Shown here piece after piece: positions 1 to 64,000 of a DNA stretch of 64,000 bases. The position numbers were made by a program, and so were the translations under genes. Origin of the DNA: Sipunculus nudus (lineage: Eukaryota; Annelida; Sipuncula; Golfingiida; Sipunculidae); assembly GCA_026874595.1 (NCBI GenBank), contig CM049321.1:7004979-7068978 (forward strand), in the 5' to 3' direction. The notes beneath the pieces were generated by a model. That model saw nothing but the letters and a program-made list of their open reading frames with translations, was not told the DNA's origin and made no database searches. Position 1 is the stretch's first letter. Every line of letters begins with the position of its first letter.

Positions 1-1993
1 GAGCCCTGAAGTACCCCCAACAAAAGTAAAAAATTTCATACAAAAACTTCAATATCTCATTAACTACTTGAATGATGGTCATGATTTGTGGCATAACTAT
101 TGATCATGAGATGTGTCATCTGTTCGTGCAGACTGGTGGCACCACCTGTATCGTTCGATTTTTTACGATTTTTTCCTCTATTTTTGAGACCTTTAAGGAT
201 GCTCTCATCTGTTAGCATGGCACAAATCGTAACGACTTGACCTAAAATCTTCATTCTCAACACACTAGAAGGCCTATGAAAAGTCTCCATGGAAACCAGA
301 AATTAGGTCTCTGTTACCCATATCCTTTGAGCTATGGGGCCCCAAAGTACCCCCCCAGAGTAGTAAAAAATTTCATACATAAACTTCAATATCTCAATAA
401 CTACATCACTGATGTTCATGATTTTTGGCATACATATTGATTATGAGATGTTCCATCAGTTCCTGCAGACTGGTGGCGCCACCTATATTGTTTGATTTTT
501 TTTACGATTTCTTCCTCTAATTTTGAGACCTTTAAGGATGCTGTCATCTGTTAGCATGGCACAAATCGTAACGACTGGACCTAGAATCTTCATTCTCAAT
601 ACACTGAGAGACCTATGAAAAGTCTCCATGGAAACCAGGAATTAGGTCTCTGTTACCCATTTCCTTTGAGCTATGGGGCCCCAAAGTACCCCTCAGAGTA
701 GTCAAAAATTTCATACAAAAACTTCAATATCTCAATAACTACATCACTGATGGTCATGATTTGTGGCATAACTATTGATCAAGAGGTGTTCCATCAGTTC
801 CTGCAGACTGGTGGCACAACCTATATTTGTTCGGGGTTTTTTTTACGAATGTTTTATCTATTTTTGAGACCTTTAAAGATATGAACATCTGTTAACAGGG
901 CACAAATCATAAAAACTGGACCTAGAATCTTCATTCTTGACACACAGGGAGACCAATGAAAATTCTCCATGGAAACCTGAAATTAGGTCTCTGTTACCCA
1001 TATTCTTTAGGCTGTATGGCTCCAAAATACCCCCCAGAATAATGGAAAATTTGATACAAAAAGTGCAGTATCTCTATAACTACAACACTGATGGTCATGA
1101 TTTTTGCATACATATTGATCATGAGCTGTTCCATCAGTTTCTGCAGAGAGGGTGCGCCACCTCTATTTTTTTCAAATTTTTACGAATTTGTTTTTCTCTT
1201 TTTTCGAGACCTTTGAAGATGTGGTTATCTATCAAGAGGGTACAAATTGCAACAACTGGACGTAGAAACTTCATTCTTGTCATGCAAGGAGGCCCATGAA
1301 GAGTGCCTGTGGAAACTTGAAATTAGGTCTCTGTTACCCATATCCTTCAAGCTATAGGACTCTGAAGTATCCCTCAGAATAATGGACAATTTGATACAAA
1401 AGCTGAAGTATCTGAACAACTAATATGGAGATCATCATGATTCTTTGCATGGATATTGACCATTAAGTGTTTTTAGCTCAGCTGACTGTAAGTCATCTGA
1501 AGTATCCTTCAGAATAATGGACAATTTGATACAAAAGCTCAAGTATCTAAACAACTATTGCAGTGATCACCATGATTCTTTGCATGGATATTGATCATGG
1601 AATGTGTCATCAGTTTCTGCAGTATGGTGGCGCCACCTGTATTTTTTTTATTTTTACGAATTTTTTTCTCTATTTTTGAGACCTCATAAGATGCGGTCAT
1701 CTGTTAACATGGCACAAAACGTAACAACTGGACCTAGAATCTTCTCTCTTGACATGCTGAGAGGCCCATGAAAAGTTTCCTTAAAAACTTGAAATAAGGT
1801 CTCTGTTACCCATAACCTCTGAGCTATGGGGCTCCGAAGTACCCCCCAGAATAATGGAAAATTTGATACAAAAGCTCAAGTATCTGAACAATTATTTTAT
1901 TGATCACCATGATTCCTTGCATGGATATTGATCATGAAATGTTTCATCAGTTTCTGCATTCTGGTGGCGCCACCTGTATTTTTTCAATTTTTA
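1..1993. repeat. Tandem array of ~338-bp units (array 1)
   Basis: Seven units can be followed by a recurrent palindrome-like GGTGGCGCCACC motif, starting near 135, 472, 810, 1150, 1627, 1964 and 2331. The basic period is 337-340 bp. Each unit also carries a CCATGGAAACC stretch, GTTACCCATATCCTT and TGGTCATGATTTTTGGCAT. The first unit resembles unit 1 of the arrays at 37.2 and 44.4 kb, so the element probably begins shortly upstream of the window. A head of the same element family (GCTCAGCTGAC) interrupts the array at 1475, which explains the long 1150-1627 interval. Reading frames here are repeat read-through, not genes. Confidence 0.9.
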
Positions 1994-3183
1994 GCTCAGC
2001 TGACTGAAAGTCATCTGAGCTGTAGGGATCACCTTTTGTCCGTCGTCCGTCCGGCCATCCAGGCGTCTGTCTGTTAACAGGGCACAAATCGTAACCGCTA
2101 GAATGGGAATCTTCTTACTTGAAATCCTGGGAGGTCTATGGAAATTCTCTTTGTAAACCTAAAATTTGGTCACTGTGACCTATATTCTTTGAGCCATGGG
2201 GTTCTGAAGTACCCCCCAGAATAATGCAAAATTTAATACAAAAGCTCAAGTATCTGAACAACTAATGCATTAATCACCATGTTTTTTGCATGGATATTGA
2301 TCATGGAGTGTTTCATCAATTTCTGGAGATTGGTGGCGCCACCTATATTTTTTTATTTTTTACGATTTTTTTTCTCTACTTTTGTGATCTTTAAACATTT
2401 GGTCATCTGTAAACAGGGCACAAATCATAATGACTGGACCTAGAATCTTCTGTCCTCACCTCCAGGGAAGCCCATAAAAGGTCTACATGGAAACCCGAAA
2501 TAAGGTCCCTGTTACCCATATCCTGTGAGCTATGGGGCTCTGAAGTTCCCCCAGAATAAAGATTTGGTCATATATTAACAGGGCACAAATCATAATGACT
2601 GGACCTAGAATCTTCTGTCCTCACCTCCAGGGAAGCCCATAAAAGGTCTACATGGAAACCCGATATAAGGTCCCTGTTACCGATATCCTTCATGCTCTGG
2701 GGCTCCGAAGTACTCCCCAGAATAAAGATTTGGTCATCTGTTAACAGAGCACAAATTATAATGACTTGACCTAGAATCTCCTTTCTTGATATGCTGGGAG
2801 GCCCCTGAAAAGTCTCATTGTGCACCTGAAATTACATCTCTGTTACCCATATCCTTCATCCTATGCGGCTTTGAAATACCCCCCAGAATAAACATTTGGA
2901 TTTGTTAACAGGGCACAAATCATAATAACTGGACCTAGAATTTTATTTTTTGACATGCTGGGAGACCCCTGAAAAGTCATCTTGTAAACCTTGAAAATAG
3001 GTGTCTGTTACCCATATCCTTCATGCTACAGAGCTCCATAGTACCCCAATGAATATTGGATGATTTTATACAAAAGGTCAAGTTTGGAAAAAGTATTTCA
3101 TTCAAATTTGACATTCAGATGATAAAATTACTTTTGTCAATGTCTTCCTGGTCAGCTGAGCGTCATGACCCCTGGGTCACTTG
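1994..3183 (+). mobile_element. Non-autonomous tandem-repeat element, 3' terminus present
   Basis: It starts with GCTCAGCTGAC and its imperfect inverted partner (GTCATCTGAGC), followed by a TCCGTCGTCCGTCC microsatellite at about 2038-2056 and then diverged units. It ends at about 3152-3183 with TCAGCTGAGC, a GACCCCTGGGTC palindrome and CACTTG. The same head and tail recur at 37124/40634, 44320/51697 and 46325/51476. The head at 1994 and the tail at 3183 may belong to one element, or the tail may belong to an outer element that starts before the window. Confidence 0.7.
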
Positions 3184-4594
3184 TTTTAATTTCAGTCGGC
3201 TTGAAAGATGTGATCCAACCATCCTCACGTGTTACTCTTCGATTTATCATGAGGCAGTAACAGCCTGCATAAAATTATAGCCCAAAGGCTTTTTATAAGC
3301 ATTTCATCGAAAACAATGTTCAAATATTCTAAACCAATGATCCTGACGGATGGATAATAGGCACTGACCTGTATCCACTGACGTGTTTATGTTTTCCTTA
3401 AAATGATTTGTCTTTTATGAATTGCACTGAAATGATATGGAAATGGGATATCATGATTTTATTAAATCTTGGGCTACAGAAACTCCATGCATTGGTTCTG
3501 TTAATGCCTTTAACTTTATATGACAGTAGTACGTCAGTTTGTAAAAGTGTTATCGTGTTACAGTTAGGAACGTATTTACGTTCCCATTGCATGGTAAGTG
3601 TCTCATTATACTTTGCAGTGTAGTTGTATAGCAGTTTGAAATTGTTCCTGCGTGTTTTATGGCAACCATTATATAGTTTACAATATAGGTATATTTCAGT
3701 TGTTTTTAATATTGTCACAAGTTAACCTGACGGCAAGATGTCAGTTATCAAATAATTTCTTAATATAAATATTACCTTATGCTGTCATACTTTACATTGT
3801 ATAATACTCGATGTCAATCAGTTCCAATCAGTGCAATCAGTTCTAAAGGAACTCTGTATAATATTGTGTCCCTCAGTTGTAAGCAGATTACCAACTGACG
3901 TTGATTTGTCTATCATGAACAAGAGTTATATATCATGAACAATCTATAATTTGCTTTAGTAATTAAACTGTCCATCTAATTTGTTAAGCACGGTACCGCT
4001 GATTAACTAACAACTGGCTGCCAGGATGGGGTTGGAGTATGGCCATGGGCAGTCATGCACATCGGTTTCCATTTAACCAAATTACTTTCAGTTATACTTT
4101 GTTTCATTGGTGATATTACTTCGTAAACTTTTATTGGTTCTTCTCCTCTTGTTCACTTTTACTTAATGTGATAGCTGGTAGCCGAGAGATTAACTTCAGA
4201 CTCGGCCATGTACCCTGATGGGCAGGCAGTAATAAAATTATACATGTGTGAGGAATAAAGCGAGTCCTTGTTACCAAAAGGAGTTATCAACTCTATCCAG
4301 GAGCTAAACCCATCCTTCGCGCTAGCTTATTTGTCTCGGCTTGTGATCCCATATTTGCCATAAAGGAGTCTTCAATCAAACAAGCAACAACCAAGGCAGA
4401 AAACTGATTTCAAATCAAATCCTATGGAGACCGCCCCTTTAAAATCGCTGCAAGAATGCAATGGAATAAATGTGTTTCTTTGTTTCCATTTTTTTTCCAA
4501 TTACACTAGAAAAATTTATTTTCATTAAATATGATACTCCAGTTCTAGGGTAAAATTTCTTTCCGGTTTCCCGCCTATGAGTTTATATATAGAA
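3184..4594. other. No recognised gene
   Basis: AT-rich sequence with short unconvincing open frames on both strands (for example 3398-3718), with no recognisable domain and no splice pattern. It probably holds the promoter and first exon(s) of the sulfotransferase gene, because the first exon seen of that gene lacks a good start codon. I could not identify that exon. Confidence 0.5.
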
Positions 4595-4655
4595 TCCATA
4601 GATAGATAGATAGATCGATCGATCGATAGACAGATAGATACATCGATCGATAAAT
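4595..4655. repeat. GATA/GATC microsatellite
   Basis: Runs of ATAGATAGATAG followed by GATCGATCGATCGATAG lie immediately 5' of the sulfotransferase exon. It is imperfect and about 60 bp long. Confidence 0.85.
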
Positions 4656-4695
4656 AAACAGAACATCCGTAAAAAGTTCGTTTGAATATATTATA

Positions 4696-6547
4696 GGAAC
4701 ATTTGTAAGAGCCAGGAACAGGCACATCAGGTTGAAGTCATGTTTCAGTCTGCTGATCGTCATGGTTACTTGTTATGGTTTTTTGTGGTGTATCAGGAAG
4801 ACCTTCAGGAAGACTCCCAGAAGCAGTACCATTGACGATGTTACAAATATCACGAAACAGGTAAATAAGCACAATGGTTACTTGGAAGAGAAATCTACAC
4901 AAGTAATTCTTCCTCTGTTTTCTTCAAGGAAAACCAAGCATGGTTGTACTTTTTATTCTGTATTATCTGAAAATCATATATATCTTAAGCCAGCCCTTTT
5001 AGCCAAACAGCATTAAAATAAGCGCGTTGAGAAACATTACTAGATACGTAAAACATAAAATGATAAGTAGGATGCAGGTAAATATAATATTTATTTATAT
5101 ATATGTATATTAATTATGTCTATATATGTGTGCTTGTATAATTATGAAAACACACTATGGTGTTTCTTTATGAATATATATTATTTCCCTAGAATATATT
5201 TAAAACAACCAGACCGTTTAAGTTCAGCACAACATTGATTTGTATTTATTGTACATATTTTTATCATGATAACTGAAAAACATGTGCCGACTTTGAGGAA
5301 TTATCTTCACAATCCATAAACAGAAAATAATAACTTACCTGTATTTTAGGAAACTTCAAATAACAAGCAGAGTCAACAAATCAACAGGAGCTACATTTTT
5401 TCCACTTCCCCACCTGCTGCAAATATCTCAAATCAGGTAACAGCTTGACGTAAAATTACGAAAGTCTAGTACCTTTTAGCGAATTACATCCGCAGTCCCA
5501 CTCTTATATAACCAAAGTACCTGTTTGTAGGAAAGCTGTACCAACAATGTTGGTACCCATAGGGAGCGAATTATCAGACAACAGAGAGTGTGCCACATAC
5601 GAAACACCTTCTACACTATCAACCGCCCATGGCGTAACAATACATTTCTTATTGAGGATTCCAAAAAGTTTTTCCTTTGTTTCATACCGAAGGCGGGGTC
5701 GACCTTTTTTAGGTCAATATTTCGGAGTAAAACCCAAAAGGGATTGTGGGATTATTCAGATAAGGAGAGAGCTTCAATCATTAAGGATTATCTTAAAGTT
5801 ATAACTGTTCGCCACCCCTATGACAGGATTTGGTCAGCGTTCATTGACAAGTTTACAAGACCGGATACTCAGTACGCCAAACGAGCCAGAAATATAATTA
5901 CGAAGTATCGAAAACACGCAGACAGTATTTCTCTTCAATGTGGCCACAATGTTACCTTTGAAGAATTTCTTCGGTACTTTATTGATGGAGTTGAAACAGG
6001 GGAAATTACTGATCATCATTTTCTTCCCTACTATCACTTATGCCATATTTGTGACATCAAGTATGATGTTATAGTTAAATTGGAGTCCATCACATCGGAT
6101 ATGGCGTATCTCTCTTCTCGAGTCCCAGTTATACCTATGTCTAATTATACGTTAAAAAGTAAGTGGGTCTTACTAGCAGCATGTCAGTTTCGTGTGCGTG
6201 AGCATGGCAACAACGCATGCCTTACACCTGAAGTAACACTACAGAGAAACTGGCGGGCCTGGAAGAGTGTTGGTATTATTGACCCGGGGTCGCCCATGCC
6301 ATCATCCCTTCCCTCTGAACTGCTTAAAAATCTTCATTCATGGCATCACTGGAGGAAATTTTGTAAAAGTGTAATCGAAGAGGAACAAGCAAGTATTGGA
6401 GATCAAGAAACATACCTTAAAGTTATAAAATCTAGGAGGGATTCCTTCAAACGTGAGGCATTCCAGACTTTGAGTTTGGAGACAAAAGAAAAACTTCAAA
6501 GAATTTTGGGTTTAGATATGGAACTGTTCGGATATGAGAAATTTTGA
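4696..6547 (+). CDS. Carbohydrate sulfotransferase (HNK-1ST/CHST8-14 type), 5' end incomplete
   Basis: A Golgi type II enzyme expected to move sulfate from PAPS to a sugar. Exons: about 4696-4860 (acceptor TTATAG, donor CAG/gtaaat), 5350-5436 (TTTTAG acceptor, CAG/gtaaca donor) and 5531-6547 (TTTGTAG acceptor, TGA stop). All junctions are phase 0. Exon 1 encodes a basic N-terminus and a hydrophobic anchor (CFSLLIVMVTCYGFLWCI). The first in-frame ATG (4762) lies inside the anchor, so the true start is probably in an unseen upstream exon. Counting from 4762 gives about 400 residues. The 5'-phosphosulfate loop is PKAGSTFF (about residue 115) and the 3'-phosphate loop is VRHPYDRIWSAF (about 153-164). 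The C-terminus ends LDMELFGYEKF, like the family's Y..DFELFGY motif. The reading frame is intact. An AATAAA lies at 7086. Acceptor substrate cannot be assigned from sequence. Confidence 0.88.
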
Positions 6548-7202
6548 GGAGAAACTTTATCCATTACTAACAAATGTCAGCTGAACATGGATTTGATAAG
6601 CTGTGAGGAATGCGCGAAACCATAAGGATTAATTGCACAGAAAACTTTTCCATGAGCCAATTTATATAAAACATAAGAAACGGGCGACTCATACTAAGTA
6701 ACTATTCAACGTAACTATTCTTCCAGTGCATAAAAAGTAACTAATATCTAAGGACTGTGGAGGACCACCGTTACCTATTTGACAGATCTTTGTTGATCAC
6801 GACGCATTATACATATACGGGCATTGCTACTAGACATTTACCTGTGGAATATTTTCTCCGATATTTTATCGTAAGTTCTATATTCAAATTTAAACAGTTT
6901 CGAGCATTTATGGAGTAAATTTGCCAACAATTGAGATAATACTTGGCCATAACTGAAAACGTGTGATCATGGGTTAAACCGATTTGATGAAAGCTCCACA
7001 CATGCAGACTGCTGCACATTACTGTTCTGGTAGAAACTGACAGGGGAGACGAAATGTCGTGTGTTCAGGTCAGTTCACAGGGAGAAATAAAAAGACCAGA
7101 TTCCGGTATCTCATTACTACAGCGGTCGCAGGCTTAATGTCGAGAAGAAACGCATCTCGATATTATATTTTTAGATTTTTTCACTCAACCATCAAATAGA
7201 CC

Positions 7203-7203
<1 letters not shown>

Positions 7204-7249
<46 letters not shown>
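7204..7249. repeat. (TA)n microsatellite
   Basis: An uninterrupted alternating AT tract of about 46 bp. Confidence 0.95.
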
Positions 7250-7250
<1 letters not shown>

Positions 7251-9162
7251 CAATGATTACCATGGAATAATATTTGTGAAACTAAGGAAACATCAGTGGT
7301 TCCTGTACTTTGTGTGACCAATCGGAAGAGCCCTCGTATTTGAAATTAGAGTCATGTGTTATTGATTTAGCGCTTAGACTTTGAACCCTTCCTTATTTTT
7401 GAGAGAGTGAAAGTTCATTGGAGGCATTTTAATGGATCAATATGGACACATCGGGCCAGTGACCACAAAATACATTAAAACCCCAATTAGATCGTCCGTA
7501 ATGGAGAAAGGTAAACCCTTTAGGATAAAGAAGAAAATGCCATTAATTATAGACTAAAATTATAAACTATAAAATAATAGTTTTGAAATGAGCTTGTAGG
7601 TAGTGAAGGTTGCATTTTTCAATTCCGGGCTTTTATGAGGGAATATTGTCTTATTTTTCACTTACATGATTACATAAAAGGATAACTTGTGCTAGAATTC
7701 TCCGCAAAACCCCTTAGAAGAAAAGCATTGTCAAAAGCGCTGTCAAAATATATTATTTGAGAACTAACACACAGATAAACGTTTTGGAAAAAAGACGTAA
7801 GACAAATACAGGGTGTACAAATATGACTATAGCAAAAGGGATGTGTATAAAAATATTGTATATAAATTGAAGCTCATTAAAACAAACCATTAAATTTTGG
7901 AGGCAATTATAATAACCATAATATATTCTTGTTCTTATTGATCATGATTACAAAGGACAATTTTTGTCCTTATTCAGAAAGCACCAGGTTTTCTCATGTT
8001 ACTGAAGTATGACAGTGTTTATACATGAAATGTGTATACATGAACACATGACTGATAAGGGTATTCTGGCGGATGTTCGTCGAATCGGACTACAGAATTT
8101 AGTTTTTTAATGAAATTCTTGTCAGATTAAAGAAGTATTGGTAACACATTTTCATATTTCTTCTGAACAACCGTTTTTGTTTTCTTATACCACCCATAAA
8201 TTGGCCGTACCATTAAAATCCTTGTTATCATGGAAAGCTACATATGAATGTATTGAAATCAACAAACCTGAAAATCCATAAAAAGTACGTAAAACGTTGG
8301 TATATCACTGGTCTCAGTACTCAGGGTTCACCCAACTGAAGAGCCCTTTCACTGAGAGCGCGTGAATTAAATATTCTTTCTTGCTTCGTAGCAAATAACA
8401 TTCCGTTAGAGGTGTTCAATGGGTATTAAAGTGAACCGGTGAGCCAAACTGCACAAAACCCCATATAGGATACCCTGCCTGGTCATGGCCTGTGAGCTCG
8501 ATATGCAGAAACATCGTCAAGGGGCCTCAAGAAAAGGTGATACTTACTTTGAAGTACAAAAAAGAAGCACATGTGCCGACAAATATTAAAGTAATTGCCT
8601 CCGCCAGGAGAATATGCAAACATTTCCGTCCGTGTGTGTTTTTGTGTGTGTGTTTATTCACAGCACAAATCACATATTCATGAACATAATCTAAATGAAA
8701 ATTTCAATGCATTTTGGAAATGGACGATTAGGTTTTACTGTCAATCCGGCATCTCCAATTTACGAAAGGTCATCAAGAAATATGTACAAAGGTATTGTCA
8801 GTTATGTACGAATTTACTTGGAATATGTGAAAAAAAAGTGAATGCATACAAGGCTTTGGGGCCCCACACATGGAGGAGGCATGCATTCCTTGGAATGCTG
8901 ATTTATTGGTAATTATGCTGATAAATAAAAAACAATCGTGAAAAAAACAACCGTGTCCTAGAAAAGCGCACCCATGATACGCATGCTGAAATTAGAGGGT
9001 CAAATCAGAGCGGCAGCAGGTAAAACTCTTACAGTAGTGGGAAGAAAATCCTACTGTTTTATTAATTATGTAAATTAGAATCAGAGACTTGTGTAAAGTT
9101 TCTGCCTTTCTCCTTGACAATTTTTCAATCTTATACTTGGTGAAATATATAAAGTTTTGTAA

Positions 9163-9167
<5 letters not shown>

Positions 9168-9200
<33 letters not shown>
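9168..9200. repeat. (TA)n microsatellite
   Basis: An alternating AT tract of about 33 bp. Confidence 0.95.
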
Positions 9201-9204
<4 letters not shown>

Positions 9205-9554
9205 TTATTGGCAGACGGGGCAAATCAACATAATATACTGATTTTCTGAGAGCCAAGTTATAATCTGGATGGATTCCATATTTTTGATTGAAAACGAAAT
9301 ATGATCAAGCATCGCGACATATTTATGACAACCACAGTGAACAATCCTGAACGTGATATGTTTTACTATACATGAAGATGACGTCACAATATTATTTCCA
9401 TGTTATTGCATCTGTAACGTCACATGTAGGTCTCTCGTGGATAACAGGGATCATTATGTATGGCCATCGGAAACAACGCCAAGTTTTTGCATTATTCCTT
9501 AACGTCAACATCGACCACTTGTCCAAAAATAAATACATATTTAATAGTCAATGA

Positions 9555-10010
9555 TGTAGTCGAGAGCAGACTCTACTATTCCGAGCTACTCGAATCCATG
9601 TCCAAGTCTGAGTCCCTGAGGGTTCGAGACCAAGTCCGTCTCTTCCAGTCCGAGTATTTTTTAATACGAGTCCAAGTCCGAGTAATTTTTTTTTTTAATT
9701 TATTCAACATGTGTTTTACTTTAATATTGCATAACTCCCGATGCTGATATTTTGTTTGATATGCAAAAGCTTATTTTGCAATATTATGTGATTAGTTCAC
9801 ACATATCCTTTTATGTTTTTTTTTTGTCTAAATGTCGGGCTGTACCAGAGATATTTATTTCTGACTCGAGATGGACTCGGACTGATTACTCGCGTCCGGA
9901 CCCCCGCGTCAAAGTCAATGTCATAGTCCAGGGGCAGTATTGAACATACCTGTCTAGTACTGCCTTGAGTCGTGAAGCACGGTCCCGAGTCTTGAAACGG
10001 TTTTGATTTA
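9555..10010. repeat. Degenerate GAGTCC/GAGTCCAAGTC-rich tract
   Basis: Many imperfect copies of the hexamer GAGTCC and its variants (CAAGTC, CGAGTC) occur at 9560-9690 and again at 9860-10000, on either side of an AT-rich gap. Open frames across it read as low-complexity S/E/R peptides and are not supported as genes. Confidence 0.55.
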
Positions 10011-12763
10011 GACAACCCGCCTAAGGACCCTCTATTCCAGCCCCTGTTAAAATTATATTATTTTATTTCAATTCTCAAAGGTCGTCAAATTGTGGTAACA
10101 GTTACCTTGTAGTATAGCTGACGAAATCTTGACAGAAATATCGCAAAAGGTTATATGAATTGGTGTGTAGAACAGAAGATGATGGGAAACTAGGGTGGTA
10201 AAAGGGAAAAGTAAGCTGTAATAGTTTCCTGCCTGAAAGATTATATTCTCTTAAATTATAGTTGCCTGGTATTTACAATTAATACGTATGTAGATCTGTT
10301 AATAAATACCGAGTAGCTATACCGTGTAGAAAAGTCCATCATTATTTTCATGTGAGCTAAAGGTACTGTTTAGAATATGAACGCTATATTATCACCAAAA
10401 GCAATTTTAATTGAATAAAATCCCAAACATGAAAGATAATAGTAAACAGCCAACCTAGCTTAAAAGAACAGAAATATATATATATTCTGCGAAGTTGTTG
10501 GTGCAGGGAGGGGTCCTGTTAAACCGTCATTAACTGAAACAATAACAGAGCGAGCTAAATGAGCAGATGACCACCTGCATTTTAGATCTCTGTAAATATA
10601 ACATTCAAATTTTAAAAAAATGGTTCATACACTGTGCCCCACTGGTTAGTGTATTGAAATAATAAAGCAACAAAAATGTAACATAACATTATTCATAAAC
10701 TTATTCTTTACCTGAATACATACGTGTTTTTTTTTGTTATTATATTTAGTTACGCATGTTTAGTGGTATACTATATTTGATCTATATTCACAAATTTCAT
10801 TCAAGAAATATGGATATAGCATAATCTGGTGGTCTAAGAGATCAGTGAGTTTTTTTATCTCTACCAGGTAACAATACCAATAATTTTGTAAAACGTCAAT
10901 AAATTATCATATTTTGAATGTCTGTGTATAACAAGCCCGTATTAAAACCTTATTATGTCTGGTGAAAATGACCAATGAATGAAACATTCCATTGACTTAT
11001 AAAACAATAAAACTGGTCATATCCATTTATTTTTATTGTGCTTAAGTTTTGCACCCTTTTGTGCAACACTGCTCCGATAATCCAACATTATGATAGAGCT
11101 CGTTTCCTTTCCACTGGACTTGTATTCCTCAGCATGTCTTAATGTTCATAATGATAGACATACACTGGTTGACTGCTTTAGGAAAACTAACCGTTCATAA
11201 TACTTGTAAGAAAAACAAAGCAAAAGTCAGGTGATATTTTATTTTTCAAAGCAAACCTATTTACAGACAAGAAGTGTATAAAAAAATTTATTTCTGTTAA
11301 ATGTATACAGGTATGCATGTAATTTCCAACAGTACTTTTTCCTTTTCATCTGCTCGTCGAATTGTAATTTTCCTGAGGTAAGACAAACGCTGATGTTATT
11401 CTTTATAACCAGTTCACATTCACGCAAATAAAACACGACCATATAAGTCTCTTTCATATTCTATCACATAGCAAATATATTGATCCCACCCTTGGAAGGG
11501 ATGTTCTGTTATTACTTGTATCATGACTCGCAGGCTCCTATCAGTTTATTTTTAAAAGGAATTAATGTCATGCTGTCATAGCCAGTTTTTTTTTAAAGCA
11601 AAAGTGATTTTTTGTAATTTTTAGATTGCCAATTTCAATAAATATTTGTCAGCATATATAAAATAATGTCCAAAAAATATATATGGGAAACAATGTACAA
11701 AAACAGCACAATATATGTTAAAAAGACAAGGTTCAGCATTACATTAACACTGATAAAATTGCTCGCATGGATTAGAAATCTGCGAGGTTCAAATCTGTTG
11801 CGAATTTTTCGGTTCCAACGTTGGAATATACCTTCTTATGCTGGCTTAAAATTGTCAATGATTGAGTCGACTATTCTTGATCAGTCAGCCAATATTTCTC
11901 AAGAACTAACCATGAATAGATAGTTCAGTATATTAAAGATACCGTTTTGGACGTCATTAATAGAGTGAAATATTTATTAATATCATCTATGTCAAAGCCA
12001 AGGTGAGCCTTACATAATTTAATTGTTTGGTAGTTCTCAAGGAAAATATGAATAACAATATCATCGTAGATATTCTTGATTGCTTTGCTATAATGCATTA
12101 ATATGTGTCAGCATGCTGAAGTTGGTAACCGAAGTAAAACAATTGTTTATATAAATCTCTATATAGAATGAACATTATTGTTTTTTTACAATAAAATACA
12201 AAAATAATGTGTCGTAAATCCCTATACTATTTTTTTTTATTATTTTACACCATATTACACATTACATAAATAGGTCACAATATAACAAATCCACGAATAG
12301 CGGTCACAGATATGATGGATTATAACCGACTTGTTCTTTGCTTAATACACGTGGAACAAGTTGTATAGCAGGAGATCTCAAGCATAGGTCAGAATATATG
12401 TATTTCAGCTGATGCTTCTGTTTTTCCTAGGGTACGGGTTGGCTTTCATGGTTTCACCCAATATACTCATGTGTATGCGTCCAATGACCATCATTGAAAC
12501 CAATCAAGGAGCTAAAGTGTAACAATAAAATCAGGTTAAATATTTTCATGAAATAAAGTACACAGAAACATTTTCAGTTAATCCTATTTTTTTTACATTC
12601 ATAAGAGCTTCATTTAGACTCGGTCTCTGAGTTGTATTTGTGTCTATTGGTCAGATGTAGAACAATTAGGTTATCTCTATTGTCTAATTTGCCAGCAAGC
12701 TACTAACCTCTCTTTGCGAGGAGACAATATATGAATTTAATGCATATTTACAGATTCTCTACA
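10011..12763. other. Intergenic, no recognised gene
   Basis: AT-rich. Open frames such as 11257-11457 (-) and 11666-11923 (+) show no family signature. It includes the sequence downstream of the minus-strand lectin gene, which ends at 12764. Confidence 0.5.
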
Positions 12764-15700
12764 CTAATAGTAATTTAATAATGTTGAAGTTAAGCACACA
12801 CCTTTGCTCGCTACTGCTTTTGACTCACAGACTGTTCTGAACTCAAAGTGACAACGCCAGCTCATCCATGAGAATGAAATAATAGAACCGGTGACCATGC
12901 AATACGATTTTGGTCTTTCAAACGATGGCTGTCCGATAAGCCAGTTTGTGTACCCCATGAGTTCGCCTGTTGAATTCCAGTGCCATTTCTGTGTCTTTGG
13001 TTCAAATAACCCAGAGAGCCAGTAGTAGATCCTCCCTTTTAAAAACAGCAACACATTTTGAGGAACTGATTATCTTATTATGACAAGCTAAATTAAAACA
13101 ATTAACTAGGAATAGCGTACAAATGACGCAAATCCGAATAATAAAAATTGTATAAACGATCAAACGTTGACTGATCACTCTCCACAATGACAATGGTCAA
13201 AGAAAGCTTAGATAATTACATATGTCAGAAAATAAATGGAGAAGCGTGTGTTTGAGGACAATCGGGAATAAAAAAAACCCGCACTAATATGGTTTCGTTA
13301 ATGTTGAAATATGCAAATATTAATGATTTTAATAATATACACTATATAGTTAAGTACAAAGTATGTCATTGCAAAATAAAAAAAACATATGAAATTAAAA
13401 CTTCCTTAAAATAAAGAAATACCTGGTCTTCCAAGATACCGAATATTTTGATGGGACTTATCATGCATTCGGTTAATAAGGCTTTATTACTGAAATCAAC
13501 TTTGTAAAACTAAGGATAATTGCTTCCTTATCATATTGCCGCACATCTAGGCAAATTTAATAATCATATGTTTACCATATTTAAGAATATAACCAGTAAA
13601 AACGCTCGTAATATACACAGAGAGAAGGGGGAAATACAAATGCAAAGTAAGCACAACCATATTTGATCATATTAGGCTGAGTACTTTACATTACGAGGCA
13701 ATTGTAAAGTTAGAAATCAGTCATTAATTGATTATTCATAACTGACCCCTAGCGTTGTGAACAACGAGGCATTTGTAAAGATAGAAATGAGTCATTAATT
13801 GATTATTTACAACTCAACCCCTGGCGTTGTTTTATGAACCTTGTCACATAGTTCTGCTCTTGTTCGGATTCTATGGAGGTAAGGTAACCTTTCTTCTGCT
13901 TGCATAATTTGTCAGATGATGTCCAGTTCTGAAATGCCTGTTAAATAAAGACATGATAAATATGTAATACAAGAATGTTTGTTTTTACAAGGAAGGTTGC
14001 ATTCATTTCGGAGGTATAATTTATGTTCAGTGTTTTTATGTGTAGTGTTTCTACGTCAGAACACGGAATAATCAATGGGATACATTTACAGTTCATCAGA
14101 TATGTAGTCGGCCGGTAAGGTACTGTTCAAACGGTTCCATGTTACATTTCTGTACGATGTTTATTCAGTCATATTCCATAATTAAATCAATCAGTCAAGC
14201 AGTCAATCGGATGGGCAACCATAAATAAATTTGCTTGCACATTGTCGAATGTGTAATTGGGCTCATCTTATGTTTAATTCGCAGACCTCCATTTTCCCCT
14301 GGAGTTTTAGATATGTCTGACATTATTTTCAAAACTGCGACTTTTTACACAATATTTGAACATCTGCTTCAATAAAACTGCTTAAACATACTTTAGAAAA
14401 TAATTCAATGAAAACAAAACATAAACTAAACTTTCGTGTACCGGACACTTTTTTAAATGAATTAAAGGATGTTATGTAAATTTTGGGCGAAAAACTTTGC
14501 TAGTAAAGATAGTAAAGATACAGCCGAAATCATGCGAGTGGTCACTAAAATCGAGTCAAAAAGCAATCAACTACACAACGATCATGCTGATTCTTCGCGG
14601 CGCCCCACATCCATCGTGATGCCTTGGCCTCTTAACTGAACATAGGGAAAATTAGAATACAATCAGACGATTTCGCCGTAGCAATGCCTCTCGGATCCGC
14701 ACAGAAAAATAATTTGAATTCTCCCGTCAATGGCCAATCCCTCCTTAACGTGTCATGCTAATGATATAAGCAGTACTTGTAAACTTTAAATTACCTGACA
14801 AAAGAACTAACATACGCGGATGAAACGTAACTGTTTTCGTTAGGGTAATAGATAAAATGAAAATGATCTTGATCCAAAGACGAGTACTCCAATTAACTAG
14901 CAGTGTCACCTACTCCGACAGGCTAATGTGAACCATTCAAACATGAAGTTTGCAAATTTACCTTGATATACAAATAGCAGGATGGACGTTTGTTTACTTT
15001 TGGTGATGCAAACATGTCTTCGTACCCCTTTGGACATTCTGCAAGGACGACAATATTGCTATATGTAAACCCAGTGTAAACAAACAAATATATCCATGTA
15101 TGATAGATGATAAACGTTTAACCATATTAAGAGATTATGCTCTTCAAAGTAATGAAATTAATATATTGTATAATGATTAGTTGATAGCTTTTGTTATGTT
15201 GTATAAGTAGGATAATATAATGGTAGTTGTATCTTTTAATAAAATCTAGCGTTGTGTATTTCTTAAATAGATAATTTGACTCTATGGAAAAGAAAAACAA
15301 TGAAAAAGTAGGAGTATTTTCCTCTACTACAAAAAAAAAATATCTCGATGAATGTGGAGAAAATATTCTTGAGCAAAAACAATGCAAAATAATATCCAAA
15401 TGTAGGCAAAAATAATCATTTATTCCCATAAACAAGATAAAGTTAGGTCATGTGCAACCAGCAGATAGTGAATGAAACAATCATCATTAGGTGTGACGCA
15501 TCATCGTACCGAACGTCGGATCTGAGAAATAGAATAGGGAAAATAGACACAAATTGAAATGAGCTCATACTTATGATTACTCTGGAAATTGGGAAATGGC
15601 TGGTTTCACAAATTGATAAGTGGATCAAGGGAATATTCTGCGGTAAGTTCCGTATATGACACTTACCGTATATCGCTTTCTTCTCATGCGTTTCTGTGCG

Positions 15701-16665
15701 GATTATAGCACCTGGAGTGCTCGCTACCATATTTTCACGATCGTTTGGTCTCTGCCCGACCGCTTAAAAAAGAAAATATATACAGATAGTAAAGAAATAA
15801 ATGGTGATGAATACCATGTGAAAATAAAAAAGTGCACAATAATGTTTACCTTTAATCATTACTTCTGTTTAAGGAGGCTTGTTGCAGAAAAGGTATGTAC
15901 CATGTGAAAATAAAAAAATTGCACAATCATGTTTACCTTTAATCATTACTTCTGTTTAAGGAGGCTTGTTTCAGAACAGGTATGTTAAAACACACTGTGA
16001 ACGTGTTTTCTCCTTAAAATAATATTGACACATAATACAATCTACAACCGTTACCTGACTCTGTACGCAAGACAAAACAACCCACAACAAGCCTGATCAG
16101 TACAAAAAAAAACACGGGGTGGCCGTACCGCACGATTTTACAAGATTTTCAAGATCCTTAGCGATACATTCGACCTAAGTTTTGTTATGCTATACCTACA
16201 CTTGGGGAATGTGTTAACCCATGCAAATTATAATAAAAATAACATATAAAAAAAGGTCATTGGTAGATAGTACGTCCATCTGCCCGGACTTTTTGCAGAA
16301 TACGTTTGAAATCACATAAATGAGATAATAGTGTATTATTACCAATGTGTTTGTACTTTTAATTCAAATGTGACATATATCTGATACCCCAGATCAACCA
16401 CCACATCGCATCCTACCTTTCCACTTGTGGTACGTGGTCGCTCCCTTTTTGTATATTAATGTCCAGGGACTTATGAGTCCAAGAATGCATGACATATCTT
16501 GGTCGAGTGATACCACCTGACATAAAGGATTGGCATCACACTGGGCCAGACACTTCAGTGCCCTGTTCATTGGAAGCCCCGTCATGTTGAATCGTTGGAT
16601 TCTTTCTGAAGACACTCTCCTCTCGTGCTGTATTCGATACCATGTGTCAAACAAGGAGGAGGCTT
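12764..16665 (-). CDS. PAN/Apple + C-type lectin domain protein (signal-peptide exon not found)
   Basis: Four minus-strand exons join in frame. 16665-16417: PAN/Apple-like, phase 1 at both ends, with cysteines in LKCLAQCDANPLC and SCILG. 15038-14962: start of the C-type lectin domain (CPKGYEDMF, then SCYLYIK), phase 1 to 0. 13937-13811: AFQNW and GYLTSIESEQEQNYV, phase 0 to 1. 13035-12764: YYWLSGL, WHWNSTGE, YTNWLIGQPS, then WRCHFEFRTVCE and a TAG stop. All splice sites are GT-AG. The protein should be secreted or membrane-tethered, but the signal exon upstream (above 16665) was not located. The EPN/QPN calcium-sugar motif is QPS and the WND motif is degraded, so calcium-dependent sugar binding is doubtful. 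The last exon could alternatively end at a GTGTGT donor after the CESKAVASK stretch. An inverted paralogue lies at 58.2-62.0 kb. Confidence 0.85.
13697..13830. repeat. Tandem duplication (~67 bp x 2) across a splice donor
   Basis: Two copies, about 13697-13763 and 13764-13830, both run through a GAGGCA(A/T)TTGTAAAG stretch, CATTAATTGATTAT and CCCCT(A/G)GCGTTGT. The second copy contains the 3' end and GT donor of the lectin exon 13937-13811. In the first copy the equivalent donor position reads AT. Confidence 0.8.
15813..15985. repeat. Tandem duplication (86 bp x 2)
   Basis: 15813-15898 and 15899-15985 are near-identical. Each starts ACCATGTGAAAATAAAAA and ends with GGTATGT. They lie in an intron of the minus-strand lectin gene. 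Confidence 0.9.
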
Positions 16666-19600
16666 CTGGAATTTGGAACACAAACAAAAATGTATTTGCT
16701 CGACAGAAATTAATCACATATTGAAATGGCACGGTACCAGATGCTGAAACACCACCGCTGCTGTGCAGTACCATATAGAATTGAAATATACTTATGGAAA
16801 CAAAATTTTACTAAAAGAAAGTATAAGATTGTGCAACTGAAACAAATGTTTGTTGTTCATCATCTATTAAGTGACTACGACATGTTAAGTGAATGCGATG
16901 TATTTAGCTTCGAAAATGATAACATATGAAACGTATGTCTCGTTCTATAAAGAGATTAACCAACGCGAAAGGTTGGACGCTTAGGCCCTGAAAGCTTAGC
17001 GGGTGTATGAGAATATGAGCATCACAGAGGCAAAAGCCCTGTTTTTGTCTATTCATTGTTACATGACATTCGGCAGAGGGCAAACGCCTAGTCCCCCTAC
17101 AGAAGATGTAGTGAATTACGTATGGAAACATATCCACATCAACTTGAAAACAGATAAGGACAGAAATAGCTTCTGTGGTCTGGCGGTACAGCACAGGACT
17201 CAAGGTCGTTAGGTCTTGAGTTAAATCTCAGCCGAGAAGCGGTTAGACATTTTACTGTCGCCTTCACATAGATTGCTTTATGGGGAGACTGCGTCCCCCA
17301 ACCGTGTTGCAGGTACAAACGTGCCTCAGTGCTATGACCTAGTGATAAGGAAGATTACACACACCGAACCATTAAGGGCGATAGATAGCGAGACATCGTG
17401 ACACAAGGATACAAAACGACAGGAAGCGATTTACATCACGTAGTGTCAAACGAAAATGGAACTCAGCTGGTATACATTTAAAAAGGAAGACGGTTAACTC
17501 CTCCAAACTATATGAAAAAGGATACATTTCAATAGAGGGAAATAGAAAGTTGAACATTATAAATTCAAAAGTTTTTACAATTTGAATGTTTTCTGTTCCT
17601 TTTTTCTTTATCTATATACCTGCGGTTAGTCCACAAAACATAAGGAAAAGTAGATTTATTGCATTTCCTGTGGATATCTGCCACATTTTGTCATATAATA
17701 TCTGCTGGTTTTGTGTCAATGTTGTCGCCTTCCTCTTCCGAATACGAATACCAAACGCACATGAGTTCAAAACGCCTATCCACAAAAAAAATTCCTTATT
17801 CTGAGAGACATGTGAAGCTTTTCATCTTGCTTTGATTTTCACTTGACTAGGATTCCTCCACTACATGAAAGTCCATTTACATGACAGCTGATAGACCGTT
17901 CTTTTAACCTGTCAATTTAAAAGATATGTTCTCCTTTCATGTATCTGGGTAATGACCCCCTTTATGCTAATGTAAGCTCGCATATATCAGTACAAAGGGG
18001 GATTTGTTAAACGAGAAAATGTGATCAGTTTCTCGTGTAAAATAATGACAGTCTTCAAATGGAACGGTCTCTTTGATGGCCTTGATATGCTTTCACGTAT
18101 GCTGGCGTTTATTATTTTAGTACGAACAACTCGGAAAACATCAACGTTTAGACGAACAGCTTATAAAAACCTTAAAATTGTTTAGGCGAGTCCTTGTCAC
18201 CATGAAAGATGCGTGTGCGTATTCTTAAATGCAGGCTTTTCCCATCTGCTTTCAGCGCTCATTGTTCAAAACAATGTAGGATGAGCTTTTACCTGATGGA
18301 TCTGAGTTAATAGCGTCGGTTTCGCATGAAACTTCTCGGCAAACGCACTTAACTAGTGTCCACACGTTGCCATGAAACAAATATACTGCCGATAATACAC
18401 GTATGATAGGAGTTTTCATAGAAGACATTCAATCACTTGAAGGGTCGATAGGCCAAATCCGACATGGGTGACTCAGATCCATTACACACTATATATATGT
18501 ATATATATTCATGAACACGCACATATACACTTATTTAACACTGTCATTGTCGTTTAAATTTAAATTTAATTCGATGAAATGATATACTAGTATTTGGTAT
18601 ATTCAGGCATGCAAGTCAATCTTTGTTACATGGCAGTATAACTTTATACTAAGTAAAGGCCGTTTCCAGAAACTAGGCCCTGTACGTGATTAAGTTTTCA
18701 AAACAACCAGGCCAAAGGCAATACTGTAAGCTTCATTTATAAAGACCAGAGTTACAACAAACTATACCTCCTCCTAAACCGTGTTTAACTGATACCACTT
18801 AAGTCATGACGTTAATCGTCTAGAACAAGTCACAGTAGAATGTGGGTTAGTCATTTGCTTGTTGACGTGAAAGCACTCGCAGTCTTCGGAGGGGTTCGTT
18901 CTGAATACGAGTCTATACAGAAGCCACGGGTTCACAGATAGAAGGAGCAAAAACAAGAAACGAGGGATCTGATATCTTCAGCAACATGGGTTCTCCCAGA
19001 TGTAATCCTAGGATATTCAAAATAAGTTTATGCGACCCCTTATTTGAATACTATTGTCTGACTCCAAACCAATCATGTTATATCCTAATATAAAGCTCAC
19101 GACACGCACGTGATTGACTTTATTATTGCTAGCTTTGTCTGCAGCCATTTTTTTTACCAAAACTGCCTCCTCCTGTTCGTTGTATGCATGCTCTGCTCAT
19201 GCCCATGGACTAAGAACTATATAACAACAACAAAAAATAAGTGATTGCAAACACTTGTTGGGGAAAATGCATCAATGAAACTGGGAATATGGGCCAACAA
19301 GTAAATGAAAACATGGGGTTCGGGGTACCCCACATTAATTGCCGCTCACATTCCGGAGGCCGGCATTCGACAGATTTCATATTTCTAGTTGAGCATTGTA
19401 TCAAATTAAGTGGCAAGCAAATCATATGACTACCTGCAACTGTTAAAATTTTGTTTGGCTTAGCCCCATCTTTTCGGAATTAATAAGCACTTTTGTGTTT
19501 TGACCATTGACTCAGTTTTACTGAAATGCTATATTAGGTATATTACGTTTGGCAAGTTGATTGTTATTATGTGTTTGTATAGCACTACATATTTAATAGG

Positions 19601-20419
19601 GTTTTTTTTTGTTAAACTAGAAAAGCAAAACTTTAGCAGTGTTTTTGATTCAATGTCATTAATTACGATCAGAATTAAACCATAATATAGTCTACATCAA
19701 TCTGTGTAACAGTTCCTGTTAAACTACTCCTTGATCTTTGACCTCAAGTTCTAGTAACAGGCTAAATTAGGTACCGTTATTTTAGCAAAATAGCATTCGC
19801 AGACTTTACTACAAATAGTTCTGATATAAATGAAATTTCAACATAGGATTCCAGTTAACGTTCGAACTTGACATATGATTAAGAATATATGAGCACTTTT
19901 GTGTTTTGACCATTGACGGTATTTCAGCAATATGTTATATTAGGCATATCAGTGTGCACGACAGCCAGCTGACACCATTTCCGTAAATTATGTCACTGTT
20001 ACTCTAGCTCAGCCTATATCCATCATACCGTGTGTCTTTATTGTTGTTGAACTCAATTATTGTCGATCTAAATATGCCTCTAATTTCATCCTCACCTTGA
20101 TATCAATATTACATTACATTTAATAGTAACTACTTTGATCAGATGTGCAGTCTTACCTCATTGCATGTGCGCCAGATGCACCGACACGTGTATTTGTGAA
20201 TGCAGATATAACTTAATGCAGTTTGTTTTCATTTTTCCTTGACTACAGCTGGACCAGGTGGTCACTGATGAAGTAAGTAAGACCGCTGGTTCAAATTATA
20301 TATGGATTTTGTTTTTACATTTTATACGTGTTTTTTCACCATGTTAGACTGTCAAATTACAGTAAATGTGTCAGTTTCGCAGCGATGAATTCATGTGTTG
20401 TCCTGACACGTGGTGTTCA
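16666..20419. other. Upstream region of the minus-strand lectin gene, no further exon identified
   Basis: The missing signal-peptide exon should lie here on the minus strand with a phase-1 donor. One candidate near 18950-19000 was rejected. A ~65-bp dispersed repeat (GAGCACTTTTGTGTTTTGACC core) occurs at about 19482-19548 and 19882-19950. Other open frames, including overlapping ones on both strands at 19210-19429, carry no recognisable domain. Confidence 0.45.
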
Positions 20420-20690
20420 ATCACTCCAAGAAAACAATGGTTCCAGATGGAACCAAAAAGGGTTCTTCGCAATGGCCTGAGTGGGGAACTTTTAAAGATT
20501 CAAACTGGAACCTCAATGAACCTTCAAAGGGTTCTTTCATGGAACCTTACAGGTTCAATCTGGAACCTCATTAAAGGTTCATTGAGGAACCTTCAAGGTT
20601 CTTGAGAGTGGACTGAGTTGGGAACCTTAATGGGTTCTTTGTTGAATGTTCTTCTATGGTTCTTTCTAGAACCCTGAATTATGGTTTATT
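20420..20690. repeat. GGTTC/GAACC inverted short-period repeat
   Basis: Alternating GGTTCTT and GGAACCT words occur every ~15-30 bp on both strands, so the tract is full of short palindromes and could fold into many hairpins. It resembles fold-back repeats seen in several animal genomes. No coding content is supported. Confidence 0.65.
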
Positions 20691-21109
20691 CATATGGATA
20701 TAGGGAATCATATTTTGGATTAATTTGTGCAGAGGGATACAGACATATCTTTTTAAACTTCTTAAGAGGAGTTCTAATCTCAGGGAAATCTAATATTTGT
20801 GTCAGAGGGTACCTGGTCAAGGAATTTCATGGCAAATCTAATTCAACAAAAAAATTAACTTCATAAGCAGGAGTCATTTATCTAAATTGTATTTGTATGC
20901 ATGCTATTTCCTTCTATGGGAAAGTAAATCAGATATGAAAAGAATAAAGTATTAAAGGAAAAACACAATTCTTTAAAAAATAACATCTATTTGTAAAAGC
21001 CATATCTTCGATGTATGAGCATAATATCAATTCATGCATGCATTATTTTCCAACAATCCCTTATAGTTGTCTTTAAATGTCCATTAAATTTTGCTTGTTC
21101 TTTATATAT

Positions 21110-21112
<3 letters not shown>

Positions 21113-21159
<47 letters not shown>

Positions 21160-21171
21160 TATATATATATT
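21113..21171. repeat. (TA)n microsatellite
   Basis: Alternating AT tract with one interruption. It lies just beyond the 3' end of the decayed SAM-domain gene. Confidence 0.95.
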
Positions 21172-21202
21172 GCACCTTACCCCTGGTACATGGTCCTTGT
21201 GT

Positions 21203-23681
21203 TTACCAAACACCATTTCTGTTGAACTTAGGTGTTTTTGGTGCCTCTGGTAATTTGAATACCTTTGAGTGCAGGAAATCAAGCGTATTTCTCACAGCTT
21301 TCTGGTATGTCATTCTAAATATGAAGTAAAGTCCAACTACAACACTGACTGCTGTCATTGCGTCCATGCAGTTGTCCTTATTAACAACATCTGTTTTATC
21401 TACTGTGACAGATACACTTTTGGCGGACAGAGGGTTCCCTTCTTCAGTTCAGTCTCCGAATATGATTGTTGGTGTCAATTTTGCATCCTCCTGAAACAAA
21501 ATATAAAATATTAATTATAAATATAGTGTTTACATATCAAGTGCAAGTGATTCTTTAATAAATAGGATATTTACAGGTAGACCAAACAGCCAATACTATT
21601 TCTTAAGGGCACAAGACGTGGTACTGCCTTCAGTTTTTACTTTTAACTATTTTCAATTCATTATTTCTTTGAATACATTTTACAATCTACAAAATACTAC
21701 ACAATCATGCATGCCAGATTGGTTTACCTTAATTCATACTCTTGAATTTATCCATTTACATACAATCTGAAATGTTAACAAAATTAACATTAATATTAGA
21801 CACACTTATATATTTAATATTTTATAGTACCTGCTTTGTGACAATTAGGCCGTCTTCTCTCTCCTTAAACAGTGAGGCCAATAGCAGTGCAGCCCCATAC
21901 ATGGAAACCTCTGAAATGAAAAAAAAAAACATTTCATACAACAGACGTGGGCATAATGAAAATCCTAGAGAGTATGAGCCTTGAGAGTATTTTGCATGAG
22001 TTCTTAAAGTTAAACCACTAATTCATATAAAATAGTAAAATAAAATAACGTATATGAGGCACAGCATCAATTTCATGACATACAGTGTTACCCCTATCCC
22101 CTGGACAGTACTATGATATTAACTGGTTTAAATTTTAATGCAGATAATCTCAATGGGTATAAACATTAAACTCACCCTTCCGCCTGGTTTGAACGGAGAG
22201 TCACTTAGCATAGACAAGATATGCCAGTATCCTTTGCATACAAGATGCTCCGCAGCTCTTCCAGTGGCTGGATGTCATACCGCTGGCTAATTTCTTGCCG
22301 AATATGAGAAGAAAGTACACAAGGGTGGGTTAACGATAAAAACATATTTATCTTATGTTACCAGTACACAAAGTATTCTGTACTAGATACTTTACAACAA
22401 TTTATATATTTTTTTTAATCTGATATGGCACTGCAAATTAATATGCTTTAATTTCAGCAACATTTTGTGACATATCTGAATGTACTGAATAATTGATTTT
22501 TGAAATACCATATCCAGTCGTTAGAGGCATGGATACTTGTTTTTGAAGAGCTACACCTCCGTGAGGTCACTGTCCACCTCTCCCTGGTGCAGAGTCCTGG
22601 CCATCCTATCGTTTAACACCTCCAGATCAGGCATGGTTCTACACATCTCTTTCTGGATAATCTGATGTGTTGCAAAATACTTTTCTCATCTTCACAGTGG
22701 GGGTCTTGAAGGATCTGTGAATGTATAAATATGTAACAGCATGTAGATCATCAGACGAAATTCAGTTTTGCTTCTTTCTCGTTTTCAATGTTTTGTGAGG
22801 GTTTTATTTACAATAATAGAGTATTTATAAAAATATATTTTTATTTGAAAAGACCAAAGGTGAACATTTAATGAGTGGAAATGATGTCTTATATTATTTG
22901 GTAAATTTTGTTCATCAATAAAATTGATTGTCTCTGACTTCTAATGCTACACGAAATGATAACTTACATTTCTGTGATCATAGAGCTGGACTAAAGAAAT
23001 TGATTATGAACTGATGGTGCTGGCAGAATAGACAGAAAACTGACATACAAGTCTTCGTTCAGTTCGGACCAATGTGTCAGCAGCTTGGTAAGCTTTTCTT
23101 TTGCGGCCGCTACCTTCGACACTGTGTTTGTCTTTGGCCAGTTGTCGCTGCAGCCTCTGCTCATCAGTAAGCACTGGGCTATTCTCCCGCAGCTCCCCTC
23201 GTTCTTTTTTTAATTTGTTTTTCAAGGAATGTAGAAGGCCAAACTTCACATGGTAACAAAAATAAACAACGACTCATATAGTAATAGACTCTATATGCAT
23301 TAATGGGTAAAATGTCAGTATAACTCTTTCCTAAAATGTAAAATGATGAGAAAAGCTGAGTGATGTAAATATGATGTAAATTAGCCAAACATTTATTAAC
23401 AATAAACATGTGTACATGATGAAAACAAAATCAAAATTCATTACTGAAAATGATATGGGTTAATAAGCTGACTTACACTTTGTGAGATAAAGGATAAAGG
23501 GTAACTACAGTGCATCAAGAACTCTGATATATTCTTCATGAGAGGGGTACCTGAAATAGGACATGGTAAATGTAAATATGTTTTATAAAGTTTTTTTTTC
23601 ATAACAACGATTGTGCTACAATTAATTTACATATGGCAAACTTCCCAAAAAGTAAACTATGTTGATCGCAGTAGCCTCAAT

Positions 23682-23728
<47 letters not shown>

Positions 23729-24584
23729 CATGTCACATCCCATTTATACAAATTTATTTTGTTTTTCAACTTTATCTTGCTTATATAAGCCTTTTCATTT
23801 ATATTTTTTTACCCAGATTTTATTCACTGCATGACTCAATATTTCTTATATCATCTACCTAGTCACGTTAGGTCTTACCATGTGAATCTGGTAATATCAT
23901 CGAATGGAACTTGGACCAGGATGGTACGCGGACTGTTGCGATCCTTACTCAGGAACCGTGCATCTTTGCTCTTCAGGGCTTGGTTGATCATACTGGGGTA
24001 TTTGGGGAGCACATAATGGGTGTGGTAAACATCTCACAGGCTTTTGGGGTGTGCACTGCATCTAATTCGTCATGCTGGCCACAGGCATCAATGGCTCATG
24101 GTTTTGGTGCAGTTCACTGAAAATGACAATGGAACTTCAGTAACAAATGCAAAAATGTCTCAAGAAAGCAATGGTGATTTAAAATAAATACTGCATTCGA
24201 CAATAAAAGTTTACAAAAAAATAATTCTGGAAATGTGGTGTTCTGTAATTATTAATAACATTATACATATACAGTATAAGTTATCAACAAATATTATTCA
24301 GCTACTCCCTTAGGTGTGTAAAATATCAGTAAAATGAAGAACAGAACCACCTTTAAGTATACACACATAGTATTTGACAACAAAAACGTCTACTTCCGCA
24401 TTACATTAATAAAAATGTATGTTTGAATATGCATTTAAAAGTAAATACCTTGTTTGCTGTCTGGATCTGGCTGACTCTACTAGCTGACGGAATGCAACTC
24501 TTTGCTTCATGGTGCTTGGCTGCAGCGATTCTATAATCATGTGATCTGTCAAGCCGAGTAAGGTAGTTCCATCTGTACACTCAG
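21203..24584 (-). pseudogene. Decayed multi-exon SAM-domain gene (SAMD3-like family)
   Basis: Eight ordered minus-strand blocks look like exons of one gene. 24584-24449: SAM second half (DGTTLLGLTD, MKQRVAFRQLVES). 24032-23879: LPKYPSMINQAL then ILVQVPFDDITRF. 23550-23477: YPSHEEYIRVLDAL, then an in-frame TAG. About 23240-23004: LHSLKNKLKKERGEL, lysine-rich. 22714-22505: DPHCEDEKSILQHI, then a frameshift before IIQKEMCRTMPDLEV, with further stops. About 22310-22176: IRQEISQRYDIQPLEELRS. 21910-21831: MYGAALLLASLFKERED. 21490-21203: an in-frame TGA after TPTIIFGD, then VGLYFIFRMTYQKAVRNTL and a terminal TAA. Several splice sites are still GT-AG and several phases match (21910 block 1 to 0, joining 21490 block at 0). 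The order SAM, LP.YP, ..LKNK, ..C-terminal 'YF.F...Y' matches uncharacterised SAMD3-like proteins as I know them. At least three stops and one frameshift make it non-functional as read. Assembly error cannot explain all of them easily. Confidence 0.62.
23685..23727. repeat. (TA)n microsatellite
   Basis: Alternating AT tract of about 43 bp inside an intron of the SAM-domain pseudogene. Confidence 0.95.
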
Positions 24585-25665
24585 CTGAAAACAAAGTTCA
24601 TTTTAAAAGTTATATACGTATATATGGTGTGAATTTCAGGGCACGAAGTGTAAAGGCCATCCAGGTCATAACTTTCCAACCTCTGAAAGTCCATTTCTTC
24701 TTCCATTCTTATGCAAAATAATTCCTTTCCTACTTCAGGCTGATAGGCATGAATGTGATTAAACCATCTAACACATTTAAGAATCTTTCCACAAAGTAAC
24801 CAATGTTATCGAAACTCTACAATATGAGTTACCCTGTAAAAAACAGGAATGTCCTCTCCATGTATCAAGTCAACCACCAGAATGTCATTTGCACTGTAAT
24901 GCATTCAATGTAAACAAAACCTCTTAACTTTGTTCACAATTTCATTATCCCCAATGTCAGTATACTGCAATGACAAGCATGTTAATATGGAGCTGAGTAC
25001 TCTGGAATTGAGTGAACTCACTGACAATGATGAGGCACATCCTCAGAGTCATTGAAATTTTCACCTGAATTTAGTTCCCAGCACTGACTTAACTGATGCC
25101 TGTTTGCCAGTGTCTTTGCAATGTTTCTGAAATTACATAATATTCAAGCCAGCTTTTTTAAGCGCTGGTTTTTTCCCTCGAACCTCATACACCACATATG
25201 CCGGAGTTGAACAGCTGAATTAGACTGGTCATGCCATACGTTTATTGTTTTTATGTATTTTACTTGTATTTTGAAATTTTGCGTCAGTCATGTCTTTTTC
25301 TCTAATGTGCGATCATGTATCCAACTGAAAATTGGTACACTTATTGATCATGGAAGGTTAAAAGAGGTAAAAAAAAAGACTTATGATGCCACTATTATAT
25401 TTCACTAACTACTACCAATTCACCCAATAATTTCAATATCGAGTAATCCGTGCGTTTGTTTATATTTTTCCCAAGACCAGTGAGCATGTGCAGAATATCA
25501 CTCCTAGATCAAATTGTATTACATCTAATTCATAATCCCTCCATGACCATGCAGGCACGTAGATGTATCAAGGAAATGTTGTGCCTTTATACACCATCTA
25601 GACAGCTTCGATCTAGTCAAACGGGGTCTGCTGAATATGTCATAGTTTAGAACCCACAGTGCCAA

Positions 25666-25705
<40 letters not shown>

Positions 25706-26189
25706 TGAACTCAATGTGTACGATAATAATAATAATAATAATTATAATAATAATAATAATAATAATTATAATAATTATAATAATAATAACAATAATAATA
25801 GTAATAATACGTTTAATAATAATTTATTTTAGCAAAATGAAAGAATTCAGATGATAAGTTGTTGAAACAAAAAGAGACTACTGACCTTGACCTTGCGATA
25901 TGGCTTTTGGAGGTCACACCTGAAGAAACCCTGATGACGTACTTGCCAATTAAGTACGTGTCAGTATATGCTTCTGAAGAAGGGGCCTATTTTTGTAGGG
26001 GGGAGGGTTAATTTTCTTGGGATACTTTATGGCTTTTGCGATTCATGCCAATTAATGGCTGTGGAAAATTGCCTGTGGAAAATAAAAATCCCACAATGTA
26101 CCAGTAACTTGCACAGTAATAGGTTTATAGTGAAATATATTTTAATAAGGTGATCCGTAAACCTCACTTTGAAAAAAGCATTATTTAAA
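24585..26189. other. Intergenic with microsatellites
   Basis: Upstream of the SAM-domain relic on the minus strand. The exon for the first half of its SAM domain was not found. Includes (TA)n at about 25670-25702 and (TAA)n-type repeats at 25724-25830. No other gene is recognised. Confidence 0.5.
25670..25830. repeat. (TA)n and (ATA)n/(ATAATT)n microsatellites
   Basis: An alternating AT tract is followed, after a short gap, by imperfect trinucleotide AAT repeats. Confidence 0.9.
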
Positions 26190-26192
26190 TAA

Positions 26193-26396
26193 TTATTTAC
26201 CTGTTTGATAATAAAAAATAATTTGCAAAATAGACATTATAATTATCTATTCAGTGAACATTTTAATGTTAATTGAAAAATATAATATTTTACCTGTTTG
26301 ATAATATTATTTACCCGTTTGATAATAAAAAATAATTTGCAAAATAGACATTAATTATCTATTCAGTGAACATCTTAATGTTAATTGAAAAATATA
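26193..26396. repeat. Tandem duplication (~90-110 bp x 2)
   Basis: Both copies contain GTTTGATAATAAAAAATAAT, TTTGCAAAATAGACATTA and ATTCAGTGAACAT in the same order, with only a few differences. Confidence 0.85.
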
Positions 26397-26912
26397 AAGA
26401 GAATGGCCCATAACAGGCAACAAGTCAGAGAAAATGGGCATTTTTGTATTTTTTTTATTGCGTTATTTTGAGAACGTGCGGGAACACACATCATAAGCAG
26501 TTGTAACCATGTTTGACGAGGGTACGAAATATTAGTCCGATATCATGGTGGTCCGAATTTGTGTGATCTAAGATTGCAAAGTTCCGAGTTCTCCTGACAC
26601 CTTACAATACTCCCATATTTGCGAGAAAATTGTCCAGATTTTAGTACGGTATGATCTGTTATCGCTCACATTCAAGTCGACACTTCTGGTTGGACAGCTG
26701 CTAATCGACAATTCTCTTCCCTTTTTTGACGCTGATAGTCCCACGCATTAGTTAAAGGGTGCTTCTGGTAACTAAATGATTTTTTTACCTGTGAAAGTAC
26801 TTGCCTTGCCAAGTGGAGCAAGTAACGTAATGAATATAGAATCCGGTCTACCAGTGCCTACATGGACGAGGTTATGGGTGTGTACGGACGGACGTAATGA
26901 TGTTTAGGATTG

Positions 26913-27394
26913 GGTCCTACTAAATACCGGAATACCTCATACTAACCCGGAATACTGTGGAATGACAGAATAAATGCGCAAATACTTCCAATATTTCACA
27001 AACATCAAGATTAATAAAGACATTTTGGTCATATCATTTTGGGTTTGGGACTTGGGGAAACGTTTTCAAGCTTTATTCCAATTATTTTAAACAATTCTTA
27101 AATGGGAAACAAGGCCCTGTAACCATTCACAGTGCTGTGGTAGTTAGAGCATGAAATATTTGACCCTTTCTGGAGGTCTGCAACACCCAATGCCTGGGTT
27201 CCAGGAAACCGTTCGCTATTCAAATCTCTCATTTTTTTTCATTTTCTATAAAAAATACTCTGCATTAAGTCTTTTTGCTAGACATTCATATTATTTTGAC
27301 AATTTTGCAAAATATATTAAGATTATGATGGGAAATAAAGCGGCATTCATGGGTAATCTGGGGTATTTCAGGGTATTCCAGTATATAGTAGGAC
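26913..27394. mobile_element. ~485-bp terminal-inverted-repeat element, copy 1
   Basis: Begins GGTCCTACTAAATACC and ends with a diverged inverse (GTATATAGTAGGAC). The interior is closely related throughout to 35564-36052, for example GGAATACTGTGGAATGACA and AACAAGGCCCTGTAACCATT. AGGATT occurs at both flanks, offset by one base on the left, and may be a target duplication. There is no coding capacity, so it is a non-autonomous DNA transposon (MITE-like). Confidence 0.82.
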
Positions 27395-29012
27395 AGGATT
27401 CATGCAGTGGAGAAGTGAAAGGCATGCCAATGTCATATCATCGAGCAAGTCGTGGCTCCTGTTGATTACTACCAATATGAGATGGTCCAGTCAGTTTAGA
27501 CCCATCTTGGAAATAAAGACTGGATTCTATACTCGGGCCCAGGAGACATTTGGCTTTACTTGCACTACAGGAATTTGTAAACATAATTTTTTTAGTATCA
27601 TTTTATTTTTTTATTAGAAACAAAGCTATAAGTGTTTTATATGGCATAATAATGTGGAAAATTTCTGATGTCATGCCAGTTTTGGATTTGCTACTTATTA
27701 CATAAAGGGTAATTTATCTGGTAATTTATAAACTATTGTTTTTAGGCTGTGGCATTCTGTAATGGCCGGTGGTTTATTTTTGCAAAAAGATGCATAAAAA
27801 TTAATATTAGTAATTAGTAACTGCATGTGGAATTTTAGGAAAACAAAAGAGACTGAATATAACTGATTTACTATTTATCAATTTAATTCATTTTTCACAT
27901 GCATATATTAATAACCTATTTATCATAGCTGAATTTGGTTCATATAGTTTTGATAAAAAATTATAAAAATCATTAATCATAGCATACAGAAAAGCAGTTA
28001 TTTACATAGTTGTAGTATTTGAAAACAATGTTGCACCAGATTCTATAAAAATACTAATACACTGTTGCTCTGTGTTTTACAGCTGCATAAAATAGATGAT
28101 CTGTCTTTAATAAAATCTCAGAAATGTGCATAATTATTAGTGGTGTGCCAATTAATAATATCACAGAATGGTTGATTTGTTTCATAATTGATTAAATTGA
28201 TTGCATTTATGCATAATCAATCACAAATTATTATATATGCACATCCTAGAAAGTCATATTATCCTAAAAAAAATGTTATTACTCGTCAGAAAATATTAGA
28301 AAGAGGGGCAATAAAATAGCGAACAGCATTTAATCTGAGCAATAAATAAGTATCAACAGTCTGGTCAATACCAGGACCATTCAGTGTGATGTACAAGTTG
28401 GGCTAAATTTACTCTGTCAGTATTTTAGGCATAATTCTATTCCGCATTAAACTGAAATATAGAAGGTAAATAGAATATATAATCAGGCACAAATGGGGAA
28501 GGGGGGGGGGGGGGAGAGGCTCTGAACAACTTACTTTTTTTATTGTTGATTTTTATGACCTAAGGTTACCACAGTTGGTGGAAAACCAAAGGAAAAAATA
28601 AAAATGTTAGAGTTATAACAATTTTTTTTAAATTCAGATAAAAGTAAATAATTTGCTACTCTCAAAGAATTAACAAAATAAAATGCATGTCTGTTTATAT
28701 AAACAAAAGAATGCATGTCCATATTTCTTGTTCTGCTCACAACTGAATAGCCAAGTTATGTTCGCAGCCAGTCAACTATAAAAACTTGGCATAGAAAAAG
28801 CTGAAAGGAAAGATGTTCACGTACATCTGAGTACTTCTGAATAGGATAAAACTAAGTCACTTTCATGAGATAATATTAAATTACATAAAACGCCCAATAA
28901 ATCCATGGTTTCATATGTTGTCCTGTCATGCTCTCATCACTTATGTCTATTATTTTCTCAGAATCATGCAGATGACCCAGTGCAATTTACATATTTGTTT
29001 CATATGTTGCAG
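27395..29012. other. Intergenic, no recognised gene
   Basis: AT-rich, with a 15-base G run near 28501-28515 and no supported open frame. It holds the upstream region of the zinc-finger gene, whose first coding exon follows a CATATGTTGCAG acceptor at 29012. Confidence 0.5.
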
Positions 29013-29030
29013 AGGTCTTTTGTAAAACAA

Positions 29031-30041
29031 ATGGAAGCAGACAAGTCAACACTTCCTGACCTGGAGACGTTTATTAAAACAGAGAATGGAGTTGACCCTA
29101 TCCAGTATAACAATAGGGGTGAGGCACTCAGCTGTTCACATGATCTCAACATTTTAGATGGTTACAAAGAAGAGCAATTTGAAATCAAGATACTCAAGCC
29201 ACCTGACACAGAATCTGAGAGAAAAGAAAAACACCTGGAAGAATTCTTTATGACCCTGCGTGAAAAAAATCAGTATGGTTTTAACGGTGACGTTGTTTCA
29301 CAAGATTTCAGTCATAATACTGCTCCTAATAATGGAAATCAAGAGACAATTACAGTCCATGTTGCCACTGAGGACCTACATGAGCATGTTGATGAAACAG
29401 TCAAGGCTGAAAGTGCAAGAGGACAAGCCTTAACAGTTAATGGTGCAGTTGGAATTAATGATACAGATGAAATTCATGATACAGTGGATACAGTCGGAAT
29501 TTATGATGCAGGCGGAATTAAAGATGTAGATAGGGCTTTCCAATCTGAAAAATATGTAAGGTATTTCTCCAAAAGAAAATATAAATGTAAGCAGTGTGGT
29601 CAGTATTTCTCTGGAGAAACAAGTCTGAATGCACACAAGGTAACGAATGCTAGAGATGGGCTATTTAAATGTGGACAGTGTGGACAGACGTTTTCTCGTA
29701 AATCCTATCTCAGGCGACACATTCCAGCCCATACTACAGAGACGCCATTCAAATGTGAACAATGTGGCAAACGTTTTTCATGTTCTTCTGATCTAAAAGC
29801 ACACTCCCGCATACATACTGGTTTAAAACCATTCAAATGTGAACAATGTGGCAAATGTTTCTCTTTTTCATATGAAAGAAGGAAGCACTACCTCATGCAC
29901 ACTAAAGAGAAAAAGTGTGAACAATGTGGCAAATGTCTATCTAGTTCACATGCACTAAAGGAACATGGCAAAATACATACTGGTGAAAACCATTTATTTG
30001 TGAACGTTGTGGGAAATCTTTCCGTCAGCTGGTTGGACTAA
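29031..30041 (+). CDS. C2H2 zinc-finger protein with frameshift after finger 5
   Basis: Start: ATG at 29031, just after a probable splice acceptor (AG at 29011-29012). The following [12 protein letters not shown] aligns with MDVDSSSLDDLE at the start of the intact paralogue at 40956. An acidic N-terminal half (~175 residues) includes NDTDE-type repeats. Five C2H2 fingers follow: [10 protein letters not shown] (last histidine lost), [30 protein letters not shown] and [10 protein letters not shown], with TGE(K)P-like linkers. A single A seems missing in the GAAAACC run at 29984-29990, so the frame leaves the finger array and stops at 30041. The array continues in another frame. As read, the product is about 336 residues, a putative nuclear DNA-binding regulator with about four intact fingers. 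It is either a truncated gene or an early pseudogene. Confidence 0.7.
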
Positions 30042-30476
30042 AGAAACATCTCGTCACACATTCGAAAGATGAACCTGACAAATATGAAATGTGTGACAAA
30101 AAATTCACTCTTTCATATAGTCTGAATGACCACATGAATACCGATGCTGCAGAGAAGCCATTCAAGTGTGAACAATGTGGGAAGGACTTTACTCGTAGAT
30201 TATATCTGAAAAGACACATAAAAACACACACAGGATAGGTTCTATACAAATGTGAACTATGTGGTAAAAATTTTCATTATCAGCATGTCAGCACTGGAGA
30301 GAAACCATCCAGAAAACCATTCAGATGTGACCAATGTTGCAAATGTTTCCCTGATTCATACAGTCTTATTGCTCATCACAAAACACAGTCTGGGGAGAGG
30401 TCATTCAAATGTGCATAATGTGACAAAGGTTTATCCCATTTATCTGCTCTAAATTAAGGCGCTCTGCAGAATACAG
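30042..30476 (+). pseudogene. Decayed 3' zinc fingers of the preceding gene
   Basis: In the +1-shifted frame, fingers resume at about 29993 ([10 protein letters not shown]...HLVTH), then a damaged one (YEMCDKKF, no second histidine) and [10 protein letters not shown]...HIKTH, followed by TAG at about 30236. Beyond it, in the same frame, come YKCELCGKNF (collapsed), FRCDQCCKCF...HHKTQ, and FKCA with an in-frame TAA. The array is therefore decaying toward its 3' end, with several independent lesions. Confidence 0.8.
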
Positions 30477-31359
30477 ACAGGAGAATAAGCAATCTGCTGC
30501 ATTCAAATGAGAAATTTTCTGTTTTTCTGAAGAACTTGGCCTAGGGAAGATATGCTGGAGAGAAACTTTAAAAATGTGAAGAATGAGGTGTACTTAATTC
30601 TGAATGGATTTATTTATCTGACTACTTTAATACCCATATAAGAATATCACACTGATTGCCATATACGCATATACATGATACCCAGAATTCATTAAATCAG
30701 AGTAATCAACGGAAATGAAGTTCCGTTTTCCCAGCGATGGAAATCCCGGGGAATATGGGAAAGATGCCTCGAATAAAAAAAAAATTAGTGGATGCAATAT
30801 GACCAGTGACAAAGAGGTCACTCTGCATGACAGGTTTTGTCTCATGTCGAAACCGCGTTTCCACTGCATGATCGTTAGTTTTGTCACGGAAATAAATCAA
30901 AATAATAATTCTTGAACTTTAAACATTCATCAGGGGAATATAAAGCCAAATTGAAAATAAAGACTGTTAACATGCGCAACACGCACTATGTTGTGTTTAT
31001 TCAAAAGCTGTGCCAGATTAAAATACAGGACTGAAGAAGTGACCTTATCGTCAATGACCGGAGTATGGATGCTTACATATACTGAGGGTGTTTTTGTGAG
31101 TTTATAATAATACTTAACATATAAACAGACGGAGGGCGAATAGAGTTGTTACTTATGACAATGGCTATCATGGTTTACTCTCAGCCTATTAATAAAACTA
31201 TCCATAATTTATAATGCCTGAAATGTATTATTAGTTATTTAGGAATAATGTAGTGCACGTTGTTATTGATTACTTTTGACTTTTTCTAATAGATATGTTA
31301 TATCAAGAATGACGAAAATGAAGAAAAATGGTAAATTTGGCTTATGTCTAGAAAGCCCA

Positions 31360-31985
31360 AAGGTACAGAAGGACAAGCCTTGACAATAATCATACTGATG
31401 CAAGCAAAATTAATGGTGCAGTCGGAATTAATAATGCGTATGGGACTTTAAAATCAGAGATTTGTGAACAGCATTTCTCCGTAGGAAAGTTGTTCAGTAA
31501 ACATGTACGAACTGATGCAAAGAGGGACAAAATTGGAAATGAGGCTAAGGACAACTATTTCTTGGAAACTATTTCAGAAACCATTCTCATAAATCTACAT
31601 TTAAAAGTGAGCAGTGTTGTCAATATTTTTAACTGTCTACAATTAGTCTGTTGCTAGATATTGATTATTTCGATGAAAAGAGTGCGAAAATACATTTTCC
31701 TGTCAGTCCTATCTCAGAAGTCACATTCGAGCACACGCTAGAGATGGATCATTAAAATGTAAAATAAAATGTGACAAATGTTTCTTATGGTCAAGTACTC
31801 TAAAGAACCATATTAGAATACATTCGGATGACAAACCATTCAAATGTAAACATTGTGGCAAACACTTCCGTCAACGGGCTGGGCTTTATGCACCACCTGC
31901 GTAGACATGATAAACCATTCAAAATGTGAACAGTGTGGTATACATTTCTCATATCCTTCAAATTTAAAACAAATGGTGGGCCAAA
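31360..31985 (+). pseudogene. Second, more decayed C2H2 zinc-finger relic
   Basis: A paralogue of the preceding gene in the same orientation. KINGAVGINNAYGTLKSE (about 31405-31460) matches the acidic linker of the first gene. Finger remnants follow: YLRSHIRAHARDGSLKC, LKNHIRIHSDDKPFKCKHC and GKHFRQRAGL (about 31690-31890). They are in shifting frames, broken by stops. Confidence 0.78.
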
Positions 31986-32179
31986 AACACACGGTTCTTT
32001 GTTACTAACAGCAGTGGCTAATGTAGTTGGTTTACTTTCAGTCTGTAAATAAAACTATCGATCAATATCCATAAAATGCCTTAAACGTATTATTGGTTAT
32101 TAAGCATTACATAAACTAAGTTTATGCAAGGTTTTAAGACATAACCTGAAATATTGAAATGCTATTACCCAGGATAAAA

Positions 32180-33280
32180 TGTGAAATAAGACAAAAGAGG
32201 TCAGTCAAGAATATTAATGACCACAGAGCTGCTGGGCCGGATGGCCTCTCACTTGCATTGTTAAAAACCTGCAACATTGGCTTTTATGAAGAATCCGCTT
32301 TGATTCCAGAATTTACAAGAAATGGAAAATGGTAACAAAAGCGTACATTAAAACTCCAGACCTGTGATGAACTGATCATCCAGAGCAGGCTGATGTATAA
32401 ATAATCATCAGCAATGGATAAACTACATTTTGCCAACCGAAAAAAAAACTTAAGTATTAGCGACGCTACACTGACTGTTTTGGCAAAAAATGTATCTTGA
32501 TAAATTCAGGACATATGAAAGAACTTAATTTGATGAATCTAGCGTTGAATACAACATCACCTGATATTTTACTGACACAGCGAGTATGTTTGTTTTCAAG
32601 ATGGACATTTTGCGTTTTCTTACACTTACGGAGATGCCTCGGGAGTTGGTTCTCCAACCGATTTGCTCACTATTTATACCGATGACTATATCTCAACAAA
32701 TGAAATATGCTAATGACATGGTTCTATATAAGGTTTGATCTCAAATGATAATGAATCCCCATTCAGGTAGAAATTCTCAATATGGCTGAATCGTATAAAG
32801 AACATATTCCTTTATTAAACGTAAAGAAGCCAACAAAATTTTTGTTTGGCTTTAAGAAAAAGTACTTTGTCATCCAGGTCTGTTTTGTTAATACCTGAAT
32901 GGAACTTGTCAGTAAATACACATATTTAGGAATACTAAACTTAGAAGTTCAGACCTCGGATGGTCAGGAAATATCCATGAGAAATTAAAAAAAAACACTA
33001 ACAAAAAGATTGTTCCCCCAAGGCAGTTGAAACAGTTTAATGTTGATAAAACTATGGTTAACCTATTTTATTCCTCTGTGATTGAAAGTATAGGTGCTTT
33101 TTGTTTTGCCATATGATAAAACGGGGTACCACTAGAAGACGAAAACCATTGTTTGAGTATGATTGTTAAGAAGATCCTTCACTCGCCAGTTACCTCCTTT
33201 AATGATGTATAAGGACAGAAAGTTTTAAAAAGCTGTTGAACAAAACATGATTTGAGCACCCTGAACGTAAGATAACTAGA
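32180..33280 (+). mobile_element. Relic of a non-LTR retrotransposon reverse transcriptase
   Basis: Reverse-transcriptase landmarks lie in the right order, in broken frames: AAGPDGLSLALLKTC (about 32230-32275), the active-site region MKYANDMVLYK (about 32700-32735; the catalytic YADD is YAND), LLNVKKPTKFLFGFKK (about 32812-32860, like L.LN..KTK), a YTYLGIL-like stretch (about 32920) and VNLFYSSVIES (about 33057). Frameshifts and stops show it is dead. It looks like the jockey/Rex-type group but the clade cannot be fixed. Confidence 0.7.
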
Positions 33281-33416
33281 GCGGCCCTATCGGCAATTCT
33301 CCCTGATTTAACACTTAGGATTTGGATACAATAGCCAATATTCTGTGAAGAGACAGGAGACAGTTCACAAATCTTAACGGTTTGGAACTGGAAACGCCAT
33401 ACTTAATGCAAAGGGA

Positions 33417-33730
33417 TGCCCCCCCCCCCCCTCCACACACACACCGTTTTTTTTTATTTTGGGGGCCGGGTTGGTCAATGTATATCCCCCCCCCCCCCAA
33501 AAAAAAAATCAAAGAACAATATTTATATATTACAAATGAATTATATAAATAGATAGAATTACAGACTTTGGATCCATTTTGAGTAAACTATTAAATATTT
33601 TATATCTTAAATGGTTTCGAATTAACATATATACCTTTATTTTTCAAAAACTTAATTGATATATATATATATATTTGAAATGTGTCATACAGACAATTAA
33701 TAAAAGACAATTTACCCCCCCCCCCCCCCT
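33417..33730. repeat. Poly-C/poly-A homopolymer tracts and AT run
   Basis: C runs at 33420-33432, 33486-33498 and 33715-33730, with an AT run near 33660-33675. These spots are prone to assembly and base-call error. Confidence 0.85.
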
Positions 33731-35563
33731 TTGAAGTTAAATTTAGGCCACTGTAGGCCTAAATGTCCTCTTGCTTTGTCCAGAAAGTTTGTGTTACAGG
33801 TGTTACCAGGGCAGGTTCAGACCTAGCCGATTAATGGACCCTGCGTCTTATGCTGTATCAGATGGACTCGCCACTTCAGACTGTGTTAATCTCCAAATCT
33901 TTCAAGTTTTATTCGACTCCGAGATTCTTTAGGCGATCATCCAGATTTTAGCGTTATAAACGTTATAAATGCTCCATTATCGTCCAAGCAGCAAATGATA
34001 TTGGCAATGGACCCTCTGTCATGATAGCACGGTTTTCACCTGGTATAAGTGGCGTTTACATTTAGGTATGATTCTTTTCAGTTCACATAGACGAACAAAA
34101 TCTATAGGAGCGTGTTCAGGATTTTTCCTGCATTCTTGCATATGAAAAATATAAGTAATCTGTCTCTTTTCAATTCCTCACTTTTACCTCCTGAGTAGGT
34201 GTTTCTACACTACAGATGTAATTAAAGTCTTTTGACCCATTCAAATGATCAAACATTAATATAACTTGTAAATGTTAGAAGTCGCCTGGGTCGGAAATCG
34301 TACACGCTACCAGCTGAGCTGTGAAGATGAGATATCAGTGGGGCATGGGTGTGATTTTGATCTGATTGATTTATATTTTATAGCTCCGAGTAAAGCGCCA
34401 TCTGTCGTGTTAATGGGGAAACATTTTGTAACGTAAGGCGGAGGTACAATCCCCCACCACTCTTGCCCTGGGAACCCAGTTTCCGCAGAGCCCTCCTCCT
34501 GTAATATAATGAATTTGAAGTATGAGCTGAATCAAATTTGTGAATTTCTCAGGAAAATATGATTAATAGGCCTATGTAAGACAACATCAATTTATGTAAC
34601 ACCAGTTTTGACCAAGCAGACATGCAACTTGTAATTATTATTATTCTTAGACCATATGATTTTTATATTGCCCTGACCATGATATCAGGTAACTGCATTA
34701 AATGCGATATCCAGGACAGGGGATACCGCCGCATAAAAAGTTTCAGAGTAAACTGGAGAACTTCAAACCCTTGTTGGAAAAAAAATTGTGTAAAATCAAA
34801 TAGTGCGTTTATGACAAGGAAACTAAGTAATCAAAGGTAGATATAGTACTTTATTCGAATGACCAAGAAATTCAGCTAAATATTATGTTTTAGTATGTAA
34901 ACAAGACTCACTTTTAAAACTTTGCAACCCTTGTGTTTGAAACTGTCTCAGAATCTGAAACAATGAACTGCATGACCTTTGCTCGCTGAGCCAACACGGC
35001 CCGTTACCACTGGTTACACAGGCGGCTGCCGGCCAGCCGTGGCTGTGGGAAAACCCAGAACAGACATCGTTCCCCGTGTATCACCGTTTATTAGGATAAT
35101 ACATATTCTTCTAATCAACATTTAAAGTGGACAAACACTGTCTAAGTGGTATGTTATATGCGTATTTTATAAGAATATCTTTATTTCTCAATGAATACAA
35201 CATTTTCAGACGAAATATAAGAATTTAATTGTCATGTGGTATATGTCTCCAGTTTCCTCAAATCATCTTCTAGGGCTCTCGCACAGCATAGCGTAGTAAG
35301 AGAGGACAGATGCTAGGGCTAGATATCATGATATTACTCTGAATATACGCCTGAAATATTCTTATGAAAGGGCCTCAGTTTGGATGAGGGGTTTAACATG
35401 TGTTTAATAGAGGTTCAGCAATTACTCATTGCCGGTAAATCTGTAACTCACATATTGCAGATTACCGTTCTTGCATAGGTTAGTCTTTAAACTTATTCTT
35501 GTGTTTATGTTTGACTGTGCACATGGCCTCAGGCACTTGAATCCCTGGAAGCAGGATAACATG
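33731..35563. other. Intergenic, no recognised gene
   Basis: A tRNA-A-box-like string (minus strand, about 34322-34300, CAGCTCAGCTGGTAGCG) may be a SINE fragment. No B box is at the right distance. Nothing else is recognised. Confidence 0.45.
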
Positions 35564-36052
35564 GGTCCTACTAAATACCAGAATACCCCAAAGTAACCCG
35601 GAATTCTGTGGAATGACATAATAAATGTCTAGTACTTCCAATATTTCACAAACAACAGGATTAATAATGACATTTTGGTCATGTTATTTGGGGTTTGTGA
35701 CTTGGGGAAAACATTTTCAAGATTTAATTCCAATTATTTTTAAACAATTTATAAAATGGGTAACAAGGCCCTGTAACCATTCACAGTGGGAGTTAGAGCA
35801 TGGAATATTTGGCCCTTTCTGGAAGTGGACAGTTTCTGCGACACCAAGTGCCTGGGTTTCAGGAAACCTTTCGCGATTATTATTTCTTTTTTTTTTTTCA
35901 TTTTCTATTAAATTACTCTGTATAAACTCTTATTGCTAGACATTCATATTATTTTGATAATTTATGAAATATATTAAGATTATGAGGGGAAATAAAGCAG
36001 CATTCCGGGGTATTCTGGGATATTTCGGGGTATTCCGGTATTTAGTAGGACC
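35564..36052. mobile_element. ~485-bp terminal-inverted-repeat element, copy 2
   Basis: Begins GGTCCTACTAAATACCAG and ends CCGGTATTTAGTAGGACC. The ~24-bp ends are inverted repeats of each other with few mismatches, extending through GAATACCCC / GGGGTATTC. AGGATAACAT flanks both sides, with one extra G on the left, and is a candidate 10-bp target duplication. The interior matches copy 1 at 26913-27394. Confidence 0.87.
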
Positions 36053-36246
36053 AGGATAACATAGTATGACTGGGCATACATTAGGATACCTGGTGACTCT
36101 GACTGGACTCCAGTCTCCAGATCGGTGGGTGTGAATACATTCCTATTCTCTTCCATTATTCTACTGTATACCCAGTCATATCACGTTTATCAGTGTGGAC
36201 TAAAACCCAGATACATGTTTCAAAGAAGTCTACTCCTTTTCGTCCC

Positions 36247-36312
36247 CTGCTTCCCGGAACGGGGTACATTGATTTGGGTTTGTCTGTCTGTCTGTCCCTC
36301 TGTTTGCTGTCA
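36247..36312 (+). repeat. Hairpin followed by TCTG microsatellite (possible element head)
   Basis: An imperfect hairpin built on CCCCTG...TTCC / GGAACGGGG is followed by TTTGTCTGTCTGTCTGTCCC. It resembles the heads at 47928 and 46325, but no matching 3' end was seen. Confidence 0.4.
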
Positions 36313-36654
36313 GGTTTTTGTTTCCATGCAGAAACTTTTCTAATTATTATTCAATTTCACTAAGTGGGTCAATCAGTTTGGGTCAGTGGTTACTCTCATC
36401 AGGGTTGGGTTTTAGGCTGCCTTAAACCTGTTTTAGGCAGGGCAGAGTCTAAAACCTGCCTTTAACTGCCTAAAATATGTTATAACCTGCCTAAAACTTT
36501 GATTGGCTTTTTGATCACAAGTGATTAAATTTTATGATATTTGCGAAAGAAGCTTTTTCCCGAATTTAAACAGTTGTTCCATTTACACTGATGAATAGTG
36601 GTTTATACTGTAGGCTCACTAACATGTCATATATATTTTGTATGCCTGTAGTTT

Positions 36655-36815
36655 CTGTTACGTAGACAAATTGCTCAGGGGAAAACATTGGGCCGATCTT
36701 GGTTTCAAACCAGTGTTGATGGCGCATAAGTCCAGCGTTCCAACTGCTTCGCTAGCAAAGCAAGCTTCACTAGCGAGACACTTCGGTCCACTTTTATGTC
36801 ACCCCATAACACATC
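36655..36815 (-). mobile_element. tRNA-derived SINE, copy 1
   Basis: On the minus strand an A-box-like TAGCGAAGCAGTTGGAACG (about 36755-36737) precedes a B-box-like CTGGTTTGAAACCAAG (about 36712-36697). The 37-bp spacing is tRNA-like. It is closely related to the copy at 36940-37085. Confidence 0.65.
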
Positions 36816-36939
36816 CCCTCTTAAGAGCGTTCTGCTCATAGAACAAGACTAATTATCCCAGCAGTCACACTCTGGTGAGCTTATTCCCTGGGCCACAAAG
36901 TTTTACCGTAACCTTGGACGAGCCTCCTTTTTGTTAAGA

Positions 36940-37085
36940 AGACAAATTTTTCAGGGGAAAACATTGGGCTGATCCCGGTTTCGAACCCATGTTGGTGGCG
37001 CACAAGTGCGGCATACCAACCACTTCGCTAGAAAAGCAAGCTTCACTAATGAGACAGTTTGGTCCGCTTTTATGTCACCCGGTAA
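36940..37085 (-). mobile_element. tRNA-derived SINE, copy 2
   Basis: Minus-strand A box TAGCGAAGTGGTTGGTATG (37030-37012) and a perfect B-box core GGGTTCGAAACCGGG (36988-36974). Both copies share the tail sequence CCCAATGTTTTCCCCTGA. The tRNA-like part is not a full cloverleaf, which favours a SINE over a functional tRNA. Confidence 0.7.
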
Positions 37086-38488
37086 CACTTCAAATGAAAA
37101 AAAGCAAAACATTGATTTTATTAGCTCAGCTGACTGAAAGTCATCTGAGCTATAGCAATCACTCTTTGTCCGCCGTCCGTCTGTCTGTCCGTCCGTTAAC
37201 CAGGCACAAGTTGTAACCACTGGACTTAGAACCTTGTAACTTGGGATTCTGAGAGTTCCATGAAAACTTTCCTTGGAAACCAGAAATTAGGTCTCTGTTA
37301 CCCATATCCTTCGAGCTATGGGGCCCCCAAGTACCCCCCAGAAAAGTAAAAAATTTCATACAAAAATTTCAATATCTCATTAACTACTTGACTGATGGTC
37401 ATGATTTTTGGCATACATATTGATCATGAGATTTTCCATCACTTCCTGCAGACTGGTGGCGCCACCTGTATTTTTTGATTTTTTACGAATTTTTTTCTTT
37501 ATTTTTGAGACCTCGAAAAATATGAACATCTGTTAAGAAGGCACAAATCGTAAAGACTGGACCTAGAATCTTAATTCTTGACACACTGGGAGGTCCATGA
37601 AAAATCTCCTTGGAAACCAGAAACTAGGTCTCTGTTACCCATATCCTTCGAGCTATGGGGCCCCAAATTACCCCCAAGAATAGTCAAATATTTCATACAA
37701 AAACTTCAATATATCAATAACTACATCACTGATGGTCATGATTTTTGGCATACATATTGATCATGAGATGTTCCATCAGTTCTTGCAGACTGGTGGGGCC
37801 ACCTATATTGTTCGATTTTTCTACGAATTTTCTCTATTTTTGAGACCTTTAAAAATGTGAACATCTGTTAACAGGGCACAAATCGTAAAGACTGGACCTA
37901 GAATCTTCATTCTTGACACAGTGAGAGGTCCATGAAAGGTCTCCATGGAAACCTGAAATTTGGTCCCTGTTACCCATATTCTTTAAGCTGTATGGCTCCA
38001 AAATACCCCCCAGAATAATGGAGAATTTGATACAAAAACTGCAGTATCTCAATAACTACAACACTGATGGTCATGATTTTTGGCATACATATTGATCATG
38101 AGCTGTTCCATCAGTTTCTCCAGACTGGGTGTGCCACCTCTATTTTTTTCAAACTTTTACGAATTTTTTTTTTTTTTTTTGGAGACCTTTAAAGATGTGG
38201 TTATCTGTCAACAGGGTACAAATTTCCACACTTGGACCTAGAATCTTCATTCTTGTCATGCAAGGAGGCCCATGAAAAGTGCCTGTGGAAACTTGAAATT
38301 AGGTCTCTGTTACCCATATCCTTCAAGCTAAAGGACTCGGAAGTATCCCTCAGAATAATGGACAATTTGATACAAAAGCTGAAGTATCTGAACAACTTAT
38401 GGGAAGATCACCATGATTCTTTGCATGGATATTGACCATTAAGTGTTTTTATTAGTTTCTGCAGACTGGTGGAGCCACCTGTATTTTT

Positions 38489-39335
38489 GTATCCGCCAAA
38501 ACGAAGTTTTGTGGATACTATGTTTTTGACCGGGTTCCTTTGCCGCCGCCTCGTTCATTTTCAGAAAGATTTTTCCGAAACTTACACCAATTATTCGGTC
38601 ACATGTGAACTGGTGCCAAACCAATTTGCGTTGACCTCTGACCTTTCCTCTCTATCAAGCGTCCATTTGTGCATCTGTTTCCACACATAAACCCTCATAT
38701 CTCGGGAACCGTTTGATCAATCAGGAAATAAAATTTATACAAATGTAGCCCTTGGATTGCTTTATAACATACACAAAAAATGGTTGCACCACCTGTAACC
38801 ATGTTTGCACAGTGTCCATCTGTTCATCTGCCTTGGGTTAAAATCACTCATATCTCTGCAGTTAATTGACTAATTCACCTGAAATTCTTCATTCAATAAT
38901 ACATCCTGGATAGCTTTCTTGATTTTATGACAGGTGGTGCCACCTAAATTCATGTTCATGCTGATGACATCCAAGCTCATATCTCGGGAACTGTTTGACC
39001 GATCAGGAAATAAAATTTATACAAATGTAGCCCTTGGATAGCTCTATAACATACACAAAAAATGGTGGCGCCACCTGTAACCATGTTTGCACAGTGTCTA
39101 TCTGTTCATCTGCCTTGGGTTAAAATCACTCATATCTCTGCAGTTAATTGACTAATTCACCTGAAATTCGGCATGCGTATACATCCAGGATAGCTTTCTT
39201 GATTTTATGACAGGTGGCGCCACCTACATTCACGTTCACGCTGATGACATCAAAGCTCATATCTCTGGAACCGTTTGACCGATTTGGCCAAAATTTTGCA
39301 TGTGTATAGATCTCACATAGATCTCACAAAAAAAT
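38489..39335 (+). repeat. Second hairpin-headed repeat family (nested)
   Basis: Starts with a hairpin of GTATCCGCCAAAAC and GTTTTGTGGATAC around a GAA loop (38489-38518), then TTGCCGCCGCCTCG. Diverged ~280-bp tandem units follow with the recurring pieces ATCTCGGGAACCGTTTGA, TACAAATGTAGCCCTTGGAT and TGGTGGCGCCACCTG. A related head lies at 43961. No clear 3' end was seen. Confidence 0.65.
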
Positions 39336-39339
39336 GTTA

Positions 39340-39600
39340 AAGCTAGGGACTTGTTTTCAGTAATATAACTTTAATTAATCAAAATGTAATTGTATACCCA
39401 AAATTAGAAAAAAAAATCTTTTAAAATATAAAATTGGTTCCTTAAATTTAGCCCAAATTTACCATGGCACCGTTTTTTCTCGCAGGTACATTTAATTTTT
39501 TTTTTTTTTCACAGCCTGGATAAGTGGGTTTAATCTGTTGAATTCTGAAATTTGAAAGTAAAAGCTTAAAAATTATTCTAATTATTGAAGTTTTTCAGAT
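39340..39600. repeat. AT-rich module shared with 46.8-47.0 and 47.5-47.7 kb
   Basis: The strings ATAACTTTAATTAATCAAAA, AAATATAAAATTGGT and TTACCATGGCACCGTTTTTT recur in the same order at 46820-46960, and more loosely at 47500-47640. Confidence 0.75.
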
Positions 39601-40600
39601 GCTCTAATGTATTTTGTATATCCAAGACCCCACTCTTGTTCACTGCAGTCTTGCCTAGGTAACCTTATTAGTGATGCAGCACTGGCAGAACACCCCTGCT
39701 GTAATAAACATACACTTATTCTCATGGGCTCTACCCTAACACCCCCTCCCCCCCACCACCACCACCACCATCACCAATTATATTGCAATACATGGTTTGT
39801 TCTTGTCAACTGTATTTCTTTAAATGTAAAGCTGTTTTTGATCCAATGTGCACATCTTTTCTTGAAATATTAATTCAAGAAGTAATCCAAGAGATGCCAA
39901 GTTGTTCTGATGTAGCATTTTTAAGAAATTATGTCCTTTTAAATAATTAAACAAAATATAATTTAACCCATCAGTAGGCATAATTTGATAATATATGAAA
40001 CATATCATGGATAAATAAAGGTGTAATTTAATATTGTGAATTCTGGATTGTTATTTTCATATTTTTATTGCATTTCAAATTTTAAAAATATATTTTATAA
40101 AAAAAAAAAGAAATATATCTGTGTGCATTATGTGATGTTACCTGACTAAATCAAGTATAAATGTTGATGCAATTTAGATTTGTGAATCAATTTAAATATT
40201 CAGATATATATGATATACTGTAAAATTTATAAACTTAAAAAAAATGACTTAACAAAAGAAAAAATAGGATCTAATGCAAATATTTGTTCATTATTTTCCT
40301 GTCTCAGTAGAATGGAATATAAAGTTATTTGCTATGTTTTCCATCGCTCTGCCGGTTTTTAAATATTTAAAAATAATTTCATTTAAATTAAATTTTATCC
40401 TTTACGTATATGAAGAGGTACTGCAACTTCCACCATTCCCTGTAAGCTCCATTGAATTTAATTCTGTATTCTGTATTTATATCCAAAGGTGTTGTAACTC
40501 TCCCCCTCCATCAGTCATTGAGCCCTAGTTCCTGAGCACTGAGGATAGTATTTTTATTGCAACTTCAAAAAATCTATGGTGATGCAGTTATAACTGTCAC
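39601..40600. other. AT-rich part of the element, no gene
   Basis: Contains a CCACCACCACCACCA tract near 39750-39775. Open frames here (39607-39873, 40274-40528) are low complexity or lack any recognisable domain. Confidence 0.5.
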
Positions 40601-40955
40601 AATCAGCTGAGCACTGTGACCCATGGGTCCCTTGTAAATAATAAACATTTAATTATCACTACATTAATGGAATTGACCACTTGGACTGGTCGACCCTTAG
40701 TACTGACCTGCCTACAGCTGGACCTTACCAGGACCGGTCTGGTCCACACTTCTTAAATACACCCTGTGTGCACATATGTACTTGTCAAAATTAACAATAT
40801 TAGCCAATCAACTCAAAAATATCATTTACAAATTTGATATTTGATTTTATTTGGCCCATTTGAATTATAATTGATGCAGTCTCCAATTCTCAGTGTTTAA
40901 AGTTTATCAATTTATAATATATTCTTTATGTTTTGTAGTGGGATTTGATTCAAAT

Positions 40956-42233
40956 ATGGATGTGGACTCATCATCATTGGATGACTTGGAGTTGCATATT
41001 AAACAAGAGGATGAAGCTGACCTTGTACAGAATAATCAAAGAAATGAGCCTGAGGAATATTCATGTGAAGTTGAGAGTGTATACAATTACAATAAGGAAC
41101 AATTAGATGTAGAAGCAACAGAATTGTCTGACATAGACTTTGTGAAAGAAGAAAAGGATGAGTGTGATTTCCAACAAATTGCAACAGTTGAAAACAGTTC
41201 AAGAGATGAGGACCCGCCTTCAATCCTAAGTATATCAGCTAATAATGGGGACATAGAGGATATTACAGTTTATGTTGCTACTGAAGTTCCGAAAGATGGA
41301 ACAGACTTGTGTCCAGTTAAGTCTGAAATTACAGATAAGCAGAGATGGGCAGTTGATGATACAAGCAGCATCAGTGATGCAGATGTAATTAACGAATCAG
41401 ACAGAATTGATGATACAGATGGTGGTTATGACACAGATGGAAGTAACGATACAGACGGAATTAATGATACAGATGGTGCAATCAGATATCAGATCCATGG
41501 GGAGGACTCAGTAGAACAATTGCACAGAAAGAGTTTAGAAATTAATACAGAGGGAGAAACTACGGAAGATTTATTTGATCCGACTTCCACTCAACAGCAC
41601 ATTGGGACGAGTTCTGAATTAAAGTGTGAGAAATGTGGCAAATGTTACACCCAAAAGATACGTTTAGAGAAGCATCTGAGTACACACACTGGAGAGAAAC
41701 CGTTCAAATGCGAACTATGTGGCCAACTTTTTTCCCATTCTTCTGATCTACAACGCCATTTTCTTACACATCCTGGAGAGAAACCTTTTAGATGTGAACT
41801 ATGTGGTAAATGTTTCTCTTGTTATTCTAGTCTAACTGCGTACAGTAGAACTCATACAGGAGAGAGACCGTTCCAGTGTGAGTACTGTGACAAAAATTTC
41901 TCACAGAAATGGGCACTGAAATACCACATGGTGACACATAATAAAGAGAAGCCTTTCCAATGCTTGCAGTGTGGGAAGAGTTTCCTTCTTCAGGTAGATC
42001 TTGAATGCCATATAAGAGCACATGCAAGAGAGAAATCAGTAAAATGCATAGAGTGCGGCAGATGTTTTTTGAGCATGAAAGGGTTACGGAGACACAGAAA
42101 CGCACATACTGGAGAGACTCCATTGAAGTGTGAACAATGTGGCAAATGTTTCTCGGGTATATCTACTCTGAAGAAACATAAAAAAACACATGCTTTGCCA
42201 AACAAAAGTGATCATGCTTATCACTTAGTTTAA
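40956..42233 (+). CDS. C2H2 zinc-finger protein, seven fingers
   Basis: A putative nuclear sequence-specific DNA-binding protein of about 425 residues. A TTTTGTAG acceptor ends at 40938 and the first ATG after it is 40956 (MDVDSSSLDDLELHIKQEDE), matching the start of the paralogue at 29031. The N-terminal ~220 residues are acidic and contain a run of NDTDG-like repeats (about 41400-41485). Seven fingers follow from about 41620: LKCEKCGKCY, FKCELCGQLF, FRCELCGKCF, FQCEYCDKNF, FQCLQCGKSF, VKCIECGRCF and [10 protein letters not shown], mostly with HTGEKP-type linkers. Finger 3 has tyrosine in place of the first zinc-binding histidine (LTAYSRTH). No KRAB, SCAN or BTB domain is seen. It ends with TAA at 42233, and AATAAA lies at 42971. 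The frame is intact, unlike the two related loci upstream. Confidence 0.88.
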   Translation: MDVDSSSLDDLELHIKQEDEADLVQNNQRNEPEEYSCEVESVYNYNKEQLDVEATELSDIDFVKEEKDECDFQQIATVENSSRDEDPPSILSISANNGDIEDITVYVATEVPKDGTDLCPVKSEITDKQRWAVDDTSSISDADVINESDRIDDTDGGYDTDGSNDTDGINDTDGAIRYQIHGEDSVEQLHRKSLEINTEGETTEDLFDPTSTQQHIGTSSELKCEKCGKCYTQKIRLEKHLSTHTGEKPFKCELCGQLFSHSSDLQRHFLTHPGEKPFRCELCGKCFSCYSSLTAYSRTHTGERPFQCEYCDKNFSQKWALKYHMVTHNKEKPFQCLQCGKSFLLQVDLECHIRAHAREKSVKCIECGRCFLSMKGLRRHRNAHTGETPLKCEQCGKCFSGISTLKKHKKTHALPNKSDHAYHLV

Positions 42234-43960
42234 CAGACAACTAAAATCTGCATTTTAAGGAATGCAAGCCTCCACCATGTGGGGGTCCCTATTGTGGAAT
42301 GCTCCCCTTCCATGTGTGCATTCACTTATTCTTCCCATATTTTCAGGTTCATTTGTGACTAAGTTACCATTCACATGTGAAAATTCTGTGATTATTTTGC
42401 TGAATCTGAATCATGTGACGGATCTGCACCAAAATCTGATCAATTCTTCATTGGCCCGTTTATGAAATGTCCTTAAAATTTACACACGAACAAGTACAAA
42501 TGCATACCTTCCAGACAGAGGCAATAAGAGTCACATACTGGTGTTTTTTTTGTTACAGCTGGATGGTTTTATGTTCAAGCAGATATAGATTGACATGGTT
42601 ATTTCTTGAGTAAGGTTGAGAACGCCACCTGGTGACTGTACAAACATCTTTATCTTGGAGAAGACATTACTGTCAGAGACAGGAGACCTGGTTCAGGCAC
42701 CATTCACAACCTAGACTAGTCAAGTTCAGAAATCACCTAGACCAGAGCCCAAATCAGTCATGATTACCAGCCCAGGCCAGTACTGTACAGTTTTAGATCT
42801 GATCTGTAATAAATTCATCAGGAACAAATGGACCTGTCGTATTAGTGTTAGCCTTGTGATTAAACTTTATATTCCACTTCTGCCTTATGTTTTAGCAACG
42901 AATTGCAAGATGATGACAACCTACTACAACTAATTTGGCTGCTGCATGTGAGGGCTAGCATGTAATTTCAAATAAACTCTCCTCCTAATCAAGTATTGTA
43001 AATGATCTGCTTTTCTGCTGCCAGGCAGATTAAATTGGACTTAATATTATTAGGCCCTGTCATATACTGAGTCTGATAGCCATACAGTGAGAGTTTCTAC
43101 AATATAAGCCACTGAATATGCAACAGATCCATGGCATCTTCTGTGACTGCCTGTTCACTCTCTTACAACAAAACACAGGGTTACATGTTTTAACACCAGT
43201 AAGTATGTGTTTTTATGGTTTCGATAGCAACTAAAATGAAACATGAATTATTATTTTTAAACATTTACTGACCTTTATACCAGAGGTATATCAGTGAGTT
43301 TAGTAGGGACAGAGACAAACAGTCGTATTGGCACTTGGATATCTAACTGGGAGCCTTTCTGACTAGAGGCACTGAGAGCCAGAATTTTGTTACATTTTGT
43401 TTTTAGAGTGATGCCCTGGCACGGGGTAATAGGAACACCTGTTGACACTTGTTACAAGGGCATTAGGGAATGTGTAGTCTGAGGCTTTATAGTAGAAACT
43501 GTCACTGTATGGTTAAGGACTCAATATATGGCAGGGCATAACAATATTGAATCTGATTAAATCGTTCTCTTCTGCTGCATATTGTCAGTGGTGTAAATAA
43601 AGGTGATGCAAATACATGACATCTGGCATAGGAAAGGGCAAGTTTGCGTACAATAAGCCTTTCGAAATACTTTTAGGGTTCTCAGTTCTGCAGTGTTTGT
43701 AAAGGTATATGTCATTGGGTCACCACTTGTTTACACAAATGCGCAAACCGATTTATATATTTTAAAAGCTGAAATATAATGATATGTCAGAGCTTTGTAC
43801 GAACTCAGTTTATATTTGAAGTCCGATTTGTTTAACAGATGGTATTAAGTATTAATTTAGGGTCTTCAAGTGTACCTTGCTACACAAATAATTACCTAAA
43901 ATTAGTATTTGTGTCGTAATGGTGGCTTTATTCTATAGTTTTTTGCCAATTTATATATTT
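42234..43960. other. 3' UTR and intergenic, no further gene
   Basis: The zinc-finger 3' UTR probably runs to the AATAAA at 42971. Beyond it there is nothing recognisable. Confidence 0.5.
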
Positions 43961-44319
43961 GTATCACCAGACAAAGTCTGGAGATACTATGGTTTAGGCA
44001 TGGTTGCGCCGTCTCCACTGCCGCCGCAGAGTTTTCATTTGGACACGATCACTCCAAAAATATTTCACAGATCTTTACCAAACTTGACATGTGCATAGAT
44101 ATGGGTGAGAGGACAAAGCCTATTTAAAATAGGGTCATGACCTTTACAAGTTGAGTGACCTTGAACTTGAATAGTTCCATTTTGGGGAAAAATCACACAA
44201 ATTCTTAAATATCTCAAGAAATCTTTCCTGGATTGATCCAAAAATCAACTCGACCGAAAATATTGGATAGTGTTGTCATGTACCGGAAACTGGTGGCACC
44301 ACCTAGTATTCCTTTTTTA
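43961..44319 (+). repeat. Hairpin-headed repeat, second copy of the 38489 family
   Basis: Hairpin GTATCACCAGAC / AAA / GTCTGGAGATAC (43961-43987), then CTGCCGCCGCAGAG as in the 38489 copy, then a unit ending TGGTGGCACCACC. It is interrupted at 44319 by the insertion of the element at 44320. Confidence 0.65.
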
Positions 44320-46499
44320 GCTCAGCTGACTGTAAGTCATCTGAGCTATAGCGATCACTCTTTGTCCGTCGTCCATCCGGCCGTCTGGCCGTCTGTCCGT
44401 TAACAAGGCACAAATCGTAACCGCTGGACCTGGAATCTTCTTACTTTACATCCAGAGAGGTCTATGAAAAATCTCCTTGGAAACCTGGAATTAGGTCTCT
44501 GTTACCCATATCCTTCGAGCTATGGGGCCCCAAAGTACCCCCAAGAATAGTAAAAAAAATTCATACCAAAACTTCAATATCACATTAAATATCTCACTGA
44601 TGGTCATGATTTTTGGCATAAATATTGACCATGAGATGTTCCATCAGTTCCTGCAGACTGGTGGCGCTACCTGTATTTTTTTATTTTTTATGAATTTTTT
44701 TCCCTATTTTTGAGACTTTTAAAAATGTGGACATCTGTTAACAGGGCACAAATCGTAAAGACTGGACCTAGAATCTTCATTCTTGACATTCTGAGAGACC
44801 TATGAAAAATCTCCTTGGACACAAGAAATTAGTTCTCTGTTACCCATATCCTTTGAGCTATAGGGCCCCAAAGTAACCCCAAGAATAGTGAAAAATTTCA
44901 TACAAAAACTTCAATATCTCATTTATTACATCACTGATGGTCATGATTTTTGGCATACATATTGATCATGAGATGTTTCATCAGTTTCTGTAGACTGGTG
45001 GCGCTACCTGTATTTTTTTATTTTTTATGAATTGTTTTCTCTATTTTTTAGACCTTTAAAAATGTGAACATCTGTTAACAGGGCACAAATCGTAAAGACT
45101 GGACCTAGAATCTTCATTCTTGAAATTCTGAGAGACCTATAAAAAGTCTCCATGGAAACCAGAAATTAGGTCTCTGTTACCCATATCCTTTGAGCTATGG
45201 GGACCAAAAGTACCCCCTAGAATAGTGAAAAATGTCATACAAAAACTTCAATATCTCATTAACTTCATCACTGATGGTCATGATTTTTGGCTTACATATT
45301 GATCATGAGATGTTTCATCAGTTTCTACAGACTGGTGGCGTCACCTGTATTTTTCAAATTTTTACAATTTGTTTTTTCTATTTTTGAGACCTTTAAGGAT
45401 GTAGTTATCTGTCAACAGGGTTCAAATTGTAACGACTGGACCTAGAATCTTCATTCTTGACACACACAGAGACCCATGAAAAGTCTCCATGGAAACCTGA
45501 AATTAGGTCTCTGTTACCCATATCCTTTGAGCTATGGCACTCCAAAGTACAGCTCAGAATAATGGAAAATTTGATACAAAAGCTGAAGTATCTGAACAAC
45601 TAATGCAGAGATCACCATAATTGTTTGTATGGATATTGATCATGGAGTGTTTCATCATTTTCTGCAGCCTGGTGGCACCACGTATTTGTTCGGGCTTTTT
45701 TCGAAATTTTTACTCTATTTTTGAGACCTTTAAAGATATGAACATCTGTTAACAGGGCACAAATCATAACAACTGAATCTAGAATCTTTATTCTTTACAC
45801 ACAGGGAGACCCATGAAAAATCTCTAAGGAAACCTGAAATTAGGTCCCTGTTACCCATATCCATTAAGCTGTATGGCTCCAAAATACCCCTCAGAATAAT
45901 GAAAAATTTTATACAAAAACTCCAGTATCTCAATAACTACAACACTGATGCTCATGATTTTTGGCATACCTATTGATCATGATGTGTTCCATCAGTTTCA
46001 GCAGACTGGGTGCGCCACCTCTAAATTTTTTTCAAATTTTTACAAATTATTTTCTCTATTTTTGAGACCTTAAAGATGTGGTTATCTGTCAACAGGGTAC
46101 AAATCGTAACAACTGGACCTAGAATCTTCATTTTGTCATGCAAGGAGACCCATGAAAACTGTCTTTATGGAAACCTGAAATTAGGTCTCTGTTACCCATA
46201 TCCTTCAAGCTATAGGACTCCAAAGTATCCCTCAGAATAATGGAAAATTTGATACAAAAGCTGAACAACTAATCCAGAGACCACCATGCTTCTTTGCATG
46301 GATATTGACCATTAAGTGTTTTTAGCTCAGCTGACTATAAGTCATCTGAGCTATAGTCATGGTCCATTGTCCGTCGTCCGTCTGTCTGTCTGTCCGTCCG
46401 TCCGTCCGTCCGTCTGTCTGTCCGTCTGGATGTCCGTCCGTAAGACTGGCACGTTTCGACACCGTTGGACCTACGAATCTGAATTTCGGCATACAGTTA

Positions 46500-47720
46500 G
46501 ATGTCCCCATAATCTCCAACCATGCCAAAAATTGGGTCAATAGGACTTCGTTCCTTTGAGATATTAAGGAAAAACCTCAATTTTTTATTAGAAATCTATT
46601 TTCACACTTCAGGACTGCCTAATATCAAAACCACTCATCTGGTTTTCTTCATATTTACCATAATTATCCTCTATATAGTTCCTATGTACATGCCAGATAT
46701 TAAGTCAGTATTATATAATTTAAAAAAGTTATTGGCCCAAACATAATGCACTTTGTAAAAAAATCAGGAAGATATTTTGTCACTTAAGACCCAAAGTGTT
46801 AAAGGTAGGGACTTTTTTCCAGTAATAAAACTTTAATTAATCAAAATTTAATTGTTTATCAAAAATTAGATCAAAATCTGTTAAATTTTTTTAAATATTG
46901 GCAAAAATATAAAATTGGTACCTTAAATTTTACCCAACTTTGGCCATGGCACGTTTTTTTCCTGTAAGTACTGTGGATTTAATTTTCACACCATGTATAC
47001 ATAAGGATTTAATCTATTAAAATCTGAAAATTGAAAATAAAAGCTGCAAAATTAGGCTAGTTATTGAATTTTTTTGGAGGCTCTTGTTGTATTCCCTTAC
47101 ATTGTCAAGCAGTCCACTTTGATGACTGTAGGTCATTCAGTGCACATCTCTATGCTCCCCAGGCTGTTGACATAATTTTAGATGCCCCCAAAATCTCCTA
47201 CCATACCGAAAATTGGGTCATTAGGACTTTGTTCCTTCGAGATATTAAGGAAAAAAACTCCGTTTTCCATAAAAAAAGCCATTGTTACACTTCAAGGCTG
47301 CCTAATATCAAAACCACTCATCTGTTTTTGATCGTATTTGGTATTCACATTCTTTTATACATTTTCTATGAACATACCAAAAATTAGGTCAGTATTGAGT
47401 ATTAATTTGAAGTTATGGACCAAAACATAATGCAATTTTTTAAAAAATCAGGAAATATATTTACTCACATGAGAATTGCTGAACCTAGAGACCTTTTTTC
47501 AGGAATATAACTTTATTTAATCAAAATTCAATTGTTAACCCAAAATTAGATCTGAATTTTGCAAATTTTTCAAGTTATTAGCATAAATAAAAAACAATAC
47601 CTTAAATTTTGTCCAACTTTGGCACTGTTGATTTAATTTTCCCAGCATATATGCATAAGGATTTAATCTTTTAAAATCTGAACTTTCAAAAGAAATTGAT
47701 TGGAATGAATAGCTTTTATT
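46500..47720. repeat. Two diverged ~640-bp tandem units
   Basis: The ordered strings AAAATTGGGTCA(A/T)TAGGACT, CTGCCTAATATCAAAACCAC and AAAATCAGGAA occur in both halves, about 700 bp apart. It is internal to the nested element. Confidence 0.8.
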
Positions 47721-47982
47721 CATGTTTTCACACACCATGTCAAGTGTTGTTTACATCTAGCCCACCTAGTAGTACAGCCTTCACTTGCATTATGTAACCC
47801 ACCCCAGGCAGCTTACCTTGGCCCAGCTTGGCCACTCCTAGCATGCTTCCCCTCGCCCTGCACTCATCCCCCCCCCCCCAGCTGGTGCATAAACTAGATG
47901 AATGTTATAATTTTTCTGTATTTTATTGCTTGCCGGAATCAAAGATTTCGGCAAGCATATTGGTCAGTTGCGTATGTCTGTT

Positions 47983-48013
<31 letters not shown>

Positions 48014-48578
48014 TTGTTTGTCTGCACTCTCCTGGCCACAATTTTGCCACAATCACCTTGAAACTTACAGGGATGATGAAAAATATAATTTCTAGGTGCC
48101 CTATTGTTTTTGGTTAAAATAGGTCAAAGGTCAAGGTCAAGGTCGTCAAAACTTCTCAAAACGGTTTTTTCTTCATATCTTTGTCACTATTAGTCGTATC
48201 TACTTCAACAATAGCTTATTTTAATCGTCATTCCAAGGCCTGTCATCTGGTGTGTAGCTGACTCAAATTTGCCGTAACCATGGTTACAAATTTTGTGGGA
48301 AAGTCATGATATTCGAAAATAAGGGGTCTTTTTTTTCTAACTTTGTCAGTTTTAAAGCTAGAGTGATCTAGTTTTTTGCCTCAGGTAGCATTCAACTAGC
48401 ACTACAAGATTTTATTACAAGTCTTGCAGTATCTCGTAAAATATCTCGTGAATAGAGATATTTCGAGATTTCATTCATCTTGCGCCAAAGGCCACATTAT
48501 TGCAGGAATCTTTTTGAAACTGACATATTATAAGTCCTACACTAGTATCTCGAAATTGTTTTTTCATTTTTTGAATAG

Positions 48579-48595
48579 GGCCGCTAGGGGGCGCT
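48579..48595 (+). promoter_or_regulatory. CTCF-like motif in repeat unit 1
   Basis: GGCCGCTAGGGGGCGCT is close to the vertebrate CTCF core as I know it (CCACNAGGGGGCGC). Binding is not shown. It is one of four copies at ~330-bp spacing. Confidence 0.45.
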
Positions 48596-48905
48596 GGATG
48601 CGAACCTCCCGAACATATCATATTTTGGCAATATCTCCAAAATTATAAGCCTCAATTACATAAACTATAGCTTATTTTCTTCCTCTGGGTCTTCTCCATA
48701 ACCTAGTGTAGTCAACTGGTCACACTTTTGTGACACTTTGTCAGTGTGTCTGTCTGTTTGTCAGTTTTACTCAAATTTGCCTGCTTGCTCTTGCGTCTCA
48801 CATATAGCATTCTACAGGCCACCGTTTTGAAAGAATCCTTTTGAAACTATAACATCTTAAGTCTTGCACTAATATCTCAAAACCAATTTTTCATTTTCCG
48901 GATAT

Positions 48906-48922
48906 GGCCGCTAGGGGGCGCT
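48906..48922 (+). promoter_or_regulatory. CTCF-like motif in repeat unit 2
   Basis: GGCCGCTAGGGGGCGCT, identical to the copy 327 bp upstream. Diverged copies follow at 49236 (TGCCACTAGTGGGCGCT) and 49568 (TTAGCTAGAGGGCGCT). Confidence 0.45.
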
Positions 48923-51905
48923 GAACTCGAACCTCTCCCAACATATCATGCTTTGGCAATATCTCCAAAACTATAAACCTCAGTAACATAAACTGTAGCT
49001 TTTTTCTTCCTTTGGGTCTTCTCCATAACCTGGAGTAGTCATCTGGACTCAATCTTGAGTCACTTTGTCAGTGTTTTCGTCTGTTTGTCAGTTGTCCTCA
49101 AATTCGCCTGCTTGTTGGTTCTTGCGTCTAATATATAGCATTCTCTAGGCCACAGTTTTGACGGAATCCTTTTGAAACTATTACATCTTATGTCTTACAC
49201 TAATTTTTAAAAAAAATTTTTCATTTTCCTGATATTGCCACTAGTGGGCGCTGCAAACGACCCTCACACACATACCATTGTATTGGCCATATCTCTACAC
49301 CCAAAGCCTCAGTTACATAAGCTATAGCATATTTTCTTCCTTTGAGTCTTCTCCATAACCTGTTTAAGGCATATGGTTTCAATCTTCTGTCACTTTGTCA
49401 GTGTGTCCATCTGTTTGTCCGTTATCCTCAAAGTCGCTTGCTTGCTGGTTCTTACGCCTTACATATAGCATTCTACAGGCCACCGCTTTGACGGAATCCT
49501 TTTGAAACTGGGACATCTCATGTCATACACTAATAATACGAAACGCATTTGTCGTCTTCGGAATATGTTAGCTAGAGGGCGCTACAGTCGAGCCTCCCAA
49601 GTATATCATTAATTCGCCATACCTCCAAAACTATAAATCTAAATTACATAAATTATAACTCATTTTCTTCCTTTGAATCTTCTTAATCACCAGGTTATGT
49701 CATCTGGTGTCAATCTTGTCTCACAAAGTCAGTATGGTCTTTTGTTGTCAGCTTTGTCTGCTTGCCTGTTCTTTTGTCTCATATGTCATTCTACGGGCCA
49801 CATATCCTCAGCAATGTCCCTGAGAGTCATTCCATTAATAGAAAACCGACAATATGTTCTGTCTGTCCGTCTGTGTTTCACTTCCGATTTCCGGCAAGCG
49901 TTCGACCTATGGTCGTCTAATTTTATTCTTGGACATGCTACATTTTAGATTTTGTATTGAACCACCAGGGTTACATTGATTAAAGTGTACATTTAATTGT
50001 GTCCACAAAGTGGTGTATTGCTGGGAAAGTCTGGATGTTCATGAGATAAGTAATTCCTTACTTCAGAAGAGTAAAAACTTCACCAGGTGTGAAATTGACT
50101 ATTAATTCCAGTAATTAATTAAAACTTGGATAGTAATTAGCACAATGATATTGTTTGTCCCTCATTCAACCAACAGTGTGTATACTTTATTTGAAATGAT
50201 GTTTTATTTTGTCAAATTTACTTTTATTTTATTTTGGTGAATAAAATTAAGCATGTCCTGAAAACTCCAATATGCAAAACTTTTTAATAGTGATTCAAGG
50301 AATATTCTTGTAGATGCCATGTTGTGGCATTATTTTCTTTTAAAATCAGTTAAAACACACAGATTTAAAAATAATAAAATATATGTGTATGCATAATATG
50401 ACCCAATGTTTTTTACTCTGTATATATAATGATTGCAACTTTTGCAACAATTCTAATATTTTAACTTATATTTTCAGGTTTTTTAATTAAAAATTTATAA
50501 ACCTGTAAATAAAAAAATGATACAGATAAAAACTTCTTAATGGAAAAAGTGGATCTGCTTAAAAAAATAGGATTATATATAAACTTAAATGCATTATTCT
50601 CTTGAAAGTGAAATAAAGGTATTAGTCCATTCTGTCCACCTGCCTGTCCATCTGTAAATTTTCGTATGCAACACAGTATCTCAAAACTTTTACTGTTTTT
50701 CCTCATGACAGTCTTGTCAGAGTATTAGTTTGCAATCATATATTTAGAACTTTACTATAACCAAGTAGGAGGGCCCCTTTCCTCTTAGCTTTTCATATTC
50801 TTATATAAATGAAAAACATTACAATAGAATATTTCTACATCCACCTTCGTGCTGCCCTCACTTTTCCCTTCTGCGAACCCCATCCCAAAGTCAGCCTCAG
50901 TAAGCAAGAACAAGATGAATCAGATATATTCATACTTTAATATTTTGTATAACTATTCGTCCATAGGTACCTATGTACATGCCAGAAATTATGTCAATAT
51001 TGTGTAATATGTAGACATAGTGGGCATCACAATAATGTACCTTGTCAAGACTAAAGAGATATTGTGTCATACAGTCACATAGTCATAAATCACTTCATCA
51101 GCATAGTTAATCATAACATCATATCTGTCAAATTGAACGCTTGCAGACTACCATACTCTTTAGATCCTTCAACAAATAGCCTTATCATCTACTACTGCTT
51201 ATTACTGCTGTCATTGCATTCATATTTGCTCAAATATATCACAATTTTCAACCCCTCCTAAATAAATAAAAAATAAACCACTTTATTTGACTCTATTAAT
51301 CCATCAGTCAGGTAATTTCATTTATCATTTACTCACATATTACATTACATTCCTTTATAATAGCCCAACATGTACATGATATTCATAAGCTTTATCGACT
51401 CGATATAGTATCACAGTGGAGAAACATTTATAGTCCAATCACGATCAGCTGAGCGCCGTGACCCATGGGTCCCTTGTTATTAGTTTCTGCAGACTGGTGG
51501 AGCCACCTGTATTTTTTTTTAAATTTACGCTTTTTTTCTCAATTTTTGAGATATATTAATACAGACTCAATCTCAGCCTGTTGGTTAATCTGTTTGATGC
51601 TTCAGTTGAATGGTTATATACTGCCATTCAGATGATAAAATTTCCTTTTGCAAATCTCTTCCCAGTCAGCTGAGCGTCATGACCCATGGGTCACTTGTTA
51701 TATATTATTATAGACCGACCCCTCGAATATTGATACGGCAACGTCACTTAGCGTCACGTAAATCTAACTTCATTATATCATGTGACATTAAGAGCTGGGA
51801 CAAGTCTGAAGTTCGACCACAATACACTTTTCTACAGTTTGATACTGCCTTCCGAGCATCTATTACAATTACATCGCGGTACCTGGGCTTGAATACTTTT
51901 GCACT

Positions 51906-52294
51906 ATGGGGGACAAGACGATCCACTTTGTAAAACGGTTGTCTGTCTATCTTGGCATCACAGCTGCAGCGCTCCTTGGATCAGGATTGGGGAAAAGTGT
52001 AATTAAGGAAACTTCAGCCACAGTGACCATACGATCGATACGAATAAGCCACAGTATATTAGCAATGAGATGCATTTCAGCCTAGGGATGGATGTGAACT
52101 TAATCCGGAACAAAAGGAATACGTTTGACTTTGCATCAAAGAGGACCCTGACAATGGCCCGAGCTTTAGGACCCGCCTACCTGAGGTTTTCTGGTACAGA
52201 CGCTGATCGAATGATTTTTAATAAAACCACTAATTCATCAGATTTACAAGGATTGTTCCCACCGATTCCCTATATTTCCTTTATTTTCCAATAA
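51906..52294 (+). pseudogene. Heparanase-like first exon, frameshifted
   Basis: From ATG 51906 the frame reads a basic start and a hydrophobic stretch (KRLSVYLGITAAALLGSGLG) consistent with a signal peptide, then KETSATVTI. Homology to heparanase then continues in a different frame from about 52036: DTNKPQYISNEMHFSLGMDV, NTFDFASKRTL and RALGPAYLRFSGTDADRMIF, ending at TAA 52292-52294. In known heparanases the same order (signal peptide, V.vDt..P, FLS...., LA.GL.PAYLRFGGT..D..IF) is encoded by the first exon. The frame change lies in ACGATCGATACG (52031-52042). No convincing donor follows, and no later heparanase exon (catalytic glutamates) is seen in the window. It is therefore a fragment or pseudogene, or a sequencing error in exon 1 of a gene whose other exons I could not recognise. 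Confidence 0.65.
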
Positions 52295-55200
52295 AAATGG
52301 TCTTATAATTTCTTATTCTGTCCGGCGTTTAGGCCTTTATCTCCTATATTTTCCTGGTTTTCACTGCACAATCGTATTTCTGATATAGCAGTGTTACTAT
52401 TGGAAACATTCAGTTTTTTTTGCATGCAGGTGATGGCATGTAAGATGGCAGATCCGTGTATACACCAAGCGAATGTGACTGAAAGTTTGATACGACGAAA
52501 GGATGCATCTCTGGCGGAAATGTAATTTTTTTTCTGCAGAAAGGAAAACCTGTATTAATGACTTTCCTTCGGAAAGGTGAAAATTTCAGTTTTCGATCCC
52601 TACCATAACTCAAAAGTATTTTACCTGAAAAATACTCGTCCGATTGATGCTTTTGCCATGCCGGTCAAGATGATAAAAACATATGCAATATAGATTAATT
52701 TTGAGGTCAGCAGTGGTCAAATGGTTATAAAACTTTCGTCCTAAAAAATCTAGAAACTAGCAACTAAAATAGCCGTAACTCCAAAGCATTTGCTTTTATC
52801 TAGAATAACCAATTAACCGTCAAATTATGGTAAATCAGCACCTCAGATGGTATATAAAATAAGTTAATTACGCGATTTTTGAGGTCAGCTTGGGGGTAAA
52901 GGTCATATAGTCTTCGCCTCTAAAAAATCAAATCATTGAATTTAATAAAACATCCATACTTGATATAATGGTGGGAACAGGTTAAAATATTATGTCCTCC
53001 CCAGATTATCAAAACCTACTTTTAAGTGTCATTAAACACATTTTAGATTTTAAGAGAATAAGAAAGTGACATCGCCATATGAAATCCAATGACGTCCAAT
53101 AGGAGAAAGCAACCTATTTCTTAAAGGGAAATATATAGCAGATAACTGCTATATTTAGAAATCAAAGATTGCAATCAAAAGGCCTCTTACTGATAATATA
53201 CATTTTAAGATAAACTACACTTAAAATCCATCCAAACTGGCTTCCAGTATCCCCCCCCCCCCCACACCCACACAAATGCCAGAAATGCGAATTATTTAAT
53301 CAATTGTAGTCATCATGTATAAATTTTTTTTTTTTTTTTGTTACAACTTTACTCGGGACCATCGTGTGTTTCATTGTGAATAAGGTTACTCTTTGTCATT
53401 TATTTGTAAGAAAATAGCTGTTCCAGTGCCGGAATGAACACTTTGCTGTCCCATGGATAAGGACTACTGTATTAGCTAAAATTCATAACCAAAGTTTGAG
53501 AATTAATGAGCTCTTCATGACCCTCCGAACTTGATTTAATATAACAATGGGTTAATTTAATTGCCTGTTGACATTAGACTAATATCAACATTGGGTTAAT
53601 TTTGTTTAAATTGGATTTTAGCAGAATAATTTGTTGCCGCAATGTAAAATTCAAAATGGTGGCAAATGCTTACGCCCCAGGATGACATTTTTGTACTCTA
53701 CATATCATCTAGTTGCTCATAAAAAAATTGATTTAGTAGTCAGATGTAGGCATCAGAAGACCTTTGACTGATGTTTTATATTTAAAGTAAAAAAAAAAAT
53801 ACATAAGATTCCAAAATGGCTGCCAATATAGCCACCACAATGGCAAAATGGCAAATATTCATTGTCCCCCCCCCCCCCCCCCCCCGCAATGTATGATTCA
53901 TTTATTACATTGTGGATGTTACCAGATTATAACATTGCCGCACCATGATAAATCCATATGGTGGCCCAGTGGTACACTTCAAAAGGTTTACATAATTGCT
54001 TATAATATTACTATTTCAATAATATTTTAGTATTATATTTTCAGCTGTCAAATGTAGGTATCCAGAGACCGCGGATTGGTATTTTTTTGTAAGTTTACAC
54101 TTGAAAGGTTTACCGAAAATGCAAAATTGGTTCCACATGACATTTAAGTCATACTTGACCATTGTGTATTTAGTGTAAACAAAGTCCCTCTTTTTCAGGA
54201 GATAACATTTAGCTGATCCATGGATTGATATAGCTGATTTATGGATGGGCTAGTAAATTAGCTACACTGCATCCGAATATAAGAGAAATTTGGCAATAAG
54301 ACAGTGGACCAATGGACTGCCGTGCCTCTCCCCCGAAACCCAGCGAACCAACTGTTTAGTCTTCACTTGAGCGTCTTGTAAAATTGATTGCACACGTACT
54401 AATAATAGTTGCTGTCAGATAAACAACAAAATATGATCGCCTATTTTACCTGTTGAATACCTGTGTATCATTTTTATTCTGTCAATGTTTTACAAACTTG
54501 TTTTAACAGCCAGTTGGGTGTACTTAATATCCTTACCGTATAATAGGTAACTATTGATTACGCTCCCGAGGCAGCGGAAACTTGCGCTTCTAAGAAGCTA
54601 CTGATTTTCCCGCTGCCTGGTTTGACCGTTCATGATACACTTGGACACCAGGTGGTGAATCGTTGCCTGGCAGTCAACCGAATGCCAGTTCACAAACACT
54701 CGACAGGCATCATGGCTCCGCCAATAGCTGCGCTTCAAGTGCCCTTCAAGTGCACTCAAGTGGTTACTTTGAGTAAAAAATAGTCGAATTTTAATTGCTC
54801 CCTCTGCGTTCTTGCATCATCGACCGATTCGATTATGACATTACGACTATGTTAGCGTAGCCATGTTTCCGTTTGCCAGCAACACGGAAACAAGCCAGCG
54901 AGGTGTGCACGGAGCCAATGTTGTAACATTTCGTTTTAATTACAGCTCACCGGTCGGGTATCCTATGTGCACAAGGACCTGCGTAAACGTCGTGTCGGGC
55001 CATTCTCTCTGAGCCTGTGCCACAGACTGTGGCCTATTCAAACGGTTGCCGGGTCGATGAGCTGTCACTCAAAACAAATGTAACAACAGTTGCTCCGTGT
55101 ATTCCTGGCTTGGCTGGTAAACCGTTTTGCTGGCAACACGGACTGATAATTATGTAGATTCCTTATCGCATCAGTTGTGCATCGGGCATTGTTTACCCGA

Positions 55201-58200
55201 AGTCAAGAGCACCACAACTAATTATGGTAACTAATTTGTGGTCTAGCTCATACACAATGGCCTCTTCAACCCCTAAAAATTTGCCAACAAAATTTATATT
55301 ATTTACCATAGAGGTCGTGTCTTCTAGCCCGGGGTCTCATCTGATTGGACCAAAATACAGTGCTCCCCTCTGTTGTAGCGACTCATGATACAAGGTCAAA
55401 ACAAACAGCGCTTAAGATATAGGTAGTAGGCCTATAGGTAAAGCGCTGTGTAAAGAGCGTAACTATTGATCAGTCGTCACATGTATCTAATTTATATAGA
55501 TGCCATTTTATCGGAACATTCTGCACTTTAAAAGTATGATGATCACTGTAGGATCTATTTTGCCTAGAGATGATGCAATAATATGACTAAGATTTGTAAT
55601 CTATGGAGGGTACCAGAAACAGTTATTCTTTTGATTCCTGTCTCGTCAGTGTTATGTTAACATATTACATAACATTACCTTAACAACTACTCTTTGTAAT
55701 CAATTACCTGTTAACTGTAACCTTAAAATCCAAAGTAGCATCTATAAAATATATTTTTATGTGACCATTAAATACAATGAATTACCGGCATTTAGCATAA
55801 AAGCAGCCTTCTATTATCTGCTCGCCTCCGAGTTATAACCATTGTGCGGCGAATAGCTGGACAAGAATAGCTGAACAGAAAATTCCATACACATGGATAA
55901 AAACACCAAGAGTATAATTCAGTAATGTTTATTTTAAAATAAAGTACAATGCATACCTAACAAAATGTCAGTGTTATAAATAAAGGCCCTTATTTACAAT
56001 ACCAGTATGGTTATTAATAATGCTAATAATAATAAAATTAATATTAAACTAATACCCGGAGGTATTAGTGCCGGGATTTATAAATTCCTATAATCTGTAA
56101 GAATTCTCTGCAGGTTTTGCAGTTGAAATGTACTTTACATTGCAAGAAGTTCCCTGTATGAATAGAATAATTACAGCTTTTCCAGTGTATCTCCCAGAGA
56201 CCTCCTGATGCCTATAACTGACTGCCAAAACAACGAAATTTTTAGCAAATACTCTATATATTACCCTTAATCCACTTTCTTCATAGAAAGTATAGATAAT
56301 TCACTAGCTTTTTAAAGTTTGCTTGAGGCAAACGTTTCATCACACTTTTACCCTTCCTGTCCCTTTTACAATACTTATAAATTTACATGTTTATATATCA
56401 CCCATAGGCATAACGGGCATAGCAACTGGAATAATTTGCTGGGTACTTTGCTGGTCAAAAAGGTTCGGAGTTTTGTTAATTTTAATTTACGTTTATGATA
56501 CAATACTCAATATGGCAACAATGTCTTTTGTTGAGCTTCTTTTTCATTTAGAAATCATTAAACATGCGTGAGTCAAAACTTTATATGTATGGGATACTAA
56601 CCGATTTCAGGTTAAAATTGTCCACTGATCTATTTCCACAATACAGAGAAATGATGAGTTGTCATTTTATAGATTTAGGCCCCTCCTGACAAAAATGTGT
56701 GTACACTGTATATACCATCTGATGCGGCTTTTTACAAGCCACAGTTTGAATAATAAATTGAAACTCTAGGTAAATAAATTTCGACATTTTGGTAGAATGG
56801 AACCCGTAAAATGGATTACGATTTTCAGCCCGAAACAAATAAAGAAGCCAATTCAATGGTACCATCCTCAAAATCTAAGTACCGGTATATTCATTTAGCA
56901 ATAAGGGGAAGATAATTTTGCAAATTGGTGGTTGCGGAGGTGGCATGTTGGGCTCGTTCCGCCCACGGACCACAAGTCTATGTAAAATTGTGGCAGGAAA
57001 TGGTCAACATATAAGCTTGCCTAAGAGATAAGATATTAATTTGCCTCGAACCTTTCCTCAACAGTATAAATGTTTAACTAAATATCTGATTAAACTGAGT
57101 GTACTGTTTCGAATATGAATTCCGGGGAACCTCAGATGTCTCTTATACAGTTTGGTGTAAAATGACGAAAGTATTTTGTTTCCTGATTTTCCGTTGCTGC
57201 GATACTATTATTTACTATTTTTATACTATTATTATACACGATAATATTATTTACTATTTATATTATTTATATAAGATTGAAATCTTATATTATCTTGTAT
57301 TAAATCTTGTATTATCTTGTATTGGAGCTTTTGTAACTGTTACATTCATATCAATGCTAGTTATAGTGGAAGTGTATTCAAATATATGTTGAGATTAATA
57401 CGACATAATTCTCTTTGTAGCATTGCAAGAAAAAAATCAGGACATGGGACCAATTAAATCTTGTTTATGTTAAATCTTTGTCGTGATAATTAGGTTGAAA
57501 AGCTGCTTGCACTTCAGCAAAGATTTTGATGTACAGTAATGTTACAATCTTCAATTTAAAACATCTCAGTATGCTGTATTTGTTGATCAATGTTGTTTAT
57601 CCCGCCTTTTGAAAAACATGTATTCTGAGGTCGCTAATGGACCTATACAATTTAACGTTTATACACTAATGGGGGATTTACAAAAGGACGACTCCTTGGC
57701 AGTTTTGACAGACAGAGGAATTAACTTATTTTCTTGATGAAGAATTAGAACAAGAGCAACAATGGCCCATAAACAACGCAAAGACAGCCGATTATACTTG
57801 TTTAAAGTAAATCTATATGGGTATTCATGTGGTGCTGCTGAAATCTCCGTTCAGCTTATAAATCAATATAACCCTTTATTTACTCACAGGGTCGTCATTT
57901 ACCTACATGTACCTTTGAGAGCATTCATTTACATGGTACTTTTTGCCACAGCTAAATCACAAATATATTTGAAATTAGAAACTGGGCGGTGACGTATAAG
58001 ATCGTTTAAAGTTGTTATTGTATTAACAGATGCAAATGACAGTTAAAAGAAAATTAAATGTGTTTCGTCTATAAAAAAACACAGTTGTGTTTATCTATTC
58101 AAGTAAAAAAGAATATCACTCTTTCTTACAGATTAATGATTTGCTCGAGTATACGTGGATACGACACAACGCAGACTTACCACCCGGAAGACACTCATTC

Positions 58201-58213
58201 ACTCCGAACCAAG
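52295..58213. other. Long region without a recognised gene
   Basis: Holds poly-C tracts (53251-53263, 53866-53885) and loosely repeated AT-rich units at about 52640-52930 (GAGGTCAGC...CTAAAAAATC) and 53640-54100 (GTCA(G/A)ATGTAGG(C/T)ATC). A comparatively CpG-rich unique stretch runs at about 54540-55330, and AT-rich sequence continues to 58213. No domain was recognised on either strand. Confidence 0.45.
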
Positions 58214-58991
58214 ATGGCAGATGCGTTCTTGCTCCTTGCAGTCATCCTTTTTGTTCTTACAGGTGAGTGAAAGAGCTGTTTTGAAAAAACTGATTGAACC
58301 TATATATTACCGCAAAAAATAGTTCTGAGATAATCCTTTATGACAAATATTTAAAATGTTTAATTCACAGTCCTAGAAAAAGACATGATGTGTGAAACTG
58401 GTAAAGAGTTAAGGTCAGCAATCCGTTATGCTCAATACTGCCATGCCATGACTGACAGCTAATGAGAATTATAAAAAAAAATATTTTCTTAATGTATAAA
58501 CTACATTGTGTTTATCATTGTTTATAGCAAACTGAGACTTTTATGCGTTTGACACTTGGTCCCCTCGAGTAATACATAAATTACCAATTGACGTTTATAT
58601 CATGATGCATGTTGAGAGAAAGCTATTGCTTTACTGGCAGCAATTCAAGATTAATTCGATACACAACAGTTTCTGCGGATTCGTGGGTTTCATATTATAT
58701 ATATGCAAACTCTTGTAGCTGTTGAGATAACACTAATAGGCCTCCAAGTACGATTTAAAACAAATCAGTCTAAAGCAAAATTTCTTCCTACCAAGGGACT
58801 AAATAACAGCTGTTATAATATTAGTACAATAAGCATTAGAAATTTTAATAGTTGGCTTGTAGGCATCTGCGATTGGCTATAATTATATCGCATCCATACT
58901 TGTTTTTGCATAGAATCAGTCAATAAAACAATTCAAGTAAGGTACTAGGATCTTACATTAATATAAACACAAACATATAACAAGAAAATGC

Positions 58992-59061
<70 letters not shown>

Positions 59062-61962
59062 TTGCTGTGTTCGGGGTTGGAGGTGTAACGGGTTTGGTCG
59101 TTATAACAGTGGACTGTGGTCACTAAAGACTACCTAGATTTCTGCAATAAAAATAAGGCAAGGTAGCTGCAGGAATTGTTTCCTAATATCTGAATTACAT
59201 AGAGCTTTAGCATTTCACCTTTTTGTCGTAATGAATTCAAAATAAACATTGTTATAGTATATTTTGTGTCATTACCCATATAAGTTGTACTTCTAATTGT
59301 AGTAGAGGTTACTAATTTGCATTCACTCCATCAAAATGCACCCAAAGCTGAGCTGAAACGTATCTACAAGACATCCATCAATCAGGCTGAATGCCGTTTT
59401 CTGTGTAGCAGACAGCAGAACTCACAATGTATTAAGAGCCACACATCGAGGAATGTTTGCATTCTCTATGGCGCAGCACTACACCAGACGCTGCCCGATG
59501 GAAAATGTTCGTCTTATGCAAAATGTAAGCGGTATCATTTGTAACCTTCAGCATGTTTTGTGGTATGTTTTCCACGTTTATGTGTATGACCTTTATTCAG
59601 GCTGTAATCGGTAATTTTGCAACGACGTTTTTGTCCTTTTTTTTATTTCCATTTGATATAATTCAATTTATCCACTGTGGGAATAGAGTTTGTACGTATT
59701 TTATGTAATATTGCAAACGCCATGTCCTTTTAAAGCTTTTCTAACTTTATGGTACTTCTTATCTCCGCTGATGTAAAAAAACAAGCGATCTCAGAGCATT
59801 TGTAAATTATGTGATGAGCACATTTTCTTATGTTAACTTTGAGTAATTACCCCGTGCTATCTGCTGTTAAATACACCAACAGTTCAAGCAGCTATCTTCA
59901 GAAGATTTTATAAACATGAAGATAATTATATCTTTGCACCAGCTACCAAGAGCTACCTTTCTGCGATTCAGAATAATTTGCTTCAATTTTCTAAAAATAA
60001 TTAGAAAACAAAATTGAGTTTTTTGTGTCAAGGTAAACAATGTCCCAGGGAAAGGAAAATTAAACAAGTATGAAATGATCTGTTAAACCCTTTAATGACA
60101 CCAGATAAATCTTTCACTGACTTCCAATTCCTTGCACAATGTGTGGACATTTCTTTGTATCCTAAGAAATTGGTGATTATGTTATATCTGTGCTTCTAAA
60201 ATCAACATTGAACAAACATGTAAGTATTTTAAAATTCAAAGTCTTGACTTAACCCTTAATGGATCAGAACATTTTATCAATTTCAAAGAAACTAATGTAC
60301 AAAGGGACCCCAGGTGAAAGAGGGCAAACGATTTCTTGCCATTCGTTTTCTCAGCAATAGCTCGTGTTTCCTACATCCAACATAGATGACCTGCCAGGGA
60401 TGATACATGATATAATTGTAACAAAGCATTAAAAAACAGATAACAGTGATATATCTTTGATTTGCTGTTACTAGATTGCCAGGAAGGAACCAGATATTGC
60501 AAAGCCGCTTCAATGTCATCTTGTTATGAATTCAAATGTCATCGTCTGAATTGGGCTGATGCCCAGGAACAGTGCGGTGATGCTGGGGGTTCCCTGATCA
60601 GTATCGAAACAAGGGAGGAACAAGAGTACATATGGAACATCATCAATGGTACCTAGGCACAAGGTACACAGGTTCCTTTTTTTTAAAATTTAGTTTACAA
60701 AGATTAATTATCAGAACATTACGAAACCCCGGAAGGTGACCGTATCAAATTCATATTTTTAATTCTTTTATTTTTATTACTTTTATTGGTCTACCAGTCC
60801 ACCGTCAAATGTTTTTGATTTAAATGTGGTTTTAGGTATTTGATTTTTTAATGAAAAGTTATTTGTTCGAATTGTCACATTGGGTACTCTTCTTATCATA
60901 GATAGACAAGAGCAAATAAAAACACACTTTAAAGAGCACACGTTTCCAATTCCATATTTTTTAAAATGGAGTATTTTGTACCCTATATGGTTGAGAATGT
61001 CAAATAATCCCGGGCAACAATTAACATTAAAACAATATTTAACCATAATCATTAGATGGTTCTGAGACCTAAAATCCACCGACATTAGTATTTTTCATGA
61101 ATATCATGATGTTATGCATCTTTCTGTCTATTTTGCATTGAACAAAATAAAATAACTTAAATTAACAAAAGTGAATATGCGGATGTCTATAAACCTTTCA
61201 CTGTTTACATTTATTTTAGATTTCCGACAAATTCTGACACTATTTAAATTTACACTAACAGCAATATCTTTTTAAGCTTTGTTTTTGTATCTTTATCAAG
61301 TTTTCAACAGTTCCTCCTAAGAGGGTTTGCTGAAAATTATTGAAAATCTTGAAACTTAAAAATAATATGCAATATCTGAAAGAATTTATACTTATCAAGG
61401 CATTCTAGTTGCCCATTGTGAGTGCTCTTTAGTGACTTGCAAACAGTAAAGAGTTAAAATAGCATATAAAGGTACTTGTGGTCATATAATTTCATTATAC
61501 AAGGAAATTCCTTAATTCTCATTGAACATGATATACCATAAAAGCGTACGAAGGTATTGCATTTACTGTATAATTCTAAGATGTCGTCATGTTGTGTCAT
61601 CGCTTAACCTTGTAATACTGGATACAGTAAGCGCACTGATAAATGCAGATGAAAGCTTAATGGGTTGCATCGTTCAAACTATGAAATATAGGCTACTTAA
61701 AATAGTGGGCACTCTGATAAATACAAGTGATATTTTAGAGGGTTTTTTGACCTCCGGTTCCGACGCTATGAATGAGAAGAAATGGATTTGGAGATCGACA
61801 GGTGAAACTGTAGGCCTGCTGGTCAGCTTCTGGTACCCGAATGAGCCGAATAATCAGAACGGAGATCAAGACTGTATGGCTTTACACAGGGAAATGAATT
61901 ATCAATGGGACGATGACAACTGCAGTAGAGAGCTATACGCCATCTGCGAAATGCGTGCTTAA
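58214..61962 (+). CDS. Secreted PAN/Apple + C-type lectin protein
   Basis: Four exons, all joined in phase 1 with GT-AG sites. 58214-58262: ATG and signal peptide (MADAFLLLAVILFVLT), donor ACAG/gtgagt. 59303-59524: PAN/Apple-like domain (AECRFLC, NSQC, RNVCILYG, GKCSSYAK), acceptor TAATTGTAG, donor AAAT/gtaagc. 60475-60648: first half of the lectin domain (SCYEFKCHRLNWADAQEQC, GGSLISIETREEQEYIW). 61739-61962: second half (TSGSDAMNEKKWIWRSTGE, EPNNQNGDQDC, WDDDNC, YAICEMRA, TAA). The EPN motif and WDD triad are the calcium/sugar site of mannose-type lectins, so this copy probably binds sugar. The product is about 223 residues, presumably secreted (immune or mucosal recognition is inference). 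AATAAA at 62466. An extra small exon between 60648 and 61739 is possible but not needed. Paralogue of the minus-strand gene at 12.8-16.7 kb. Confidence 0.88.
58998..59060. repeat. (TA)n microsatellite
   Basis: Alternating AT tract with a TGTA interruption, in intron 1 of the lectin gene. Confidence 0.95.
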
Positions 61963-62220
61963 TTATGTGTGACGAAGATGTCACATGTGGATAAAAGGAG
62001 CTAGTCCCGTCCTAGTAGTTAGACCACGAAGACACTTCTTTCTGCCCTAACATTTAGGCCATGAATTCAGACATTCTGGCCCTAATTTCATGTCTTGACG
62101 GTTGCCTGTATGCCATCACAAACTTCCATAACACTACGCTCCTTTACTGCAGTCGTCCGACACATGATTTCGTTTAACTGGTGATTGCTATGACAAGGTT
62201 CCCTGGGAAGGAACACCAGG

Positions 62221-62358
62221 TTGCATTGTACATCTAGCCCAAATATTCACATGCGACACCCGCTCTCGTTGGTCTGAAAAAAAACCTGTTCTGGCATAAA
62301 TCAAACCAACGAGAGCGGGTATCGCATGTTTAAAGTTTGAGCTAGATGCACAATGCAA
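62221..62358. mobile_element. Fold-back (inverted-repeat) element
   Basis: Arms 62221-62273 and 62305-62358 are near-perfect inverted repeats around a ~31-nt loop (for example CCCGCTCTCGTTGGT versus ACCAACGAGAGCGGG). It lies 260 bp after the lectin stop codon, inside the likely 3' UTR (AATAAA at 62466). A related single arm lies at 63688-63785. Confidence 0.85.
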
Positions 62359-62564
62359 TATCTGAACACCGTCCTTGAAATTATGAATAGGAATGAATAT
62401 ATATTTGAAATCTAAAGTTTAAAAGTGTGTCTTAGTACCATGACAGGTAAGAAATTTTATATTGAAATAAATATATTGTTTGATGTATGTTTGAGTATCA
62501 AGTACAGGTAAGAAACAGGAGCCAACCTCTCTGAGCCACCTTGTCATAGGGAGGCCACACGAAT

Positions 62565-62618
62565 CTATCTATCTATCTATGTATATGTCTGTCTCTCTAT
62601 CTATCTATCTATCAATCG

Positions 62619-62651
<33 letters not shown>

Positions 62652-62652
62652 C
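62565..62652. repeat. (ATCT)n / (TA)n / (TG)n compound microsatellite
   Basis: ATCTATCTATCTATCTAT, a TCTG/TCTC stretch, more ATCT, then AT and GTGTGTGTGTG. Confidence 0.95.
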
Positions 62653-63687
62653 ATACATTTAGTGCAACAGTTTTGTAATGTAAGTGTGTTTAAAGTCCCC
62701 GGCTTGATATTCAACGTCGTATATTATTTAAGGTGTTTATTTGAAAAGAAACTTTGTCGAGTATAGCAGGAAATTTGAATAATAATTTCAACAAGGATTT
62801 TAATAAGTTAAAAAAATACTGATCACAATAGTACTCATTCTTTTTTCTTTAATAAAAACTTGTTTCTTTTAATTTTTTTTCGGGGTCACCGCCTCCATTT
62901 ATACTGCTAGCTTAACTAAACATGTACATCTGCAGTGTTCCATTTCGGTTTCGGACTACATGACAGGGCAGTAGCACCTGTCTCATCTTATTAAATATCA
63001 AGTTTTCTAATCATGTCCGGTGACTACAACACCGGGGGTCCCTAAGTATATGATCTTCTCCATTGCTCGTTCATACCGTCAGGGAATTCAAAATATGCGC
63101 ACTCATTTGTGAGTGAAACACAGCCGTTGGGCTCGGCCTTCCCATTAAGCCTGAAGAGCGCCTATCCTGAGTGGAAGCCGAACTTGAAAATTTTCGAGCT
63201 CAGGATCTCCCTGCTTTGTGTTATATGTGCTCTACCTCTAAACCACAGAACGATGCTCTTGTTGCTATGCTTTTAATGATAATATTTGTGATACTCATAT
63301 GGCACCCCTTTTTTATAACGACTGTTCGAAACCCAAAGCTGGAAAAAAAGAACTGGGGGACCTTAAACTAGAATATAACATATAGGGGACTGCATAATAA
63401 GGACAGTCATTGTGTTAATATACACAGATGTCACGCTTATGTTATAAATATATATGTGCGTAAGTGGTAGATTGTTTTAGCTACATTTGTAATGTGTAAA
63501 TGTGTATATTTACACGGGTGATGTTATATTTATGATGCATATTTACCATTAATATTTAATAAAAAGGAGATTTCTTGTAAAGGGTATATGGAATGTGATC
63601 TACTCTCTTTATTACTCGCGTCATCAGCCCTTGAAGTTTAATTAGAGGCCTTAATAGTGCATCCGTAGGCAGGTCCATCTTACTCTT
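62653..63687. other. No recognised gene
   Basis: A tRNA-A-box-like TGGTTTAGAGGTAGAGCA (minus, about 63245-63228) with a poor B box may be a SINE fragment. Otherwise nothing is recognised. Confidence 0.4.
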
Positions 63688-63785
63688 ATTGTGCATCCAG
63701 CCCAAATTTTTAAACATGCGACAACCGCTCTCGATTAACCGGGACACGAACTCTCATTGGTCTGATTCTTTGCCTGTGCAAGAAC
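63688..63785. repeat. Single-arm copy of the fold-back element
   Basis: Shares CATCCAGCCCAAATT, ACATGCGACAACCGCTCTCG and CTCATTGGTCTGA with the arm and loop of the element at 62221-62358. The inverted second arm is missing. Confidence 0.7.
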
Positions 63786-64000
63786 GGATATTGTCAGATC
63801 AATATGGTGGAAACAATACGATATATCAGGGATGATGCTAGAGCAATATGCAACACCAATATATCTAGATCACCCAGCTCCTGTAATTCCAGTAGCCACT
63901 CCTATAAATGTAACCTACTTGGATATCAATTAATAAAAAATTTGTAAACAGTTTTTGATTCTATGGACCTACGTGTATTGCTATCATGCCTTTTGTCTAA

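Follow-up and report, generated by a model that had tools for sequence, protein, structure and literature searches.

Results

The window, a stretch of 64,000 nucleotides from the genome of the sipunculan Sipunculus nudus (contig CM049321.1, positions 7,004,979 to 7,068,978), holds repeats of families A, B, C and D (Table 1), among them a nest of three elements, in which a family D element lies within A-4 and A-4 within A-3, with a demonstrable empty site. The junction between families A and B at the 38489 head recurs in another locus, L005.

Table 1. Repeat features of the window, counted from its first letter; HINE denotes a predicted non-autonomous Helentron.
Feature	Position	Strand	Details
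Truncated A head within A array	1473..1503	+	
Family A HINE, both ends	1991..3183	+	head hairpin 1993-2021; 3' subTIR and palindrome 3152-3183
A-2 head (family A)	37121..37153	+	hairpin 37122-37152, 14-bp arms, one C/T mismatch, GAA loop; then TCCGTC microsatellite
A-2 central tandem repeats	37249..38330	+	period 335
Family B head hairpin	38489..38518	+	bulged stem, GAA loop; inserted in A-2 array
Family A 3' end	40603..40634	+	subTIR TCAGCTGAGC, palindrome GACCC/GGGTC, terminal CTTG; probably belongs to A-2
Family C head hairpin	43961..43987	+	12-bp arms, one A/A mismatch, AAA loop; then GCCGCC stretch
A-3	44317..51697	+	head 44317-44349 (hairpin 44318-44348, GTA loop, one mismatch); array 44399-46259, period 337; 3' end 51666-51697; contains nested A-4
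A-4	46322..51476	+	head 46322-46354 (hairpin 46323-46353, ATA loop, one mismatch); 3' end 51445-51476; sits in A-3 array; contains nested D
Family D HINE	47926..49919	+	hairpin 47927-47957, 14-bp arms, AAA loop, one mismatch; TGTC microsatellite 47975-48024; 330-bp repeats 48505-49724
Family D HINE 3' end	49889-49899	+	subTIR TTCCGGCAAGC, then palindrome CGACC-TAT-GGTCG

An earlier note on this DNA placed a 12-14-bp hairpin with a 3-nt loop at each of six heads. This description survives for five of them, but the stem at 38489 contains an internal bulge and fails a scan for 3-nt-loop hairpins with arms of at least 12 bp, at most one mismatch and a sequence that is not AT-rich. The scan returns six hairpins in the window, including a head absent from the note's list (1993-2021), against a total of three in 20 dinucleotide shuffles, and the DNA-folding z-scores of the six listed heads range from -4.3 to -6.4; the 3-nt-loop hairpins of the six heads, which represent families A-D, are well beyond chance. 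The palindromic 5' subTIR measures 14 bp in A, 12 bp in C and 14 bp in D, with one mismatch each, and is bulged in B. Across families A-F the arms vary in sequence and the 3-nt-loop hairpin persists, so that the proposed combination of changing arms and kept structure holds across families; E and F resemble C in having single stem defects.

As had also been proposed, the heads are followed by a pyrimidine microsatellite (A and D) or by a GCCGCC stretch (B and C). Tandem units of the suggested ~280-340 bp are present in A (335-340 bp), in D (330 bp) and, by eye, in B (about two units of ~290 bp), but not behind the head at 46323, where repeats of ~675 bp lie downstream by eye, nor in C, where the next A interrupts the sequence ~330 bp on and no array is visible in the window. 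The predicted proximity of heads to TCTG tracts was likewise observed on C1 below 13.43 Mb: 6 of 16 GTCT tracts (the first 100 places listed, combined manually into tracts) have an exact A or D head no farther than 150 bp away on their 5' side, against 0.007 expected. No head lies on the other side or strand of the same 16 tracts, and 10 of them have no A or D head at all. Given that the hairpins adjoin microsatellites and tandem arrays, they might be regarded as by-products of microsatellite or satellite evolution that play no part in mobility. The exact A head pattern, however, occurs in 6796 copies genome-wide, with none for the reversed-pattern control, the heads at GTCT tracts always stand on the 5' side, and distant 3' ends match the heads and show compensatory changes (see below), all of which leave this explanation with a negligible probability.

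The earlier note had ascribed to two families a 3' copy of the arm followed by a palindrome of the GACC/GGTC type. The arm copy occurs in three families (A, B and D), and the palindrome is of this type in A and D but not in B, whose 3' ends (loci L004 and L054) carry GTAGTCG/CGACTAC. Matched 3' ends exist genome-wide, as anticipated: by pattern, A has 16,673 of them and B 4,410, with none for the reversed controls, and no 3' end of family C was seen in 363 kb of sequence examined. Eight distinct sequences of the D palindrome, from 3' ends first picked with a palindrome filter, are paired in 40 of 40 cells, with compensatory change in three of five pairs and a covariation score equalled in none of 500 shuffles. 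Without the filter, 16 arm sites outside recognised heads comprised nine D 3' ends, all of which carry the palindrome, and seven others that are, by eye, five arms of reverse-strand heads and two chance occurrences. Three 3' palindromes of the window that were folded (two of A, one of D) are not stable relative to shuffles (z -0.7 to 0.7). The terminal motif is CTTG in A and CTAG in B and in six of the eight distinct D ends, the remaining D ends having one CTTG and one CTAA.

The empty site of A-4 is recovered by joining its flanks, which match an uninterrupted A unit at 87.5% over 144 bp; the target was a T run in the A-3 array, and there is no target duplication. TT precedes GCTTG at all 17 D-type heads whose search pattern did not demand TT, 31 further rows of this count being reverse-strand readings of these hairpins. 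Could the repeats instead be cut-and-paste transposons bounded by terminal inverted repeats, such as MITEs? DINE-1 is said to have been first called a MITE. Pearl was likewise originally classed as one (PMC7492417), and short inverted repeats do stand at both ends of the elements described here. Their ends are nevertheless asymmetric, the A-4 site lacks a target duplication, and the termini of D bound a RepHel, which makes a cut-and-paste origin highly improbable.

The RepHel in question belongs to C8, an element of ~20.8 kb that encodes OTU-Rep-PIF1-endonuclease on the strand opposite to that of the element, with pieces of its ORF exceeding the Pfam cut-offs for OTU, Helitron_like_N, PIF1 and Exo_endo_phos. 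A D-type head at 80149626 and a 3' end at 80128814 flank the RepHel between them. C8 and the D element of the window are 88% identical over 1213 bp and have in common both ends, the microsatellite and the ~330-bp repeats; the two ends of C8 adjoin what appears to be a GTTTG microsatellite that belongs to an outer D element and is split by C8. Among three RepHel copies examined, both D-type ends were found in C8 only: in the C4 copy the 3' end is present together with D repeats, with no head at the microsatellite, and the C11 copy has D-type heads with no 3' end in the upstream stretch examined. The large, gene-carrying C8 probably moves family D, as the shared ends suggest.

With 150 of 195 candidates scored, Helitron_like_N matches in the genome number at least 143, and several RepHel lineages are present. 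No partner of A, B or C emerged. Ten stretches of the window, one of them D, gave no BLAST match at 1e-8 to 30 RepHel loci with 1.5-kb flanks; since D has a partner and was blank as well, this search is uninformative about the partners of A, B and C. We discarded an E head near a RepHel in locus L036 as a candidate terminus of that element: its orientation is outward from the gene, and it did not turn up in the related L038.

Discussion

Helentrons are rolling-circle jumping genes known from oysters and flies, with relatives in fungi. We consider the repeats of the window very probably to be non-autonomous Helentrons of an animal genome (HINEs, from the Helentron branch of Helitron2), a reading that includes the rolling-circle mechanism proposed for such elements. 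It rests on the 5' hairpin subTIR, the microsatellite, the tandem repeats, the 3' arm copy with palindrome, the T-run insertion and the ends shared by D and a RepHel. By family, the microsatellite is present in A and D, the 3' arm copy with palindrome in A, B and D, and insertion into a T run without duplication at A-4. Canonical Helitron1, defined by a 5' TC, a 3' CTRR, A|T insertion and no 5' hairpin, was considered and discarded, as the repeats have a 5' hairpin, no 5' TC and a T-run site.

The common blueprint corresponds, as judged from the sequence, to the published terminal anatomy of Helitron2/Helentrons, so that the families would be new and their kind known. Excerpts of the literature describe for Helitron2 asymmetric inverted repeats of 8-15 bp, the 5' repeat within a 5' hairpin and a 3' copy of it that precedes a 3' hairpin (PMC3627910), a layout found here, with C lacking the 3' half. 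Compensatory changes, a RepHel sometimes on the opposite strand and a proposed termination by hairpin opening are further likenesses (PMC3627910), whereas the element found here has an endonuclease domain, as Helentrons do. Helentrons and HINEs of mite, mosquito and Drosophila, in the portion of the account available, show palindromic subTIRs of 12-15 bp, a 3' palindrome, a TT site, microsatellites or tandem repeats, a RepHel fused to an endonuclease and one case of a minus-orientation RepHel (PMC4067079); C8 differs in its length of ~20.8 kb and its long repeat blocks on either side of the inverted RepHel. Cg_HINE of Crassostrea gigas and the bivalve pearl share with the present repeats a 5' subTIR with a complementary inverted repeat 1-12 nt away, a GTCY/GTCC microsatellite, satellite-like central repeats, a 3' subTIR with palindrome and an oligo-T site without duplication (PMC7492417). 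FoHeli of Fusarium oxysporum has a 5' hairpin with a GAA loop (TCAGCC GAA GGCTG AC), multiple 5' termini and, in some cases, an inverted ORF, but is fungal, with shorter stems and, as excerpted, without an endonuclease domain (PMC5148889). The Helitrons of a C. gigas assembly paper resemble ours in a 3' CTAG and 3' hairpin, with subTIRs in 257 of 751, and differ in a 5' TC and A|T insertion, neither of which is seen here (PMC7992393).

The earlier note had taken the shared structure for convergence of unrelated repeats; on this view, one enzyme would read the hairpin shape alone. Such a reading accommodates a 3-nt-loop hairpin that persists as the arms vary across families A-F, but the families have the whole layout in common (microsatellite, arrays, 3' arm copy, palindrome and T site), as published for Helitron2/Helentrons, and the stem base and following motif of B and C are the same by eye (no BLAST match at 1e-8). 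With several RepHel lineages in the genome, moreover, one enzyme need not serve all families. Shape recognition among unrelated repeats is hence improbable, and the convergence gives way to the shared architecture of a single superfamily, Helitron2/Helentron (PMC3627910, PMC4067079). Structure is kept as arms change, a matching 3' arm exists in three families, and the mobilising machinery probably uses the hairpin, as the note suggested. The co-evolution of arms and enzyme that the note also proposed stays conjectural, D being the one family tied to a RepHel.

What is new is the link of family D to a putative autonomous RepHel-endonuclease element, seen in one of the three copies examined. In the oyster, the 13 abundant satellite-like repeat clusters examined were all carried by HINEs, and the available part of that study leaves their drivers unidentified and relates no Cg_HINE to an autonomous element, unlike D here (PMC7492417). 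D and C8 thus offer a testable pair of donor and driver.

How might copying proceed? The Helentron RepHel would nick at the T|T ends and peel off one strand, whose displaced 5' end would fold as the hairpin. When copying arrives at the 3' end, base pairing between the 5' arm and its 3' copy would open the hairpin and mark where the element ends; the 3' palindrome would act as a terminator, and the single-stranded product would be joined into a T run elsewhere. In this scheme, the arms would serve as addresses of the families and the fold as their common part. A part for the 5' hairpin in ending replication belongs to the published model (PMC3627910).

A possible regularity in A, B and D, the families with both ends known, is that the 5' arm is perfect with its 3' copy and imperfect with its hairpin partner. 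Pairing energies with the copy and the partner are, respectively, -16.2 and -13.0 kcal/mol in A, -18.1 and -10.0 kcal/mol in B, and -16.7 and -15.9 kcal/mol in D. At the mismatch site of family A heads, 109 of 6905 carry a change. An imperfect stem combined with a perfect 3' copy would suit a switch by strand exchange that brings rolling-circle copying to a stop. We therefore raise, tentatively and with more doubt than confidence, the idea that the stem is kept imperfect and that a two-state DNA switch, rather than a recognised sequence, sets where copying stops. A, B and D are consistent with it, as are C, E and F with one stem defect each; against it, 12-bp hairpins free of any defect occur at some D heads (L049, L065), and the stem defect is not universal. 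To our knowledge, the Helitron2/Helentron model of how copying ends has so far gone untested; if the imperfect-hairpin rule holds, it becomes directly testable.

As a side observation, strand domains are strong on C1 below 4.36 Mb, are not seen beyond it and are not put forward as general. Replication-linked orientation bias is described for IS200/IS605 and Tn7, with none stated for Helitrons in the excerpt concerned (PMC5371812). Zinc-finger linker positions, considered for comparing gene strand with element strand, numbered one in the useful part of C1. Beyond 4.36 Mb on C1, the strand comparison of B 3' ends with A heads gave 17/34 at 10-60 kb and 15/23 at 60-100 kb.

Head hairpins

The window contains six hairpins with arms of at least 12 bp, a loop of 3, no more than a single mismatch and a requirement for some GC, at 1993, 37122, 43961, 44318, 46323 and 47927, against three matches in total over 20 shuffles. 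The observation of the earlier note, that unrelated repeat families begin with a 12–14-bp hairpin carrying a 3-nt loop, is largely confirmed. The head at 38489 has a bulged stem that the scan does not pick up, but it folds with z -5.1. The window occupies C16:7004979-7068978 of a eukaryotic genome (1.43 Gb, 153 contigs), presumably an animal's and probably that of a mollusc-like invertebrate. In this genome, the exact head patterns of families A and D, which we read as non-autonomous Helentrons (HINEs), occur 6796 and 1128 times, and the reversed-pattern controls return 0 for each.

We also surveyed 363 kb for hairpins (arms of at least 11, at most one mismatch, loop lengths 1–12) with a GTCY-like tract within 80 nt downstream. 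The 46 tract-associated hairpins, which are not independent because much of this sequence was chosen for containing A or D heads, have loops of 3 (n = 40), 8 (n = 5) or 9 (n = 1), the remaining lengths in the range being absent. The loop-8 cases represent one D variant, whose predicted fold is a bulged stem closed by a 3-nt loop. Another 56 loop-3 hairpins in the 363 kb lack a tract under the survey rule; they are mostly reverse-strand readings of the same heads. In a small number of heads the tract itself fails the rule, including those at 1993, 44318 and 43961 of the window. The survey added two head families, E (locus L036) and F (L055). The family F head, TATAGTCGCCAGCC-TAG-GTCTGGCGACTATA (L055, 2953-2983), starts immediately after a D 3' end.

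The interpretation in the earlier note, that converging structures mark the hairpin as what the mobilising enzyme recognises, with arms co-evolving, was half right. The blueprint has been published already. Helitron2 is defined by a 5' inverted repeat within a 5' hairpin and a 3' copy of that repeat upstream of a 3' hairpin, with compensatory mutations; its Rep-helicase gene (RepHel) occasionally lies on the opposite strand, and termination is proposed to involve 5'/3' pairing that opens the hairpin (PMC3627910). Helentrons and HINEs have palindromic subTIRs, TT sites and microsatellites (PMC4067079), bivalve HINEs have tandem repeats and could not be linked to autonomous elements (PMC7492417), and fungal elements have GAA in the loop and more than one 5' terminus (PMC5148889). 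We have thus rediscovered a known anatomy.

3' ends

The expected 3' end, a matching arm followed by a GACC/GGTC hairpin, holds in part: families A, B and D all have an arm copy followed by a palindrome, but the GACC/GGTC motif occurs in A and D, and B has a different palindrome.

Features of the window and of the family 3' ends
Feature	Window position	Location	Arm copy	Palindrome	Terminal
Family D element	47926-49919	within A-4			
A 3' end			TCAGCTGAGC	GACCC/GGGTC	CTTG
D 3' end			TTCCGGCAAGC	CGACC/GGTCG or compensated variants	mostly CTAG
B 3' end			TTTTGGCGGATA	GTAGTCG/CGACTAC	CTAG

Search patterns that include the palindrome match 16,673 A and 4,410 B 3' ends genome-wide (controls 0); as head and tail patterns are unequal in strictness, the tail:head ratio says little. 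Among eight distinct D 3' ends, selected by a palindrome filter, the stem is paired in 40 of 40 cells. Three of its five pairs display compensatory change, a result equalled by 2 of 500 shuffles, and none of 500 reached the covariation score. A filter-free rerun gave 16 D arm sites outside recognised heads. Nine of these sites are 3' ends, each of which carries the palindrome; judged by eye, the other seven are reverse-strand head arms or chance. A search for 3' ends of C, E and F in the 363 kb found none.

A coding partner for family D

Helitron_like_N (PF14214) has at least 143 genome matches. We compared three RepHel copies of one lineage, on contigs C11, C8 and C4, with family D. All three have inverted D-type head or repeat sequence ~5–7 kb past the RepHel stop. 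In C8 and C4, the point upstream of the gene where homology between copies stops lies no more than ~6 bp from an inverted D-type 3' end. The C8 copy carries both D-type ends (head 80149626, 3' end 80128814), bounding an element of ~20.8 kb. Each end adjoins what appears to be the GTTTG microsatellite, here interrupted, of an outer D element; this places the borders at T|T. Pieces of the element's ORF score above cut-off for DUF6570, OTU, Helitron_like_N, PIF1 and Exo_endo_phos. At their 5' ends, the D element of the window and the C8 element share 88% identity across 1213 bp, the 3' comparison covering the arm and palindrome region only. Since C4 has no head at the microsatellite and C11 no 3' end within 14 kb upstream, the full case is made by one copy, C8. 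The partner link is useful, and concerns one family.

At 60% identity, the 30 best Rep loci form groups of 23 and 3 plus four singletons (two poor translations, L009 and L010, included), so several RepHel lineages coexist in the genome.

Beside the RepHel element, D-type heads with the same flank recur at 374, 1665 and 2956 of L045 (C8:80.12 Mb), a tandem array with a 1291-bp period. Of the 92 exact D heads on C1, 31 lie in the interval C1:63.3-67.3 Mb, as do most of the Rep matches of that contig; the interval is possibly a pericentromeric store of Helentrons.

Imperfect stems and a candidate switch

Families A, B and D have a 5' arm that is a perfect match to its 3' copy but an imperfect one to its own hairpin partner, with a mismatch (A), a bulge (B) or a wobble (D). 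Duplex energies, which ignore loop and distance entropy, favour the 5' arm/3' copy pairing in all three, by a small margin in D. One stem defect is also present in each of C, E and F. Of the 16 distinct A heads, eight were obtained with a pattern in which the mismatch and a G.A loop are preset, and retention of the mismatch is therefore judged on the remaining eight; all eight retain it, with loops GAA (3), GTA (2) and ATA (3). GNA triloops are unusually stable in DNA. Genome-wide, a non-standard pair occupies the A mismatch site in 109 of 6905 heads (a pattern also permitting healing bases, minus the exact count). Perfect-stem D variants (L049, L065) speak against the rule, which draws on only the three families with both ends. 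The combination of imperfect 5' hairpin and perfect 3' copy may be a new rule and a candidate switch; we found no statement of it in the consulted passages of the papers cited above or in a literature listing.

Nested and tandem elements

The array of one family A element (A-3) starts from its head at 44317 and is interrupted at 46320, where the head of a second (A-4) begins; A-4 terminates at 51476, and the A-3 unit continues beyond. The joined flanks of A-4 match, at 87.5% over 144 bp, an A unit that has no such interruption, and the site is a T run without duplication. The D-in-A junction is also present at C1:27.6 Mb, where the A part is 96% identical, and the A/B junction of 38489 is found again in L005. 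Composites thus occur at two or more sites, through either transposition or duplication.

D heads also occur in tandem, often spaced 59–83 bp apart. A GTYT-type tract (three such units just upstream) precedes 7 of 29 exact and 13 of 17 variant heads. Insertion of new copies into the microsatellite that follows an older head, as in C8, would account for the tandem heads; alternatively, they may be repeated 5' termini, as in Fusarium.

All heads found in the window are on the plus strand. Long blocks of co-oriented A and B elements occupy C1:0-4.36 Mb: between 64 kb and 1.17 Mb, 45 consecutive listed A 3' ends are all on the minus strand, with switching blocks beyond. B and A 3' ends 10–50 kb apart share a strand in 47 of 53 pairs; these pairs are not independent, and 1 of 98 circular shifts gives as high a value. 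Past 4.4 Mb, where A heads only are usable, agreement is 17 of 34 at 10–60 kb. Possible causes of such blocks are the direction of replication or of transcription, selection, and duplication.

The window also has an inverted repeat at 62249-62329 (29 bp, 93% complementary, spacer 23 nt), apparently unconnected with the heads, and ORFs that include a sulfotransferase, two C2H2 zinc-finger proteins and a C-type lectin domain.
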